A stretch of DNA of 62,266 nt from Candidatus Kapaibacterium sp. (GCA_025059875.1 JANXCT010000006.1:1-62266); one strand, 5' to 3'; numbered from the stretch's first letter, positions 1 to 62,266 are shown. Numbers and translations are program-made. Notes: generated by a model not told the origin, from the letters alone.

Positions 1-2234
1 GTCACCGGCGCCTCTAACTCAAACTTCAACGACTTCTGCGAACCACCGTCAAAAATGATGTACCCAGAAAAGTTGGCATCCTTCGGGTCCCGAGTCACAT
101 AGTAGACGGCATTGAAGTTAGAGGGGGTCGTAGATTGTGCCATGTACACCCCAACTCCGGAAGCACTTTTGAGCCGAATAGTGACACTACCACGCTGCAG
201 TGCCCGCTGCCCATAGGCACGGAAAGTCACCGTATTCTGGGCATTGACGCCAATGATACGCCCACTGAGGTCTATTGCTGGCTGTCCAGAGTTAATATCA
301 CCCACCTCGTAGATGGCATCTGTCAACTCGAAGACGACAGGACCCCCTACCCCGCGGGTGTAGAGCGCATCAACGGCCTCCGCAATCGTGTTGAAGTTTC
401 GGGGACTGCCAGCGAAGAGTGTTCCGATGGTGTACGTCCCCGATAAGGGGCCTTGCACATTGAACTCAGTGCACGAGACATTGTTCGTCGTTAGCTGGTC
501 ACGAGTGTCGGTAACATAGATGCATGCCCGATAGGTCCCCTGCTGTGGTGGGACGAAGTACCGGAAGTTCATCGGGATTGTGCTGCCGATCGGCAAATCT
601 GGCACGACTGTATCTGCTACATAGACATCCTGAACAGGCAGCGGTGAGAGGCGTGTGATGACCATCCGGACTTGGACATTCGTTACGTCTCCGACTCCAT
701 TGTTGGTAAAGGCTCCAATCGGCGTGAAGGGGCGACCTGCATAGAGGACGGTCGCAGAGGTAGGATAGACTACCCGCGTTGCCTCTACCTCAAAATCGTA
801 GGCAACCTCAAAGATGTAGTCTCCGGTAGTTGGTAAGCAGTTGTTGCCGGGTTGGTCATCGTTGACACCCAGTAAGGTACCGCAGACTCGGAGCCGGTAG
901 AGACCTGGCTGCGTCGTCTGTGTGAAGCGAGCAAAGTTAATTGTCACTCTCTCTGCACTCGGCAACGTACCTGTCCACTCTACCGTGTCTGCATAGATCC
1001 GGGTATTGTCTGGCAGGCGCCAGATTTGCGCTACTGCACGGAACGCTGTAATGGTGTTGAGCCCAACGTTTTGAAAACGAGCAGAAACGGGGATAGAAAT
1101 GCCCATCGGATACTTCATCCGCCGCGGGGGAGCGTTGCTCTGCGGATCCAAGATCTCGACTACCGCTAAATCGTTCGGGAAGGCGACGATGAAGTCTTTG
1201 ACCCACTCCTGGGTATATCCTGGCATGCTGTAGCTAGCAATTAGGCGGTATGTACCGCCGACGGCATTCGTGAGATCCAACGCACCTCCACTCCCCGCAT
1301 ATGGGCCTTTCGCACTACCCATTGTGTACGTGTACGTCCCACTGGTGGGGTGGCTCAGATTGATGATCGTATCATTTGGGTTCCCCCCTTCGGTCGCAAT
1401 GTAGACTGAGTTCTGAGATGGCAGCGGCCCAACGATCCGATAGGTCAGGGCAATGCTGCCCACCGCACGGTACGTCAGAGATGGCTTTGGGCGCTGTGGG
1501 TTCTGCCCCGCGTAGACTTCACCGGCTCGCAGAATGCGGCGTGGGTCAACATCGTCTGGGAAGGATTCAATGATACCGCTCAGTACCCCGAACCGGAAGA
1601 CAGGCCGCCATGTATAGCTTGCCCATCCAGAGAAGAGGTTGACGCAGTAGTCTTGACCGTCGCTAATGTAATACGCATGCGGATACAGCACATTCGGCAC
1701 AGTCGTACCCCAGTATTGGGGGAAGTTATACGTCCAACCCGTCCGGTAACTGCAAATCTCGATGAGCAGATTGGACTGCCCATCCCAGAGGAAGGGGGTG
1801 CTGAAGGTGTGGATGTTCCATGCATTCTGCTGAGGAACAAAATTGTCCACGTCGTAGACGAGTGTAAAGGTGCTCCGGTCATTGTCCGTTGTCGTTATAG
1901 CAGTTGCTGTCGTCTGTTTGATCCAAATCCGATAGCGCCGGGGCGGTGGGGCTATGCCGGCATGGTATGCTCCTACCTGTACTCCCAGCGCGACAATTTG
2001 CCCACCTGGCATGCCAGCAGCCTGCATCTCAGAGGCACGAATCAAGTACTGGCTCCGACCAGTCCACCAGTAGTCGTGGTAGGGGTTGGCGTAGTCGTAC
2101 TGATACCACCCTTGCGTACTACCAGGCCCGCCGGTGACATCGTAAAAGGTCTGGGCGAAGGACCCGGCAGCGAACAGCATAGCAGCGGCAACTGCAATAC
2201 CGTAGTGGGAATGCGTTGTCATCGGTACTTGCAT
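1..2234 (-). CDS. Secreted CARDB-like surface protein, 3' end outside window
   Basis: The minus strand stays open from the ATG at 2234 to the window edge (744 codons), so the C-terminus is missing. A signal peptide is visible (hydrophobic run ending near FAAGSFAQ). The body is Thr/Tyr/Pro-rich with Ig-like beta segments; two stretches (about residues 355-450 and 460-560) look like CARDB/APHP adhesion domains, with phrases such as ARFQNVGLNTITAF and GAFTNNGVGDVTNVQV. The last part (TIGTLFAGSPRNFNTIAEAV) resembles a start of a right-handed beta-helix or T9SS-associated repeat region. Probably a surface or exported protein and, by analogy with other large proteins here, possibly T9SS cargo, but the sorting domain would lie off the window. 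A second ATG at 2222 is an alternative start; neither has a clear ribosome binding site. A TATATTTG element lies 38 nt upstream. No enzymatic motif seen. Confidence 0.8.
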   Translation of the reverse strand, partial: MQVPMTTHSHYGIAVAAAMLFAAGSFAQTFYDVTGGPGSTQGWYQYDYANPYHDYWWTGRSQYLIRASEMQAAGMPGGQIVALGVQVGAYHAGIAPPPRRYRIWIKQTTATAITTTDNDRSTFTLVYDVDNFVPQQNAWNIHTFSTPFLWDGQSNLLIEICSYRTGWTYNFPQYWGTTVPNVLYPHAYYISDGQDYCVNLFSGWASYTWRPVFRFGVLSGIIESFPDDVDPRRILRAGEVYAGQNPQRPKPSLTYRAVGSIALTYRIVGPLPSQNSVYIATEGGNPNDTIINLSHPTSGTYTYTMGSAKGPYAGSGGALDLTNAVGGTYRLIASYSMPGYTQEWVKDFIVAFPNDLAVVEILDPQSNAPPRRMKYPMGISIPVSARFQNVGLNTITAFRAVAQIWRLPDNTRIYADTVEWTGTLPSAERVTINFARFTQTTQPGLYRLRVCGTLLGVNDDQPGNNCLPTTGDYIFEVAYDFEVEATRVVYPTSATVLYAGRPFTPIGAFTNNGVGDVTNVQVRMVITRLSPLPVQDVYVADTVVPDLPIGSTIPMNFRYFVPPQQGTYRACIYVTDTRDQLTTNNVSCTEFNVQGPLSGTYTIGTLFAGSPRNFNTIAEAVDALYTRGVGGPVVFELTDAIYEVGDINSGQPAIDLSGRIIGVNAQNTVTFRAYGQRALQRGSVTIRLKSASGVGVYMAQSTTPSNFNAVYYVTRDPKDANFSGYIIFDGGSQKSLKFELEAPV

Positions 2235-2272
2235 CAGATTGTTGGACTGGTTGTCGAATAGAGAGCTGGCTG

Positions 2273-2280
2273 CAAATATA
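2273..2280 (-). promoter_or_regulatory. TAnnTTTG promoter-like element (TATATTTG)
   Basis: On the minus strand the sequence reads TATATTTGC 38 nt before the ATG of the truncated surface protein and just after the gyrA stop. It matches the -7 element TAnnTTTG known for the primary sigma factor of Bacteroidota. No convincing -33 TTG box is seen at the usual spacing. Confidence 0.55.
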
Positions 2281-2307
2281 GCAAAAACGTCTTCCCTGAT
2301 CCCCCAG

Positions 2308-4791
2308 CTATAGGTCACTTTGCTTGATTTGCAAACACCCGTTTGTTGGCACTTCTTCCTCGTGAGGGACGACGGCGACATCAGCGATAGTATCGCCTGG
2401 CTCCAGTCGGATGAGTCGGACACCCTGGGTGTTCCGTCCCAAAACAGGGATGCCACGGACTGGCTGCCGGATGAGAACCCCTCGCGCTGTCATCACTACG
2501 ATATCATCTTCGTCGCGAACAGCTCGGATCGCAACGACTTTACCCGTCTTCGGAGTCACGTTCATACAGATGACGCCCTTCGCCCCGCGCCGGGTGAGTC
2601 GAAAGTCGCCTACTGGAGTCCGTTTCCCGTAGCCCTGCTGGCCGACGATGAGGAGATGCTGTTCCGTCGTTGCAACGACTGCCGCCCCGACGACGTAATC
2701 ATCTGGGTCCAATGTGACCCCCCGGACACCCACCGCTGTTCTCCCCATCGGACGCACCTCCTCTTCCTGGAAGCGGCAGGCTAACCCATTGGCCGTCGCA
2801 ATGACAACGTGGTAGCTCCCATCCGTCAGGTGTGCCGACACAAGCTCATCTCCAGGAGTAAGCGAGAGGACGAAGATGCCAGAGGCACGGACGTGGCGCA
2901 GCTCTTCTACGGCAATCCGCTTGACGACTCCTCGGCGGGTCACCATGAAGATGTAGTCAGCCACATCCCAGCGTCGGACGACGACGTAAGCCGTCACCCG
3001 CTCATCAGCACTCTTCGCAATCAGGTTTGCCAGCGAGCGCCCGCGCGCCGTACGACCACCTTCGGGGAGATCGTAAACCTTAACCCGGTAGCAGCGACCG
3101 CGATTGGTGAAGAAGAGCACGTCGGCATGGGCCGTTGCGTAGAGCACGTGCTCTACGAAGTCGTCCTCCTGCGGAGCAGCACCACTCAGCCCCCGTCCCC
3201 CTTTTGCCTGCCGGCGGTAAGCATCCGCAGGAGTCCGCTTGATGAAGCCCTGATGAGTGATGGTGACAATCACCTCTTCATCAGCGATGATATCCTCGGC
3301 GGTAAACTCCCGGGCTTCGTACACGATACGTGTGCGCCGTTCATCGCCGTAACGACGGACTAGCTCACGAAGCTCCTCTGCAATCACCTGCCGCTGCAGC
3401 TCTTCGCTAGCCAGAATAGAGCGCAATCGCTCAATCGTCTGCAGTAGCTCGCGATACTCCTCCTGGAGAGCTGAGCGCTCCAACCCCGTCAGGCGCTGGA
3501 GGCGCATGTCGAGGATAGCCCGCGCCTGCTCGGCCGTGAGCCCAAAACGTTCCTGGAGTTGCTGGGATGCTGTCGGCGGATCAGGCGAAGAGCGGATAGT
3601 CTCGATGACGGCGTCTAACTGGTCGAGCGCTGCCAGTAGCCCCTCCACGATGTGGGCACGGCGTTCTGCTCCCTGTAGCTCGAAGCGGCTCCGGCGTTGT
3701 ACGACCTCATGGCGGTGGAGCAGGAAGTGTTGGAGGAGCTCCCGCAGCGTCAGCACTCGTGGACGGCCTCCGACGAGTGCCAACATGATGATGGAGAAGG
3801 TGCTCTGCAGCGGCGTGTGCTTGTAGAGGTTGTTGAGCACGACCATCGGCACGGCATCACGGCGTACCTCGATGACAATCCGCATCCCCTCCCGGTCCGA
3901 CTCATCTCGGATGTCGGCAATGCCGTCGATGACCTTTGTGCGCACCAGATGGGCGATCCGCTCCAGGAGGGCTGCCTTGCTGACTTGGAAGGGTAGCTCG
4001 GTGATGACGATCGCCTCTCGGCCGTTCCGCAGTGTCTCAATAGTTGCTCGACCACGGACGGTAATCCTGCCTTTGCCAGTCCGATATGCCTCGCGGACGC
4101 CGTCGTAGCCGTAGATGATGCCCCCCGTCGGAAAGTCCGGGGCGATGATGTACTGCATCAGCTCATCATCGCCAAGCTCTGGGTTTTCCAGAAGCGCCAA
4201 GAGGGCAGCAACGACCTCGTTGAGGTTATGCGGTGGGATGCTCGTCGCCATCCCAACGGCAATTCCACTAGCGCCGTTGAGGAGAAGAAGAGGCGCTACT
4301 GTCGGCAGGACGACAGGTTCTTGGAGGGTCTCGTCGAAGTTCGGGCGGAAGTCCACGGTGTTCTTCTCAATGTCCCGCAGTGCTTCCAGCGCCAGAGGAG
4401 CAAGCCGCGCCTCGGTATAGCGCATCGCTGCGGGACTATCTCCGTCAATCGAGCCAAAGTTCCCTTGGCCATCTACCAGTGGATAGCGCATACTCCAAGG
4501 CTGCGCCATCCGCACCATCGCTTCGTAGACCGGAGCGTCGCCATGGGGGTGGTACTTGCCTAACACTTCCCCCACGATTCGAGCCGACTTCTTGTAAGGT
4601 CGGTTCGGCAGGAGTCCCAACTCCAGCATCGCGTAGAGGATGCGGCGCTGGACAGGCTTGAGGCCATCGCGCACATCGGGCAAGGCGCGGGAGACAATAA
4701 CCGACATCGCGTAGTCCAGATATGCATCCCGCACCTCGTCCTCCACTAGCACGGGGATGATGCGCTCACGCTCGGGTAGGTTCATGCTCAT
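2308..4791 (-). CDS. gyrA: DNA gyrase subunit A
   Basis: Cleavage-reunion subunit of type IIA topoisomerase; with GyrB it introduces negative supercoils. 827 residues, the usual length. The catalytic tyrosine is Y125 in [10 protein letters not shown]. The C-terminal pinwheel carries a GyrA box (QAKGGRG, residues 528-534), which argues for gyrase rather than topoisomerase IV ParC. In the quinolone pocket ([10 protein letters not shown], residues 81-90) the positions equal to E. coli Ser83, Ala84 and Asp87 are Ala, Pro and Glu. Start ATG at 4791 gives the standard N-terminus; [19 protein letters not shown] follows. Its promoter-like element overlaps the stop codon of the upstream glycosyltransferase gene. 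Confidence 0.97.
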
Positions 4792-4819
4792 AGTCGTCGG
4801 GTAGTACCGAAACCGTGTG

Positions 4820-4827
4820 CAAAATTA
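4820..4827 (-). promoter_or_regulatory. TAnnTTTG promoter-like element (TAATTTTG) before gyrA
   Basis: Minus strand reads GCGTAATTTTGCACAC, 29 nt before the gyrA ATG. The TAA of this element is also the stop codon of the upstream glycosyltransferase gene, so the promoter is nested in the end of that gene. The same core TAATTTTGC precedes rplU and ald. Confidence 0.6.
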
Positions 4828-5949
4828 CGCTGCCCCTCCACGGAGTTCCGTGAAACTGCCGACACTGCTGACCGTCTCTGTGCTAGACCGCAGTTCCTGA
4901 CACGCTGACCAGACCTCCTGGACCGTGATCTCCCGAATGCACTTGAAGGCTTCCTCCCCCTTCCAGTGGCATTGAGCTGGCCGCGGCGAGTAGTAGAAGC
5001 ACGGGCTACAGGGTAGGTCGCGACGTACGAGGATATGCTGCGTCTTCCACGGCCGAACATAGGCGGGATTCGTGTACGCGAAGATGGCCACTGTGGGGAG
5101 TCGTAGGGCTGCAGCAACATGCATGAGTGCCGAGTCATTGCTCACGAACATCCGACAGCGCCGCATGATGGCAGCGGAGACCATCAATGAAGGGGAGCGC
5201 ACTACCCGACACCGGTCTGGCACCTCAACGTAGGCCCGAATGTACTCGTTGAGCTGCACCTCATCACCTGCACCGAACAGCAGTACCCATGCATCCCACT
5301 CCCGAATCAGCCGTGTAGCCAGTGCCGCAAACCGCTCTGGCGCCCACCGGCGCCGGACATGGTTCTTGAACACTGCTGATCCTGCATGGAAGCCGACGCA
5401 GTATGCCGCCTCAGGGATACCTTCCCGCTGAAGCCACTCCTCCGCTGCCCGGAGGTCTTGTTCCCAGAAGAATAGCTGCAGAGAGGGCAATTCCGGCGGA
5501 ATCGGCACCCCAAGGAGCTGGACCAAACGAACGTTCTCCTCGACGTTGTGGAGACGATCATCCTCCCGGACGGTCCGGTTCTTCAGCCAGTTGAGCTGAC
5601 GGAAATTCTGGTGGTTGTACGTGTGCCCGACCCGGATTGGAGCTCCCGTCAGCCACGTCAGCAAGTTGTACTCCCAGCGGTTGGAAGGATACACCGAGAG
5701 GGCGATGTCGTAGCGCTGCTGCCGCAGCTTCCGGAGGAAGCCAAGCGACCGCCAGAGGGGCTCCTGCAAGAAGTCCCAGAAGTAGACCCGGTTGGTATCG
5801 GGGTTGCGCTCATAGAGCTCTCGTACCCCAGTGAACATCGCCACGACATCCACCTCTGCCTCCAAAAAGTGCTGCCGAAATAGCCTCAGCGCCGGGGTGA
5901 ACATGAGTGCATCGCCAATGCCGGAGAGGGCAAACACGAGCATACGCAT
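4825..5949 (-). CDS. Family-9 glycosyltransferase (heptosyltransferase-like)
   Basis: Predicted ADP-heptose:LPS heptosyltransferase family (GT9), acting at the inner membrane in lipopolysaccharide core or other surface glycan assembly. 374 residues. The N-terminal Rossmann half has FALSGIGDALMFTPALR; the C-terminal donor-binding half has the family signature in a degenerate form (FHAGSA, then VSNDSALMHVAAAL). A Cys cluster near the C-terminus (DLPCSPCFYY, QCHWKGEEAFKC) is typical of several GT9 proteins. Start chosen at 5949 (MRMLVFALSG) because the family begins there and AAGGGACC lies a suitable distance upstream; ATG at 5970 is possible. Donor and acceptor cannot be read from sequence. Lies upstream of gyrA on the same strand and diverges from the amidohydrolase at 6013. 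Confidence 0.85.
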   Translation of the reverse strand: MRMLVFALSGIGDALMFTPALRLFRQHFLEAEVDVVAMFTGVRELYERNPDTNRVYFWDFLQEPLWRSLGFLRKLRQQRYDIALSVYPSNRWEYNLLTWLTGAPIRVGHTYNHQNFRQLNWLKNRTVREDDRLHNVEENVRLVQLLGVPIPPELPSLQLFFWEQDLRAAEEWLQREGIPEAAYCVGFHAGSAVFKNHVRRRWAPERFAALATRLIREWDAWVLLFGAGDEVQLNEYIRAYVEVPDRCRVVRSPSLMVSAAIMRRCRMFVSNDSALMHVAAALRLPTVAIFAYTNPAYVRPWKTQHILVRRDLPCSPCFYYSPRPAQCHWKGEEAFKCIREITVQEVWSACQELRSSTETVSSVGSFTELRGGAA

Positions 5950-6012
5950 CGTCAGCGGTCCCTTCGTCATAGGGCAGGCATACAGACGTACAACAACTGT
6001 CCCGTGCTTTCC

Positions 6013-6954
6013 ATGACAGGCTTTGTGACCGATGAGCGCTATTTGGCACACGACACCGGTGCCGGACATCCAGAACGGCCGGAGCGGCTTCGAGCCATTT
6101 GGCAGGAACTGCAGCAGCGCTCGCTCTGGTCCCGCTTATGCCACTTACAGCCGCGTAGAGCAATGGAAGAAGAGCTCTGCCTCGTCCACCCGCGGGAGTA
6201 CGTCCGATTCATACAACGGAGTGTGCCATGTCAAGGGATTGTGTGGCTGGACCCCGATACGGCACTCTCCCCCTACTCTTATGAAACCGCTTGCCTCGCC
6301 GTCGGTGGGGTCCTAGAGGCCATTGACGCGGTTTTCACCGGACGCTGTCGCAATGCATTCTGCGCTGTCCGTCCCCCAGGGCACCACGCTGAGCGGAATG
6401 TAGCGATGGGCTTCTGCATCTTCAACAACGTCGCGATTGCCGCTCGGTATGCTCAAGTTCGCTACGGTGTCCGTCGCGTGCTCATCTTGGATTGGGATGT
6501 CCACCACGGCAACGGGACACAGCACGTCTTCGAGGAGGACCCGACAGTGTACTACATCAGCCTCCACCAGCACCCGCTCTATCCTGGCACAGGGCGCGCC
6601 GAAGAGCGAGGACGTGGTGCCGGCGAAGGGTATACGCTCAACATTCCACTCCCACCCGGAAGCGGCGACGAGGAGTATCGCAATGCCTTTCAGACACATG
6701 TTGCCCCAGCCGTCACTGCCTTCCAGCCAGAACTGCTCTTGATCTCCGCCGGCTTCGACGCCCATCGAGATGACCCCTTGGCATCGCAACGCCTCACAGA
6801 GGAGAGCTTCCGATGGATGTGCCGCCAGACCCTTCAATGGGCGTCCGAATACGCCCTCGGGCGCTACGTGGCAGTCTTAGAAGGAGGCTATGCCCTGGGG
6901 GCCCTGGCTCGCAGTGTTGCTGCTTGCATCGAAGAGATGCTGGCAGCTCCTTAA
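6013..6954 (+). CDS. Histone deacetylase family (AcuC/HdaH-like) amidohydrolase
   Basis: Zinc-dependent deacetylase of the arginase/deacetylase superfamily, 313 residues, cytoplasmic. All active-site elements are visible: RPPGHHA with the His pair at 124-125, zinc ligands D162 and H164 in DWDVHHGNG, and D249 in SAGFDAHRDDP. Bacterial members act on acetylated lysine, acetylpolyamines or acetoin-pathway acetyl-CoA synthetase; the substrate here is unknown. Start at ATG 6013 (MTGFVTDERY) matches the usual family start; GTG at 6004 is an alternative. The stop overlaps that of the convergent M16 gene within one TTAA. Confidence 0.92.
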   Translation: MTGFVTDERYLAHDTGAGHPERPERLRAIWQELQQRSLWSRLCHLQPRRAMEEELCLVHPREYVRFIQRSVPCQGIVWLDPDTALSPYSYETACLAVGGVLEAIDAVFTGRCRNAFCAVRPPGHHAERNVAMGFCIFNNVAIAARYAQVRYGVRRVLILDWDVHHGNGTQHVFEEDPTVYYISLHQHPLYPGTGRAEERGRGAGEGYTLNIPLPPGSGDEEYRNAFQTHVAPAVTAFQPELLLISAGFDAHRDDPLASQRLTEESFRWMCRQTLQWASEYALGRYVAVLEGGYALGALARSVAACIEEMLAAP

Positions 6955-8315
6955 GCTACTGCCTCCCGCTCTGCGCACGCCGAGAGGACGAAATGGACCT
7001 CACCGAAATCCGCAAGCTGCTTCGCAAGCTGCTCACTCCTGCCCGAGGCCGCAATGATGGCATGCCGTGGGTTGAAGTACTGCCGCTGCACCGGTAGGAG
7101 CTCCTCTGGCTGTAGAGAGCGAAGCCGTTCGAGGAACTCCTGCGGAAAGCTTGGAGAGAGGCCTTGGACGAGAAACTTAGCGTAAAGCCCAAGCGCTCCG
7201 TGGAGGGTGGCGAGCTGCCGCAGGACCGCACCATAGACGACACGAACCACTCGCTGCAGCTCGCCCAGCGGTATGGGTGCATGCTGAAGCTGGTCGAGTT
7301 CCTCCCTGATACGCCCACATGCCCGCCCGATCTGCTCCAGCGCAAAAGCTCCTTCGATGACCGCCAGCCCACATTGCCGGAACGAGTGGAGCGAAGCCGA
7401 GACTCCATATGTCAGTCCGTCGCGCTCCCGCAGCCGGCGGTTGAGGCGCGAGAGGAAGTGCCCTCCAAGAGCCATCGTCACTGCATACGCAGCGACGTAG
7501 TCGGGCGCCGTCAGTTGCGGCGCTGGGAGTCCAAGTACCAGTGCTCCTTGAACGGCAGCTTCTTTGTCAATGACTCCAACGACCCCACCCCGCCACTGTG
7601 GAGATGGCACTGAATCTGGAGCGCAGTTACCGAGCGGGAGAGCACCACTCAATCGTTCCAACCAGCGAACGGCTTCCTCCTCCGTTACCGCTCCGCCTAA
7701 GAGAAGGAGCCGAGGGGTTGCCCGCTGGAATACTGTCGCGAACCATTCTCGCACCCTTTCTGGGGTGAGTTGCTGAAGCGCAGGAAGCAGTCCGAGAGTC
7801 GGCACACTGTATGGATGCCGTGGAGCCCAAAGCCGAAACAGTGCGTACTGCGCCAGCGCCTCCGGGTCCTGGCACCATTCAAGCAGAGCAGCGATCTGCC
7901 GCTGGCGCTCTCGCAGTATCTCCTCCGGGCTCAGTGCAGGCTCTACGAGCATCTGTTCCACAAGCTCCGACACCCTCGGCCAGATGGAGCGGAGACAGGT
8001 GCAGCTGAGACTACTCCACTCCAGCCCAACATTGATCCCCACGCTGGCCCCGAGTGCCTCAAGCTGCTCGTGGAAGACCTCGGCAGGCAGACGCTGAGTA
8101 CCACGGAGCAGGCTTCGCAGAGTCAGATGCGCTAAGCCGGGCCGTCGGGCGTGAACGCTTCCAACTGGGAAGAGCAACTGGCATGCTACGATGTCGGTCG
8201 AATCATCGTGCAGCACGTAGCAGCGCCATCCTGCTGGCGCTGGCAGCTCTTGGAGGGATGGGAACGAGGGACTTGGAAGCTCCCGTCGGAGCGGAGGAGC
8301 CTTACGCGAGTCCAT
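6951..8315 (-). CDS. M16 peptidase-like protein lacking the zinc motif
   Basis: 454 residues with the two-lobed M16 (pitrilysin/processing peptidase) pattern: N-terminal GLAHLTLRSLLRGT followed by an ALGASVGINVGLE-type segment, then the C-terminal lobe with RLNRRLRERDGLTYGVSA. The catalytic HxxEH is replaced by HLTLR (residues 63-67), so neither the glutamate nor the second His is present, and no zinc peptidase activity is expected. M16 proteins often occur as an active plus an inactive partner; no active partner is encoded in this window. It may be a subunit of a heterodimer encoded elsewhere. Convergent with, and overlapping by 4 nt, the deacetylase gene; divergent from the dehydrogenase at 8366. 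Confidence 0.88.
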   Translation of the reverse strand: MDSRKAPPLRRELPSPSFPSLQELPAPAGWRCYVLHDDSTDIVACQLLFPVGSVHARRPGLAHLTLRSLLRGTQRLPAEVFHEQLEALGASVGINVGLEWSSLSCTCLRSIWPRVSELVEQMLVEPALSPEEILRERQRQIAALLEWCQDPEALAQYALFRLWAPRHPYSVPTLGLLPALQQLTPERVREWFATVFQRATPRLLLLGGAVTEEEAVRWLERLSGALPLGNCAPDSVPSPQWRGGVVGVIDKEAAVQGALVLGLPAPQLTAPDYVAAYAVTMALGGHFLSRLNRRLRERDGLTYGVSASLHSFRQCGLAVIEGAFALEQIGRACGRIREELDQLQHAPIPLGELQRVVRVVYGAVLRQLATLHGALGLYAKFLVQGLSPSFPQEFLERLRSLQPEELLPVQRQYFNPRHAIIAASGRSEQLAKQLADFGEVHFVLSACAEREAVA

Positions 8316-8365
8316 TGCTGGTATTCGTCACGTGGACGCGTCTGTCCAACGAAGTCCCACAGACG

Positions 8366-9136
8366 ATGCTGCAGGGCAAGACAGTGCTCATCACTGGGGC
8401 TTCCAGCGGCATCGGAGCCGCCTGCGCAGAGAAGTTCGCAGAGGCTGGAGCACGCCTCTTACTGCTGGCGCGCCGTAGGGAACGGCTGGAGAGCTTGGCT
8501 GAGACACTCCGTCAGCGTTTCGGCAGCGACATTCAGCTCCTCATCTGCGACGTCCGTGACCGAGCGGCTGTCCGCGCTACACTCGCGGCCTTACCTCGTG
8601 AATGGGCAACGATCGACATCCTCATCAACAACGCTGGGCTGGCACGTGGCTTAGCCCCCATCCACGAAGGCTCCTACGAGGATTGGGACGAGATGGTCGA
8701 CACGAACCTGAAAGGCCTTCTCACCGTCACCCGAGAAGTCCTCCCTGGCATGGTCGCCCGGCGCGAGGGGATGATCATCAACATCGCCTCCATCGCCGGT
8801 CGCGAAGTCTACCCAAATGGCAACGTCTACTGCGCCACCAAGCATGCCGTGCGTGCCCTCTCTGAGGCTATGCGGGTTGACCTCAACGGCACAAACATCC
8901 GAGTGGTCAACATAGACCCTGGCTTGGTGGAGACGGAGTTCTCCATCGTACGCTTCCGAGGAGACCTCGAGCGGGCACGGAAAGTCTACGAAGGCCTGCA
9001 GCCGCTGAGGGCTGAGGATGTTGCTGAAGTCGTGCTCTTCTGTGCCACCCGCCCCCCGCACGTCGTCATCGCAGACATCCTCATCCTACCCACCGCGCAG
9101 GCGAATACGTGGCTCGTCCACCGACAGGGCGCTTGA
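8366..9136 (+). CDS. Short-chain dehydrogenase, YdfG-like
   Basis: NAD(P)-dependent oxidoreductase of the classical SDR family, 256 residues, cytoplasmic. TGASSGIG (residues 10-17) is the cofactor loop; NNAG is at 88-91; catalytic Ser142, Tyr155 and Lys159 are present (Y-x-x-x-K in VYCATK). The segments DPGLVETEFSIVRFRGD and MRVDLNGTNIRVVNI closely resemble YdfG/serine 3-dehydrogenase proteins, which oxidise L-allo-threonine, serine and 3-hydroxy acids or reduce malonic semialdehyde. Substrate is inferred from that resemblance only. Start at 8366 places MLQGKTVLITG at the N-terminus. Stops 3 nt from the convergent radC remnant. Confidence 0.9.
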   Translation: MLQGKTVLITGASSGIGAACAEKFAEAGARLLLLARRRERLESLAETLRQRFGSDIQLLICDVRDRAAVRATLAALPREWATIDILINNAGLARGLAPIHEGSYEDWDEMVDTNLKGLLTVTREVLPGMVARREGMIINIASIAGREVYPNGNVYCATKHAVRALSEAMRVDLNGTNIRVVNIDPGLVETEFSIVRFRGDLERARKVYEGLQPLRAEDVAEVVLFCATRPPHVVIADILILPTAQANTWLVHRQGA

Positions 9137-9139
9137 CCT

Positions 9140-9866
9140 TCAGAACACCCCTCGCTCACGGAGGCTCACGTATGTCTCGCCGGCGATGATGACGTGGTCC
9201 AGCACAGGGATCCCCACGATAGAGCCAGCTTGGACGAGCTGGCGCGTCAGCGCGATATCCTCTGAAGAGGGCTCAGTGTTACCCGAGGGGTGATTGTGGA
9301 GGAGGATGACTGCCGCGGCACTCTCCGTAATGGCTAACCGAAAGACCTCGCGGGGATGTACCAGACTCGCCGTCAGCGTCCCCTCGCTCACGACGACTTC
9401 TCGGACCATCTGGTTAGCGGCATTGAGGAGGAGTACCCGGAACGACTCGGTCCGTGCCCCCCGCAACCGCGGGATGAACATCTGCGCTACATCCGCCGGT
9501 GAGCGAATAATCTTGCGGCTAGTGAAAGGCTCAGCCTGCAGGCGCCGTGCTAACTCGAAGGCCGCCGCCAAAGTCACGGCACGGACCATCCCCATGCCGC
9601 GAATCGCGCGTAGCTCGCTGACATCGCGCGCAGCCAACTCTGTCAAGCTCCCGAAGCGCTGGAGCAGTGCTCGGGCAACATCCAGCGCCGAAAAGCCCTG
9701 CGTCCCTGAGCCAATGAGGATCGCTAACAGCTCTGCATCGGCTAGTACACTTGCCCCGTACCGGACGGAGCAGACGCTCGCGGGGACGTTCGTCTTCACG
9801 CCATTCTCGGATCGCGCGGTAGAGCGGCCGCCCCTCTACTCGGGTTTGAGCACTTCGTGAAGCCAT
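9140..9866 (-). pseudogene. RadC-family JAB-domain protein, frameshifted
   Basis: RadC/DUF2466 family protein: helix-hairpin-helix region then a JAB/MPN metalloprotease-like domain with HNHPSGNTEPSSEDI near the C-terminus. The conserved N-terminus is split over two frames: IREWREDERPRERLL is read from a start at 9866, while GASVLADAELLAIL and everything after are in the next frame. The shift lies at about 9757-9769, where CTCCGTCCGGTAC has one base too many to join LLR to YGAS. Without correction only a 219-codon frame from 9799, lacking the WxxDRPRE motif, remains. The first frame overlaps the end of cutA by 31 nt. Either a real lesion or a single-base sequence error. Function of the family is poorly defined despite the historic DNA-repair name. 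Confidence 0.8.
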
Positions 9867-10168
9867 TGCAGGTATGGCTCTGCTGACTTTTCCAGCGGCA
9901 GCACGATGATTTCAGGAACATCGTATGGATGGAGCTCCTCAACCCGCCGCTGGAGAGCCTCTAAGCGGTCTTGACGGGTCTTCACCACGATGAGCGCCTC
10001 TTGAGCCTCGTGGAGCGCGTCCTTCCAGCTGAAGTAAGAGTAGACGGTGGGGATGACGTTGCAGCAAGCTGCAAGATGCTCGCTGACCAAGGTGTGAGCC
10101 AACTGCCGCGCATTGTCCAGCGATGGTGTTGTAATCAACGCGACTCGGAACTCCTGGGCATCGCGCAT
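9836..10168 (-). CDS. cutA: CutA divalent-cation tolerance protein
   Basis: Small trimeric ferredoxin-fold protein of the CutA1 family, 110 residues from the ATG at 10168 (MRDAQEFRVALITT). Family hallmarks are LAACCNVIPTVYSYFSWK and TRQDRLEALQRRVEELHPYDVPEIIVLPL. CutA was linked to copper tolerance in E. coli but its molecular role is unresolved. An upstream in-frame start at 10204 would add 12 residues atypical for the family. Diverges from the small membrane protein at 10215 and overlaps the broken radC. Confidence 0.93.
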   Translation of the reverse strand: MRDAQEFRVALITTPSLDNARQLAHTLVSEHLAACCNVIPTVYSYFSWKDALHEAQEALIVVKTRQDRLEALQRRVEELHPYDVPEIIVLPLEKSAEPYLQWLHEVLKPE

Positions 10169-10214
10169 AATTTCGCCATCCCGGTGTGTCGGACCGAAGC
10201 GCAATTTAGAGAAA

Positions 10215-10493
10215 ATGGTAGAGCTGCTCGTACTGTACCTCCACGTCGTAGCCGCACTCTACGCCTTCACGAAGCGATGGCAGCAGCGTGGCCTCACAGA
10301 AGGCCTCTTGGCGGCCCTCTTCGTCGGCTTCATGTTCCTCCTTGGCTGGAGCCTCAGCGGTGCGGTCGTTCGCCTGCTCTTCCCTTCACCGATGCTCACC
10401 CCGTGGCTGAGTCGAGATGCGATTGGACTCTTGCTGCTACTTCCGGCAGAAATCTTCCTCTTCATCCATCTGTTCGTCCGTCAGCACACCTGA
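10215..10493 (+). CDS. Small integral membrane protein, unknown function
   Basis: 92 residues with about three predicted membrane helices (residues 3-17, 29-49, 66-88) and a basic loop AFTKRWQQRGL after the first. Start at 10215 (MVELLVLYLHV) is preceded by GAGAAA directly against the ATG. No recognised family. It lies between divergent cutA and the Mrp gene 58 nt downstream on the same strand, so it may share a transcript with Mrp. Codon use resembles the neighbours, supporting a real gene. Confidence 0.65.
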   Translation: MVELLVLYLHVVAALYAFTKRWQQRGLTEGLLAALFVGFMFLLGWSLSGAVVRLLFPSPMLTPWLSRDAIGLLLLLPAEIFLFIHLFVRQHT

Positions 10494-10551
10494 CACCAAT
10501 GCCCCCTACCCCACGTCTGATGTCGGTGTTACCACGAACACAGATCCACCC

Positions 10552-11640
10552 ATGGACTCTCGCCTTGAGGAGCTGCGACGTCGCATCGCTGAACTTCATG
10601 ACCCCGATATCGGCGTCCCGCTCGGGGAACTCAACGCCATCTACGAGGTACGGCTGGAAGAGAACGCAGTGTTGCTCTACCTAGAGCTCATCCCGCCGCT
10701 GCACTGGATTGCACGACAGCTCGACGCTGCATGCCGGGCAGCCGCTGCAGAGCTCTTTCCGGGAGCAGAGGTCCGCATTTTCGTCCGGGAGAAAGAGCCG
10801 CCTCTGCACGCCCGACCAGCAGCCCTACGGGACGTCAAACATTGCCTTGCGGTCGCCTCCGGCAAAGGCGGCGTTGGGAAATCCACGATTGCAGCCAATC
10901 TCGCTGTCGCCCTAGCCCAAGCTGGCGCCAGCGTAGGATTCTTAGACGCCGATATCTACGGACCCAGTGCACCGACACTGTTCGGATTGCAGGGCATGCC
11001 ACTCCGTGCCCGCAAGGATGACAGAGGCCGCGTCATTGGTATCCCGCACGAGCGCTACGGCGTCCGCATCGCCTCTATGGGATTCGTCATGCAACGCGAC
11101 CAAGCTGCCATCCTCCGCGGTCCCCTTTTGGCCGGCTACTTCACGACCCTGGTAGAGCAGATGGAATGGGGTGAGCTCGACTTCCTGGTCTTCGACCTGC
11201 CGCCCGGCACGGGTGACATTCAGCTCACCTTAGCCCAGAAGGTACCACTGACTGGAGCAGTCGTTGTCACAACACCCCAAGAGCTCTCGTTGGCCGATGT
11301 TCGGCGCAGTGTTGCGATGTTCCGTCGAGTCAACGTTCCAGTCCTTGGGCTGGTGGAGAACATGAGCTACTTCACGTGCCCAAACTGCGGGCATCGCGAA
11401 TCCATCTTCGGAGAAGGTGGTGGAGAACGCTTGGCTGCAGAAGTCGGAGTCCCACTGCTAGTACAGCTCCCGCTGGACCCCATTCTGCAGCGTTCCTGCG
11501 ATGAGGGTATCCCTGCCGTAGTGCATCCAGCGGGTTCCGGCATTCGAGAGCTGTTCCAGCAGCTCACCCAAGCTCTTGTCCGGGAAATCCGCCAGCAGCA
11601 TTACCGAAACCAAATACCGCCTGTGGAAATCGAAGTATAG
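10552..11640 (+). CDS. Mrp/ApbC-type Fe-S cluster carrier ATPase
   Basis: P-loop NTPase of the Mrp/NBP35 group that carries and transfers Fe-S clusters to apoproteins in the cytoplasm. 362 residues. An N-terminal MIP18/DUF59-type domain (residues 1-90) is fused to the ATPase, whose deviant Walker A is SGKGGVGKST (103-112). The bridging cluster motif is C276-P-N-C279. FDLPPGTGD marks the switch region. Start at 10552 gives a family-typical MDSRLEELRRRIAELHDPD. Next gene on the strand is rplU, with its own promoter-like element in between. Confidence 0.94.
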   Translation: MDSRLEELRRRIAELHDPDIGVPLGELNAIYEVRLEENAVLLYLELIPPLHWIARQLDAACRAAAAELFPGAEVRIFVREKEPPLHARPAALRDVKHCLAVASGKGGVGKSTIAANLAVALAQAGASVGFLDADIYGPSAPTLFGLQGMPLRARKDDRGRVIGIPHERYGVRIASMGFVMQRDQAAILRGPLLAGYFTTLVEQMEWGELDFLVFDLPPGTGDIQLTLAQKVPLTGAVVVTTPQELSLADVRRSVAMFRRVNVPVLGLVENMSYFTCPNCGHRESIFGEGGGERLAAEVGVPLLVQLPLDPILQRSCDEGIPAVVHPAGSGIRELFQQLTQALVREIRQQHYRNQIPPVEIEV

Positions 11641-11648
11641 ATGGGCCG

Positions 11649-11656
11649 TAATTTTG
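11649..11656 (+). promoter_or_regulatory. TAnnTTTG promoter-like element (TAATTTTG) before rplU
   Basis: Plus strand reads CCGTAATTTTGCGCAC, starting 8 nt after the Mrp stop and 42 nt before the rplU ATG. Same core as the element before gyrA and before ald. Confidence 0.6.
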
Positions 11657-11690
11657 CGCACTCCGTAGGTTGGACCTTGCCGCAATCCCT

Positions 11691-12020
11691 ATGCAGGCTA
11701 TCGTCGAAATTGCAGCACAGCAGTTCCCAGTACGAGTTGGCGAGATCCTCGTCGTCCCTCGCCTCCACGTAGAAGTAGGCACTACGGTGGACTTTGACCG
11801 CATCCTACTCATCGAGGACGCCTCAGGAGTTCACGTAGGCACCCCATACATAGAGGGCATTGTCCGCGCAGAAGTCTTGGAGCACGGCAAAGGCCGAAAG
11901 GTGCTCGTCTTCAAGAAGAAGCGTCGAAAGGGCTACAAACGCCTCAAAGGGCACCGACAGTCCTACACCCGAATTCGCATCGTTGGCATCGAGCTACACG
12001 AACGTCCCACAGCAGGATAG
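11691..12020 (+). CDS. rplU: Large-subunit ribosomal protein bL21
   Basis: 109 residues, standard size. [20 protein letters not shown] and the basic C-terminal region ([27 protein letters not shown]) are diagnostic; the protein binds 23S rRNA domain II. ATG at 11691 is preferred over TTG at 11670, which would leave almost no leader after the promoter-like element. First gene of rplU-rpmA-mdh. Confidence 0.97.
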
Positions 12021-12024
12021 CACC

Positions 12025-13268
<1,244 letters not shown>

Positions 13269-13293
13269 GCCGGAAGAGCCTGGAAGGACACTG

Positions 13294-13301
13294 TATTTTT
13301 G
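13294..13301 (+). promoter_or_regulatory. TAnnTTTG promoter-like element (TATTTTTG) before exbB
   Basis: Lies 25 nt after mdh and 42 nt before the exbB ATG, inside the 13-mer CTGTATTTTTGCA (13291-13303). The identical 13-mer precedes rplM (minus strand) and rimP. Confidence 0.65.
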
Positions 13302-13343
13302 CATGGTGTACGCAGTCTTATCAGCGTGGTTGGGAGTGCTCCA

Positions 13344-14126
13344 ATGAAGAACCTCTTCAACGTTGTCGTCATCACGCTAGCACTGTTGATCTCGTTCGCA
13401 TTCTACTACTTCGTCATGGGAAACCCTGCCAACTTCAAGGACGGAGAACGGCGCCAGGAGCCAATCCCGGGCAACGTTCTGGGGACTGTTTACACCGGCG
13501 GTCCCTTGGTAGCGGTCCTGATAGCGCTCTCTCTCATCTCCATCACTTTCGTGTTTGAGCGCCGTTTCTCGATCGCCAAAGCTCGGGGCAAGCGGCCACC
13601 GGCGGAGTTCCTACGCGACTTCCAGAGACTCCTGGAAGAGGGCAAAATTGACGAGGCTATTCAGCTCTGCGACGAACAAGGAGGGAGCTTGGGGAACGTA
13701 CTCCGCGCAGGTCTCCAGCGCTACAAGCAAGTAGCGCAGAACTCTAACTTAGATGCCGAGCGGAAGCTCGCCGAGGTCCAGCGGGCAATTGATGAAGCGA
13801 TGAACTTGGAGACACCGCTCCTGGAGAAGAATCTGGTCATCCTCTCCACGATAGCCTCTATCTCAACACTCGTAGGACTGCTGGGGACCACGATCGGCAT
13901 GATTCGTGCCTTCATGGCATTAGGTCTAACCGGCGCAGTTTCAGCCCAGCAGCTCTCCATTGGTATTGCCGAAGCCCTCTACAATACTGCCGGAGGCTTG
14001 GCCGCAGCTATCATCTCCATTGTCGCCTACAACTTCTTTACCACGAAGGTGGACAACTTCGTGTACACGATTGATGAGGCGACGTTGAGCATGATGGAGA
14101 CGCTGACACTGCAACTGAAGCAGTGA
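13344..14126 (+). CDS. exbB: ExbB/TolQ-type proton channel subunit
   Basis: Inner-membrane pentamer subunit of the TonB motor, using proton-motive force to energise TonB. 260 residues from ATG 13344 (MKNLFNVVVITLAL). An N-terminal helix (residues 5-25), a second helix after GGPLVAVLIALSLISITFVFE, a cytoplasmic loop with KIDEAIQLCDEQGGSLGNVLRAGL, and the MotA/TolQ core (LSTIASISTLVGLLGTTIGMI; GLAAAIISIVAYNFF) are visible. First gene of a seven-gene array; exbD follows after 7 nt. Confidence 0.95.
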   Translation: MKNLFNVVVITLALLISFAFYYFVMGNPANFKDGERRQEPIPGNVLGTVYTGGPLVAVLIALSLISITFVFERRFSIAKARGKRPPAEFLRDFQRLLEEGKIDEAIQLCDEQGGSLGNVLRAGLQRYKQVAQNSNLDAERKLAEVQRAIDEAMNLETPLLEKNLVILSTIASISTLVGLLGTTIGMIRAFMALGLTGAVSAQQLSIGIAEALYNTAGGLAAAIISIVAYNFFTTKVDNFVYTIDEATLSMMETLTLQLKQ

Positions 14127-14133
14127 CCACACC

Positions 14134-14667
14134 ATGCCGAAGCTGAAGAAACATCGGGTTGGGTTCGTGCTGGACATGACCCCCCTGGTCGACATCACAT
14201 TCCTACTGCTCACGTTCTTCATGCTAACGGCCAAGTTCAAGTCCGAAGCCGAAGCGCAACAGCGCTTCACCATTGTTCGCCCGCAAGCCACAGCAGATAC
14301 CTCACGCCTCCCAGACAAAGATCTGGCCATCGTCAAGATCGGAATCGACACCGTCACCGGAGATACCTCGTACTACTACGAAATGACCAACGAGGCCGAC
14401 TGGTTCCAAGTGATCGGCGGCCTGGAGGCCTACCGGCAAGCCTCTGAAGGACAGCGCATTCGACAGGTCAAAGCGAATCTGGAAGAGCTCAACGAACTGA
14501 TTCGGCGGACTCGGATTGTACGACCGACGACACGCTTTGCAGTCGATGCCGACCGTCGGGTGCGCTACAAGTGGGTGGAGGACCTTATGGAAGTCCTTCG
14601 GCAGAACCGCGCAACGGTCTTCAACTTCGTCACAGACCGTCGCCCTCCTGAACAGCCACCCATGTAA
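14134..14667 (+). CDS. exbD: ExbD-type TonB motor subunit, first copy
   Basis: 177 residues. One N-terminal membrane helix with LDMTPLVDITFLLLTFFML; D20 is the predicted proton-path aspartate. The periplasmic part carries an insert (TVTGDTSYYYEMTNEADWFQ and a helical YRQASEGQRIRQVKANLEEL segment) that makes it differ clearly from the second ExbD. Family forms dimers inside the ExbB pentamer; two distinct ExbD genes may allow a heterodimer. Confidence 0.94.
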   Translation: MPKLKKHRVGFVLDMTPLVDITFLLLTFFMLTAKFKSEAEAQQRFTIVRPQATADTSRLPDKDLAIVKIGIDTVTGDTSYYYEMTNEADWFQVIGGLEAYRQASEGQRIRQVKANLEELNELIRRTRIVRPTTRFAVDADRRVRYKWVEDLMEVLRQNRATVFNFVTDRRPPEQPPM

Positions 14668-14721
14668 ACAAAAGGCACGCTGTTAGCGTCACTAAACCCT
14701 GGCACGATTGAGGAGTAGGGG

Positions 14722-15264
14722 ATGGGCGTTGCAGACTTCGGTGGAGAAGCGAAGCGCGAGCGTCGCGGTGGGACCAGACACCGCAAGAAGACGCGCCGCC
14801 TCCGATACCGATTGGATATGACGCCGCTAGTGGACATTGCGTTCTTGCTGCTGACCTTCTTCATGCTGACCACCACCCTCATCACCCCCCAAGTCATGGA
14901 GATGACCATCCCACCAGAACGCACCCAGGTGGAGGTCCGAGAATCTGAGCTCCTCACACTCCGTATCCGAGCTGACGGCAAAGTCTTCTACAATCTCGGT
15001 AACGAAGCGCCTCAGCCAATCGCGCTGAAGGATCTAGAGTCCCTGGCTGTCCGAGAGAACGTCCGCCTGAAGAATCGTCTCATCACGGTCTTGAAAGCGT
15101 CGCCGAACGTGCCGTATGGAGTAGTCATCACGGTACTGGACGCTCTCAACCGAGCCGAGGTTCAGATTGCTGAGCAGCTCTCTCGCGAAGGGCTCCGGCG
15201 CGAGCGGCGCTTTGCGATTGCTCCTATGACCGAGCAGGATGAACAAGAGATCGCGCAGCTATGA
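14722..15264 (+). CDS. exbD: ExbD-type TonB motor subunit, second copy
   Basis: 180 residues, with a longer basic cytoplasmic tail (RERRGGTRHRKKTRRLRYR) before LDMTPLVDIAFLLLTFFML; D38 is the likely proton-path residue. The periplasmic domain has the standard ExbD layout (LTLRIRADGKVFYNLGN, LITVLKASPNVPYGVVITVLDAL). GAGGAGTAGGGG lies just before the ATG, a strong ribosome binding site. The stop overlaps the tonB start by 4 nt. Confidence 0.94.
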   Translation: MGVADFGGEAKRERRGGTRHRKKTRRLRYRLDMTPLVDIAFLLLTFFMLTTTLITPQVMEMTIPPERTQVEVRESELLTLRIRADGKVFYNLGNEAPQPIALKDLESLAVRENVRLKNRLITVLKASPNVPYGVVITVLDALNRAEVQIAEQLSREGLRRERRFAIAPMTEQDEQEIAQL

Positions 15265-16040
15265 TGTCGCAGGCTGATGTCATCCTCCCTTCTCGTCAAG
15301 GTTGGAGCATTCGCCTCTGGCCGCAGGAATTCCTCCGCTGGATCCGGCGAAACACCTTTGTAGGTTTTGGTATCGCCCTTAGCCTGTTTGCGCTACTACT
15401 GCTCCTCTACCTTGCCCTCCAGATCCTACTGCCAAGCACGACGCAGATAGCCCGCACTGCTCCCGTCGTCAAGATTCGGCTCTCAGAACTGCCCCCGCCT
15501 CCATCGCTGACACAAGAGCTGGCTCCCCCTACACAGGTAGCCGCTGCTGAGCAACCAGCGGTGCGTGTCGGGGTGCCGATCCCAGTGCCAGACGTGCTCG
15601 TTCCGCCAGAGGTCCAGAGCTTCGCGACATTAGAAGAGCTGAAGCGCTCCCCAGCTGATAATCTCGGTGGAGCCGGGACTGGAACTGGTACGGTTCAGGT
15701 CATCCCGGAAAACACGCAAGTGGAAGTCCCGAAGGAGCCTGATCCCTACGAGTTCATTGCTGTCGAGCGTGAACCCTCGTTGGATCCCAACGAACTGCGA
15801 CGCCGTTTGGAGTACCCTGAGCTTGCCCGCCGGGCCGGCATCCAAGGGAAGGTTTACGTGCGGGTCCTCGTCGGAGCCGACGGAAAGCCGAAGCGCTACA
15901 TCGTAGAGCACTCGGATAACGAGCTCCTCACTGAAGCTGCTGTGAAGGCCGTGATGAGCATGACGTTCACCCCAGCTATTCAAAATGGCCAGCCGATTGC
16001 TGTTTGGGTCAGCATCCCCATCGACTTCCGGCTGCGCTGA
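15261..16040 (+). CDS. tonB: TonB-family energy transducer
   Basis: 259 residues. Cytoplasmic N-terminus, membrane helix at about 33-57, a Pro-rich periplasmic linker (75-120), then the C-terminal TonB domain (PELARRAGIQGKVYVRVLV, AVKAVMSMTFTPAIQNGQPI, WVSIPIDFRLR). It should couple the ExbB/ExbD motor to TonB-dependent outer-membrane receptors; none is encoded in this window. A Gly-Thr run (GGAGTGTGTVQV) precedes the C-terminal domain. Confidence 0.94.
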   Translation: MMSQADVILPSRQGWSIRLWPQEFLRWIRRNTFVGFGIALSLFALLLLLYLALQILLPSTTQIARTAPVVKIRLSELPPPPSLTQELAPPTQVAAAEQPAVRVGVPIPVPDVLVPPEVQSFATLEELKRSPADNLGGAGTGTGTVQVIPENTQVEVPKEPDPYEFIAVEREPSLDPNELRRRLEYPELARRAGIQGKVYVRVLVGADGKPKRYIVEHSDNELLTEAAVKAVMSMTFTPAIQNGQPIAVWVSIPIDFRLR

Positions 16041-16107
16041 GCCATGTACCTGGCATGGGTAGCGAGCGGGCCGTGGACTACATGTGCCGTAGGCCAATGG
16101 TGAGAGC

Positions 16108-16353
16108 GTGAACGCTTCGCCTCCACCGCAGAAGTCACTCCAATGGTGGCACGCGGCCAACTATGCCGCCCGAGCTTTGCTAATTGTAGCCGGACTCTTC
16201 CTTGCCTTCGGTGGAGTTCCAGTACCACCGGAGAGCGAGCCTTTCATCCAGGTGTTCGGGGTTGTAATGGCTCTCTTCGGAGTCTACCGGCTGGCCTCGT
16301 ACCGTTGGCGAGTTCGCCAGTGGGAGCGGGAGAATGATGACCGCCGCGTATAG
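16108..16353 (+). CDS. Small membrane protein in the tonB array
   Basis: 81 residues from a GTG at 16108 with GGTGAGAGC just upstream. Two predicted helices (residues 19-36 and 46-62) and a basic, charged tail (YRWRVRQWERENDDRR). No family recognised. It sits between tonB and the PstS-like lipoprotein on the same strand, and its end overlaps the next start by 20 nt, which supports a real, co-expressed gene. Confidence 0.6.
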   Translation: MNASPPPQKSLQWWHAANYAARALLIVAGLFLAFGGVPVPPESEPFIQVFGVVMALFGVYRLASYRWRVRQWERENDDRRV

Positions 16354-17251
16354 GACATGGCTCTGTGCTGCTATCATCCTCTGTGCATGCACCCCACAAC
16401 GCCCCGCTCCGGCACAGGACGAGGAAAGCCCGACACGGGGGAGCGTGGAACTCCTCTGTGATGACGCCATTGCTCCACTCCTCCAAGCCCCGCTCCAGCG
16501 CTTCGACAGTCTCTATCCCGACGCTAAGGTCCAGCTGCGCGTCGTGAGCGCTCGCGAAGCGATGCGTCAGCTCCTGGCTCGAACAGCCCGCCTCATCGTG
16601 GTAGCTCGCGATTACCTACCGGACGAGGACTCACTGATGCGCCTCTATGGAGTCCCGGCCCATCATCGGGTCAAGCTCGCAGAGGACGCCCTAGTCTTCT
16701 TGGCCCATCCTAGTGTTCCCCTCGACACCCTCAACGTTGCCCAGCTTCGAGCCATTCTGCTGGCGGAAAAGGGGTTTCGAGACTATTTCCGAGATTGGCC
16801 GCGCGAGCCAGAGCTGGTATGCCCCTCTACGGCCTCGTCCGTCTACGCCCAACTGGTCCAGCAGGTTCTTGGCGGAACCCATCCCCGGCGACGCCTTCGG
16901 CTGCTGCCAACAGCAGACTCCGTCCTGGCGTACGTGGCAACGGTGCCATGGAGCATTGGGGTAGGATACCTTTCGCAGACCGCTCATCTCACCAGTGTTC
17001 GCGCAATAGAGTTGGGCTTCGTCGACAGCGCCGGGGCGTACGTCTCTCCGAAGCCCGTCCACCAGTCGTACGTCCTGCTGCGCAAGTACCCCTACGTGGT
17101 CCCCATCTACGCATATCTCCGAGACGACCTACGGAACCTGGCGTGGACAGTAGCTACGTTCCTAGGCACAGATGCCGAAGTGCAACGTCACTTCCTCCAG
17201 CGTGGGATTGTCCCTGCGTTCGCTCGGATTCGTCTGGTTCCAGAGGAGTAG
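16334..17251 (+). CDS. PstS-like substrate-binding lipoprotein in TonB operon
   Basis: 305 residues. Lipoprotein signal with lipobox IILCAC, the lipidated Cys being followed by TPQRPAPAQ. The rest resembles the PBP-like/PstS phosphate-binding fold: SVELLCDDAIAPLLQAPLQRF, REAMRQLLARTARLIVVAR, EDALVFLAHPSVPLDTLNVAQLRAIL, and YVLLRKYPYVVPIYAYL near the end. No pstCAB transporter genes are near; it sits in the exbB-exbD-exbD-tonB array, an association I recall from other Bacteroidota. So a role in phosphate import by an ABC transporter is not supported; a periplasmic ligand sensor or TonB-system accessory is possible. Confidence 0.82.
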   Translation: MMTAAYRTWLCAAIILCACTPQRPAPAQDEESPTRGSVELLCDDAIAPLLQAPLQRFDSLYPDAKVQLRVVSAREAMRQLLARTARLIVVARDYLPDEDSLMRLYGVPAHHRVKLAEDALVFLAHPSVPLDTLNVAQLRAILLAEKGFRDYFRDWPREPELVCPSTASSVYAQLVQQVLGGTHPRRRLRLLPTADSVLAYVATVPWSIGVGYLSQTAHLTSVRAIELGFVDSAGAYVSPKPVHQSYVLLRKYPYVVPIYAYLRDDLRNLAWTVATFLGTDAEVQRHFLQRGIVPAFARIRLVPEE

Positions 17252-17255
17252 TGGC

Positions 17256-18932
17256 ATGCGAGTGCTGTGGATTGTGGCTCTTCTCCTTAGCTGCGCCGCT
17301 TCTGTGACAGCACAACTGGAACAGGCCCGGACATTACTCCGCCAAGGCAAGCCGGAAGAAGCTCTCCAGCTCCTCCATCCCTTGGTCTCCCGAGGGGATG
17401 AGGCCGCACTCCTGTTAGCCGGCGATATCTGGATGGAGCTGGAGCGCCCAGACTCTGCTCTTTCGCTCTACAACCGTATCCCGAAAGCAACAGCAAAGCC
17501 TGCTGTCGTGTCGCGCATCGGCTCTGCGCTAACGGCACTCGGGAAGCCCACAGAGGCCATCCCTCTGCTCCGCAAAGCTCGGGAACAGCACCCACGCGAC
17601 ATAGAGATTGCACTTGCCTTAGCACGAGCCCTGCTGCAGGCAGATTCCCTTCAGAAGGCAGAACAGGTCGCGCTCCAAGCCCGCGAATTCGCTGGTGCCG
17701 ACGCCCGCCTCTACACCTTCATTGGCGACCTCTACTACCGCCAACGAGTCTACGAGCTGGCACGCCAGAACTACGAGCAAGCGCTGCAAATAGACTCCCT
17801 CCAAAGCCAGGCTCGCATTCGCTTGGCCGAGGTCTACTTCCGCATGGCCCAACGGGAACACGACCGCGAGTTAGCAAACGAGTACTACCGACGCTCGCTC
17901 CTAAACTGGGACATTGTGACGCGGCAGGACTCCACGAACGCTCGTGCCTTCTACGAGAAGGGCCGCCTGTTCTTCTTCGCACGCCAGTACAGGAGTGCTG
18001 CCGAAGCCCTCAGCCGCTATGTCCAACTGCGTCCCTCAGGTAGTCTCGGGCGATGGCTCTTGGCACAGGCACTGGTAGAACTCCGCTGCTGCGACAGCGC
18101 CCTCCCTCACCTGGAACGCGTAGCGCAAGAGTTAGATACTGCCCGTCCCCGAGCACTCCTGCTGAGAGCTCGCTGCTTTTTCGAAATGGACCGCTACAGT
18201 GAGGCCCGCCGAGCCTACGACGAGCTCCTGCGTAGTCCCTCCGCGCCAGCAGACGCTGCAGACTGGGAACGGGCCGGCGTGAGCGCTCTCTTCACTGGCG
18301 ACACCGCAGCCGCCATCGAATACTTCCGAGGCTCGCTAGAGCGCGAGCCTCAGCGGTGTGCTCTCAGCTTCCGGCTCGGCACACTCCTCTACGGACGCCG
18401 CCAGTATGCCGACGCAATCGCCATCTTCCGCCAACGCCTCCAACACTGCCCTGACACTCTCAATCCTCGGGTCTACGCGCTCATTGGCACTGCCTTCCTA
18501 GCAGCGAACCAGCCCGATTCAGCTCTGCCAGCGCTGACGGAGAGCCTACGACTGGACTCCACGAATCTCTTTACTCATCGGCTCCTGGTGGCCTCTCTCA
18601 TGGCCTTGCGACGCTACTCCGAGGCCGAGGCGGCTACATGGCGTGCACTCCGTTATGCGCAGCAGCACAACGACCAACAGAGCGCTGACGACATCGTCGC
18701 CTCGCTCTGTGCTCCTTGGCTAGAAGCGAAAGACTTCTCACGCCTCCAGCGCCTTGCCCGTGAAGCTACTCGGCTAGCTCCCTTCTCTGCAAAGGCTTGG
18801 GTCTTCCTGGGCTTGGCGTACCATGGGCTCAACGACGCCACGAACGCTTGCCGCGCTTACCGAGAGGCTCTCCGGCGCAATCCGGCAGAAACCACGGCAC
18901 AGCAGAACCTCAAGCTCTTGAACTGCCCCTAG
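17256..18932 (+). CDS. Exported tetratricopeptide-repeat protein
   Basis: 558 residues from ATG 17256 (MRVLWIVALLLSCAASVTAQ signal peptide, no lipobox Cys at the cleavage site). Almost the whole mature protein is TPR: units such as QARTLLRQGKPEEALQLLHPL, LYTFIGDLYYRQRVYELARQ, FRLGTLLYGRRQYADAIAIF and VFLGLAYHGLNDATNACRAY, more than ten in all. Likely a periplasmic scaffold. Starts 4 nt after the PstS-like gene and ends the tonB array; convergent TM2 gene ends 6 nt away. An upstream ATG at 17172 lies inside the previous gene and lacks the signal peptide. Confidence 0.9.
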   Translation: MRVLWIVALLLSCAASVTAQLEQARTLLRQGKPEEALQLLHPLVSRGDEAALLLAGDIWMELERPDSALSLYNRIPKATAKPAVVSRIGSALTALGKPTEAIPLLRKAREQHPRDIEIALALARALLQADSLQKAEQVALQAREFAGADARLYTFIGDLYYRQRVYELARQNYEQALQIDSLQSQARIRLAEVYFRMAQREHDRELANEYYRRSLLNWDIVTRQDSTNARAFYEKGRLFFFARQYRSAAEALSRYVQLRPSGSLGRWLLAQALVELRCCDSALPHLERVAQELDTARPRALLLRARCFFEMDRYSEARRAYDELLRSPSAPADAADWERAGVSALFTGDTAAAIEYFRGSLEREPQRCALSFRLGTLLYGRRQYADAIAIFRQRLQHCPDTLNPRVYALIGTAFLAANQPDSALPALTESLRLDSTNLFTHRLLVASLMALRRYSEAEAATWRALRYAQQHNDQQSADDIVASLCAPWLEAKDFSRLQRLAREATRLAPFSAKAWVFLGLAYHGLNDATNACRAYREALRRNPAETTAQQNLKLLNCP

Positions 18933-18938
18933 CCTCCT

Positions 18939-19352
18939 CTACCATCCCATGAGGCGGACTGCCCGCAGGGCATTCATCGCTGCATTGCGGTTGTGCTCCT
19001 CCACCAGCCGCGGGATACGGAAGGCGTCGATAATCCACCATACCCCAGCTCCTGCCCACGTTGCCCAAAAGAGGATCTGCAACCTCCAGCGCCGCAAGTA
19101 GATGTAATGGCACGCCACCAACCACGCTAAGCAAGCCTTGCCCACTGAGCGAGCACGCCGCCGGTACTCCTCCATGAACACCTCCTGGGCCTCCGCCGGC
19201 AGCTCAGCCAGAGCGTACTGGACTCCTAGGGGTAGCTCCTCAGCAACGGAGAATGGCAGCAACAGCCAACGCCTCCTCCTTCGCTGCTTCGGCTGTGGAC
19301 CTATATACGAACCTTGTGGCTGGGGCATCGGCGCCCCATTCCCTTCTGCCAT
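18939..19352 (-). CDS. TM2-domain membrane protein
   Basis: 137 residues from ATG 19352 (MAEGNGAPMPQPQ). A basic linker (KQRRRRR) and a helical middle part are followed by a TM2 domain: KACLAWLVACHYIYLRRWRLQ, then GAGVWWIIDAFRIPRLVEEHN. The TM2 family is a two-helix membrane module of unknown role. The upstream in-frame ATG at 19448 is rejected because the promoter-like TATTTTTG at 19378-19385 lies inside that extension; ATG at 19367 is a close alternative. Confidence 0.85.
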   Translation of the reverse strand: MAEGNGAPMPQPQGSYIGPQPKQRRRRRWLLLPFSVAEELPLGVQYALAELPAEAQEVFMEEYRRRARSVGKACLAWLVACHYIYLRRWRLQILFWATWAGAGVWWIIDAFRIPRLVEEHNRNAAMNALRAVRLMGW

Positions 19353-19377
19353 CTCTCGGCCCCTCATACCAGCGCCG

Positions 19378-19385
19378 CAAAAATA
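19378..19385 (-). promoter_or_regulatory. TAnnTTTG promoter-like element (TATTTTTG) before TM2 gene
   Basis: Minus strand reads CTATATTTTTGCGGC, 25 nt before the chosen ATG of the TM2-domain gene. Confidence 0.55.
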
Positions 19386-19465
19386 TAGTGCAAGCATGCC
19401 TGAGCCATGCACCGCTGAGAGACTCGCGGACGTCTCTTTCCTCGGCACCTGCGGGCTTGAGGAAC

Positions 19466-21718
19466 ATGACAGCTACCGACGACAACATGGCGCGAGCTAC
19501 CGACGGTGAGCTGCAGTACTTGAAAGGCGTTGGTCCGCAGCGGGCTGCTGCCCTCGCCACTGTTGGAGTCCGCAGCTTGCGCGACCTCGTATTCTTCCTG
19601 CCGAGAGCTTACGTAGACCGCACGATGACCACGACGCTCCGCTCGCTGGCCTTAAGCCTCCAGAAGCAGGAGCGCCTCTTCGAAGAGCAGCTTCCCTCAA
19701 TTGCCGACGAGCGGCTCCTCTTCTACACCGAAGTGACCCTTCTGGTCCGCGTTGAGAGCCTTCGCGAGTACACGTACCGCGGTACCCGGAAGATGCTCCT
19801 CGCTACCATCAGCGATAGCAGTCGCACCACAGGCGCCGTCATCTTCTGGAACCGGCTGGAGTACTACCAGCAGCTCGTGCAGCCCGGTCGCCACTATGTG
19901 CTCTCGGGACGCCCTACGATAGACCGCCGTGGGATCGTGACCTTCCACCACCCCGAGCTGGAGCCGATAGAGCCTGACGAGGAGGAGCTCTACAACCTCG
20001 GGCGTATCCTCCCCAAATACCGCCTCACGCAGGCGCTTCGACGCGCAGGGCTCACGCAGTCTCGACTCCGGGCGCTCGTGGAAGCAGCGTTGGAGCTGGT
20101 AGCCCCGAACCTGCAGGAGGTCTTACCCGAGTGGCTCCGCCGCGCATACGATCTCCCGCCCTTGTTGGAGGCGCTCCGCCAACTGCATTTCCCAGCTTCG
20201 GCAGCCGAGCTCCAGCGCGCCCGACGACGGATGAAGTTTGAGGAGATGTTCCTCCTGCAGCTCCTGCTGGCGCTCCGTCGGCGCGGCCTCCATCGAGAGC
20301 AAGGCCTTGTGATGAACCCCAAGAGCGTGCACGCCCGCTGGCTCCTGGACCGGCTCCCATTCAAGCTCACCTCTGCACAGCGCCGCGTCCTCTGGGAAAT
20401 CGCCGCCGACCTCTCGAGCGGACGTCCGATGAACCGACTCCTCCAAGGGGACGTAGGCTCGGGGAAGACTATCGTCGCGCTGCTGACGATGCTCGTCGCC
20501 GTGGACAACGGATACCAGGCAATCCTCATGGCCCCGACGGAGATCTTAGCCGAGCAGCACTATCACACGATCCGCCGCTGGCTCGAAGGCTCGGACATCA
20601 AGGTCGTTCAACTCGTCGGCGGGCAGAACCAACGGCTCCGGCGCGATGTACTGGAACAGATTGCCACAGGCGAAGCCCACATCGTCGTTGGCACCCACGC
20701 TCTCTTTGAAAGCTCCGTGACCTACCATCGCGCCGGACTCATCGTCATCGACGAGCAGCACCGCTTTGGGGTCCTACAACGCGCACGGCTACGAGAGCTC
20801 AGCCGCTCCTCCCTCGGCACCGAAGGCGTTGCACCTCACGTGCTCGTGATGTCGGCCACTCCCATCCCAAGGACGCTCTCGATGACCCTTTACGGTGACC
20901 TGGATGTCTCCATCCTAGACGAGCTTCCGCCTGGGCGCAAGCCAGTCATTACAAAAGTAGTCTTCGAGAGCCAGCTACCGCAGGTCTACGACTTCATCCG
21001 ACAGCAACTGCGCGCGGGACGCCAGGCCTACATTGTCTATCCCCTCATCGAGCCTTCGGAGAAGCTCCAGCTCAAGGCCGCAACCGAACACTACGAGTAT
21101 CTCCAGCACGAGGTCTTCCCTGAGTTTCGGTGCGGACTCCTCCACGGGCAGCTCTTCTGGTACGAGAAGGAAGACGTCATGCGAGCCTTTGCGGCAGGAG
21201 CCTACCAAGTCCTGGTCGCCACCACAGTCATTGAAGTGGGGATTGACGTCCCGAACGCTACCGTGATGCTCGTTCAGAACGCTGAGCGCTTTGGATTGGC
21301 ACAACTCCACCAGCTCCGCGGCCGTGTTGGAAGAGGGGACGAGCAATCGTACTGCTTCCTGGCAACCCGTGACCACTTCCGCTACCACTGGCATCGCACT
21401 GACCACGAACCCACCGAGCGCCTCGCCGCCATCATTCGGCTCCGCACGATGGAACGGACCACCGATGGCTTCCAGATCGCTGAAGTAGATCTTAAGCTCC
21501 GCGGCCCTGGTGATCTGCTCGGAACCCGTCAAGCGGGACTCCCAGAGTTCCAACACACGGATTTAGTCACGGACGGCCCTATCATCACCGAAGCTCGCCG
21601 TGCAGCCTCCGAGCTCCTCCAGCGCGATCCGGGCCTCCGTCACCCTGAGCACCTCCCCCTCCGCTCTGCCCTAGCGGAGCGCTACGGGGAAGCTGCCCGC
21701 CTACTGGATGTGGCTTGA
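19466..21718 (+). CDS. recG: ATP-dependent DNA helicase RecG
   Basis: Branch-migrating helicase for stalled forks and Holliday junctions. 750 residues from ATG 19466, which has GAGGAAC just upstream; family length is about 690-800. N-terminal wedge/OB domain includes LQYLKGVGPQRAAALATVGV and LRDLVFFLPRAYVDR. Walker A is GDVGSGKT (about residue 328), the DEAD-type box is DEQHRFG (about 428), motif III is SATPIPRT, and ATTVIEVGIDVPNAT plus QLRGRVGRG are motifs V and VI. Ends 5 nt from the convergent frr gene. Confidence 0.97.
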   Translation: MTATDDNMARATDGELQYLKGVGPQRAAALATVGVRSLRDLVFFLPRAYVDRTMTTTLRSLALSLQKQERLFEEQLPSIADERLLFYTEVTLLVRVESLREYTYRGTRKMLLATISDSSRTTGAVIFWNRLEYYQQLVQPGRHYVLSGRPTIDRRGIVTFHHPELEPIEPDEEELYNLGRILPKYRLTQALRRAGLTQSRLRALVEAALELVAPNLQEVLPEWLRRAYDLPPLLEALRQLHFPASAAELQRARRRMKFEEMFLLQLLLALRRRGLHREQGLVMNPKSVHARWLLDRLPFKLTSAQRRVLWEIAADLSSGRPMNRLLQGDVGSGKTIVALLTMLVAVDNGYQAILMAPTEILAEQHYHTIRRWLEGSDIKVVQLVGGQNQRLRRDVLEQIATGEAHIVVGTHALFESSVTYHRAGLIVIDEQHRFGVLQRARLRELSRSSLGTEGVAPHVLVMSATPIPRTLSMTLYGDLDVSILDELPPGRKPVITKVVFESQLPQVYDFIRQQLRAGRQAYIVYPLIEPSEKLQLKAATEHYEYLQHEVFPEFRCGLLHGQLFWYEKEDVMRAFAAGAYQVLVATTVIEVGIDVPNATVMLVQNAERFGLAQLHQLRGRVGRGDEQSYCFLATRDHFRYHWHRTDHEPTERLAAIIRLRTMERTTDGFQIAEVDLKLRGPGDLLGTRQAGLPEFQHTDLVTDGPIITEARRAASELLQRDPGLRHPEHLPLRSALAERYGEAARLLDVA

Positions 21719-21732
21719 GGAGCTCACTCCTC
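21717..21732. terminator. Hairpin over the recG/frr convergent stops
   Basis: GAGGAG-CTCA-CTCCTC forms a perfect 6-bp stem with a 4-nt loop spanning the 3' ends of recG and frr. There is no T tract, so it is only a weak candidate for a bidirectional terminator. Confidence 0.3.
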
Positions 21733-22284
21733 CAGGATCTCCTTCTCCTTGCGCTCTAAAATGCGCTCGATCTCTTCGGTGAACTTGTCCATCAGCTTCT
21801 GCAGCTCTTGCTCGCCTCGGCGCCGCTCATCCTCCGAGAGGCGCTCTTCCTTCTCTATGCGACGCAGTTCCTCCATGTAGTCCCGCCGAATGTTCCGCAG
21901 CGCAATGCGGGCCTCCTCCGCGTACTTCTTGCATACTTTGACGAGCTCTCGACGCCGCTCCTCACTGAGTGGCGGCAGGACAATGCGGATGACCGAACCA
22001 TCGTTCGTGGGGGTAACTCCGATGTCGGACTGCAGGATGGCCTTCTCTATGGCGTTCAGCAAGGAGCGATCCCACGGTTGAATGACCAGCATTCTCGGCT
22101 CCGGGACCGAAATGGTCCCAACCTGCGTCAGTGGCGTGGGGACACCATAGTAGTCTACTCTGATGTGCTCAATCAATGCTGGCGTTGCCCGGCCGGTCCG
22201 GAGACGTGCCAACTGGTGCTGGAAGTGCTCCACGGTCTTCGTCATATGCTCGCGTGCACGCTGCAGGACATCCGGTATCGGCAT
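21724..22284 (-). CDS. frr: Ribosome recycling factor
   Basis: 186 residues, standard length. Releases ribosomes from mRNA with EF-G after termination. Signatures: HFQHQLARLRTGRATPALIEHI, VPTPLTQVGTISVPEPRMLVIQPWD, and the helical NIRRDYMEELRRIEKEERLSEDERRR. Last gene of the rplM-rpsI-rpsB-tsf-pyrH-frr array, 23 nt after pyrH. Confidence 0.97.
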   Translation of the reverse strand: MPIPDVLQRAREHMTKTVEHFQHQLARLRTGRATPALIEHIRVDYYGVPTPLTQVGTISVPEPRMLVIQPWDRSLLNAIEKAILQSDIGVTPTNDGSVIRIVLPPLSEERRRELVKVCKKYAEEARIALRNIRRDYMEELRRIEKEERLSEDERRRGEQELQKLMDKFTEEIERILERKEKEILEE

Positions 22285-22307
22285 TGCACACCGACGGAGA
22301 GTCCGAC

Positions 22308-23042
22308 CTACCCCTCGTCATGATGGACAACTGTCGCCACCGGCTCCCCTCGCATGATGCGCAGCAGGTTCCCCCTCTGGTTGACGTTGAACACCAAGAT
22401 GGGGAGCCGGTTCTCTTGGCAGAGCGTGATGGCCGTTAGGTCCATAACACGGAGCCCCTTCTCCAGCACCTCGCGGGAGCTAATTCGGTCGTAACGGCGA
22501 GCCGTGACGACCTTTTCCGGGTCGGCATCGTACACACCGTCCACGCGCGTCCCCTTCAAAATGACCTCTGCCCCGATCTCCGCTGCCCGAAGAGCAGCGG
22601 CAGTGTCCGTTGTGAAGTAAGGGTTCCCTGTCCCTGCAGCGAAGATGACGATACGCCCCTTCTCGAGATGCCGAATGGCCCGCCGTCGGATGAAGGGCTC
22701 TGCAATCTGCGCCATGGAGATGGCAGTCTGTAGCCGTGTTGGGACACCCCGAGCCTCTATGGCGCTCTGGAGCGCCAGACCGTTGATGACCGTTGCCAAC
22801 ATCCCCATGTAGTCACCCACCACCTTGTCGACCCCATGGGCGGTAGCCTGGATGCCTCGGAAGATGTTCCCCCCACCAATGACGATGGCGATCTGCACCC
22901 CTAGACGGTAGACGCTGACAATCTCCTCCGCCAACTGTGCTAATGCCTCTGGGTCTATCCCATAGCGCTGCTCCCCCATGAGGGCCTCCCCCGAAAGCTT
23001 GAGGAGCACGCGCCGGTAGCGTGGGACGTTAGAGTCCTCCAT
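22308..23042 (-). CDS. pyrH: Uridylate kinase (UMP kinase)
   Basis: Phosphorylates UMP to UDP; hexameric amino-acid-kinase-fold enzyme. 244 residues. [40 protein letters not shown] and [20 protein letters not shown] are the family blocks. The ATG lies inside the end of tsf (14-nt overlap), so translation is probably coupled. Confidence 0.96.
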
Positions 23043-23901
23043 GCTCCATTTCCCCTAGGGCATATCGCCAGAAGCGATGCACGACCACTGGGGCTCCAAG
23101 CTGACGGCTGGCCTCTGCTAGTACATCAGCCACCGTCCGGTTGGGATCCCGAATGTAGGCCTGCTCCAGCAGGCAGTGTTCCTGAAAGAACTTCTCTGCA
23201 CGGCCGCGTGCTATCCGCTCGGCAATCTCAGCTGGCTTCCCCTCACTGAGTGCTTGCTGGCGATGGAGCTCTACCTCCCGCTCGTAAACCTCCGCTGGTA
23301 CGTCTTCACGCCGAACATACTCCGGCTGCATCGCAGCCACCTGCATTGCCAAATCCCGTAGTACCGGCTCAAGCTCCTCTGGTGGCTCTGAAACGGAGAC
23401 CTCCACAACACTCGCCAAGCGACTCCCGGCATGGATGTAGGCTGCGAAAGAGCCGTCCGTCCGCAGCAGTTCGTAGCGCCGTAGCTGGAGCTTTTCCCCG
23501 ATCTTGGCGGCCATCTCGTCGCGGAGATTCCCCAACGTTTTGCCGCCAATGTCAGCACTCCAGAGCTCTTCTTCCGAAGCAGGCTGCTGCTCCAGCAGTG
23601 TCTGCAGGATCTGCCGCGCAAAGCTCTGGAATTCTTCGTTCCGAGCGACGAAGTCCGTCTCGCAGTTAAGCTCTAGGATCACCGCAATCTTCCTGTCTGG
23701 AGCCGTTGCAGCCAGTACGACCCCTTCGCGTGCCACTCGGTCTGCCCTCTTAGCAGCCAGCACTGCTCCCCGCTGCCGTAGGTGTTCAATAGCTGCCTGG
23801 AGGTCTCCCTGGGCAGCTTCGAGCGCACTCTTACAGTCTGCAAAGCCGGCTCCTGTCTTGTCGCGCAGTTCCTTGATGAGCTGTGGCGTAATCGCGGGCA
23901 T
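23029..23901 (-). CDS. tsf: Elongation factor Ts
   Basis: Nucleotide exchange factor for EF-Tu. 290 residues from ATG 23901 ([20 protein letters not shown]), preceded by GGGAGAG; the longer frame from 23955 would add 18 atypical residues. UBA-like N-terminus ([20 protein letters not shown]) and [19 protein letters not shown] are diagnostic. Follows rpsB by 10 nt. Confidence 0.96.
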
Positions 23902-23911
23902 TGGCTCTCCC

Positions 23912-24721
23912 TCACTCTGCTCCACTCTCACTCGCCGTAGGAGCCCCTGTCTCACTCAGCTGGCGGCGTGGCACAGCAGTACCTGTCCTCTGCTCATGCT
24001 CCTCCAGCAGGGCCTCGACGTCCTTACCTCGTTGCCGTGCCACATGACGGCCTTCTATGACGGCGTCAGCAATGATCCGTGTGAACAGCTCCACGGCCGC
24101 CACCGAGTCATCATTGGCTGGGATTGGGTAGTCAACGGCTTCAGGATCGGCATTGGTGTCAACGATGCCCACCGTCGGAATCCCGAGGATACGGGCCTCC
24201 TTGACGGCGATATGCTCCCGCACGATGTCTACGACGTACAGCATCCCCGGTAGCCGGTTCATCTGCTCAATGCCTCCGAAGAGCGTCCGCAGTTTATCAC
24301 GCTCACGCAGGAGCTGCAGCCGCTCCTTCTTGGTGAACTGCTCCAGCGTACCGTCAACTTCCCACTTGTCGATCGTTGCCAAGCGCCTGATGCTCTGACG
24401 AATCGTGGAGAAGTTCGTCAGCGTCCCACCAAGCCACCGGTGGGTAACATACGGCATCCCACAGCGCTCGGCCTCACGGCGAATAATCTCCTGAGCCTGT
24501 GGCTTCGTCCCAACGAAGAGAACGAGCTTCCCTTGGGCTGCGATGTCTACTACTGCCGAGCGGGCAATCTCCAGCAGCGCCTGCGTCTTTCGTACATCGA
24601 TGACGTGGATCCCATTGCGCTCGCCGAAGATGAAAGGGCGCATCTTTGGGTTCCAGCGTCGGGTCAGATGTCCAAAGTGGGCTCCTACTTGGACGAGCTG
24701 TTCGACGGTCACGATCGCCAT
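23912..24721 (-). CDS. rpsB: Small-subunit ribosomal protein uS2
   Basis: 269 residues. QLVQVGAHFGHLTRRWNPKM, LFVGTKPQAQEII, VTHRWLGGTLTNFSTIRQSI and PTVGIVDTNADPEAVDYPIPAND are unmistakable. The tail after about residue 230 is extended and low in conservation (EEHEQRTGTAVPRRQLSE). Third gene of the array, 33 nt after rpsI. Confidence 0.97.
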   Translation of the reverse strand: MAIVTVEQLVQVGAHFGHLTRRWNPKMRPFIFGERNGIHVIDVRKTQALLEIARSAVVDIAAQGKLVLFVGTKPQAQEIIRREAERCGMPYVTHRWLGGTLTNFSTIRQSIRRLATIDKWEVDGTLEQFTKKERLQLLRERDKLRTLFGGIEQMNRLPGMLYVVDIVREHIAVKEARILGIPTVGIVDTNADPEAVDYPIPANDDSVAAVELFTRIIADAVIEGRHVARQRGKDVEALLEEHEQRTGTAVPRRQLSETGAPTASESGAE

Positions 24722-24754
24722 CGGTTCCCAGAGCTTAGACTCACCTGATCTGCT

Positions 24755-25144
24755 TCAGCGCTTGGAGAACTGGAAGCGCTTGCGTGCCTTCTTCTGGCCG
24801 TACTTCTTCCGCTCGACCATGCGGGGATCGCGTGTCAGGAGCCCGGCTGGCCGCAGGATTTTGCGGAATTCCTCATCGACCTCCACCAGGGCTCGAGCAA
24901 TCCCCAAACGGATAGCACCGCTCTGCCCACTGATGCCGCCACCACTCACGTTCGCTCGGATGTCAAACCGCCCGAGCGTATTTGTGAGCTCCAGCGGGAG
25001 GAGGATGTCCTTGCGGTGAGCTTCCAAGGGGAAATACTCCTCGAAGGGTCGACCATTGACGGTGATGACACCGCTTCCCGGCGTTACAACGACCCGGGCG
25101 ACTGCTGTCTTCCGACGTCCTGTTGCTAGGATAACCCGTGACAT
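24755..25144 (-). CDS. rpsI: Small-subunit ribosomal protein uS9
   Basis: 129 residues. [19 protein letters not shown] at the N-terminus and the basic C-terminal [17 protein letters not shown] that contacts P-site tRNA are present. 13 nt after rplM, the usual bacterial pair. Confidence 0.97.
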
Positions 25145-25157
25145 CTCCGCTCAAGCG

Positions 25158-25622
25158 CTAGTCACACGGATACGGGAGCTTATACTCTTGCGGCTGCTGT
25201 GCCTGATGGGGATGTTCCGGACCCGCGTAGACCTTCAGCTTCCGAAAGATTCGCCTTCCAAGCCGTCCTTTGGGCAGCATTCCCCACACGGCATGCTCGA
25301 TGACCTTTTCCGGCTTCCGCCGGAGCAGGTCGGTGAACTTCTCAAAGCGTGCCCCGCCGGGGTAGCCTGTGTAGTGGAAGTACTCCTTGTACTTCCACCG
25401 CTTGCCCTCCACGCGCACTTGGGCAGCGTTGATGACAATGACGAAATCCCCACAGTCGACGTGAGGAGTAAAGTACGGCTTGTGCTTGCCGCGGAGCAAA
25501 CGGGCTACCTGGGATGCCAAGCGCCCCAGCGTCTGCCCCGCAGCGTCGACGACCCACCACCGGCGTTCTACTTCATCCCGGCGCACCGACTTTGTTATCC
25601 CACCGGAAGGTTGCAGTGCCAT
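25158..25622 (-). CDS. rplM: Large-subunit ribosomal protein uL13
   Basis: 154 residues. [39 protein letters not shown], and [24 protein letters not shown] are family signatures. The N-terminus carries about 15 extra residues. GAGGAG lies 6 nt before the ATG. First gene of a six-gene array driven from the promoter-like element at 25662. Confidence 0.97.
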
Positions 25623-25661
25623 AGTCCACTCCTCGGGAGTTCAAGTGCTTGAAAGAGCCTG

Positions 25662-25669
25662 CAAAAATA
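25662..25669 (-). promoter_or_regulatory. TAnnTTTG promoter-like element (TATTTTTG) before rplM
   Basis: Minus strand carries CTGTATTTTTGCA (25660-25672), 40 nt before the rplM ATG; identical 13-mers precede exbB and rimP. The remaining 86 nt up to the lipoprotein stop hold no gene and no clear terminator. Confidence 0.65.
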
Positions 25670-25755
25670 CAGCGCCTTCGCCTGCCACACAGCCAAAATA
25701 GGAAAACAGCCCTTCACACAATCCTCATGAAGGCAGAGGGCCGCCTCCTGCAGCT

Positions 25756-26760
25756 TTAGTCTACCGCTTCCTTCTTCTGGGTGCGAATGTGGATTGTCGG
25801 AACGAACCCATCAGTACCGGAAGGCTCCCACGCTCGCGGGAGAGCGTACGGGACATTCGGCGTCTTCTGGTAGGAGACCTCCAGCTCGACGTAGCGGTTG
25901 GGCGAGGTCCCTTGTAGGACGTTTCCCTGAGCATCAGCCTTCACGAAGACCTTGGCCCAGTTTCCATCTTGAGTCCGCAGGACCACGATGAAACCTCGGC
26001 GCTGGTTGTTGAAGTTGAAGAGAACCTCCGCCATTCCAACACCCCCAAACGCCTCCGTCTCAAAGATTTGGTTCAGACTATCCACCGTGAGATACCGCTG
26101 CTGCTTGATTCGGAGGGTATCAATCAGTGTTCGACGGGGGCTCGTGATGTCGTACGAGCTCTTTCCCGGAGAACCGATATCCCAGGACTCTCTCCCTTGA
26201 ACGGGCCTTGTGTCCAGGCATAGATCCCACTCATTCCCCTGCGCTACGGTCAGGGTCCGCGGCTTGCCGTCGGGACCTTCAAGGTCCAGACCACTCGGGA
26301 ACCTAGAGGCTGTCTCGTAGAGCCGAATGGGGCTGCCATCGGGGAGCGTCGTGTATCGAGTCGCTGGGGACCAGCGGACGACTGCCGCCGTAGTGCTTCG
26401 GGCATCGCTCCGAGTCGTATCTCTCCAGGAGGAGCGGAGCTCAAAGCGGTAGATCACCCCAGTCCGCAGACCGGTGATGTCTACAGGCGTCCGAGTGCCT
26501 AGCCGGATAGTCCCGACCAACCTGCTCGTCGCGTCCTCATAGACGGAGAGGTGGTAGAAACCGAAGTCAGGCGAGCTCTCCGAAGGTGAAGCAGTCCACT
26601 TTAGACGAACTGTGGAATCGTTGACGGAGAGAGCCTGTAGGTTGCTCGGTGGTGCTGGGGGATTCTCTGCTATCTCTTCCTCCGCGCATCCCCACCACTG
26701 CAACGCTATTGTTAGAAGGACCAAGGTGATGCCACCGAAACGAACTGCTAAGGCTTTCAT
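25756..26760 (-). CDS. Fibronectin-III-like lipoprotein, paralogue 2
   Basis: 334 residues. Signal peptide with lipobox-like QWWGC, so probably a lipoprotein. Residues about 37-130 form a fibronectin type III-like domain (PPSNLQALSVNDSTVRLKWTA, then VDITGLRTGVIYRFELRS). The C-terminal 190 residues have no recognised domain but match the upstream gene closely in layout: RLYE..., NEWDLCLDTRPVQGRESWDIG versus QWDICFEIVDGQ, WAKVFVKADAQGNVLQGTSPNRYVELEVSYQ versus WAKVLIKPGPDGRLIQGTAPQRYVELAISYQ. No enzymatic motif. 31 nt after its paralogue. Confidence 0.85.
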   Translation of the reverse strand: MKALAVRFGGITLVLLTIALQWWGCAEEEIAENPPAPPSNLQALSVNDSTVRLKWTASPSESSPDFGFYHLSVYEDATSRLVGTIRLGTRTPVDITGLRTGVIYRFELRSSWRDTTRSDARSTTAAVVRWSPATRYTTLPDGSPIRLYETASRFPSGLDLEGPDGKPRTLTVAQGNEWDLCLDTRPVQGRESWDIGSPGKSSYDITSPRRTLIDTLRIKQQRYLTVDSLNQIFETEAFGGVGMAEVLFNFNNQRRGFIVVLRTQDGNWAKVFVKADAQGNVLQGTSPNRYVELEVSYQKTPNVPYALPRAWEPSGTDGFVPTIHIRTQKKEAVD

Positions 26761-26791
26761 AGGTCAGCAGGTTGGATGTTCGACATATGCC

Positions 26792-27799
26792 TCACTCACG
26801 CTTTGTCGGTTGCTGTCTTGAGATTGGTTGCACGAACCTACGGCTACCTGTCAGGGCCGAAGGGACGGCTTTCTCTGTCTGGTAAGAGATTGCCAGCTCT
26901 ACATACCGTTGGGGCGCCGTCCCTTGGATGAGGCGGCCATCGGGGCCCGGCTTAATGAGCACCTTGGCCCACGTTGTATCGGCCCGCATCAGGAAGAAGG
27001 CGACACCCTTGCCTGAGGGGAGCTGCTCTGGTATCTGGAGCATGACAGTGTCTAAGCGCCCGGCTACGGTGTCCAGCGTCGAGCTGACCCAGACCTCATC
27101 CAATGCGCTCACATCCTGAACGAGATTGCTTCCAACCAGCGTTCTCCTCCCCATGCCCCGCAGCAACGGCTTACGGCCTTGGGCATACTCGGCTGAATCC
27201 CCTACGTAAGCCATACTGCTCTTGACACACCCCAGACGAGCCTGGCCATCTACGATCTCAAAGCAGATGTCCCACTGTGCCGCTGCTCGGCGCGGCAGAA
27301 GTGCCGGCTGCCCACTTTGGTTGAAGTTCAGCCCGTTCGGGAGCTGGGGCGGGGCATCTTGTTCGTAGAGCCGGATAGGTTGGCCTAGGACCTCTGTGTA
27401 CTGGACTGCTGGGGCAAAGAGAACGGTTCGAGGAGCTGAGCTCAAGGTATTGTCCCGAAACCGCACCCAAATGTCTAAGCCGTAGAGAACTCCCCGTTTG
27501 AGGCCTCCCAGGACAAGCTCATACGATGGCTTGCGTTCCGATACCTCAATCCGGCGGACGATATTCTGAGTAGCCATCTCCACGAGGACCAAGTAGTAGC
27601 TCCTAAAGGCCGGTAGGTCCTGCGATGGGGATGGCTTCCAGCGGACCTTAACTGTAGACTCGTTGACGATTGCTACTGCTGCCTCCGGAACGGGCACTGC
27701 CGAGACCGTGATTGTAGGATTTAGGCTCGGATTATCCTCCACACATCCAAGCAAAAGCACAGATACCAGCACTCCGCCACCAACCCCCAGCCACCGCAT
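26792..27799 (-). CDS. Fibronectin-III-like lipoprotein, paralogue 1
   Basis: 335 residues from ATG 27799 (MRWLGVGGGVLVSVLLLGC), with AAGGGG 8 nt upstream; a longer frame from 27868 is not supported because the promoter-like TATATTTG at 27840 lies within it. Lipobox LLLGC. FN3-like region: VNESTVKVRWKPSPSQDLPAFRSYYL, ELVLGGLKRGVLYGLDIWVRF. Tandem paralogue of the next gene; both probably sit on the outer membrane or periplasmic face. Function unknown. Confidence 0.85.
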   Translation of the reverse strand: MRWLGVGGGVLVSVLLLGCVEDNPSLNPTITVSAVPVPEAAVAIVNESTVKVRWKPSPSQDLPAFRSYYLVLVEMATQNIVRRIEVSERKPSYELVLGGLKRGVLYGLDIWVRFRDNTLSSAPRTVLFAPAVQYTEVLGQPIRLYEQDAPPQLPNGLNFNQSGQPALLPRRAAAQWDICFEIVDGQARLGCVKSSMAYVGDSAEYAQGRKPLLRGMGRRTLVGSNLVQDVSALDEVWVSSTLDTVAGRLDTVMLQIPEQLPSGKGVAFFLMRADTTWAKVLIKPGPDGRLIQGTAPQRYVELAISYQTEKAVPSALTGSRRFVQPISRQQPTKRE

Positions 27800-27839
27800 C
27801 AGTACATCCCCTTGTGGAACAAGCACTGCGGCCACAGCA

Positions 27840-27847
27840 CAAATATA
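27840..27847 (-). promoter_or_regulatory. TAnnTTTG promoter-like element (TATATTTG) before lipoprotein pair
   Basis: Minus strand reads GTATATTTGTGC, 40 nt before the ATG of the first FN3-like lipoprotein, in the divergent gap with ald. Confidence 0.6.
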
Positions 27848-27915
27848 CGCTAAACCACCCCCATGCACGAGCTCATTCGGATTGCCCCTTCGTTATGCCT
27901 TCATAAGCAGCGGTG

Positions 27916-27923
27916 TAATTTTG
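27916..27923 (+). promoter_or_regulatory. TAnnTTTG promoter-like element (TAATTTTG) before ald
   Basis: Plus strand reads GTGTAATTTTGCCGAG, 32 nt before the ald ATG. It shares the 157-nt divergent gap with the minus-strand element at 27840. Confidence 0.6.
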
Positions 27924-27955
27924 CCGAGAGTGCTGTCAGTAACGGAGAAGCGTCC

Positions 27956-29086
27956 ATGGTCATCGGAGTCCCACGTGAAATCAAGCCGGGGGAGAATCGT
28001 GTCGCGCTGACTCCTTCTGGCGTGGAGATCCTCCGTCAGCACGGGCACACGGTCTTGGTAGAACGCAATGCCGGCATTGGCAGTGGCTTTGCAGACGAAG
28101 CGTACCAAGCCGCTGGCGCCACCCTGGTCGAGACGCCACAGGAGATTTACGCTCAAGCGGAGATGGTCGTCAAGGTCAAAGAACCCATCGAGCCAGAGTA
28201 CGAGCTGCTCCGACCGGGTCAGGTCGTCTTCACCTACTTCCATTTCGCTGCCTCGGAGGAGCTCACCCGTGCTGTCCAGCGCAGCCGATGCGTTGCCATC
28301 GCCTATGAGACAGTCCAGCGTGCTGATGGCTCACTTCCTCTCCTCATCCCAATGAGCGAAGTTGCTGGGCGGATGGCACCTCAGGAGGGAGCAAAGTACT
28401 TAGAACGCACGATGGGAGGCCGTGGGATCCTACTCGGCGGAGTACCCGGCACCGAACCGGCAACGGTGGTCATCCTCGGTGGGGGGGTCGTTGGGACGAA
28501 CGCAGCGAAGATTGCTGCCGGTCTGGGAGCTCGGGTTATCATCTTGGATACCAACCTCTACCGCCTGCGCTACCTGGACGACGTCATGCCGCGCAACGTC
28601 ATCACCATGGTCTCCACTCCTGCCAACATCCGACGGGTGATCCGGGAGGCCGACCTCGTCATCGGTGCCGTGCTCATCCCAGGGGCAAAGGCGCCAAAGC
28701 TCATCACCCGAGAGATGCTTGCCGACATGAGGCCTGGCTGCGTCATTGTAGACGTCTCCGTTGACCAAGGGGGCTGTGTCGAAACCTGTCGTCCCACAAC
28801 CCACGACAATCCCATCTATGTTGTGGACGGCATTGTCCACTACTGCGTCGCCAACATGCCAGGGGCTGTACCCGTCACCTCCACTATCGCCCTGACGAAT
28901 GCGACTCTACCCTACATCGTGGAACTTGCCGACAAGGGCTGGGAGGATGCTGTGCGGACGAATCCCGAGCTCCTAGCCGGGCTCAACATCGTTGATGGCG
29001 TCATCACGCACCCGGGCGTTGCAGAGTCCTTCGGGCTTGAGTACGTCGAACCGCTCCGTCTCCTTGGCACAGTCCACACGCCTTAG
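27956..29086 (+). CDS. ald: Alanine dehydrogenase
   Basis: NAD-dependent interconversion of L-alanine with pyruvate and ammonia. 376 residues from ATG 27956 (MVIGVPREIKPGENRVALTP), the canonical family start. R15, K75 and H96 correspond to the substrate-binding and catalytic residues; GGGVVG (175-180) and D198 form the NAD site. MAPQEGAKYLERTMGGRGILLGGVPG is diagnostic against the related transhydrogenase alpha subunit. An upstream in-frame start at 27863 would span the promoter-like element and is rejected. Confidence 0.96.
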   Translation: MVIGVPREIKPGENRVALTPSGVEILRQHGHTVLVERNAGIGSGFADEAYQAAGATLVETPQEIYAQAEMVVKVKEPIEPEYELLRPGQVVFTYFHFAASEELTRAVQRSRCVAIAYETVQRADGSLPLLIPMSEVAGRMAPQEGAKYLERTMGGRGILLGGVPGTEPATVVILGGGVVGTNAAKIAAGLGARVIILDTNLYRLRYLDDVMPRNVITMVSTPANIRRVIREADLVIGAVLIPGAKAPKLITREMLADMRPGCVIVDVSVDQGGCVETCRPTTHDNPIYVVDGIVHYCVANMPGAVPVTSTIALTNATLPYIVELADKGWEDAVRTNPELLAGLNIVDGVITHPGVAESFGLEYVEPLRLLGTVHTP

Positions 29087-29114
29087 GTCGCATCGCAGGA
29101 AAATAGACTTCCTG

Positions 29115-29138
29115 ATAGCCAGCGTCATAGCCAGCGTC
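29115..29138. repeat. 12-bp tandem repeat (ATAGCCAGCGTC x2)
   Basis: Two exact adjacent copies of ATAGCCAGCGTC lie in the 84-nt gap between ald and the FadL-like gene, about 33 nt before the latter's start. Could be chance, an operator, or a slippage site. Confidence 0.6.
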
Positions 29139-29170
29139 TCCATATGTCGGTGTACATTGGGAGCTGAACG

Positions 29171-30583
29171 ATGTGGTGGTTTGCTGTCGTCTACGGCCTA
29201 TGCCTTGTCCCCATCGCCTCCGCGCAATTCGTAGAGGATGCCCTCCGGATGGCACGGCTGGATGGCTACATTACGCCTCGGGCTGGTGGTATTGGGATCG
29301 GTTTCGTAGCGCTCGCTGACGACATCGGCGCCCTCCACTACAACCCTGCTGGGTTGATCCTCCTGCCTGGGTTTGAGATCAGCGGCGGGCTCTTCTTCTC
29401 GCACAATGCTGCCGAGTCGAACTTCCTAGCACAGAAAACTTCTGCAACCTCTAACTCCACCGCCTTGACTCATCTGGGAGCAGCCATGGTCGACCGCTGG
29501 GGCTTAACTCGAGTCGGCATCGCCGTGGCCTATGCAATGGACAACGACTACAAAACTTCATTCCGCTATGCTGCCTTCAACCCCACCAGTAGCATCATCG
29601 CTGCCTGGGCGAGAGAGACCGGTAGTCCGAGAGAAAACTGGGCTTTCCGCCTGTATCTGGCCGACACCATCAACGGGCGGATGTTTACCCCCTTAGAGGA
29701 CAGCCTCTTCCAGGAAGCCTTTGTTCGAGAAAGTGGCGGGCTACACTCGCTGGCAGGGGGCGTAGGGTTTGAGTTAGCCCCCTGGGTCTCCCTGGGATTC
29801 TCGGTTGCCCTGAAGTACGGACGCTTCTCCTATAGCCGCGACTACCGTGAGAGAGACATCCACAACCGCTACAACTGGCTGGACACGGTCCGCTTTACCA
29901 ACGTTGACTTCGACGCCCTCGAGCTGCGCGAGAATCTCACCCAAGAGCTCTCCGGCATCACTGGAGGGCTTGGGTTCCTAGTACGCGTGGGAGAGTCCCT
30001 GCGTGCCGGCGCTGTCGTCCACTTCCCCACGTTCTTCCAAGTTCGTGAACGCTTTGCCCAGCGGGCAACTGCGACTTTCGACAACGGCGACCGTCGGTCC
30101 CTCACTGAGGAAGGACAGAACTCCTACAATGTCCGGACGCCGTTCGTCTTCTCTGGAGCGACCGCGTTCCATCTCTCTTCCATCGGACTCACTTTTACAG
30201 CCGGAGTGGCATTCTCAGACGTCACCCAGCTAGAGTTCACCGATGCCCCATGGGAAGTGCTGGCTCTGAACGACGTCATCTCGCAGCGGCTCGTTGGACA
30301 GACCATCTGGGGAGCGGCCGTGGAGTGGATGCTGCCGCTCGTGCCGTTAACTCTCCGCGCCAGCTACAACAGCATCACCTCTCCGTACGCCCAAGACATC
30401 CCTGGGGCAACGACGGTGATTACTGCGATTGGAGCCGGCCTCTACCTTGCACCCAACATTCGGCTTGACTTCGTCGCGCGCCGACTGGAGCTCTCCGAGC
30501 TCCGGACCAGCTACAGCGCCCAGTCACTCACCCTCACTCGAACTCCGCTAACACTTGCTGCCGGGCTGACGTACCGGTACTGA
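29171..30583 (+). CDS. OmpP1/FadL/TodX-family outer-membrane porin
   Basis: 470 residues. Signal peptide MWWFAVVYGLCLVPIASAQ, then the hatch motif typical of the family: ARLDGYITPRAGGIGIGFVALADDIGALHYNPAGL. Amphipathic beta strands fill the rest and the protein ends in an aromatic residue (LTLAAGLTYRY), as outer-membrane barrels do. FadL relatives take up hydrophobic molecules such as fatty acids or aromatics; the ligand is not predictable. The 3' end overlaps remains of a minus-strand pseudogene. Confidence 0.88.
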   Translation: MWWFAVVYGLCLVPIASAQFVEDALRMARLDGYITPRAGGIGIGFVALADDIGALHYNPAGLILLPGFEISGGLFFSHNAAESNFLAQKTSATSNSTALTHLGAAMVDRWGLTRVGIAVAYAMDNDYKTSFRYAAFNPTSSIIAAWARETGSPRENWAFRLYLADTINGRMFTPLEDSLFQEAFVRESGGLHSLAGGVGFELAPWVSLGFSVALKYGRFSYSRDYRERDIHNRYNWLDTVRFTNVDFDALELRENLTQELSGITGGLGFLVRVGESLRAGAVVHFPTFFQVRERFAQRATATFDNGDRRSLTEEGQNSYNVRTPFVFSGATAFHLSSIGLTFTAGVAFSDVTQLEFTDAPWEVLALNDVISQRLVGQTIWGAAVEWMLPLVPLTLRASYNSITSPYAQDIPGATTVITAIGAGLYLAPNIRLDFVARRLELSELRTSYSAQSLTLTRTPLTLAAGLTYRY

Positions 30584-31002
30584 GTGGTCCTAATCTGCGG
30601 CAGACCCTCAAGCAGCCGTCCTCCCTTGCGGTCTAGCACCTCTATCTGCCAAGCCTCAATCTCGTTGTAGAAGGTGTACTGCCGCACACGCTTGACATGC
30701 CGGTAAATGCCCCGTACCCGTACCCGCTGCCTGTTCTGAAGGCCTTGATGTCCCCAGGCGAAGATGTCCCCAGGCGAAGACATTGACCGAGGCCCCCATC
30801 CTCTTCTAAGCGGAACGTCGTGTACGGGTTACCAGCGCGGGAAACCCGTTCACGGTATTTTGCAATCGTTCCCACGACAGAGACCGACTGCTCATCATAC
30901 AGCTTCCGGGTCCTCCGTCAATTCCCGCAGCGGGAGGTCCCGGGCAGCCGCGGGCACCACGAGTAGGAGAGCCAACAGGTAAACCTTCCAGTTCCACACC
31001 AT
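30511..31002 (-). pseudogene. Exported OB-fold protein, broken by three frameshifts
   Basis: Pieces in successive minus-strand frames make one protein: signal peptide MVWNWKVYLLALLLVVPAAA and RDLPLRELTEDPEA; then YDEQSVSVVGTIAKYRERVS and RAGNPYTTFRLEEDGG; then SVNVFAWGHQGLQNRQRVRV and RGIYRHVKRVRQYTFYNEIE. The layout resembles small exported OB-fold nucleic-acid-binding-like proteins. Lesions: a shift at about 30890-30908, an extra base in a G5 run (30793-30797), and an exact 16-bp tandem duplication at 30748-30779. ATG at 31002 is 9 nt after the carbonic anhydrase stop, so it was the last gene of the ctpA operon. The nominal end overlaps the porin gene; the original end was probably near 30590. 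Confidence 0.75.
30748..30779. repeat. 16-bp exact tandem duplication inside OB-fold pseudogene
   Basis: ATGTCCCCAGGCGAAG occurs twice head-to-tail (30748-30763 and 30764-30779). Removing one copy restores reading of VNVFAWGHQGLQNRQ, so the duplication is secondary. Confidence 0.9.
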
Positions 31003-31011
31003 TCGGTTCCC

Positions 31012-31595
31012 TCAGGACTGTTGGACATGACCACCCGCAACTCCAGCGAAGTATGCCCGGTACCGCCGGGCACACTCCACGTAGTGCTCTGCAGACTCCT
31101 CAATCCGATGCCGCTCCTCTTCCATCAGCTCCCGGACGACACGAGCAAGGACACCCGCTACCAGCACCCCCGGCGGGACCTCTTGCCGTTCCCGGACGAC
31201 GGAGCCCGCCGCTACGATGCTGTACGTCCCAATGCGCGCTCCATCTAAGTAAGACGCAGGCCCCCATGCCGATGAGGCAGCAGTCCTCAACTTCTGCACC
31301 ATGGACGATAGCACGATGTCCGATGGTAACACGGTTCCCGATTCGAAGTGGATACCGACCGTGCGTGACATGCAGGAGGCACAGGTCCTGGATGTTCGTC
31401 TCAGCTCCAATCCAGATGCTGTGGACATCGCCACGGACGACGGTGTTGAACCACACCGACGAACGGTCGCCGATGTGGACATCCCCGATGATGCATACCC
31501 CTGTGGCTAGCCAAACACCAAACAGTCGGTGCTATCCTCGGGACTTTCCCCTCCCACGGAAGCACTATTGCCCACTGGAACTGCGGTTCGGTCAT
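31012..31595 (-). pseudogene. Gamma-class carbonic anhydrase-like protein, two frameshifts
   Basis: Left-handed beta-helix hexapeptide protein of the YrdA/gamma-carbonic anhydrase family spread over three frames. Frame 1 from ATG 31595: WEGKVPRIAPT. Frame 2: GVWLATGVCIIGDVHIGDRS, SVWFNTVVRGDVHSIWIG, AETNIQDLCLLHVTHGRYP, RVTIGHRAIVHGAEVEDCCLIG. Frame 3: YLDGARIGTYSIVAAGSVV to the stop at 31012. The three zinc-ligand His positions (LLH, IGH, VHG) are intact. Shifts lie at about 31519-31530 and 31241-31255 (CTTACTTAGAT has one base extra). The start overlaps the kinase stop as ATGA, showing it was a coupled operon gene. Recent decay or sequence error. Confidence 0.82.
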
Positions 31596-32524
31596 TCCTC
31601 CTCCAGCAGTCGCTGTCCCATCGCTAGAGCACCATCTAGCGGCGTTCCCTGGGGAGGCTGAAGGCGGTACCCTGCTATCCGCTGGAAGCGCTCGCGGAAG
31701 AGCCGGGCCAGGAGCGTATGGTTCTCCAGCATCCCTCCGAGCAAAGCCAGCGAGATTGGTCGCTCAGCGAAGGCTTGTCGCAGAGGGAGGAGTAGCTCCA
31801 CTAAATGGTCAGCCGCTCGCTCCAGAATTCCGTAGCAGACCTCATCCCCCTCCTCGGCGCAGGACATCACCAACGGAGTCAGCGTCGGGTAATCGAACAG
31901 ACGCTCGTTGTAGGCAGCTACAATCGTGCGCGGCTGCTCGAGGCGGATAGAGGGATAGAGCTGCGCTAACCGCTCTGCCAGTCGCGTTGGGCGTCCGCGG
32001 CCATCCAAGGCACGAACGATGGCCGTTAGCCCCTCACGCCCGATCCAGGCGCCGCTACCTTCGTCGTCGAGTTCAATCCCCCACCCACCACAGCGGACCA
32101 AGTTACCTTCAGCCGTCCGCCCAATGGCAATCGTGCCCGTCCCAGCGATGAGCACGACCCCTGGTTGCCCGCCGAAGGCCCCCTCGACAGCGATCTCCGC
32201 ATCACTGACGACCTTCAGCTCGCCGAGCGGCAGCCGTCGTTCGCGTGCCATCCATCGCAGGACCTGCTCCACTCGTTGCTGCTCCTCCGGCAACCAAACC
32301 CCAGCGATACCTGCAACGACGGCATCGTAACCGGCAACGTCGAGCTGTTCCCGCAGCTCATTGAGGGCATTCACTAGCCGCTCGCAGGCCTCCCCAATCC
32401 CAACGGCACTAATCCGGACCGTTCCGACCTCAAGAGTGGCTCTGCGTTCTCCATCAGTCGCCACAACACGTGTCCGCGACCCCCCACCATCAATTCCCGC
32501 AATGATAGCACGGCTGCGCGTCAC
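31592..32524 (-). CDS. BadF/BadG/BcrA/BcrD-type kinase (GlcNAc kinase-like)
   Basis: 310 residues. ASKHA-fold ATPase: phosphate-1 loop AGIDGGGSRTRVVA, phosphate-2 VVLIAGTGTIAIGR, adenosine site ISLALLGGMLEN. The single-domain architecture without a Cys motif points to N-acetylglucosamine/glucosamine kinase relatives rather than benzoyl-CoA reductase activators. Start chosen at GTG 32524, whose GTGA overlaps the stop of the DUF3108 gene, with GGAAAGG upstream; an ATG at 32560 would add 12 residues inside the previous gene. Confidence 0.85.
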   Translation of the reverse strand: MTRSRAIIAGIDGGGSRTRVVATDGERRATLEVGTVRISAVGIGEACERLVNALNELREQLDVAGYDAVVAGIAGVWLPEEQQRVEQVLRWMARERRLPLGELKVVSDAEIAVEGAFGGQPGVVLIAGTGTIAIGRTAEGNLVRCGGWGIELDDEGSGAWIGREGLTAIVRALDGRGRPTRLAERLAQLYPSIRLEQPRTIVAAYNERLFDYPTLTPLVMSCAEEGDEVCYGILERAADHLVELLLPLRQAFAERPISLALLGGMLENHTLLARLFRERFQRIAGYRLQPPQGTPLDGALAMGQRLLEEE

Positions 32525-33303
32525 TGAGCCTTTCCGACGTGTACCTCCGGTGGCCGCCATCCCTGCCGCCTCCAGCGGACGAGCTCTATGGTGATGCTCC
32601 CAAGGTAGACCCGCATCTTCGCCCGGATCGGTACCCGTGCCTCGTCATCGCTGAACCATCCTTCAAACGCCCCAGTCAAGCCATAGATGCCTGTCCAGTT
32701 CGCTACGCCACGAAAATACACCGTCTGCACTGGATGAGGCAGGGCCGAAATCCGCACAGGCTCGCGGCGCCCTACGAAGTGGATGACTGTAGCCGCCGTA
32801 TCCCCTGCCACAACCGTAGGAAAGCGATAGCTCTTACCCGAGAAGACGAAGCGCCGGGCCGCGAACAGCAGCGAGAGCCCATCGTTCATTCGTGCTCGGA
32901 GCAGATACGTGCGGGCTAAAACCTGCCGCCCGTTCTCCCACTCCTCTACATAGATGAGGCGCCGTCGGTAGTCAAACTCTGCCTTCCCATGCTTCTCCTC
33001 ATTGCCCTGCCTCGCCCAGCCCTCAAAGCGGTACGAGAAGGCAGCTGAAGTGTCCAACCAGCTTCGGAACTCCGAGCGCAGGCTCAAGAAGGGGATACTG
33101 GGGTACGACTCCATGTACGCCACAGCCCTGACAACTGGTCGATCACCGAGGGACTCTGTACCCTGCGTAACGATCCGGATCCTGCCCAAAGGGATGCTCA
33201 GGTAAGAGACCTCGTACTCCAGCTCCTCGTCCAACTGTAGCAGCTGGGCTGAGACAGAGTTGAATAGACAGACTATTGCCGCCACTACGGCGCAGTGCTG
33301 CAT
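32521..33303 (-). CDS. DUF3108-family exported protein
   Basis: 260 residues. Signal peptide MQHCAVVAAIVCLFNSVSA then the DUF3108 pattern: LEYEVSYLSIPLGRIRIVTQG, YRFEGWARQGNEEKHGKAEFDY, DGLSLLFAARRF, and AFEGWFSDDEARVPIRAKMRVYLGSITIEL. The family forms a beta-rich periplasmic or outer-membrane-associated fold of unknown role. Lies 18 nt after ctpA and overlaps the kinase start. Confidence 0.85.
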   Translation of the reverse strand: MQHCAVVAAIVCLFNSVSAQLLQLDEELEYEVSYLSIPLGRIRIVTQGTESLGDRPVVRAVAYMESYPSIPFLSLRSEFRSWLDTSAAFSYRFEGWARQGNEEKHGKAEFDYRRRLIYVEEWENGRQVLARTYLLRARMNDGLSLLFAARRFVFSGKSYRFPTVVAGDTAATVIHFVGRREPVRISALPHPVQTVYFRGVANWTGIYGLTGAFEGWFSDDEARVPIRAKMRVYLGSITIELVRWRRQGWRPPEVHVGKAQ

Positions 33304-33321
33304 CCACAGGTTATCGCCACT

Positions 33322-34959
33322 CTACTGCAGTCGTGCGATCCGGATTGCCTCCGGAAAGAGCTCTAGCGCCTTCTGCGCCTGGCGGTCAACTTGGAGCATA
33401 ACCGCCGCAAAGGCGTTGTTCCCCCAGATAGCCCGTGCGATCTGGGCCTTGATGACGTGCTCAATGTAAGCGGCATCCGTACGGAAGTGCTCTTCGTCCC
33501 ATTTGATACCTTGCTCGCGAGCATGCCCACGCAGCCGGTCTATGACGGTCGAAGGCAAGCGGAAGTCACGCACGAATGCCCAGTAGTTTGCACCATACTG
33601 TCGCTCCAGCGCCGCCCGATGGTTTGCCAAGTACTCCTCGGCCACCTTCCAGAACAGCCCATGGCGGCGCAGCTCTACCGACAGCGGTGTTACCGTATCG
33701 GAGCGGATGATGTAGTCCGGAGTGATACCACCGCCTCCTAGTACCTTTCGGCCATGGAGGGTCTTGAACACAGGGCGAGTCGTATCCTCGCGAGAACTCT
33801 CCTTATGCGCGAAGTTCTCACCCTCCTCGGACAGCTCCTCTTGATCAGCAACGTACTGTTGACGACTCTTCCCCTTGTATGGGCGCTGGATCATGCGGCC
33901 GGAAGGGGTGTAGTAGAACGACACCGTTACCCGCAGTCCAGCACCATCTGGCAGCTCGTACTGTCGCTGTACGGACCCCTTTCCAAAGGTCGTCTCGCCG
34001 ACGATCAGTCCGCGGTCTAAGTCCTGCACAGCTCCGCTGACGATCTCACTAGCGGAAGCCGAAGCCCGGTTGACCAACACAATGAGGGGCATCCGCTCAT
34101 ACGGCTGGCCATCACGAGAATAGTAGTCCTCGTTGAACTCCGGTACGCGCCCACGCGTATAGACAATCCGGTGGCCGCCTGGGACGAACTCGTCTGCTAT
34201 TCGAATCGCCTGGTCCATAAAGCCGCCAGGATTGCCGCGTAGGTCTAGTATGAGTTTGCGCATCCCTGCAGCCTGAAGGCGTTGGAGGGCTTCACGAAAC
34301 TCTTGGTACGTAGTGGCGGAGAAGCGGTTGATTCGAATGTAGCCGATGTCCGTCCCTTCTATGACGAAGGCTGCATCCACGCTGTAGATCGGAATGCGGT
34401 CCCGCGTAATGGTGAACTCTAGGATCTCCTTCATCCCCGCCCGTCGAATTCCAACTCGGACGACGGTCCCCTTCGGTCCTCGGAGGCGACGTGGGACTTC
34501 ACTGCGCGAGAGTCCTACAGCATTCTGCCCGTCAATGGTGACAATCTTATCCCCCGCTTGGATCCCCAGCGCCTCGGCTGGACCTCCTGCAATCGGAGCA
34601 ATAACGGTAATGGTGTCGTTGATGACGTCGAACTCTATCCCAATGCCCTCGAAGCTACCGCGGAAATCTTCCTCCACGCGCTGCATTTCGCTAACGGGGA
34701 TGTAGACTGAGTGGGGGTCTAGGCTATCCAGCATCCCTTTGATAGCCGCCTCCACTAAGCGCTGCGAGTCTACCTCCTCCACGTAGTTGCGGTAGATGTA
34801 GTTGAGAGCATCGCTGAACTTCCGGAGCTGCTCGTAGACGTTGTCAACGGAGAGGAGCGGGCGGCTCCACCAAACCCCGATCACAATCCCCAAGAAGACC
34901 AGGGCAACAGCCCCCAAGAGCTGACGACGGAGGGAACCCATCCAATGCACTCGCCACAT
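33322..34959 (-). CDS. Carboxyl-terminal processing peptidase (S41, CtpA-like)
   Basis: 545 residues. Single N-terminal membrane anchor (about 11-30), then cap domain, PDZ domain (GIGIEFDVINDTITVIAPIAGGPAEALGI, about 105-185) and the S41 core. The catalytic dyad is Ser302 in SASASE and Lys327 in TFGKGSVQ, 25 residues apart as in the plant D1 peptidase. A 170-residue C-terminal extension after the core follows the GGGITPD motif, common in Bacteroidota homologues. Acts in the periplasm on C-termini of envelope proteins. First gene of a five-gene operon; alternative start at 34941. Confidence 0.95.
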   Translation of the reverse strand: MWRVHWMGSLRRQLLGAVALVFLGIVIGVWWSRPLLSVDNVYEQLRKFSDALNYIYRNYVEEVDSQRLVEAAIKGMLDSLDPHSVYIPVSEMQRVEEDFRGSFEGIGIEFDVINDTITVIAPIAGGPAEALGIQAGDKIVTIDGQNAVGLSRSEVPRRLRGPKGTVVRVGIRRAGMKEILEFTITRDRIPIYSVDAAFVIEGTDIGYIRINRFSATTYQEFREALQRLQAAGMRKLILDLRGNPGGFMDQAIRIADEFVPGGHRIVYTRGRVPEFNEDYYSRDGQPYERMPLIVLVNRASASASEIVSGAVQDLDRGLIVGETTFGKGSVQRQYELPDGAGLRVTVSFYYTPSGRMIQRPYKGKSRQQYVADQEELSEEGENFAHKESSREDTTRPVFKTLHGRKVLGGGGITPDYIIRSDTVTPLSVELRRHGLFWKVAEEYLANHRAALERQYGANYWAFVRDFRLPSTVIDRLRGHAREQGIKWDEEHFRTDAAYIEHVIKAQIARAIWGNNAFAAVMLQVDRQAQKALELFPEAIRIARLQ

Positions 34960-35031
34960 GCTACGACTATGCGCCAGTGACGAACGAGGCTGCCGTCACA
35001 GTGTCATCTCCGCCTCGCAGCTGAAGTGTTG

Positions 35032-35049
35032 CGTAACACGACCGTAACA
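35032..35049 (+). promoter_or_regulatory. Direct repeat CGTAACA-4-CGTAACA, Pho-box-like
   Basis: Two exact 7-mers CGTAACA (35032-35038 and 35043-35049) are separated by 4 bp, an 11-bp period placing both on the same DNA face. They lie 34-51 bp before the TATTTTCG element of the alkaline phosphatase gene. The spacing equals that of PhoB boxes, and the core resembles the TTAACA repeats bound by B. subtilis PhoP. Function is inference. Confidence 0.4.
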
Positions 35050-35082
35050 GCACTCAGACCCAGGCGGGGCAGCAGACTCTAC

Positions 35083-35090
35083 TATTTTCG
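35083..35090 (+). promoter_or_regulatory. Variant TAnnTTTG-like element (TATTTTCG) before pafA-like gene
   Basis: Plus strand reads ACTATTTTCGCACTCC, 28 nt before the phosphatase ATG. One mismatch to TAnnTTTG, at the third T, as might be expected for an activator-dependent promoter. Confidence 0.4.
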
Positions 35091-35117
35091 CACTCCCGAC
35101 AGCTAGCCATCTCCAGA

Positions 35118-36734
35118 ATGCTGCGCCTCCTCTTTTGCGTCGTAGTAGCTGCTATCCTAGCCGGGAGCAGAGGAGTCGGAGCTGGGCCGACGCCACGACT
35201 CGTCGTCGTCCTAGTCTTCGACCAAATGCGAGGTGACTACCTATGGCGTTGGCAGCCTCTGTGGAGTTCAGGCTTCAAGAGGCTCCTCTCTGAAGGCTTC
35301 TGGTACCGCAACTGCCTCATCCAGCACGGTGCCACCGTCACGTGCGCTGGACACGCGACACTGGCCACAGGGGCTCCCCCTAGCCAGCACGGCATCAGTG
35401 GCAACACACTCGTCACTGACTGCTGTCCGCGCCGCCTCGTTGGTTGCGCTGCAGACACTTCAGGCCTTCCCTCCACGATGTGGCTACGCCTCCCCACATT
35501 AGGAGATGCCCTGCGAGAGCGGTTCCCACAGGCTAAGGTTATTTCTCTCTCGCACAAGGCACGTGCAGCCCTCATGATGGGTGGTCACTCCCCCACGGCC
35601 GTGCTCTGGCTCGACCCTGAGCAGGACGGCTTAGTTACCTCCCCAACGCAAGCTCCACCAGCATGGCTCTCAGAATGGAATCGTCGCCATTCTGCATGGC
35701 AGTACGCTGGCAGGGTCTGGGAGCCGCTCCTGCCGGCTTCCTTTGCACCGATTGACTCCGTGCCCTGGGAAGCACGTTTCCCAGAAGGCTCCTCTGCATT
35801 CCCCCACCGGCTACCAGACACCACCAAGGCCTTCTGGGACGCCTTCCTCCTCTCCCCGTTCTCCGTCGCGTGGCTCATGGATGCAGCTCGCACTGCGATT
35901 CACTCTGAAGCTCTTGGCCGCGACTCCATCCCGGACATCCTCTGGGTCAGCATCTCCACCACAGACATCGTTGGCCACTACTTCGGACCGGAGAGCCGGG
36001 AGCTCCTGGAGCTCTACCTGAGCTGTGACCAAATCCTGGGCGAATTCCTCCAGTTCCTCGACGACTCCATCGGGCGTTCGCACTACGTCGTTGTAGTGAC
36101 CTCTGACCACGGTGTTGCCCCTGTGCCGGAGATGCTCCTCCAGGCCGGACCAGGAGCCTATCCGGGGATTGACGCTGGCCGCATCAGTACTGAGGAGCTC
36201 GCTCTCTTCCTCCACCGACGCCTCATTGCCAGTTTCGGCAGCCAAGCAGGGTTACACTGGTTCATCCTGGAACCGCCGATTATGCTCCTCAACCGGGAGC
36301 TCATCCGCCAGAGTCAGCACGAGCCTGAGGTCGTTCTGGACAGCCTTGTACGCTGGTTACGTGAATATGAGGGGATCGGTATTGTGCTCCGAGCGTCGGA
36401 GCTACGGCAGCCCCCTGCCGACCGTGTTGCCGACACACTCTATACCCTCCTGCAACGCTCCTTCCCGCCGAGAAATGCTGGGGATATCCTCCTCTACCCG
36501 CGCCCTTTCTGGATCTTCGGCACTGACGTCCCAGCAACTCACGGAACGCCGTACGAGTACGACCGATTCATCCCTCTAGTCTTCTTCGGTGCCGGCATTC
36601 CTTGCGGTAGTTCCACCGAGCCGACGACGCCGGAAGACGTCGCTCCAACGCTTGCCGCACTGCTCCAAATTCGGCTACCCACGGCAACGGGCCGAGCACT
36701 GCCTCACGTCCTGGGTTCACCCACAACTCACTGA
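35118..36734 (+). CDS. PafA-like alkaline phosphatase
   Basis: 538 residues with signal peptide (MLRLLFCVVVAAILAGSRGVGA). Alkaline phosphatase superfamily: metal ligand D35 in LVFDQMRGD, nucleophile Thr75 in ATVTCAGHATLATG (PafA and NPP enzymes use Thr instead of Ser), TDIVGHYFGP and TSDHGVAP for the two-zinc site. AGHATLATGAPPSQHGISGN is typical of PafA monoesterases. Exported, probably periplasmic. Upstream has a Pho-box-like repeat. Its stop overlaps the convergent redoxin gene by 7 nt. Confidence 0.9.
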   Translation: MLRLLFCVVVAAILAGSRGVGAGPTPRLVVVLVFDQMRGDYLWRWQPLWSSGFKRLLSEGFWYRNCLIQHGATVTCAGHATLATGAPPSQHGISGNTLVTDCCPRRLVGCAADTSGLPSTMWLRLPTLGDALRERFPQAKVISLSHKARAALMMGGHSPTAVLWLDPEQDGLVTSPTQAPPAWLSEWNRRHSAWQYAGRVWEPLLPASFAPIDSVPWEARFPEGSSAFPHRLPDTTKAFWDAFLLSPFSVAWLMDAARTAIHSEALGRDSIPDILWVSISTTDIVGHYFGPESRELLELYLSCDQILGEFLQFLDDSIGRSHYVVVVTSDHGVAPVPEMLLQAGPGAYPGIDAGRISTEELALFLHRRLIASFGSQAGLHWFILEPPIMLLNRELIRQSQHEPEVVLDSLVRWLREYEGIGIVLRASELRQPPADRVADTLYTLLQRSFPPRNAGDILLYPRPFWIFGTDVPATHGTPYEYDRFIPLVFFGAGIPCGSSTEPTTPEDVAPTLAALLQIRLPTATGRALPHVLGSPTTH

Positions 36735-37324
36735 CGCCGCCACTTGATAGTGCAGCCAACAGCGCGTGTCTGCGTTACGGAAGGCGTTTCTCCCCGCAGG
36801 AGCGCGTTGATAGCGTCAGCCACGTAGCGCTGCCGGACTGCTGACGGGTCCTCGCTGTTGTCGTCAATAGCCCCCTTGTACGCCACAACGAACACCTCCC
36901 CAGCCCGTCGTAAGAGGAAGACCTCGGGGGTTCGCCGTGCCCCAAAGCGGCGTGCCACCTCTTGTGTCTCGTCCCAGACGTACGGGAAGGGATACCCCTT
37001 CTCAGCCGCCCGCTGCTGCATCTTCTCGAAGGAGTCGTCTGGCGAACGCTGTGGGTCGTTCGGTTGGATAGCCAAGACCGGGAATCCTTTCGGAGCGAAG
37101 CTCTGGTGGAGCTCTATGATGCGCTGCTCATATGCTTTCGCATACGGGCAGCTATTGCACGTAAAGACGACAACGACACCACGGGCATCCCTAGCGTACT
37201 GGCTCAGAGCGACGAGCGTCCCATCCACGTTCCGCAACCGGAAGTCTGCCACCGTGTCCCCGATAGTGTACGCCCAAGCCGGAACGATAAGAGTCCAGAG
37301 AGCCAGCATACGAGCCACCATCAT
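36728..37324 (-). CDS. Exported thioredoxin-fold (AhpC/TSA-like) protein
   Basis: 198 residues from ATG 37324, which overlaps the upstream stop (ATGA). Signal peptide MLALWTLIVPAWA. Redoxin domain: IGDTVADFRLRNVDGTLVALSQYA, then FTCNSCPYAKAYEQRIIELHQ with the redox pair C56/C59 in CNSC. This is the peroxiredoxin-like subgroup with a CxxCPY motif, often exported; likely a periplasmic thiol oxidoreductase. Longer frame to 37669 runs through the upstream gene and is rejected. Confidence 0.88.
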   Translation of the reverse strand: MMVARMLALWTLIVPAWAYTIGDTVADFRLRNVDGTLVALSQYARDARGVVVVFTCNSCPYAKAYEQRIIELHQSFAPKGFPVLAIQPNDPQRSPDDSFEKMQQRAAEKGYPFPYVWDETQEVARRFGARRTPEVFLLRRAGEVFVVAYKGAIDDNSEDPSAVRQRYVADAINALLRGETPSVTQTRAVGCTIKWRRQ

Positions 37325-37824
37325 CGAGGTCGCAGGTACTGTTGGACATGTTCCTCCAAAGCTGCAGCTGTCCATTCCCCTTCCACGAGGCTGGACAGCG
37401 AATCTGTCACCCGCCAGAAGAGCGTTGCCGGAAGTGTCCCCGACCACTCCGGATGGAGCGTATCCATCCACTGGTCTCCACGCCCGTACGACAGCAGGAG
37501 AGAGTATGCCTGGAAGCGGCGTCGGGCAAGGAAGCGCAGGACCTGCTGCCGCCGCGCCTGGGAGTCCACGTTGACCAGCCACACCCGAACGGGCAGATGT
37601 GCATACCGACGCGCTAGGGAGTCGAAGAGCGGGAGCTCCGTAAGGCACGGAGTGCACCACGTCGCCCACAGGTTGACCACCACAAGGGTATCGCCCTGGC
37701 GTTGCAGGAGCTGCCGGAGCTGCGTTGGAGTCACAACGGGGAATGGAGCCTGCGCAGCAATACTGCTTACTGCAACTCCGGCTGCTACCAAGGCGACCCT
37801 CACCTTATGGGCTAAACTGGCCAT
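37321..37824 (-). CDS. TlpA/ResA-like exported thioredoxin
   Basis: 167 residues from ATG 37824 (MASLAHKVRVALVAAGVAVS signal peptide). VVVNLWATWCTPCLTELPLF holds the active-site pair C57/C60. The domain is short and the C-terminal part diverges from classic ResA, though TLPATLFWRV keeps the cis-Pro loop. Expected in the periplasm. ATG at 37860 is an alternative start overlapping the previous gene by 17 nt. Followed by a second redox protein in ATGA coupling. Confidence 0.87.
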   Translation of the reverse strand: MASLAHKVRVALVAAGVAVSSIAAQAPFPVVTPTQLRQLLQRQGDTLVVVNLWATWCTPCLTELPLFDSLARRYAHLPVRVWLVNVDSQARRQQVLRFLARRRFQAYSLLLSYGRGDQWMDTLHPEWSGTLPATLFWRVTDSLSSLVEGEWTAAALEEHVQQYLRPR

Positions 37825-37843
37825 AGTAGCACAGACGCACTCC

Positions 37844-38710
37844 TCAGCGCGGTAGCGCATCCTGCGACGGCAGTACTGGCAGAGAAAGGCAGCGCTGGGC
37901 TGTGAAGATATCCAGCGTGCCTACTCCGGTACCACGGACGAAGAGGGCCTTGTGAGAGCCTGGCAGGAGGCAGAAATCCGATTCATCGGCCGCAGTATTG
38001 AGTCCAACGAGCGGCTCCGGATCGCTCCATCGCCCGTCCCAACCGCGAACGCTGATGAAGAGATCATACCCGCCAGCGCCACCGTGACCGTTGGAGGCGA
38101 AGTAGAGAGTATCGGCTGCAGCCAGGTGCGGAGTAATCTCGTTGCCTGGGGAATTCAGCTCTCGGAGATTCTGCGGAACGCTCCAGCTACCATCCCCCTG
38201 GCGGTAGCAGATCCAGAGGTCAGTGCCGCCCCGTCCAGAAGCTCTGGTTGAGGCGAAGATGAGCACTCGACCGTCGGGCGAGACCGTCGGATGCATCGTA
38301 AACGCCTCTTCAGCCTCTAGCGCCGGCAGCTCCTGCCATCGCCACTGACCATTAACCTCGGGCACGGCCTCCACAATGTGCAAGTAAGCCTGCCGGCGCC
38401 CTAGCCGATACCGGCAGACGTAAAGGTTTCCCGTCGGAAGCGGAGCAGCGTACGAGAGGTGATGCCCACTCACAGAGAGTAGTGGCTGTGGTGTCCCCCA
38501 GTTTGTATCTTGCCAGGCTACCCTGTAGATTCGCGACTCTCCTTGCCGCGTGGAGCTCAGCAGTAGATAACCTCGCCATCGGTCCCAGACGGGGGCAAAG
38601 TCGTCTGCTGCAGAGTTCAGCGCCGCTGCACGCCCCACCTCACACCACTGTCCCGCAAGGGGTAGCGCTATGCCAAGAGCAAGCAGTCCTACTTTACCCC
38701 AACACATCAT
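37844..38710 (-). CDS. Exported PD40/WD40-like beta-propeller protein
   Basis: 288 residues. Signal peptide MMCWGKVGLLALGIALPLAG. Four or more PD40 repeats: DDFAPVWDRWRGYLLLSSTRQ, MHPTVSPDGRVLIFASTRASG, ITPHLAAADTLYFASNGHGG and DFCLLPGSHKALFVRGTG. The first resembles N-termini of OmpA-type proteins that carry PD40 domains in Bacteroidota, but no OmpA domain follows. The start overlaps the ktrA stop (ATGA). Partner unknown. Confidence 0.85.
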   Translation of the reverse strand: MMCWGKVGLLALGIALPLAGQWCEVGRAAALNSAADDFAPVWDRWRGYLLLSSTRQGESRIYRVAWQDTNWGTPQPLLSVSGHHLSYAAPLPTGNLYVCRYRLGRRQAYLHIVEAVPEVNGQWRWQELPALEAEEAFTMHPTVSPDGRVLIFASTRASGRGGTDLWICYRQGDGSWSVPQNLRELNSPGNEITPHLAAADTLYFASNGHGGAGGYDLFISVRGWDGRWSDPEPLVGLNTAADESDFCLLPGSHKALFVRGTGVGTLDIFTAQRCLSLPVLPSQDALPR

Positions 38711-39402
38711 TCCTCCTCTAGCAGCCGGTGAAGCTCTTGCTCTCGGCCAAAGACAACCAGGATATCTCCCGGCTCGATGATCGTCTCTGGTGTCGGCACC
38801 CCAATAACGCGGACACGCTCGTGCTGCCCCAAACTCAGCAGCCCCGCTCGCTGCTGGACCCGCTTAATGGTGACCAGGTTCACCCCATAGCGCTCACGCA
38901 GGCCTAAGTCGCGGAGCTGCTTACCGATGAAGTGGCGCGGGGCCTCTATCTCCACGATACTGTACTCTGGCGAAAGCTCAAAAGCCTTGCGGACTCTTCC
39001 CAGCAGTAGCCGATTGGCCAAAGCTTCAGCAGCCTCGGCCTCTGGCAGCACCAGCTCCTGCACCCCCATGAGGCGAAGAAGCCGCTCGTGGACAGGAGAG
39101 ATGACGCGACTGATGATCTGCTTGACCCCAATCTCCTGCAGTGATGCCGTCGTTAGGAGTGAGCTCTGGAAGTCTTCCCCAATAGCGACGACCACAACAT
39201 CCACGTCCCGCAGCCCCAGCTTTCGCAAGGGCCGGGCTTCGGTCGAATCCAGCGTCACCGCTACAGCAACCCGATCCTGGAGGAACTCCACTTGTTCAGG
39301 ATTGCGGTCAATGGCTAAGACCTCGCATCCCTCTTCGGTAAGGCGTAGCGCTAAGTTCCGCCCAAAGTGGCCCAGCCCAATGATAGCAACACGGAGGCTC
39401 AT
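38707..39402 (-). CDS. ktrA: TrkA/KtrA-type potassium channel gating protein
   Basis: 231 residues: RCK-N domain with G9-x-G11-x-x-G14 and D32 (NAD/ATP-type Rossmann site) followed by an RCK-C domain (about 145-228, VRVIGVPTPETIIEPGDILVVFG). A cytoplasmic ring that gates the K+ translocating subunit encoded 7 nt upstream. Confidence 0.95.
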   Translation of the reverse strand: MSLRVAIIGLGHFGRNLALRLTEEGCEVLAIDRNPEQVEFLQDRVAVAVTLDSTEARPLRKLGLRDVDVVVVAIGEDFQSSLLTTASLQEIGVKQIISRVISPVHERLLRLMGVQELVLPEAEAAEALANRLLLGRVRKAFELSPEYSIVEIEAPRHFIGKQLRDLGLRERYGVNLVTIKRVQQRAGLLSLGQHERVRVIGVPTPETIIEPGDILVVFGREQELHRLLEEE

Positions 39403-39409
39403 CTCATAC

Positions 39410-41167
39410 CTATGCGATGATGACTCGTTCCTGCGGATAGTGATAGCGCTCTGCAGGACGTGTGGGGATCAACATTAGGAGCACCGAAAGCACCCCAACA
39501 CGTCCGACGAGCATCAACAGGCATAGCAGTAGCTTAGATACAGCACTGAGCTCTGCCGTAATCCCACGCGACAGCCCTACGGTCCCTAGTGCTGACGCTG
39601 TCTCAAACAGCACGTCAATCCAGCTTCGGTGTGGCTCCAACATCTGCAAGCAGAAAGCACTGCTCAGCAGGAGTGCAGCAGAAGCAACTACCGCAGCCAA
39701 TGCTCGAAGCACACTCTCAAGAGGGAGCTCACGGTAGAAGAGCTCAACCCGATCCCCTCCTCGGAGGAGCTGCACCACACCAATCACAGCAACCGCTACG
39801 GTGAGCGTCTTCACTCCACCACCTGTAGAGGCCGGGGAAGCCCCAACCCACATAAGACCTATGACGACCAGTGAAGCCGGTACCGAAAGCTGATCAATTG
39901 GCACACTGTTGAACCCCGCTGTTCGGGGAACGGCGGCTAAGAATAGAGCCTGGAACCACTGCTCAACGCCAGAAAACCCACGGAAGACCCCATCGTGCTC
40001 TAGAACCCACAGCAAGACTGTTCCCCCAAGCAGGAGGACAAAGGTAGACAGCAACACGAGCTTTGCGCTAACGGGTAGTCTTCGCTGGAGCCGACGCGCA
40101 GGAGCAGCCCACGGACGCATGGCCAGAAGAGCTGACAGCACAGGAAAGCCTAATCCACCGAGGACGACCAGGGCTAAAATGGTTGCCAAGTACAAAAGGT
40201 TATGCTGCTGCGCTACAAGGTTCGCCGGATAGAGCGAGAAACCAGCGTTGCAGAATGCCGACACGGCGTGGAACAGCGCCCGGAATGCCTTCTGACCGTC
40301 CAACGGAAACCCACCACCATCGCTCCAGTAAAGCAGGCATGCTCCTACCCCTTCTACGAGCACCGTTAGCCCAACGATTCGCACTAGCAACCGACGAACC
40401 TCCGCGAGGCTCTCTACGGCGAAGACATCCCTCAGTACGAGTCGCTCCCGTACTCCCAGTCCACCGGTGAAGAGCAGACCGAAGAAGCTCATGAATGTCA
40501 TGAGCCCCAGCCCGCCTACCTGGATAAGCCCGAGGAGGATGAGGTGCCCCAAGAGCGTAAAGTGCGTTGCCGTATCCACCACCGTCAGCCCAGTTACACA
40601 CACAGCACTCGTTGCCGTGAAGAGGGCATCCAGAACCCCGAGCTCCTGCGTCCGGGCTGCTGGCAACAATAGCAGTCCCGCACCAAGGAGGCTCAGCGCG
40701 ACGAAGCTCAGCAATAACAATCCCGCTGGATGCAATTCCAGTCGGCTGATCGCTGCATGATGGCGCACTACCCGAACGAAGAGCCCCCCAAGCACCAGCG
40801 CCTGCGTCACCACTAAGTACACTAACGCAACCCGTTCCCAACTCACGCCCGGTAAGAACGCACCTCCAACCCAGCGCAGGAGTTCCTGTGCTACTAGCGC
40901 TCCCCCAACGAGCAGAGCTACCCCAGCCTCCAACCAATGCTGGCGAAGGTAGCGTCCTGGCGAAGCAACTATGGCAACCCTCAGGAGCTCCTGCAGTACG
41001 AAGATCACCAGCACAATCCGCGTAGCTTCCTCCAACCACGTCCACGTACGTGCAAATCCCACCTCCCCAATGATGAGCGCCAGTGCTCCACCACCGCAGA
41101 GTAGCAGCAGCCCGTTGAGCCCATGCCATACCCATCGGAGCCGCTCGGTTCGTAAGAGGACCTGCAT
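39410..41167 (-). CDS. ktrB: KtrB/TrkH-type potassium uptake channel
   Basis: 585 residues. Inner-membrane K+ channel of the Trk/Ktr/HKT superfamily. All four selectivity-filter loops with central Gly are visible: AVCVTGLT, AFCNAGFS, PRTAGFNS and ALGTVGLS. An N-terminal extension of about 130 residues with extra hydrophobic helices precedes the four M1-P-M2 units (conserved family core starts near HPAGLLLLSFVALSLLGAGL). First gene of a five-gene operon with ktrA, a propeller protein and two thioredoxin-like proteins. Diverges from a lipoprotein gene at 41253. Confidence 0.94.
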   Translation of the reverse strand: MQVLLRTERLRWVWHGLNGLLLLCGGGALALIIGEVGFARTWTWLEEATRIVLVIFVLQELLRVAIVASPGRYLRQHWLEAGVALLVGGALVAQELLRWVGGAFLPGVSWERVALVYLVVTQALVLGGLFVRVVRHHAAISRLELHPAGLLLLSFVALSLLGAGLLLLPAARTQELGVLDALFTATSAVCVTGLTVVDTATHFTLLGHLILLGLIQVGGLGLMTFMSFFGLLFTGGLGVRERLVLRDVFAVESLAEVRRLLVRIVGLTVLVEGVGACLLYWSDGGGFPLDGQKAFRALFHAVSAFCNAGFSLYPANLVAQQHNLLYLATILALVVLGGLGFPVLSALLAMRPWAAPARRLQRRLPVSAKLVLLSTFVLLLGGTVLLWVLEHDGVFRGFSGVEQWFQALFLAAVPRTAGFNSVPIDQLSVPASLVVIGLMWVGASPASTGGGVKTLTVAVAVIGVVQLLRGGDRVELFYRELPLESVLRALAAVVASAALLLSSAFCLQMLEPHRSWIDVLFETASALGTVGLSRGITAELSAVSKLLLCLLMLVGRVGVLSVLLMLIPTRPAERYHYPQERVIIA

Positions 41168-41212
41168 CCGAAACGTTATGCGCCTATGCTCACCCCGAGT
41201 GCCTCGCTGCTG

Positions 41213-41220
41213 TAAATTTG
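41213..41220 (+). promoter_or_regulatory. TAnnTTTG promoter-like element (TAAATTTG)
   Basis: Plus strand reads GCTGTAAATTTGTATGC, 32 nt before the ATG of the lipoprotein gene, in the 85-nt divergent gap with ktrB. Confidence 0.55.
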
Positions 41221-41252
41221 TATGCAGCCCACGACAGGATACGCACGAAATT

Positions 41253-42278
41253 ATGCACCCTCTTGCTGTTCCCGCTCTCTTGGCCCTCCTCCTGGCAGGC
41301 TGCCAACGCAGCGCAGAACCTCAGCCAATGCCTGCCACTGCACGCCCTTTGCCTCCAAAGCTCCCGGTGGAGTATACAATCCTTCCGCACGGAGCAGAGT
41401 TGACTTCAACTGTCGGGAACATTACCTATCGCATCCTTGCTGTCCGCACCACCTCCCACGACGCTTGGTCCGACTGTGTCATAGATTCCATCGTCGTGCT
41501 CACTGGTTCTCTGGGGGATAGCATCTACCGACTCCACGCAGTCTTCCACGACATTGAAGGAACGTGCCTCTCCACCACCGACACTACCCCACCGCTCACT
41601 GTCGAGACAGTTGGAGGTAGAAGCTTCCCGCTACTCATTGCTCACACATGGTCTGGAGGAAATGGAGGGGAAAGCTTCGGAATGGTCATCTGGTCCCTCA
41701 ATCCCCCTCGCAGAGTGGCTGAGCTAGTAGGTACCCCACGACTACTCCGTCTCGGTCGGGACAGTCTTTTGGTGGCGGTTGGTTACGGCCCGTTCTGGCC
41801 TGATGAATGGGACGGACCTCGGGCTCTTCTGATGTACATCCCCAACCGCTTCTTCGTCCTAGAACCTACTGTCGACTCTAAACGGGCCGAGGAGGTATGG
41901 AGAGAGTTCCTGCAAATGGAACGGCATGCCGCCCTCCGTGCCTACGACTCTCTCCTCCACACAGAGGAGATGACATGGGAGGGTCCGTTAGTCTGGAACG
42001 CTGCCGCTTACATCCTGTATTCTCGTCTTGCTGGTGAGGAAGGTGAAGCTCGCAAGTTCGCATCGCGAGAGCTCCCGAGACTCCGCCGTCTCCAGCTCCC
42101 TCGAGAAGCAATCGGGTACATTCGCGCGGCTCTCTCTGTACCCCTCTCACCAGAAGTCCGTGGAAACGCTGTATTTTTGCACACTTCTAGCAGTATCTCC
42201 AGTAGCGCCGAATATCTGCTGGCCAATGCACGACGCTATCCCGCCTGCTATTCTGGAACGTCTCCAGGCCATCTGTAA
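41253..42278 (+). CDS. Lipoprotein of unknown function
   Basis: 341 residues from ATG 41253; lipobox LLLAGC in MHPLAVPALLALLLAGCQRS. The body has beta-rich segments (VGNITYRILAVRTTSHDAW, TVETVGGRSFPLLIAHTW) and a helical C-terminal part (AEEVWREFLQMERHAALRAY). No recognised domain. The last 100 nt run through the TATTTTTG element of rimP and the frame ends 53 nt inside rimP. The functional C-terminus may be upstream if a frameshift is present. Confidence 0.75.
   Translation: MHPLAVPALLALLLAGCQRSAEPQPMPATARPLPPKLPVEYTILPHGAELTSTVGNITYRILAVRTTSHDAWSDCVIDSIVVLTGSLGDSIYRLHAVFHDIEGTCLSTTDTTPPLTVETVGGRSFPLLIAHTWSGGNGGESFGMVIWSLNPPRRVAELVGTPRLLRLGRDSLLVAVGYGPFWPDEWDGPRALLMYIPNRFFVLEPTVDSKRAEEVWREFLQMERHAALRAYDSLLHTEEMTWEGPLVWNAAAYILYSRLAGEEGEARKFASRELPRLRRLQLPREAIGYIRAALSVPLSPEVRGNAVFLHTSSSISSSAEYLLANARRYPACYSGTSPGHL
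42172..42179 (+). promoter_or_regulatory. TAnnTTTG promoter-like element (TATTTTTG) before rimP
   Basis: In the 13-mer CTGTATTTTTGCA (42169-42181), 46 nt before the rimP ATG and inside the 3' end of the lipoprotein frame. Probably drives rimP to pnp. Confidence 0.6.
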
Positions 42279-42672
42279 TGCACATGGCTGCTACCTCTTG
42301 GAGGCTCGCCTCATCGGCCTCCCCGGACGCCAGCGACTGGTGCTCTACATTGACAACGAGACAGGTGTGACGCACCGAGAGTGTGCTGCCATCTCGGATG
42401 CCGTTCTGGCAGAGTTCGTTGGTGATCCCTTCGAGGATGCATTCCAGTTTCTTGAAGTATCTTCGCCGGGGATAGACCGACCGCTGACCTTTCCGTGGCA
42501 GTTCACCAAACATATCGGACGCCGGCTCCGATGCGAATTAGTAGATCATTCTCGGGTAGAGGGAACTCTCCAGAGCGTCACTCCACAGGGCTTTCATCTA
42601 CGACAGGGACAGTCGCAGCGTTGGGTCCCCTTTTCAGAGCTGCTCAACGCCTACGTCCTCCCACAGTGGTAG
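42226..42672 (+). CDS. rimP: Ribosome maturation factor RimP
   Basis: 148 residues from ATG 42226 (MHDAIPPAILERLQAICNAHGC). Needed for 30S maturation. RLVLYIDNETGVTHRECAAISDAV, FLEVSSPGIDRPLTFPWQFTKHIGR are family blocks, followed by an SH3-like C-terminal domain. First gene of the operon; nusA follows after 24 nt. Confidence 0.95.
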   Translation: MHDAIPPAILERLQAICNAHGCYLLEARLIGLPGRQRLVLYIDNETGVTHRECAAISDAVLAEFVGDPFEDAFQFLEVSSPGIDRPLTFPWQFTKHIGRRLRCELVDHSRVEGTLQSVTPQGFHLRQGQSQRWVPFSELLNAYVLPQW

Positions 42673-42696
42673 TGCTACAACGGCCTGCTATAACTC

Positions 42697-44268
42697 ATGC
42701 CACGTCGTAGAAAGCAACACACGCCTGATAAGCAGCAGATCATCGCCGCGTTTACAGAAATGGCGCGCCAGAAGCGCGTCGATCGGGACATCCTCCAAGG
42801 CATCCTCGAGGAGGTTCTACGCTATATGGTGCAGAAGAAGTACGGCCCCAACGCACAAGCGGAGATCATTGTCAACATGGACAAGGGTGACATCGAAATC
42901 TACGTTGTTCGCACCGTCGTTGAGACTGTGGAGGATCCCAGCACAGAGATCGCCTTAGAAGAACTTGAAGCCCGTGGTGAAGAGGGATACGAGGTCGGCG
43001 ACGAGTACGTAGAGGAGATCCGGCTAGAGGACCTACCAGTAGTCTTTGGACGGCGAATTGTCGCCTGGGGTATGCAGCGCCTTGCACAGCGTATCCGAGA
43101 GGTTGAGCGTGAGAACATCTATACCGAGTACAGCTCCCGAGTTGGCGAAATCATCATCGGCGAAATCTACCAAGTCCGGCGCGGCGACGTCCTGGTGCTC
43201 CACGATAAAGTGGAGATGCGATTGCCACGGGAGGAGCAAATTCCGGGTGAACGCTACCGTAAGGGAGCAACCCTGCGCGCCCTCATTAAGGAGGTCCGTC
43301 CTACCGGTGGCCCTGGCGGGATGCCCGACATTATCCTCTCCCGCGCTGATGACCGCTTCTTCAAGCAGCTCTTCGAGCTTGAAATCCCTGAGGTATACGA
43401 CGGCGTAGTAGAGATTAAGGCTGTCGCCCGTGAACCCGGAGAACGAGCAAAGGTTGCCGTTATCTCCCACGACGACCGTGTGGATCCTGTCGGTGCCTGT
43501 GTTGGTATGAAGGGCATCCGCATCCATGCCATCGTCCGGGAGCTTAACAATGAAAACATCGACGTCATCGAGTACTCTCCAGACCCTGCCACCTTCATTG
43601 CGCGGGCACTCCAGCCAGCTCGTGTCCTCAGCGTGGAAGTCCACCCCGAAACGCGGAGTGCCACTGTGGTGGTCCCCAACGACCAAGTAGCCTTAGCTGT
43701 TGGGCGCAACGGCCACAACGTACGTTTAGCTAGCAAGCTAACCGGATACGCTATCACCCTCGTCAAGGAAACTCCGGAAGACATCGAATTGTTTGAGTTC
43801 CGGGAAGAATTGGGCCGGGAGCTCTACGAACGCCTTATTGAAGCTGGCATTGATACTGCACGAGAGTTCTTGGAGGCTGACCCCGAGAAACTCCTACGTA
43901 TACCAGGTATGACCAAGGACCTCCTCTTGGAACTCCGCCAGCTGATGCTTGAGGAGTTCGATGAGCAAGAGGATCCGGCCATACGGGAACGCATCCTAGC
44001 ACTAGAGCTCTCCACCACCCTGGAAACTGTAGATAGCAGCCCCACTCTGGAGTCAGCATCCACAACCCCGACAGCATCAGAGGCTGCATCACTGGCTCCT
44101 CAGCGCCGCTCTATCCTGGAGGTAGAGGACGTCCGTGAGGTCTTCGCAGAAGAACAAAGCCGCGACTATGGCGGTGGACGGGACGAAGAAGGAGAAGATG
44201 AAGAAGAGCGCTACCGACTCTCCGACGAGCTGCCGTATAGCGATAGTGAAGACGAGCACACTGCATAG
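42697..44268 (+). CDS. nusA: Transcription termination/antitermination factor NusA
   Basis: 523 residues. N-terminal RNA-polymerase-binding domain (1-130), S1 domain (GEIIIGEIYQVRRGDVLV), tandem KH domains (CVGMKGIRIHAIVRELNNENID; NDQVALAVGRNGHNVRLASKLTGY), then a helical/HhH region (EFLEADPEKLLRIPGMTKDLL). The last 90 residues are acidic and low-complexity. Between rimP and infB as usual. Confidence 0.96.
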   Translation: MPRRRKQHTPDKQQIIAAFTEMARQKRVDRDILQGILEEVLRYMVQKKYGPNAQAEIIVNMDKGDIEIYVVRTVVETVEDPSTEIALEELEARGEEGYEVGDEYVEEIRLEDLPVVFGRRIVAWGMQRLAQRIREVERENIYTEYSSRVGEIIIGEIYQVRRGDVLVLHDKVEMRLPREEQIPGERYRKGATLRALIKEVRPTGGPGGMPDIILSRADDRFFKQLFELEIPEVYDGVVEIKAVAREPGERAKVAVISHDDRVDPVGACVGMKGIRIHAIVRELNNENIDVIEYSPDPATFIARALQPARVLSVEVHPETRSATVVVPNDQVALAVGRNGHNVRLASKLTGYAITLVKETPEDIELFEFREELGRELYERLIEAGIDTAREFLEADPEKLLRIPGMTKDLLLELRQLMLEEFDEQEDPAIRERILALELSTTLETVDSSPTLESASTTPTASEAASLAPQRRSILEVEDVREVFAEEQSRDYGGGRDEEGEDEEERYRLSDELPYSDSEDEHTA

Positions 44269-44280
44269 CAGTCGCTGCCC

Positions 44281-47211
44281 ATGACGGAATTGCACGACAT
44301 CCAGGCCCCTGTCAAGCTCTTTCGGATCGCCAAGCTGCTGGAAGTGAGCAAGGATACCATCGTGGAGTTCCTCCACTCCCGAGGATACCAGATTGCCAAC
44401 AAGCCAACGGCAGAGCTGGATGAGCAGATGCTCCAGCTTGTGCTGGACAAGTTCCGAAAAGACCTAGCGAACGCGGAGAAGCGCCGAGAGAAGACGGAAA
44501 AAGTCCTGCGCCCTACGGAGCGCCAGCCAGTGAAGCGCTCGAGAACCGAGGTACCGGCCGCGGAGACCGTAGAAGCAGCTATTCCAGAAGAGCCCATCCT
44601 CCTAGAGGCCGTAACAGAAGAGGAACAGTCCCCTCTAAGTCCAGCCAAAGCCATACCCACCCCTGAAGGACCTTCCCCATTCTCCCTCCCAGAAGTGCTC
44701 GCAACTGAGCCCGAGCCTTCCACGGAAGTCCCCTCTGTTGTTCCTGAAGTGGCACCCAGTCAGGAACAGATTGGTATAGCGGAAGCTATCGCCTCCGAAG
44801 CTCCCACTGAAGAACCTGCCCAAACGCCCGTTGCAGAACAGCCGATTCCCGAGATTTCGACAGACCTTCCTCTCACCCAACCTTCAGAGCGCCGTCGTGA
44901 GGTCATCTCTGTAACCCCCGAGGGGACCATTAGCAGCTCCCCGACCACCACTGGTGGACTCCGAATCATCGGCAGGATAAGCTTACCAACGGAGGACCGG
45001 ACACTCAGACGAGCCCGATCCAAAGGCAGAGCGACCTCCGCACCTACCCGCTCCCAAGTAGGAGAATCACCTCACCGGCCCACGAGGCAGCCAACGCAAC
45101 CTGAGCGGCGCGAGGAGCAGCGCCCACGACCAGGTGCCCCAGGAAGTCCAAAGAAGGCCGAAAGAACGGCTCCCTCCATTCCTCTCCTACCTTCCCTTCC
45201 GGGGCCGCTATCTCCTCAGGCCCCGCCGAAACCTAAGAGTACCCAGCGCCGTAAGCTCACCCTTGGCGAAGAGACCGTCCCTAAGAGGCGCCGTCGGCGC
45301 ATCTTGGAGGAGATTAGCCAAGAGGAGCTCGAGGAGGTCATTCGCCAAACCCTGATCGGTGCGGAAGAGACGGGCCTGCAGTTGCGGGCCCGTGTACGCC
45401 AGAAACGTCGGGCAGAACGCGAGGAGAAACGTCGGGAAGAAGAGGTCCGGCAGTCCCGGATCCTGTATACGACAGAGTTCCTCACCACAGCTGAGCTGGC
45501 TCAGCTCCTTGGGGTCCAGGCCTCGGAGATCATCAGCAAGTGCATGCAGCTAGGCCTCATGGTCACCATCAACCAGAGGCTCGACCGTGACACCATTACG
45601 CTGATTGCTGCTGACTACGGCTATGAGGTACACTTCCAAGACGTCGAGGAGGCAGGTGAGCTCGTGGATGAGCCCGATCCGCCAGAGAGCCTTCGTCCTC
45701 GACCACCAATTGTTACAGTCATGGGTCATGTAGACCATGGCAAGACCACTCTACTGGATTACATTCGCCAGACGAACGTCGTCGCCGGCGAGGCCGGTGG
45801 CATCACCCAGCACATCGGGGCATACCAAGTCACGCTTCCCGACGGACGACTCATCACCTTCCTCGATACTCCGGGACACGAGGCCTTCACTGCCATGCGT
45901 GCTCGTGGGGCCCAGGTGACCGACATCGTGGTCTTGGTCGTTGCTGCAGATGATGCTGTCATGCCCCAGACTGTGGAGGCTATCAACCACGCTCGCGCAG
46001 CAAATGTCCCGATCATTGTGGCGATTAACAAGATCGACAAACCCGAGGCAAATCCCGACAGAATCCGTCAGCAACTGGCCGAGCACGACATCCTGGTAGA
46101 AGAGTGGGGCGGGCGCTACCAGTCCGTGGAAATCTCCGCACTGACGGGCAAGAACGTGAACGTGTTGCTGGAGAAAATCCTCCTGGAAGCTGAGCTGCTG
46201 GACCTCCGTGCCAACCCCGACCGCCCTGCTCGCGGTACCATCATTGAAGCCCATCTCGATAAGGGCAAAGGCCCTGTAGCAACTGTCATCGTGCAGAACG
46301 GGACCCTACGGATCGGAGACGTCTTCGTAGCAGGACTCCAGTATGGGCGTGTACGTGCGCTCTACGATGAGCGGGGGAACCGCTGTGAAAGCGCTCCACC
46401 CTCCACCCCCATCCAGGTAGCAGGCTTCGACGGGCTTCCTGAAGTCGGCGATAAACTTGTCGTCGTTGACGACGAGCGCTTAGCGCGGCAGATCGCTTTG
46501 CGCCGCCAGCAGCTAAAGCGCCAGCAGTCTATGCAGCGCGCCCGTTCCATTACCTTGGGCGATCTCTCGCAGCGGATTTCCGAAGGGCATATCCGTGAAC
46601 TCCGGCTTGTTCTGAAAGCTGATGTCATGGGTTCGGTCGAGGCTCTGACGAATGCCCTCCTTCGACTCTCAACCGACGAAGTCCGGGTCAATCTCCTCCA
46701 TGCTGGGGTTGGGGCCATCACGGAGGCAGACGTCATGCTAGCAGCCGCGTCTGAAGCCGTTGTCATCGGCTTCCAAGTCCAGCCTACAGCCGCAGCCCGC
46801 AAAGTGGCTGAGGCCGAAGGGGTGGAGATCCGCACGTACCGCATCATCTACGAGTGCCTGGACGACGTCAAGCGAGCGTTGGAAGGGTTGCTCAGCCCAG
46901 AGGTCAAGGAGGAAATTCTCGGACATGCAGAAGTCCGGCAAGTCTTCCACATCAGCCGGATCGGGACCGTTGCCGGCTGCTATGTCACCGACGGAGTCAT
47001 TCAGCGAAATGCCCGAGCCCGAATCCTCCGTGAAGGCTTGCCCATCCATACCGGTACAATTGAGTCCTTGAAGCGCTTCAAAGAGGACGTCCGAGAAGTT
47101 GCAGCCGGTTATGAGTGTGGGCTCATGGTCTCCGGCTTCGAAGACTTCCGCGAAGGGGACATCATAGAGACCTTCAGGCTAGTCGAGCAAAAGCGGAGCC
47201 TATCCGTCTAA
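44281..47211 (+). CDS. infB: Translation initiation factor IF-2
   Basis: 976 residues. IF2N module ([21 protein letters not shown]), a 300-residue linker rich in Pro, Glu, Ser and Thr (about 75-340), a second IF2-N-like segment ([21 protein letters not shown]), then the GTPase: G1 GHVDHGKT at about 482, G3 DTPGHEAF, G4 NKID. Domains II-IV follow (C2 fMet-tRNA binding in the last 100 residues, [16 protein letters not shown]). Delivers initiator tRNA to the 30S subunit. 12 nt after nusA. Confidence 0.97.
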
Positions 47212-47235
47212 CCGACATCGCGGGAAGGAAGGAGG

Positions 47236-47628
47236 ATGTCGATTAGGGCTGAGCGCGTTGGCAGCCTCCTACAGGAGGTTTTAAGCGAGCCGCTGCGCAA
47301 ACTTGCCGGGGAGATCTCACCGAAACTCTTGCTAACGGTGGCCCGAGTGCAGATGAGCGGGGACCTGCGATATGCGACCGTGTATGTCAGCATCTACGGC
47401 GCTCCTATTCCACCAGAGCAGGTACTCCATCGCCTCCAGCAAGAGCAACGGAAGCTCCGAGGGTACATTGCTCAGCACACGCATCTGCGCTACATCCCAG
47501 AGCTCCGCTTCCGGCACGACACTTCTGCTGCTCATGCAGAACGCATCACCGAGCTCCTCAACCGACTCCGGCAGCAGGAGTCAGCACGGGAAGAGGAGAA
47601 CAGAAACGATGGTGATGTCCAGAATTGA
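47236..47628 (+). CDS. rbfA: Ribosome-binding factor A
   Basis: 130 residues. KH-like 30S maturation factor: RAERVGSLLQEVLSEPLRKLAG, VARVQMSGDLRYATVYVSIYG, LRYIPELRFRHDTSAAHAERI. GGAAGGAGG lies just before the ATG. Ends 20 nt inside truB. Confidence 0.94.
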   Translation: MSIRAERVGSLLQEVLSEPLRKLAGEISPKLLLTVARVQMSGDLRYATVYVSIYGAPIPPEQVLHRLQQEQRKLRGYIAQHTHLRYIPELRFRHDTSAAHAERITELLNRLRQQESAREEENRNDGDVQN

Positions 47629-48373
47629 GGGACTCCCCTTCTTACGACGCTCCACGCTGGACCAACTCCCTGAATGGCTCTCCGTAGCTTGTTCCGTCGG
47701 AGCTTTCATCCTCTTAGACAAGCCTCGCTACTGGTCCTCGTTCGATACTGTGCGCTTCCTGCGCCGCCTCTTAGGGCTACGCCGCATTGGGCATGCCGGT
47801 ACACTGGATCCTTTAGCAACTGGCCTCCTCATTCTGGGAATCGGGCGGGCAACGCGGCTACTCCCAACCTTCCAGCGTATGCCGAAGACTTACGTAACCC
47901 GGATGAAGCTAGGTGCTATCACTGCTACCGACGATGCCGAGGCTCCGGAGCAACCCATCTGCTCCGAGCTTACCGTGACCGAGGCAGAGTTCCGTCAGCT
48001 CCTGGAACGCTTCCGAGGCACTATCGAGCAAGTACCCCCGCAGTACTCCGCCGTACACCACGGCGGGAAGCGACTCTACGAATTAGCTCGCGCCGGTATC
48101 TCTGTCTCTCCTCTCCCACGCACTGTCCACATCGCCGAACTGGAGCTCACGCGGTGGGAACCGCCCTTTGCGGAGCTCTTCACCGTCTGCTCAACAGGCA
48201 CCTATGTCCGAGCACTCGTCCGGGACCTTGGGGCAGCGGCAGGGTGTGGCGCGTATGTCGTAGAGCTACGCCGATTGGCAATCGGCCCCTACCACGTTGA
48301 CGATGCAGTGTCACCAGACGAACTCTCACAGGCGATTGCTCAACAGCATGCGCGTCTACACCCACTGGTCTGA
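47609..48373 (+). CDS. truB: tRNA pseudouridine(55) synthase
   Basis: 254 residues from ATG 47609 with AGGAG about 10 nt upstream; ATG at 47615 is an alternative. GAFILLDKPRYWSSFDTVRFLRR, then RRIGHAGTLDPLATGLLILGIGRATRL with the catalytic Asp in GTLDP. RYVRALVRDLG-type block is present as GTYVRALVRDLGAAAG. Overlaps rbfA by 20 nt and ribF by 26 nt. Confidence 0.95.
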   Translation: MVMSRIEGLPFLRRSTLDQLPEWLSVACSVGAFILLDKPRYWSSFDTVRFLRRLLGLRRIGHAGTLDPLATGLLILGIGRATRLLPTFQRMPKTYVTRMKLGAITATDDAEAPEQPICSELTVTEAEFRQLLERFRGTIEQVPPQYSAVHHGGKRLYELARAGISVSPLPRTVHIAELELTRWEPPFAELFTVCSTGTYVRALVRDLGAAAGCGAYVVELRRLAIGPYHVDDAVSPDELSQAIAQQHARLHPLV

Positions 48374-49349
48374 CGTCCCCAAACATTCCCAAGGACGGCT
48401 TGCAACCGTTGGGACCTTCGACGGGGTCCACCGTGGGCATCAAGCCTTGCTGGAGTACCTCTGCCGAAGGGCACAGGAGCTGGCTCTCACAGCGTGTGTC
48501 GTGACTTTTGAGCCCCATCCCCAAATGGTCTTAGGCAGGCGGCCCCCGATTGGCATTCTCACGCCACTTCCAGCCAAACTGGAGCACTTTCGGCAAATTG
48601 GAATTGCCGAGGTCGTTGTAGCTCCCTTCACAACAGAGCTGGCCCGTACATCGGCGGAGGAGTTCGTCCATCACTACCTCCTGGGAATCCTTGGCATACG
48701 GGGCATTGTGGTCGGACACGACCACATGTTTGGACACGAGCGCCGTGGTAACCTAGAACTCCTTCAGCAGCTGGGACAGGCACTTGGGTTCATCGTAGAG
48801 CATTTCCCGCCCTTCATCGTCGACGGCATCACCGTCAGCAGCAGCACAATCCGACGCGCCCTACAGCAGGGGGACGTAGAGACGGCAGCGAAGCTCCTAG
48901 GATACCCGTACACCGTCTGCGGCACCGTCGTCCGAGGGGATGGGCGTGGACGCCGTTTGGGCTTTCCTACGGCCAATCTCCAAGTAGAGGCCCCAGAGCA
49001 GCTTCTACCTGCCCACGGGGTCTACATTGCCACTACGCAGATCGCTGGCAGGCCTTATGCAGGCCTTGTGAGTTACGGGGTCCGTCCCACCTTTGGCAAC
49101 GACCTCCCACCACAGTTAGAGCTCTACGTGCTGGATTTCTCTGGCTCCCTGTACAATCAGCGGCTTTGTGTTTCGTTTTGGGCCCGTGTACGAGCAGAGC
49201 TCCCCTTCCCCACACCCGAAGCACTGCAGGAGCAGATGGAGCGGGACGAGGCCTACTGCCGTACATGGATTGCCGAACATCGCCTCTTGGAGCAAAGTCC
49301 CACAGTCGTGAGTCAGCCTATCCATGGTGACCAAGGAACGGAAAGCTGA
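48348..49349 (+). CDS. ribF: Bifunctional riboflavin kinase/FAD synthetase
   Basis: 333 residues from ATG 48348 ([20 protein letters not shown]). FAD synthetase half: [51 protein letters not shown]. Riboflavin kinase half: [33 protein letters not shown]. Makes FMN and FAD in the cytoplasm. Start lies inside truB, and rpsO starts inside its 3' end. Confidence 0.95.
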
Positions 49350-49590
49350 GCTCATCCAACAGTTCGGTGGCAGTCCAACGAACACGGGTGCTGTGGAAGT
49401 CCAGGTAGCACTGCTGACGGAACGCATCCGGAATCTTACCGAGCACCTGGAAAAGCACAAAAAGGACCACCACAGCCGCCGTGGGCTTATCCTGATGGTC
49501 AGCAAGCGGCGTCGCCTACTGCGCTACCTTGCACGTACTGACTGGGAGCGGTATCAGCGGCTCTTACAGGCACTCGAACTACGGAAGTAA
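49324..49590 (+). CDS. rpsO: Small-subunit ribosomal protein uS15
   Basis: 88 residues, canonical length. [51 protein letters not shown]. Binds 16S rRNA in the platform. Overlaps ribF by 26 nt and precedes pnp by 33 nt, the classic rpsO-pnp pair. Confidence 0.97.
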
Positions 49591-49623
49591 GTCCCACTCG
49601 CCCAGAATGGACACATTGCTGCC

Positions 49624-51915
49624 ATGGAAGTGGAACTCCCAAGGAACCTGGCTGAGGCTATTGCAGAGGACACCGATGACATCCAAGTGACAACTGCCGA
49701 AGACGGCTCCGTCCGAGTCAGCACCACCATCAACGGCCGCCCCTACGAGATAGAGACTGGGCTCTACGCCTCACAGGCTGATGCTGCTGTTATGGTCCGG
49801 CATGGGGACACGATGGTGCTGGTAACGGTCTGCAGCGCTGACCAGCCTCTGTCGGCTGTTGATTTCCTACCGCTGACGGTGGACTACCGAGAGAAATCCT
49901 CCGCTGCAGGCAAGATCCCAGGAAGCTTCCATCGCCGCGAAGGGCGGCCGACCGACAAGGAAATCCTCTCAGCCCGCCTCATTGACCGCTCCTGCCGCCC
50001 TCTCTTCCCAAAGCAGTGGCGCTACGAGACCCAAATCATGGCTACGGTCTTCTCGTACGACCGGGAGATCGATGGCGATACGCTTGGGGCAACAGGGGCA
50101 TCAGCAGCTCTACTGCTCTCCTCTATTCCTTTTGCCGGCCCTATCTCGCAGGTCCGCATCGGGCGGGTGGACGGGGAATTCATCGTTAACCCCACCCTGA
50201 GCCAACTGGAGGCCTCTGACATGGACATCGTCGTTGCTGGCACCGATAGCTCGATTGTGATGGTCGAAGGTAGTGCCAAGGAGATCTCTGAAGCAGACTT
50301 CATAGCAGCCCTGGAAGCTGCCCAAGAGCCTATTCGCCGGTTGAATGCATTACAGCGCCGATTAGCTACTCTGCGAGGACAACCGAAGCGTGAGCTCCCT
50401 CCTGAGCTCATCCCAGAAGAGCTTCGAAGTTTCATTGCCGGACTTGTGGAATCAGAGATCCAAAGCTTCATTCGCCAAACCACAACGAAGGAGCAGCGCT
50501 CCGCGTGGCGGAAGGAATTGCGGGAGCGCATCCTGACAGCAGTTGCCGAAGTCGCTGCGGCTGACCATCCGGAGTGGCAGTCGCTTCCGTTGGAACCCCT
50601 CGTCAATGCGGTACTCACGGAGCTCGAACGCCACGAAGTACGGCAGATGATCCTCACCGAGGGACGCCGCCTGGATGGCCGTACCCCGAACCAGATCCGT
50701 CCTATCCTCTGCCGGGCTGGGGTCCTCCCTAGAACACACGGCTCTGCCTTCTTCATGCGGGGGGAGACCCAGAGCTTAGCCAGCGTGACCTTAGGCACCA
50801 AAGGGGACGAACTCATCATCGATGGGCTGCTACCGACGTATACGCGCCGCTTCATGTTCCACTACAACTTCCCACCCTACAGCACTGGTGAGATCCGGCG
50901 TCCTGGTCCTCCATCGCGTCGCGAGGTAGGGCATGGCAACTTAGCTGAGCGGGCGTTGGAACCCTTGCTGCCCTCGGAAGAGCAGTTTCCCTACACCATA
51001 CGGGTGGTCTCCGACATCCTCTCCTCCAACGGCTCCTCCTCCATGGCTAGCGTCTGCGCTGGTAGCTTAGCGCTCTTCGATGCTGGGGTCCCGATGAAGC
51101 GAGCTGCCGCTGGCATCGCCATGGGGCTCATCGTTGAAGGAGACCGAGTTGCGATCCTCTCCGACATCTTGGGCGATGAAGACCATCTGGGCGACATGGA
51201 CTTCAAAGTTGCCGGCACCGCTGTCGGCATCACCTCGTGCCAGATGGACATTAAGATCGAGGGCCTCTCGCTGGAGCTTATGGTCCGGGCTCTGGAACAG
51301 GCCCGTCAAGCCCGGTTGGAGATCCTGGAGATCATGAACCGGGAGCTTCCCCAACCTCGCCCGCAGCTCTCCCCATATGCTCCGCGGCTGATGATGCTTA
51401 CCATCCCTGTAGAGACAATCGGGCTCGTCATCGGTCCTGGTGGGGAGACCATCCGGCGGATCGTGCAAGAGACTGGAGCAGAAATCAACATTGAGCAGGA
51501 CGGGCGCGTCATCATCGCTGCCCCGTCAGAGGAAGCGCTGCAGAAAGCAGCTGCTTACATCCAGGGGCTGACGCAACAGCCGGAAGTTGGTCAAGTCTAC
51601 TCCGGCATCGTCCGGGAAATCCGTGAGGGCCTGGGGGCGATTGTAGAGTTCCTCCCACGCCGACTGGGACTACTCCACATCTCGCAGATCGACTACCGCC
51701 CCTTCAACACCATCTCGGAAGTGCTCAAAGTCGGTGATGTAATCGACGTGAAGCTCATCGAGATCCAGCCAGACGGGAAGTTCCGGCTGAGCCGTAAAGC
51801 CTTACTTCCTCCTCAGCAACACCACGGACGTGGTAGACCTGAACAGCCAAGGCGGAGTAACGGCGGTGAACGGCGCCACGGCGGCAGTCCGCCCCACGGC
51901 CGACCGCGATTCTGA
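49624..51915 (+). CDS. pnp: Polynucleotide phosphorylase
   Basis: 3'-5' phosphorolytic exoribonuclease, trimer. 763 residues. First RNase PH domain ([22 protein letters not shown]), helical linker, second RNase PH domain ([41 protein letters not shown]), KH domain ([26 protein letters not shown]), S1 domain ([23 protein letters not shown]) and a basic Gly/Arg/His tail. Last gene of the operon; ends 4 nt from the convergent response regulator. Confidence 0.97.
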
Positions 51916-51919
51916 GAGA

Positions 51920-52327
51920 CTACGCCACACTCTGGAGCCGCTGCTCTACAATCTGCTGCACTTCGTATGCGAAGGTGGTTGTACTGAGGGGCTTGACGAT
52001 GTAGGCGTCGAACCCCTGCTGAAGGTAACGCTGCCGGTCGCTCTCTTGGGTCAACCCCGTGACAGCAATAACAGGAATATCCCACCCATTCGGCAAGGAG
52101 CGCACAGCCTTGACGATCTCCACTCCATGCCCGTCGGGCAAAATGAGATCGCTGAGCACGACTACCGGTCTGTGCTGCGCTAACCACTGTAAGGCTTCCC
52201 CGATTCGACCGAATGCGACAACAAGGAAGCCAGCCTTCGTCAGCAGGACCTCAATGAGCTTCCGTGTCGGAGGGCTATCCTCAACGACGCAGGCTAGTGG
52301 AGGCTGTCCCATCCTCCGGTAGCCCAC
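51920..52327 (-). CDS. Single-domain response regulator (CheY-like)
   Basis: 135 residues, receiver domain only. Acidic pair E16/D17 (VVEDS), phospho-acceptor D60 (VLSDLILPDG), T90 (AVTG) and K112 (IVKPLS) are all present, so it should be phosphorylatable. No output domain. The GTG start at 52327 shares one base with the TAG stop of the OmpA-family gene (TAGTG); the ATG at 52312 has GGAGG directly against it. No histidine kinase is encoded in the window. Last gene of the surface-protein operon. Confidence 0.88.
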   Translation of the reverse strand: MGYRRMGQPPLACVVEDSPPTRKLIEVLLTKAGFLVVAFGRIGEALQWLAQHRPVVVLSDLILPDGHGVEIVKAVRSLPNGWDIPVIAVTGLTQESDRQRYLQQGFDAYIVKPLSTTTFAYEVQQIVEQRLQSVA

Positions 52328-53655
52328 TATTCTACAACGATGATCTCAACACGCCGATTCCGGAGTCGCCCTTCCGGAGTCCGGTTATCGGCGATCGGCT
52401 GGCGCGCCCCGACACCCGATGCCAGCAGCCGGGAGCGGCTAATACCGCGACGTGCTAGGTACTCCACCACCTGTTGGGCCCGTTGTTCTGAGATCCTCTG
52501 CGTCTCCTCCAAGGAGCCGCCGAACTCTTCCGTATGGCCGACGATGCGCACTTCAGCCTGAGGTCGTGCGCGGAGGTAGTCTACCAGTGCATCTAAGTAG
52601 CGCTGCAGCTCTGCCGTAAGCCCAGTAGCTGTTGGGCTTGGGTAGCTGAAGCGTTGGACTCGATTCGGGACGATTGTGACCGGCTGGGCCGGACGGGGTG
52701 GTGCCGCTTCGGGAGCAGGCTCCACGGATGGCCTCTCAGGGCCGGGGAGGAACTCTCCCTCCAGTTCTTCCTCAGGTGTTGACCCCGGAAGTTCCACTCC
52801 CGGCTCTACTGGCACTCGAGCAGCAATGAACGGCACCGCTGTATCAAGCGGTAGTACGCGCTCCTGTATGCGCTCCCAACCGAGCTTAAAGCTCACCCCG
52901 GCTCGTATGGCCACAGGGGTCCACGTAGACCCCCATGTCCGCTGCAGCGGCAGCCCTGTCTGGAAGAGGACCACTGGGGTAACGTAGTTCCGCAAGTTCT
53001 CCCCGAAGAGCGCCACAAAGATGTCCAATCCCACGCCGACGTGGACACCCAACCACAGCGGCAGGGGCTGCTCATCAAAGAGCCGCCACTCCTCAATCCG
53101 CTCCACGTTCTGGAGCGACTGCCGCACCCGCTCCCTCGCGCTCCAGAGGAAGCGTGCATCAGTTCCAACGATGAAATGCAAACCCTCCCAGAAGGTCCCC
53201 CGCCACCATCCCGGCGCATAGCGGGCAGAAGCAGAAAGCAGGAGAGAGCGTACTTGAAGCTCTAGCTCATACTGCTGTCTCACGCCACTAGCTACTGGCT
53301 CAAATTGCGCACTCCCTCGCCATACCTCCCACGGCAAGAGGAGGAGCGATGCCCCCCACCGCTCCCCTGGCGGATTCCACTCGCCTTGAATCCAGAAGCC
53401 CGTTCCAGCTCCTAACCCCCGGCGGAACTCCAGGAGCCCGCGATGTGGAGCATCGGGTACCCGCGGCAGATTCAATCGCCCGAGGTACCCAATCCCAACA
53501 GTGCCAATCCCTACCCCAATCCACCACTCCCCCGGACGTCGCTCTCGCACGAGGGTGTCTCCGCTTGGCAGCAGCCACCGCTCGGCAACAGTCCACTCTG
53601 GGGCTTGCGCCCAGAGGGTCAGAACGCTCAGTCCGATGAGTCCCCAGCGCCACAT
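52327..53655 (-). CDS. OmpA-family outer-membrane protein
   Basis: 442 residues. Signal peptide MWRWGLIGLSVLTLWAQA, an N-terminal beta-barrel-like part (about 20-270), a Pro/Glu-rich linker (about 275-325: VPVEPGVELPGSTPEEELEG), then an OmpA peptidoglycan-binding domain ending NRTPEGRLRNRRVEIIVVE. Anchors outer membrane to cell wall. The ATG overlaps the TGA of the T9SS-cargo gene by one base and its stop overlaps the response regulator start. Confidence 0.9.
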   Translation of the reverse strand: MWRWGLIGLSVLTLWAQAPEWTVAERWLLPSGDTLVRERRPGEWWIGVGIGTVGIGYLGRLNLPRVPDAPHRGLLEFRRGLGAGTGFWIQGEWNPPGERWGASLLLLPWEVWRGSAQFEPVASGVRQQYELELQVRSLLLSASARYAPGWWRGTFWEGLHFIVGTDARFLWSARERVRQSLQNVERIEEWRLFDEQPLPLWLGVHVGVGLDIFVALFGENLRNYVTPVVLFQTGLPLQRTWGSTWTPVAIRAGVSFKLGWERIQERVLPLDTAVPFIAARVPVEPGVELPGSTPEEELEGEFLPGPERPSVEPAPEAAPPRPAQPVTIVPNRVQRFSYPSPTATGLTAELQRYLDALVDYLRARPQAEVRIVGHTEEFGGSLEETQRISEQRAQQVVEYLARRGISRSRLLASGVGARQPIADNRTPEGRLRNRRVEIIVVE

Positions 53656-54887
53656 CAGTGGACCAACTGTGCTTTGATGATTGCCCGAGAGAGCTCCACT
53701 GAGGGGTCATCTACTGGGTAGGCAATGAGCACGATGTCGTAGAGACCTTGTGAAGCATACGCCGGGGTCTGCCACTCCAGCGTATAGCTCCCCCGCTCCA
53801 TCTCCTGCCGCTCCATGAGTCGAGCCACCACTCCACCCCTGACGTCGTACACCGTGATACTCAGCAGGACGCGGTCCTCCAGGCGGTAGCGGATAGTGGT
53901 CGCGTTAGAGAACGGGTTTGGGTCCGCTTGGGCAAAGCTGATGACTGCGTGCGGGATGGTTGCGCATGCCCGCCCGTGGTAGCGGAGCACTCCGTGGAAG
54001 TCTGTGCTCCATAGGTCGTAGCAGTACTCCTCACCCCGCTGCTTCGCAGCGTCGGAGTCTACGTAGAGGTAGCTACGTCCCGTGTCACTGGTCCCCAGAC
54101 CACGCAAGAGAGGGACGCGCTGCCAGTCAGCAACGAGGGCGGAGTCTACAAGCTCCGTCGTGTTGAAGGGACGCCACCAGCGCACCAACACGAAGCCGCG
54201 GTTGAAGGCCTCGCTCTGTGTCTGCCAACTCAAGCGCACCTTGCGGTCGCCAATGTACTCAGCCCGGAAATCCCTCACCACATGGGCGGGAACGCGCATC
54301 GGTTGGAGGCGATACTCGACCCGGGTCCCCAGTTCCACGTTGTCGTTTGCCCGCACCCACGGTAGGACCTCATCCCGCTGCTTGTATGCAAATGCTTGGT
54401 AGTAGGCCAGCGGCTGAGCCCATTCCAGAGTGTGCGGGACGGGCGTACCGTTCGTGGAGAACACCTGGAGCCGGGCTATTCGCATCAGGGTATCCCAAGG
54501 GATGAGCTGAGAGGCCTCAAAGCTCTCCGGTCCGTAGACCGTCACTCCCAACCGCGGGCGCGTCCATGCCGTCGCGCCCGGCACTGGCTGCTGGAGCACG
54601 AACGGCTCTATCCGGTAGAACGTTGTGTCAACGGAGCTACTCCCTGGGACGACCCGTACCCGAAGCTGTGGCCACGGAGCCGTATCGGGAAGAACGAATG
54701 TCAGCGTCGCATTCGCCCATCGCTCCCACTGCAGCGTACGGCGCTGAAGGAACACGTCTACCTCCAACGTATCGGGTACCACTTGAGGGCGCACCACAGC
54801 CGTTACTACTGTCCCAGCGGACTGCGCCCATGCTGCCACAGCGCTGAGCAGCAGAAGAGCCCACCGGAAGCCATGCCTGCACTGCAT
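53655..54887 (-). CDS. Secreted protein with T9SS type A sorting domain
   Basis: 410 residues. Signal peptide MQCRHGFRWALLLLSAVAAWAQ. C-terminal about 85 residues match the Por secretion (T9SS type A) sorting domain: DPNPFSNATTIRYRLEDRVL, ITVYDVRGGVVARLMERQEM, GSYTLEWQ, ASQGLYDIVLIAY. An FN3-like domain precedes it (RKVRLSWQTQSEAFNRGFVLVRW). Predicted to cross the outer membrane through the T9SS and be attached to the surface. ATG overlaps the upstream TGA by one base. Confidence 0.9.
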   Translation of the reverse strand: MQCRHGFRWALLLLSAVAAWAQSAGTVVTAVVRPQVVPDTLEVDVFLQRRTLQWERWANATLTFVLPDTAPWPQLRVRVVPGSSSVDTTFYRIEPFVLQQPVPGATAWTRPRLGVTVYGPESFEASQLIPWDTLMRIARLQVFSTNGTPVPHTLEWAQPLAYYQAFAYKQRDEVLPWVRANDNVELGTRVEYRLQPMRVPAHVVRDFRAEYIGDRKVRLSWQTQSEAFNRGFVLVRWWRPFNTTELVDSALVADWQRVPLLRGLGTSDTGRSYLYVDSDAAKQRGEEYCYDLWSTDFHGVLRYHGRACATIPHAVISFAQADPNPFSNATTIRYRLEDRVLLSITVYDVRGGVVARLMERQEMERGSYTLEWQTPAYASQGLYDIVLIAYPVDDPSVELSRAIIKAQLVH

Positions 54888-56926
54888 CAGCGCACCACGA
54901 CCGTGTTCCGATCCCGATTGTTCCAGCCTACGTTGAAGTCGCGGGTTGTCACGATGCCGCTCAAGTCCGTATCAGCATTAACGTAACCTTCCGCATGCTG
55001 CCAGAGCTGTAGCAGCTGAAGGTCCTCTGCATCTACTCGCCCGTCGCCATTGACGTCCCCACTAATCATTGCCCAGACTGTGCGCCCGTTGTACCGCAGC
55101 GCCCGCAACGCCCCAGCCCCGCCCAAGATGCGCGATGGGTCCTCAGTCATTGCCAGTACTTGCTGCTGCGTCTCCGGTGCAATCTCCACTGGCTCCGCCG
55201 TAATGATGGCGAGATGGTTGCGGTGGTGGATCGCTACGTAGTACGCTCCGCTCTCTATCCCAGGGAGCGTGATGGGGCTCTTGCCGTCCAGGTCAACGAC
55301 TCTACCATCACGCCGAACGAAAGCTGTTCGGTAGTAGCGTGCCCCGCCGGTCAGCAGCGTCCGCAACTCCACCACTACCCAGTCTACCACGGAATCCGGC
55401 AGAGGGCTGACGCGGATGTACGGCCGCATGGGGTCCAAGTTGTAGGGGTAGATGTCCGGCGGCGTCTCTGGCAGCCAGCCGCGCTGGCGGAGGTCGTCTA
55501 CCATCGAGCCATTCCGATAGGGCCCCTCCAGGATGGCCGCAACCTGGAGGCGCAGGTTTCGGGCATTGTCGCGGAGCCCAATGGCGAAATCTCCCCCGCC
55601 GTAGACCCCGTCAGCATAGGCATAAGCCCAGCTGGCAGCGGTATCGAGCTGCGGCGGGACTGAGCGCCCTGCAGCAAACCATCCGTCTCGTGTCCAGCGA
55701 TGCAAGATGAGCGCCGGCAGCGGCAGACCCCGCGTCTCGTCCCGGTTCGGATCCCCGGGCAGGTGTCGCCAGCCGTAACCGACGCGCCAGTTCAGACCCT
55801 GTGACACCGTCTGTCCAGCAGCATCTTGAGCTGTTATCTGAAGCACCCGCCACACCTTCTGCTGGCTCTGCGGATGCCACGGCTGTGTCTGCGGCAGGAC
55901 CCGAATCTGGACCTGAGCGACTGAACCCCACCCCTGGTCCGTACGGACATACGTGTACGGGTTGTTGAAGACGACAGGCTCACCGTCCGTTCGGAGCCGC
56001 GTTCGCCGTATCGTACCGATGATCTCAGCATCTGGGTGGAGGAAGACCGGATCCTTCCGCTCCGCAGTGTACGTCAAGACATACCGGTGTGCCGTATCTA
56101 GCTCAGTCCAGAGTGGCGCCTGCAGCACCAGGCTATCATTGACAGTTACGGATGACTGCAGCACCACACCGCTGTCGTTCTCCACATAGAGCGCCCGAAG
56201 ACTGAGGCTATCGTGCGGCAGTTCTGGACCGCTGAAGATTCGTCCCCGACCGACGTACCGCACAGCAATGTCCCGCCCAAAGATCGGCGCAGCTGCTAGT
56301 TCTCCTTCAGCCGTGCGTACGATCGTCGCTGAATCTGCCAATCGGAAGTTATCAGCTGCACTATTCCGTAGCAGACCTCGCTTCAGCTCCAGCACCGTAG
56401 AGACCGTAAAACCACCGCCACGGCGCACATTGGCACCGGCAGGGTTGTCCAGCTCTAGCTCCCGGAAGAGCCCCCGCCCCCATAGATCCTGTGCCTGCTG
56501 CCCCTGGAGGACGATCCGCCCGTAGAGGTGTGCTGGGTTGATGATTCCTCGATGCACCGTCTCCCCACAGCTCAAGATCAGCGCCCGCTGGAGTTGCCGG
56601 AAGACCGTGCCGGAGTCCGTCTCGAACCGGCGTAGCGCAACGAGCGGCCGGGTCGTATCCAGGAGCATCTTCTGCGTTCGCCCGGTGAAGCGTACATCCT
56701 CGTAGACCTTGTGCGGTATGTACTGGTTGACTCCGTCCCGGTCCCAGGCGAAGACAACGGTGCCCCCTAGTGTGTCCTGCCGCACTCTGGCGTTGCCCTT
56801 GATGACAATCGTGCCACGATTGTAAATCACCCCCTCGCTCTGCAACTGTCCCAGGAGCTCAGCCGCCGAAAGCGCCAGGGCTATTGTCATCCAGAGCACA
56901 GAACGCCACGCCGCCATCGTCCCCAC
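54887..56926 (-). CDS. Large secreted protein with dockerin-like C-terminus
   Basis: 679 residues. Signal peptide after MGTMAAWRSVLWMTIALALSA; ATG at 56917 is an alternative start. N-terminus EGVIYNRGTIVIKGNARV echoes the NxGTxxVxGN motif of the next two upstream surface genes. Beta-rich middle with several domain-like blocks. Near the C-terminus a dockerin-type calcium motif: SGDVNGDGRVDAEDLQLLQL and NADTDLSGIVTTRDFNVGWN, the form common in Bacteroidota surface proteins. Ends NTVVVR without a typical type A sorting domain. First gene of a four-gene coupled operon. Confidence 0.85.
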   Translation of the reverse strand: MGTMAAWRSVLWMTIALALSAAELLGQLQSEGVIYNRGTIVIKGNARVRQDTLGGTVVFAWDRDGVNQYIPHKVYEDVRFTGRTQKMLLDTTRPLVALRRFETDSGTVFRQLQRALILSCGETVHRGIINPAHLYGRIVLQGQQAQDLWGRGLFRELELDNPAGANVRRGGGFTVSTVLELKRGLLRNSAADNFRLADSATIVRTAEGELAAAPIFGRDIAVRYVGRGRIFSGPELPHDSLSLRALYVENDSGVVLQSSVTVNDSLVLQAPLWTELDTAHRYVLTYTAERKDPVFLHPDAEIIGTIRRTRLRTDGEPVVFNNPYTYVRTDQGWGSVAQVQIRVLPQTQPWHPQSQQKVWRVLQITAQDAAGQTVSQGLNWRVGYGWRHLPGDPNRDETRGLPLPALILHRWTRDGWFAAGRSVPPQLDTAASWAYAYADGVYGGGDFAIGLRDNARNLRLQVAAILEGPYRNGSMVDDLRQRGWLPETPPDIYPYNLDPMRPYIRVSPLPDSVVDWVVVELRTLLTGGARYYRTAFVRRDGRVVDLDGKSPITLPGIESGAYYVAIHHRNHLAIITAEPVEIAPETQQQVLAMTEDPSRILGGAGALRALRYNGRTVWAMISGDVNGDGRVDAEDLQLLQLWQHAEGYVNADTDLSGIVTTRDFNVGWNNRDRNTVVVR

Positions 56927-57042
56927 TCGTTGCTCTACCGGTGCGCTGCAGCCGTCCGGAAAGCCTCAGGGGCTCCCTGCTCGTGAACCCTCTTGCTACG
57001 CGGTCCTGCTGCAGGGAGCCCCCCGGCTCAAGCACCCCGTCG

Positions 57043-59250
57043 TTACTGACCCACCTCAATCGTACCGAAGTTGTGGATTGTCGCACCCACATCGTTCGTC
57101 AAACCGCCTGGGATTTGGAGCGTCACCTCATTCCCGTCCGTTGCGTAGACCACCAAGCCGGCATCTATCGGCTGGTTCCCTATGTCTGGCGTGCCGGAAG
57201 AGATTGTGGCTTGCCCAGCACGGTAGTTGACCAGCACACCCGGCGGCGTGGCCGAGCTATTCAACGAGAAGGTCCGAGACCCCGAGGTAGACCCGAACAG
57301 CAACGCACTGTTGAGTTGGTTGCCAATCGTTATCCTCGCCGCAAGCTGCGTGGGATAGGCTTCTGCAACGCTGTAGTTGTCAATTGCACGAACGTAGCCG
57401 ACGTGGACCGTGAAGCCGTTGATCACGACCTCATCTGTTGGCGAGGGCTCTTGTCCCTCATCCCACGTTGCCGGGTTCGACCAGCGACCACTTCGGATTG
57501 CATAGAATACCGTGGGGCCACCGCGGAGCAGCAGGTCGTTCCCAGAAGCAATCCGGTCGAAGCCGTTCGGTAAGGCGCCCGTTGTTCCCCGGATGCCTAC
57601 CAGCTGTATGTATCCCAAATCGGACCCTGAGGCAGCCTGCCGAGTGTAGGCGTTTCCTGTAGATACCTTCTCAACCGCCGAGCTCGATGCCTCGTAGAAG
57701 CGCAGGTTGCCCTGGTTTACGTTCGCCGCCCATGTATTCGGGATGTCGCTCTGCTTGTAGCCGACACGGAAGGTAGCTGTCCAGTCGTTGCTACCACTCC
57801 AGCTTACCGTCACCTTCCGATTGACGTCACGAGTGTTGTCGTACTGGTTCGGGTTCGTCTGTGGGAAGGCAGCGATCGTCATCGTCGAAGGCAGCGTACC
57901 AGCAGTAAAGGTTACCCGCGTCTCGGCATTGTTGAAGACATACGCCGTCCCACTCTGCGTTATAGCCCTCTGCATAGCTCCAACAATCTCGGAGTTAGCA
58001 CCAGCGCCACTGTAGGTCACCGTAGCGTTGCCGTCCGTCATGATCCATGTCTGGCCAGCGGCAACCGTGATGTTTTCGCTCTGCACCGTGAGATTCCCGG
58101 ACATGTAGACGCTACCACCTGTCTCAGTCTGCTTCGTGCCGCCAGCCGTCTCTATGTTACCGAAGGGCCTCGTATCGGCAGTGTACGGGATAACCTGCCC
58201 GTTCGCCGTTGCCGTGAACCGGAGCGTCGAGGCATCATCAAACGTCCAGTTGGTACGGGCGGCGAAGTTGTTCTGTAGGACTCCTGCGACGTCGAGGGTA
58301 GTACCGGCATCCAACTGGAGCTGGGCATCCGAAGAGTTCGCCAGTGAGAGCGTTGCTCCGCCCTGGATCGTCGCAGTCCCGCCAGCGACACGGAATAGAC
58401 CTGCTGTGACATTCACATTCGCTGCATACGTCGCCGTTCCCGTAGTCCGCAGCTCAGCAAAGGTGCTCCCAGGAGTTGGGTCGTGGATCGTAATTGGACC
58501 ATCTGCTGTCACGTCGTTGGCAAAGAGCTGGCCCCGCAGGAGCAGCGTCGTATTCGCTGCACTGGAGAAATTGCCCAGGAGACTGATAGACTGATTGTCT
58601 GCGATTGTCTTCGTGCTGGACCCCAAAGCGCATGACCACGAACCAGTGGCAATCGCCAAGTTGTTGTAACGGTTGACACTTCCTGCAACGGCCGTCTCAG
58701 GAAAGATCGTCTGATCTGACGTCCCGTCGTAGTAGAACGTCCCCGTATACGTGCGAGCACCGCTGCCAGAGACCACGTTGTAGGTCCCCGAGACATACAC
58801 TCTGTCGGGGATCGCCTTCGCGCTCGCTCCCGCCATCTCCAAGTTGGTGTAGAACCGCGGCTGCACGTTCTGCTGCGTCAGCGGATTCGGGTTCGTGTAC
58901 CGCATGTTGCCAGGCACTCGGAAGCCGCAAGCATGACCAAGTGCCGGAGCGTTGTTCTCGTTACCGCCTAGGTCTGTAAAGAGGTTGTTCGTCCCCTGGA
59001 ACTCAAACCAACCGTTGTTGACAATGTCTGCCAGATTAAAGTTCCCATTCTGAAACTGCCCTGTGTTTGAGGTGAACCGGATTGTGGCCGTGGCGACAGC
59101 GTTGTTAATCCTCCCAGTGGACTGATTGATGAGGTTCCCTTTGACGACGAACGTGCCGTAGTTGTTCAGTACACCGGAATTGGTAAAGTCCTGTGCCACC
59201 GCGACTACCCCCGCCACTAGGGAGAGCAGCAGAGAGAGAACACCCTTCAT
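57043..59250 (-). CDS. Large secreted beta-repeat protein
   Basis: 735 residues from ATG 59250 (MKGVLSLLLSLVAGVVAVAQ signal peptide; GGGAG 5 nt upstream). Gly/Asn/Thr/Ala-rich and low in Lys; many short beta segments such as SGVLNNYGTFVVKGNLINQSTG, GNLTVQSENITVAAGQTWIM and GATLSLANSSDAQLQLDAG suggest a beta-helix or autotransporter-like passenger. Conserved WSNPATWDEGQEPSPTDEVVI is a phrase seen in T9SS-associated surface proteins. It ends GATIHNFGTIEVGQ with no sorting domain. A 116-nt gap separates it from the downstream gene. Likely surface structural protein. Confidence 0.85.
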   Translation of the reverse strand: MKGVLSLLLSLVAGVVAVAQDFTNSGVLNNYGTFVVKGNLINQSTGRINNAVATATIRFTSNTGQFQNGNFNLADIVNNGWFEFQGTNNLFTDLGGNENNAPALGHACGFRVPGNMRYTNPNPLTQQNVQPRFYTNLEMAGASAKAIPDRVYVSGTYNVVSGSGARTYTGTFYYDGTSDQTIFPETAVAGSVNRYNNLAIATGSWSCALGSSTKTIADNQSISLLGNFSSAANTTLLLRGQLFANDVTADGPITIHDPTPGSTFAELRTTGTATYAANVNVTAGLFRVAGGTATIQGGATLSLANSSDAQLQLDAGTTLDVAGVLQNNFAARTNWTFDDASTLRFTATANGQVIPYTADTRPFGNIETAGGTKQTETGGSVYMSGNLTVQSENITVAAGQTWIMTDGNATVTYSGAGANSEIVGAMQRAITQSGTAYVFNNAETRVTFTAGTLPSTMTIAAFPQTNPNQYDNTRDVNRKVTVSWSGSNDWTATFRVGYKQSDIPNTWAANVNQGNLRFYEASSSAVEKVSTGNAYTRQAASGSDLGYIQLVGIRGTTGALPNGFDRIASGNDLLLRGGPTVFYAIRSGRWSNPATWDEGQEPSPTDEVVINGFTVHVGYVRAIDNYSVAEAYPTQLAARITIGNQLNSALLFGSTSGSRTFSLNSSATPPGVLVNYRAGQATISSGTPDIGNQPIDAGLVVYATDGNEVTLQIPGGLTNDVGATIHNFGTIEVGQ

Positions 59251-59395
59251 GAGGACTCCCGACGAAAGGTTGGACAAACTCACCGTTGGTTGTCGTCTAC
59301 GCTGCATTGCTCGCCGACTTTGTTAGTTCAACATGACACCGCTGTAGCGTACTGTTTCCAGCTACAAAATTCGGGCCCCGCAAGAGGTAGTAGTA

Positions 59396-59411
59396 TCCGT
59401 AAAACTACGGA
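59396..59411. repeat. Hairpin TCCGTA-AAAC-TACGGA over stop codon, copy A
   Basis: A perfect 6-bp stem with 4-nt loop includes the TAG stop of the small beta-repeat gene. The identical 16-mer occurs at 60217 in the decayed copy. It could act as a weak terminator; no clean T run follows. Confidence 0.6.
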
Positions 59412-59812
59412 GGTCCCACCTCCACGGTGCCGGTGTTGTTGATCGTGCCGTGGTTCGTCAGATTACCCTGAACCTGCAGGCTCCCTGTCCCCCCACGGTC
59501 AACAGTCGCCCCAGAGTGGATGGTCATATTCTGCGTCACCTGCATGAGTGCCGTATCCTGGAGCTGGATGTTCCCGCTTTGGACCGTCACACTCCCCGCA
59601 ACCCTGAGCGTTGCCCCGTCGTACGCTTGAATAGAAGCTGCACCCCCCTGCTGGAGCACATCCCCATTCACAACCACCATGACACCTTCCCGCAGCGTTA
59701 CCTGGGCACCATTGTTCGTTAGCAACTGGGCCCTGCCGGTAAGGCAGAGCAGCACAAATCCCCCTACCAGCCCCAGCCACCCTATGCATCGCTGCCTACA
59801 GACCACACGCAT
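59405..59812 (-). CDS. Small secreted beta-repeat protein
   Basis: 135 residues from ATG 59812 (MRVVCRQRCIGWLGLVGG signal peptide); GTG at 59824 is an alternative start. The mature part is almost pure short beta repeats (ATLRVAGSVTVQSGNIQLQD, ALMQVTQNMTIHSGATVDRGG, SLQVQGNLTNHGTINNTG). Its end, NTGTVEVGPP, resembles the end of the larger neighbour (NFGTIEVGQ). No Cys in the mature part. A decayed second copy lies upstream at 60217. Function unknown; probably surface or periplasmic. Confidence 0.7.
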   Translation of the reverse strand: MRVVCRQRCIGWLGLVGGFVLLCLTGRAQLLTNNGAQVTLREGVMVVVNGDVLQQGGAASIQAYDGATLRVAGSVTVQSGNIQLQDTALMQVTQNMTIHSGATVDRGGTGSLQVQGNLTNHGTINNTGTVEVGPP

Positions 59813-59844
59813 CACTGCCCACACCTTTTACCAACAAACTGCCG

Positions 59845-60216
59845 GCCGGAAAACCAGCTGGTCCTACACCATCCACATTCCCCCAAAGCCGTATCCGATT
59901 GGTCTCGAGGCCATAGAGACCAACAGTTCGTCCACAGACTATCGTGCAAGCCACATCTGTCGCATCAGAGCCCCCTCCCACCACATTCCTGCAGCTCCTT
60001 GCCACTACTGCTCCTGGTCCCACCACCGCCATCACAGTCACCACCAACCAACCCCTCGAAGCTTCTGCGTGAGAACTCGCGAAGAGCCGTCGGGCAAACC
60101 CATGCCCGTCCCCAGCATCAATCCGATTGTGCAGCTCAGTTGTTGGATTGACTGTCACTTCGATACCCCCTCCCCTTCCTGCTCGCAAAACTCGGAGATT
60201 TCCGAGGATGCTGCTA
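59845..60216. other. 372-bp spacer without a convincing gene
   Basis: A 130-codon minus-strand frame (59796-60188) exists but has no signal peptide, motif or ribosome binding site, and it runs into the small gene's upstream region. Its Gly/Val-rich composition could be remains of a surface protein. A perfect 6-bp hairpin CTCGGA-GATT-TCCGAG sits at 60191-60206. It lies between the two copies of the duplicated unit. Confidence 0.5.
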
Positions 60217-60232
60217 TCCGTAAAACTACGGA
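60217..60232. repeat. Hairpin TCCGTA-AAAC-TACGGA over stop codon, copy B
   Basis: Exact second copy of the 16-nt hairpin, 821 bp from copy A, at the equivalent place of the decayed gene. Confidence 0.6.
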
Positions 60233-60644
60233 GGTCCTACCCCCACGGTCCAGTGCTGCTGACCGTGCTGGAGTCCGCTAGATTCCCTCGGACCTGCAGG
60301 CCTCCTGCACCTCCCGTTGGTTCAGCGCGGGGATCACACCCTGCACCACTTACCTACACGAATGCTATACCCCGGAGCAGAATGCCGCCATTCTGGGACT
60401 GCTACTCCCCAACAGCATTGCCCCTGGGAGTCTAGACACTAAGACAACAGCTGCTCTCTCCTCCAGAGCATACCCCCATTCCCAACTGCTACCCACCCTC
60501 TCCGCAGCGCGTCACTAGAGCATCGTTAGCAAGGGGGCTCTGCCCGAGAGGCAAATCAGTACGACCTACCCCCACCACCTCAAAATCCGTCTATCGCCGC
60601 CTGCAGAGCCCCCGCCTGCAGATTCCCTCACCAACAAGCTACCG
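60217..60644 (-). pseudogene. Decayed copy of the small beta-repeat gene
   Basis: Minus-strand DNA aligns with the intact gene at 59396-59844 end to end. Both ends match best: the 3' end shares TCCGTAAAACTACGGAGGTC and an in-frame VGVGPP-stop corresponding to VEVGPP; the middle keeps GCAGAGCCCCCTTGCTAACG against GCAGGGCCCAGTTGCTAACG; the 5' side shares GCRGCGAT and the boundary CGGYAGYTTGTTGG (59831-59844 and 60631-60644). Indels and stops destroy the frame and the ATG/signal peptide is unrecognisable. The 5' boundary overlaps the stop of the S74 fibre gene. Confidence 0.7.
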
Positions 60645-62266
60645 AGGCAGGTCCTCAGAAAACCTCCGCTCTAGCAGTTGCTGCACAAGCTCCCGAAGTT
60701 GGCGGAGCTCTTCACGAGCTTGCTGGAGCTCCTGGCGTAGCACCATGTTCTCCTGCTCCAATTCCGTCAAGCGGTCTGCCAATGGGGATAGTGCGGCAGT
60801 CCCCTGCTGCTCTTCCAGCACATCTACTCTCTCCGCCAACGCCTTAATCCCCAACAGCGCCACCCCCGCCACGTCTGAGGCCGCCAACGACGTCCGCGCA
60901 TCCGAGCTGTTCAACACCCCCGTCCCAAACGCCTCATGGAAGTCCTCCGCATACGGCCCGATGTGGTACTCGTCGGTCCCCTTGTAGTACCACCCCTCCA
61001 CGGGCAACTGCCGAATCTTCGCCAACACCTCCTGCGGGTCCAACTTCACAAACCGGTCCTTCTTGTCCCGCGAGGAAGCGTTCGTCCACGTACCACCTGC
61101 CGACAAATACGCCCCGTTGCCGTTGGTGTTGTTGGTCCCCACGTGGATCGGATAGTCCCCGTCCAACCGGTTGATAACCAGGAAGCCAGAGGGATTGGCA
61201 TTAGCTCCCGTACCACTCCCATCGCCGAAGAAGTACACTCGGTGGGTTTCCGTGACGGCGGGGTCGACATTCTGCCCATAGACCATCACGTAGTTCGCAT
61301 TTGCCGTGTTCGAGGACCCTCCCACCACGACGCTATACTGACCACTAGCGACGTTAAACGAGCCCCCGCTAACGACACTGCCATAGCCAGTAGCAGAGTT
61401 CTGCTGGCCCCCACTGACGGTACTATAATCAGCGCTGGCGGTGTTCCAATAGCCTCCACTAACAGTGCTCGCTAAGGCGCTGGCAGTGTTATTCTGGCCA
61501 CCACCAATAGTGCTAATATTGCCGCTGGCAACTTGAGTAGGCGCTGTGCGAACTACCTGCAAGTCTACTGCATAGAGGCCACGCTGATTTCCCCCTGCAT
61601 CCCGTTGTAGGCTCCAGGCCGGCGCTATATTACCTGGCGGATTCAAAATCAATGAAGTTTGGCCGTTGACTCGCAGCTCTAACCGATTGTTGTCTAGCGT
61701 CCCGACAAATGCCGCCGCCCCCGCCCGCAGCCCAATGTTGCCCGCTACCTCCAACCGCTCAGCCGGATCCGTGGTCCCAATCCCAAGGAACCCATCACTC
61801 CCCCTCAGCCACATCCTTGACGTGAAACCACTCCCATCCCACGTCCGCCACAGGAACCCGGAGGATGCGGTGTTGTTGACAGCAAATCTCATAACAGTAG
61901 TAAACCCAGCGACTTCGATGTTCGTAATGTCAAAATTGGTAGCGTCCACATCTATAAACTTGTTGTACATGTTTGGTAGAAAATTGATCTCCACACCGCT
62001 GCCGTTGCTGTTGAAATTCAGTAGCGCCGGCGGACTTGATCCGAAACGACTTGTGCCTATCCAGATGGGGCCCCGGACGTCGAGGACTGTGAGCGGATCC
62101 GTGGTCCCGATGCCTACGTTCCCTGTGCTCGATATTCGCATCCTTTCGGTGTTGTTCGTCCTGAAGACCAACGGCTGATTGTCCGCCGTCCCCAAAAAAT
62201 TCGTCGCCGGGTTTGTTCCACTGTTGCCGGTTAGACTCCAGGCGTTCCCGCTCACCAGAGAGCTGG
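60639..62266 (-). CDS. Fibre-like surface protein with S74 chaperone domain, 5' truncated
   Basis: At least 542 residues; the frame is open to the right window edge (the GTG at 62255 is internal), so the N-terminus is missing. Two GIGTTDP-LxV units (TVLDVRG, AERLEVAG) are typical of tail-fibre-like proteins. Five exact-length 15-residue repeats of S-T-V-S-G-G-x-x-N-x-A (61290-61514) resemble YadA/Hep_Hag head repeats. A peptidase S74 intramolecular chaperone follows: NASSRDKKDRFVKLDPQEVL with the Ser/Lys needed for self-cleavage, and HIGPYAEDFHEAFGTG. A C-terminal heptad coiled coil (RLTELEQENMVLRQELQQAR) should trimerise it. Likely a trimeric surface fibre; no phage genes are nearby. Confidence 0.88.
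   Translation of the reverse strand, partial: SSLVSGNAWSLTGNSGTNPATNFLGTADNQPLVFRTNNTERMRISSTGNVGIGTTDPLTVLDVRGPIWIGTSRFGSSPPALLNFNSNGSGVEINFLPNMYNKFIDVDATNFDITNIEVAGFTTVMRFAVNNTASSGFLWRTWDGSGFTSRMWLRGSDGFLGIGTTDPAERLEVAGNIGLRAGAAAFVGTLDNNRLELRVNGQTSLILNPPGNIAPAWSLQRDAGGNQRGLYAVDLQVVRTAPTQVASGNISTIGGGQNNTASALASTVSGGYWNTASADYSTVSGGQQNSATGYGSVVSGGSFNVASGQYSVVVGGSSNTANANYVMVYGQNVDPAVTETHRVYFFGDGSGTGANANPSGFLVINRLDGDYPIHVGTNNTNGNGAYLSAGGTWTNASSRDKKDRFVKLDPQEVLAKIRQLPVEGWYYKGTDEYHIGPYAEDFHEAFGTGVLNSSDARTSLAASDVAGVALLGIKALAERVDVLEEQQGTAALSPLADRLTELEQENMVLRQELQQAREELRQLRELVQQLLERRFSEDLPR
61290..61514 (-). repeat. Five 45-bp (15-residue) YadA-head-like repeats
   Basis: Successive units STIGGGQNNTASALA, STVSGGYWNTASADY, STVSGGQQNSATGYG, SVVSGGSFNVASGQY and SVVVGGSSNTANANY are each 15 residues with invariant Ser1, Gly6 and Asn9. 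They would form a left-handed parallel beta-roll in a trimer. Confidence 0.85.

Follow-up and report, generated by a model that had tools for sequence, protein, structure and literature searches.

The window analysed here, a stretch of 62,266 nucleotides from Candidatus Kapaibacterium sp. that forms one whole contig of a 1.97-Mb genome, raises the question of why a response regulator without an output domain is encoded directly behind genes for surface proteins and an OmpA-type protein, and which partner it may have. An earlier note on this DNA had described positions 51920-56926 as a four-gene operon with no kinase adjacent, the one-base overlaps of which suggested a dedicated signalling or assembly circuit. 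The four adjoining minus-strand ORFs were recovered with the lengths and positions claimed (Table 1); the block itself is larger, and three more co-directional genes for surface proteins (up1, up2 and up3) are located upstream of dock, beyond position 56926, in an order that is kept in relatives. Our main reading, to which we give a probability of about 0.5, is that this surface-protein operon carries an attached signalling pair, i.e. the receiver and an ATPase-less sensor (termed C5), in which C5 would read or dephosphorylate the receiver and the receiver would act on the surface proteins.

Table 1. Coordinates of the surface-protein block in the window and of the C5 gene in the same genome
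Feature	Position	Strand	Description
receiver	51920..52327	-	Single-domain response regulator; 135 aa from GTG; Pfam Response_reg, E 5.9e-20
OmpA	52327..53655	-	Outer-membrane protein; 442 aa; Pfam OmpA, E 5.4e-17
cargo	53655..54887	-	Conserved surface protein with T9SS-sorting-like C-terminal domain; 410 aa; weak Por_Secre_tail match
dock	54887..56926	-	Surface protein with weak dockerin/EF-hand-like C-terminus; 679 aa; weak Dockerin_1 match
up1	57043..59307	-	Surface protein directly upstream of dock; 754 aa; synteny
up2	59405..59824	-	Secreted protein; 139 aa; synteny in f1, f2, f4, f9 and partly f3
up3	60639..62264	-	Surface protein, partial at contig end; Peptidase_S74 chaperone tail, E 6.7e-06; synteny
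C5	G000:C1:266864-268741		C5 of the window's genome; unlinked to the surface operon

The domain identities given in the earlier note are clear for OmpA and the receiver, but the matches behind the dockerin-like protein and the T9SS cargo are weak. OmpA is an OmpA-family protein by its C-terminal peptidoglycan-binding domain (residues 333-442), which is preceded by a predicted barrel part (34-268) and a linker that is disordered in the structure model (272-332). The AlphaFold2 model, of moderate confidence (pLDDT 71.5, pTM 0.48), has about eight long strands in the N-terminal part, for which no clear barrel homologue was found by fold; the Foldseek matches against the PDB were OmpA-type C-terminal domains, including that of PorE. 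For the window proteins, the matches of dock to Dockerin_1 (E 0.0016) and of cargo to Por_Secre_tail (E 0.02) are under the cut-off; among the relatives, Dockerin_1 was matched in 5 of 13 dock members (best E 1.8e-05), and Por_Secre_tail, weakly, in 8 of 17 members of the cargo family (best E 0.00036). The C-terminal 220 aa of dock represent a module that is dispersed among other proteins of the phylum, and full-length dock, in a scan of 345 phylum genomes, was found inside the order only. Up1 and dock are distant paralogues (profile-profile probability 97.9). A search of the PDB with the up1 profile returned one marginal match, to a phage cement protein (E 0.021), which was not believed.

The receiver is a single-domain response regulator: the Pfam match spans residues 13-118 of 135, and no output domain is present. 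All residues for phosphorylation are in place, as had been claimed (D17, D60, T90 and K112, numbered from the GTG), and these are essentially invariant among relatives, for which the pattern E/D, D, D, T/S and K, together with a conserved Phe, was kept in all of 58 sequences. A tree of 102 receiver domains unites the receivers linked to OmpA or C5 and the stand-alone receivers of family f7 in one group (SH-aLRT 99), separate from 37 other receivers, with the window receiver placed among those of its own genus; inner branches of this tree are weak because of the few alignment columns.

Counted from the first possible starts in the window, dock and cargo, cargo and OmpA, and OmpA and the receiver each share one base. 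Within the genus, a start at -1 is found in 5 of 6 genomes for the dock/cargo junction and in 4 of 6 for the cargo/OmpA junction (the window included in each count), and for the OmpA/receiver junction in the window (TAGTG) and in genome G001 only, where the receiver also has an ATG at -4 relative to OmpA; the likely receiver ATG is located 10-16 nt downstream of OmpA in G002, G003 and G004, and the junction is unreadable in G005, the contig of which stops inside ompA. The GTG start of the window receiver is doubtful, because codon 6 of the frame is an ATG (14 nt beyond the OmpA stop) and homology begins downstream of this ATG; the receiver is more likely a protein of 130 aa that starts from the ATG at 52312. 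The receiver and C5 genes in relatives lie close together, and overlaps between them are rare. As a background, an in-frame start at -1 was observed in 4 of 32 co-directional gene pairs in the window, and a start at -4 in 4 of 32; such short overlaps (1 or 4 nt) are ordinary in this DNA and hence no evidence for a circuit. Strict coupling by overlap, which the earlier note had taken as the sign of a dedicated circuit, was dropped as an argument, since the overlaps are neither unusual in the window nor kept at the receiver across the genus; a circuit as such is plausible, the receiver is conserved beside OmpA, and a candidate partner was found.

For the conservation of the block, the receiver, cargo and dock proteins were used as queries against 60 relatives (those with names are Candidatus Kapabacteria/Kapaibacterium MAGs, e.g. 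HRbin21), and matching loci were fetched and sorted into families f1 to f10. The order up3-up2-up1-dock-cargo-OmpA recurs, whole or partial, over these families of Candidatus Kapabacteria, an order of the Bacteroidota, and the best match of cargo in most relatives occupies the same operon position. Besides the window, 50 of the fetched loci have the receiver behind OmpA; C5 comes immediately after the receiver in 52 loci and immediately after OmpA, with no receiver between, in 11. The four-gene neighbourhood is therefore real and conserved, and the observation by which the earlier note was to be refuted, a receiver that is never found beside these genes in relatives, was not made. An adjacency by chance, with tight overlaps that carry no meaning, would agree with the commonness of 1- and 4-nt overlaps in the window, but is extremely improbable in view of the order-wide synteny, which rules it out, and of the single clade to which the receivers belong.

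The partner of the receiver was located through this synteny. The gene for C5 (about 730 aa) immediately follows that for the receiver, or that for OmpA in loci that lack the receiver, and its product was predicted by Pfam to contain CHASE, PAS and HisKA domains in all 11 members scanned; HATPase_c was found in none of the 11 (E up to 1), and the alignment of C5 contains no conserved N/G nucleotide-binding boxes. The candidacy of C5 as a conventional cognate kinase was dropped for these two reasons: C5 co-occurs with the receiver, but is predicted not to be a working kinase. As far as the sequences tell, C5 and the receiver do not form a canonical two-component system (no HATPase_c; His replaced in many lineages). 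In an order-wide scan of 123 genomes, the receiver family was found in 67 and C5 in 77, and C5 is present in all 59 genomes with a receiver match of more than 145 bits when the two scan lists were compared by reading; a phylum-wide scan, in which the best few candidates per genome were scored, found C5 in no genome outside the order. Each of the six genomes of the window's genus has one copy of C5, which is located away from the operon and beside another large OmpA-type protein. The statement that no kinase is adjacent is accordingly correct for this genus, but describes a peculiarity of it, as most relatives encode the kinase-like C5 next to the receiver. The closest PDB structures to the HisKA region of C5 include DivL, as second-best match, and RetS, and DivK is among the closest structures to the receiver. 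A structure model of C5, built from three rows of near-identical sequence, was of no use (pLDDT 34.5), and a search of the literature for degenerate kinases with a CHASE domain gave no match.

The distribution of the pair has a bearing on whether it acts on the surface proteins at all. The receiver and C5 might be a general signalling pair that shares the transcription unit of the surface genes without acting on them; this reading, which we consider rather improbable, would account for families f2 and f5, where the surface operon is present without the receiver (the surface proteins can thus do without it), for f8 and f10, where the receiver-C5 pair is located away from the operon, and for f7, where receivers of the same clade stand alone without C5. 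A mere passenger would not be expected to adjoin OmpA in four families (f1, f3, f6 and f9) and many genera, nor to survive rearrangement: in genome G016 the OmpA-receiver-C5 trio is encoded on a different contig from dock and cargo, hence these three genes travel together, and in f4 and g48, where the receiver is gone, C5 remains directly after OmpA. The cases of f2, f5, f8 and f10 also count as points against our own proposal of an attached, acting pair, as does the C5 of the window's genome, which is unlinked, carries Phe in place of His, and has a frame that is broken near the C-terminus.

The motif around the phospho-acceptor of C5 was compared with the presence of the receiver. Among 57 rows from receiver-bearing genomes, the acceptor position is occupied by His in 41, Phe in 13, Tyr in two and Glu in one; the following residue (H+1) is acidic in just two rows, H+3 is Arg in every row, and 56 rows have Asn or Thr at H+4. 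Phe replaces His in the window's genus, and Phe or Tyr in f8, f10, g49 and part of g22; His is retained in most members of f3 and f9. In rows that lack the receiver, the acceptor site holds Arg, Asp, Thr, Phe or a displaced His, and the residues at H+4 are scattered; of these 15 rows, one retains the R-N/T motif and 14 have lost it. The receiver was lost independently at least four times on a C5 tree that was built without the motif columns, with G000 (receiver in the window) and G005 (contig ends inside ompA) counted as receiver-present; in about three of four independent pairs the R-N/T motif changes in step with the receiver, and in none does it change in the opposite sense, but with so few pairs the test cannot reach p 0.05. 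In HisKA proteins, an acidic H+1 is required for kinase activity and Thr or Asn at H+4 for phosphatase activity (Willett and Kirby, PMC3510030). Selection on C5 appears to maintain its contact with the receiver, perhaps in a phosphatase role, and not kinase chemistry. It shares the Asn/Thr at H+4 with the HisKA phosphatases CrdS, HK853 and EnvZ, which, unlike C5, are bifunctional kinases with an acidic H+1 and an ATPase domain.

In some lineages, including the window's genus, C5 has the sequence mark of a pseudo-histidine kinase of the DivL type, an aromatic residue in place of the acceptor His. In Caulobacter, DivL reads phosphorylated DivK without kinase activity (PMC4211667). Both cases combine a single-domain receiver with a PAS-bearing membrane protein; in contrast to DivL, C5 has a CHASE sensor and no recognisable ATPase domain, its gene is found with those for surface proteins and OmpA, and no client of the CckA type is known for C5 and its receiver. 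Information might then flow from the receiver to C5, which would sense the phosphorylated receiver, leave its phosphorylation unchanged, and signal to another kinase or to a SpoIIE-type phosphatase. The exchange of His for Phe or Tyr in several receiver-bearing lineages, as with the Tyr of DivL, and the rank of DivL among the PDB matches would suit such a purely reading function, as would the gene for a GAF-SpoIIE phosphatase after C5 in f5, f8 and f10; no SpoIIE-type neighbour was found, however, in the examined loci of f1, f3, f4, f6 and f9, and the conserved Asn/Thr at H+4, which may also serve docking, agrees better with phosphatase chemistry than with binding alone. We regard this pure reader as possible, though on the unlikely side.

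The type IX secretion system offers another precedent. In P. gingivalis, PorXY receives a surface signal through the CTD-bearing surface protein PorA (PMC7712824), and PorX binds PorL (PMC5005315); the present locus is similar in that a regulator with a receiver domain is linked to putative T9SS surface proteins, one of which, with a CTD-like tail, could serve as inward relay. The translocon protein SprA is encoded in the window's genome (above cut-off, 931.6 bits in total), which makes T9SS export plausible even though the sorting tail of cargo is weak. By analogy, the receiver might act on the secretion motor or on gene expression, with cargo as an outside sensor like PorA. This is quite unlikely: PorX has a second domain of the PglZ type and PorY is a working kinase, whereas the domain scan of the 135-aa receiver revealed neither PglZ nor any other second domain and its candidate partner lacks an ATPase domain; the 410-aa cargo had no sequence match in the PDB by profile, PorA included; and, as far as tested, the genes of the two systems are not orthologous.

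Returning to the reading of an attached pair that acts on the surface, we infer each functional step from the gene order, the co-occurrence, the intact receiver site, the missing HATPase_c domain and the motif pattern. An extracytoplasmic signal would be sensed at the CHASE domain of C5; the HisKA bundle of C5 would dock onto the receiver, and then either remove its phosphate or read its phosphorylation state, so that C5 is a putative receiver-docking sensor, reader or phosphatase (DivL-like or phosphatase-only). The phosphate of the receiver would be supplied by a different kinase or by a small phosphodonor. Once phosphorylated, the receiver, which has no output domain, probably acts by protein contact on the export or assembly, or possibly the amount, of the co-encoded surface proteins. 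There is a parallel for this last step in Myxococcus, where the single-domain receiver EpsW acts on the envelope enzyme EpsZ by direct contact (PMC12802240); unlike here, its target is a phosphoglycosyl transferase and its kinase is chemosensory, and no such target was identified for the present receiver.

The pattern suggests that the cell surface is tuned by an unusual reader or eraser of phosphate and not by an ordinary kinase. A far-reaching version, which we put forward as doubtful, would be an order-wide module in which the ATPase-less sensor, with its acceptor His also lost in several lineages, controls the output-less receiver purely through removal or reading of phosphate, and the receiver governs how a co-encoded, OmpA-anchored outer-surface structure is assembled or exported. 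The partner gene of the lone receiver can now be named, and the absence of a kinase in the window finds its explanation in a partner that is unlinked and has no ATPase domain; for an uncultivated order, this provides a candidate connection from signalling to the outer surface of the cells. To our knowledge, few systems with pseudo-histidine kinases have been described, and DivL is the best studied case. No C5 member examined retains the ATPase domain, while the motif that faces the receiver persists where the receiver does; the family represents a natural series in which to ask what function a histidine-kinase scaffold has once its kinase chemistry is gone.

Smaller variations of the block were also observed. 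A WD40 protein with a T9SS-type tail is usually encoded between cargo and OmpA in f3, and up1 and dock are mostly fused in f7. In f4, f8 and f10, the surface operon is headed by a NarL-type DNA-binding regulator, and these regulators group together on the receiver tree; the attachment of different receivers to the same block in different families speaks more for regulation of this block as such than for any particular mechanism.

The genome from which the window derives carries one copy of C5, the gene for a CHASE-PAS-HisKA protein. This copy is split near the C-terminus into two overlapping frames (contig G000:C1, about 266.7-269.0 kb), whereas C5 is unbroken in relatives of the window's genus; the split represents either a genuine break or an assembly error. 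The next gene after C5 in this genus encodes a protein of 710 aa that matches the OmpA domain twice; thus, even where C5 lies apart from the surface operon, it adjoins a gene for an OmpA-type protein. In families f5, f8 and f10 of the order, C5 is followed by a gene for a GAF-SpoIIE-type phosphatase, which hints at a tie to partner-switching signalling.

At the head of the surface operon, f4, f8 and f10 carry a NarL/LuxR-type response regulator of one clade. In much of f3 the cargo and OmpA genes are separated by a gene for a WD40-repeat protein that ends in a T9SS-like tail. Most of f7 has the surface protein dock and its distant upstream paralogue up1 fused into a single polypeptide of about 1450 aa. 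At the downstream edge, the receiver gene converges on that for PNPase, and just 4 nt separate the two stop codons (window 51915-51920). The C-terminal 220 aa of dock form a recurring module, found across the class and phylum in many large proteins that are otherwise unrelated.

Coordinates of C5, its neighbours and the operon features (L, fetched loci)
Feature	Location
C5, two frames	L195:9667-11757; L195:11637-12041
710-aa OmpA-type protein	L195:12051-14183
GAF-SpoIIE-type phosphatase (f5, f8, f10)	L201:6220-8406; L205:12726-14882; L206:7950-10058
NarL/LuxR-type response regulator (f4, f8, f10)	L114:18498-19208; L104:14626-15285; L116:3509-4171
WD40-repeat protein (f3)	L155:13401-15281; equivalents in other f3 loci
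up1-dock fusion (f7)	L121; L126; L133; L143; L144
dock C-terminus	window 54887-55600
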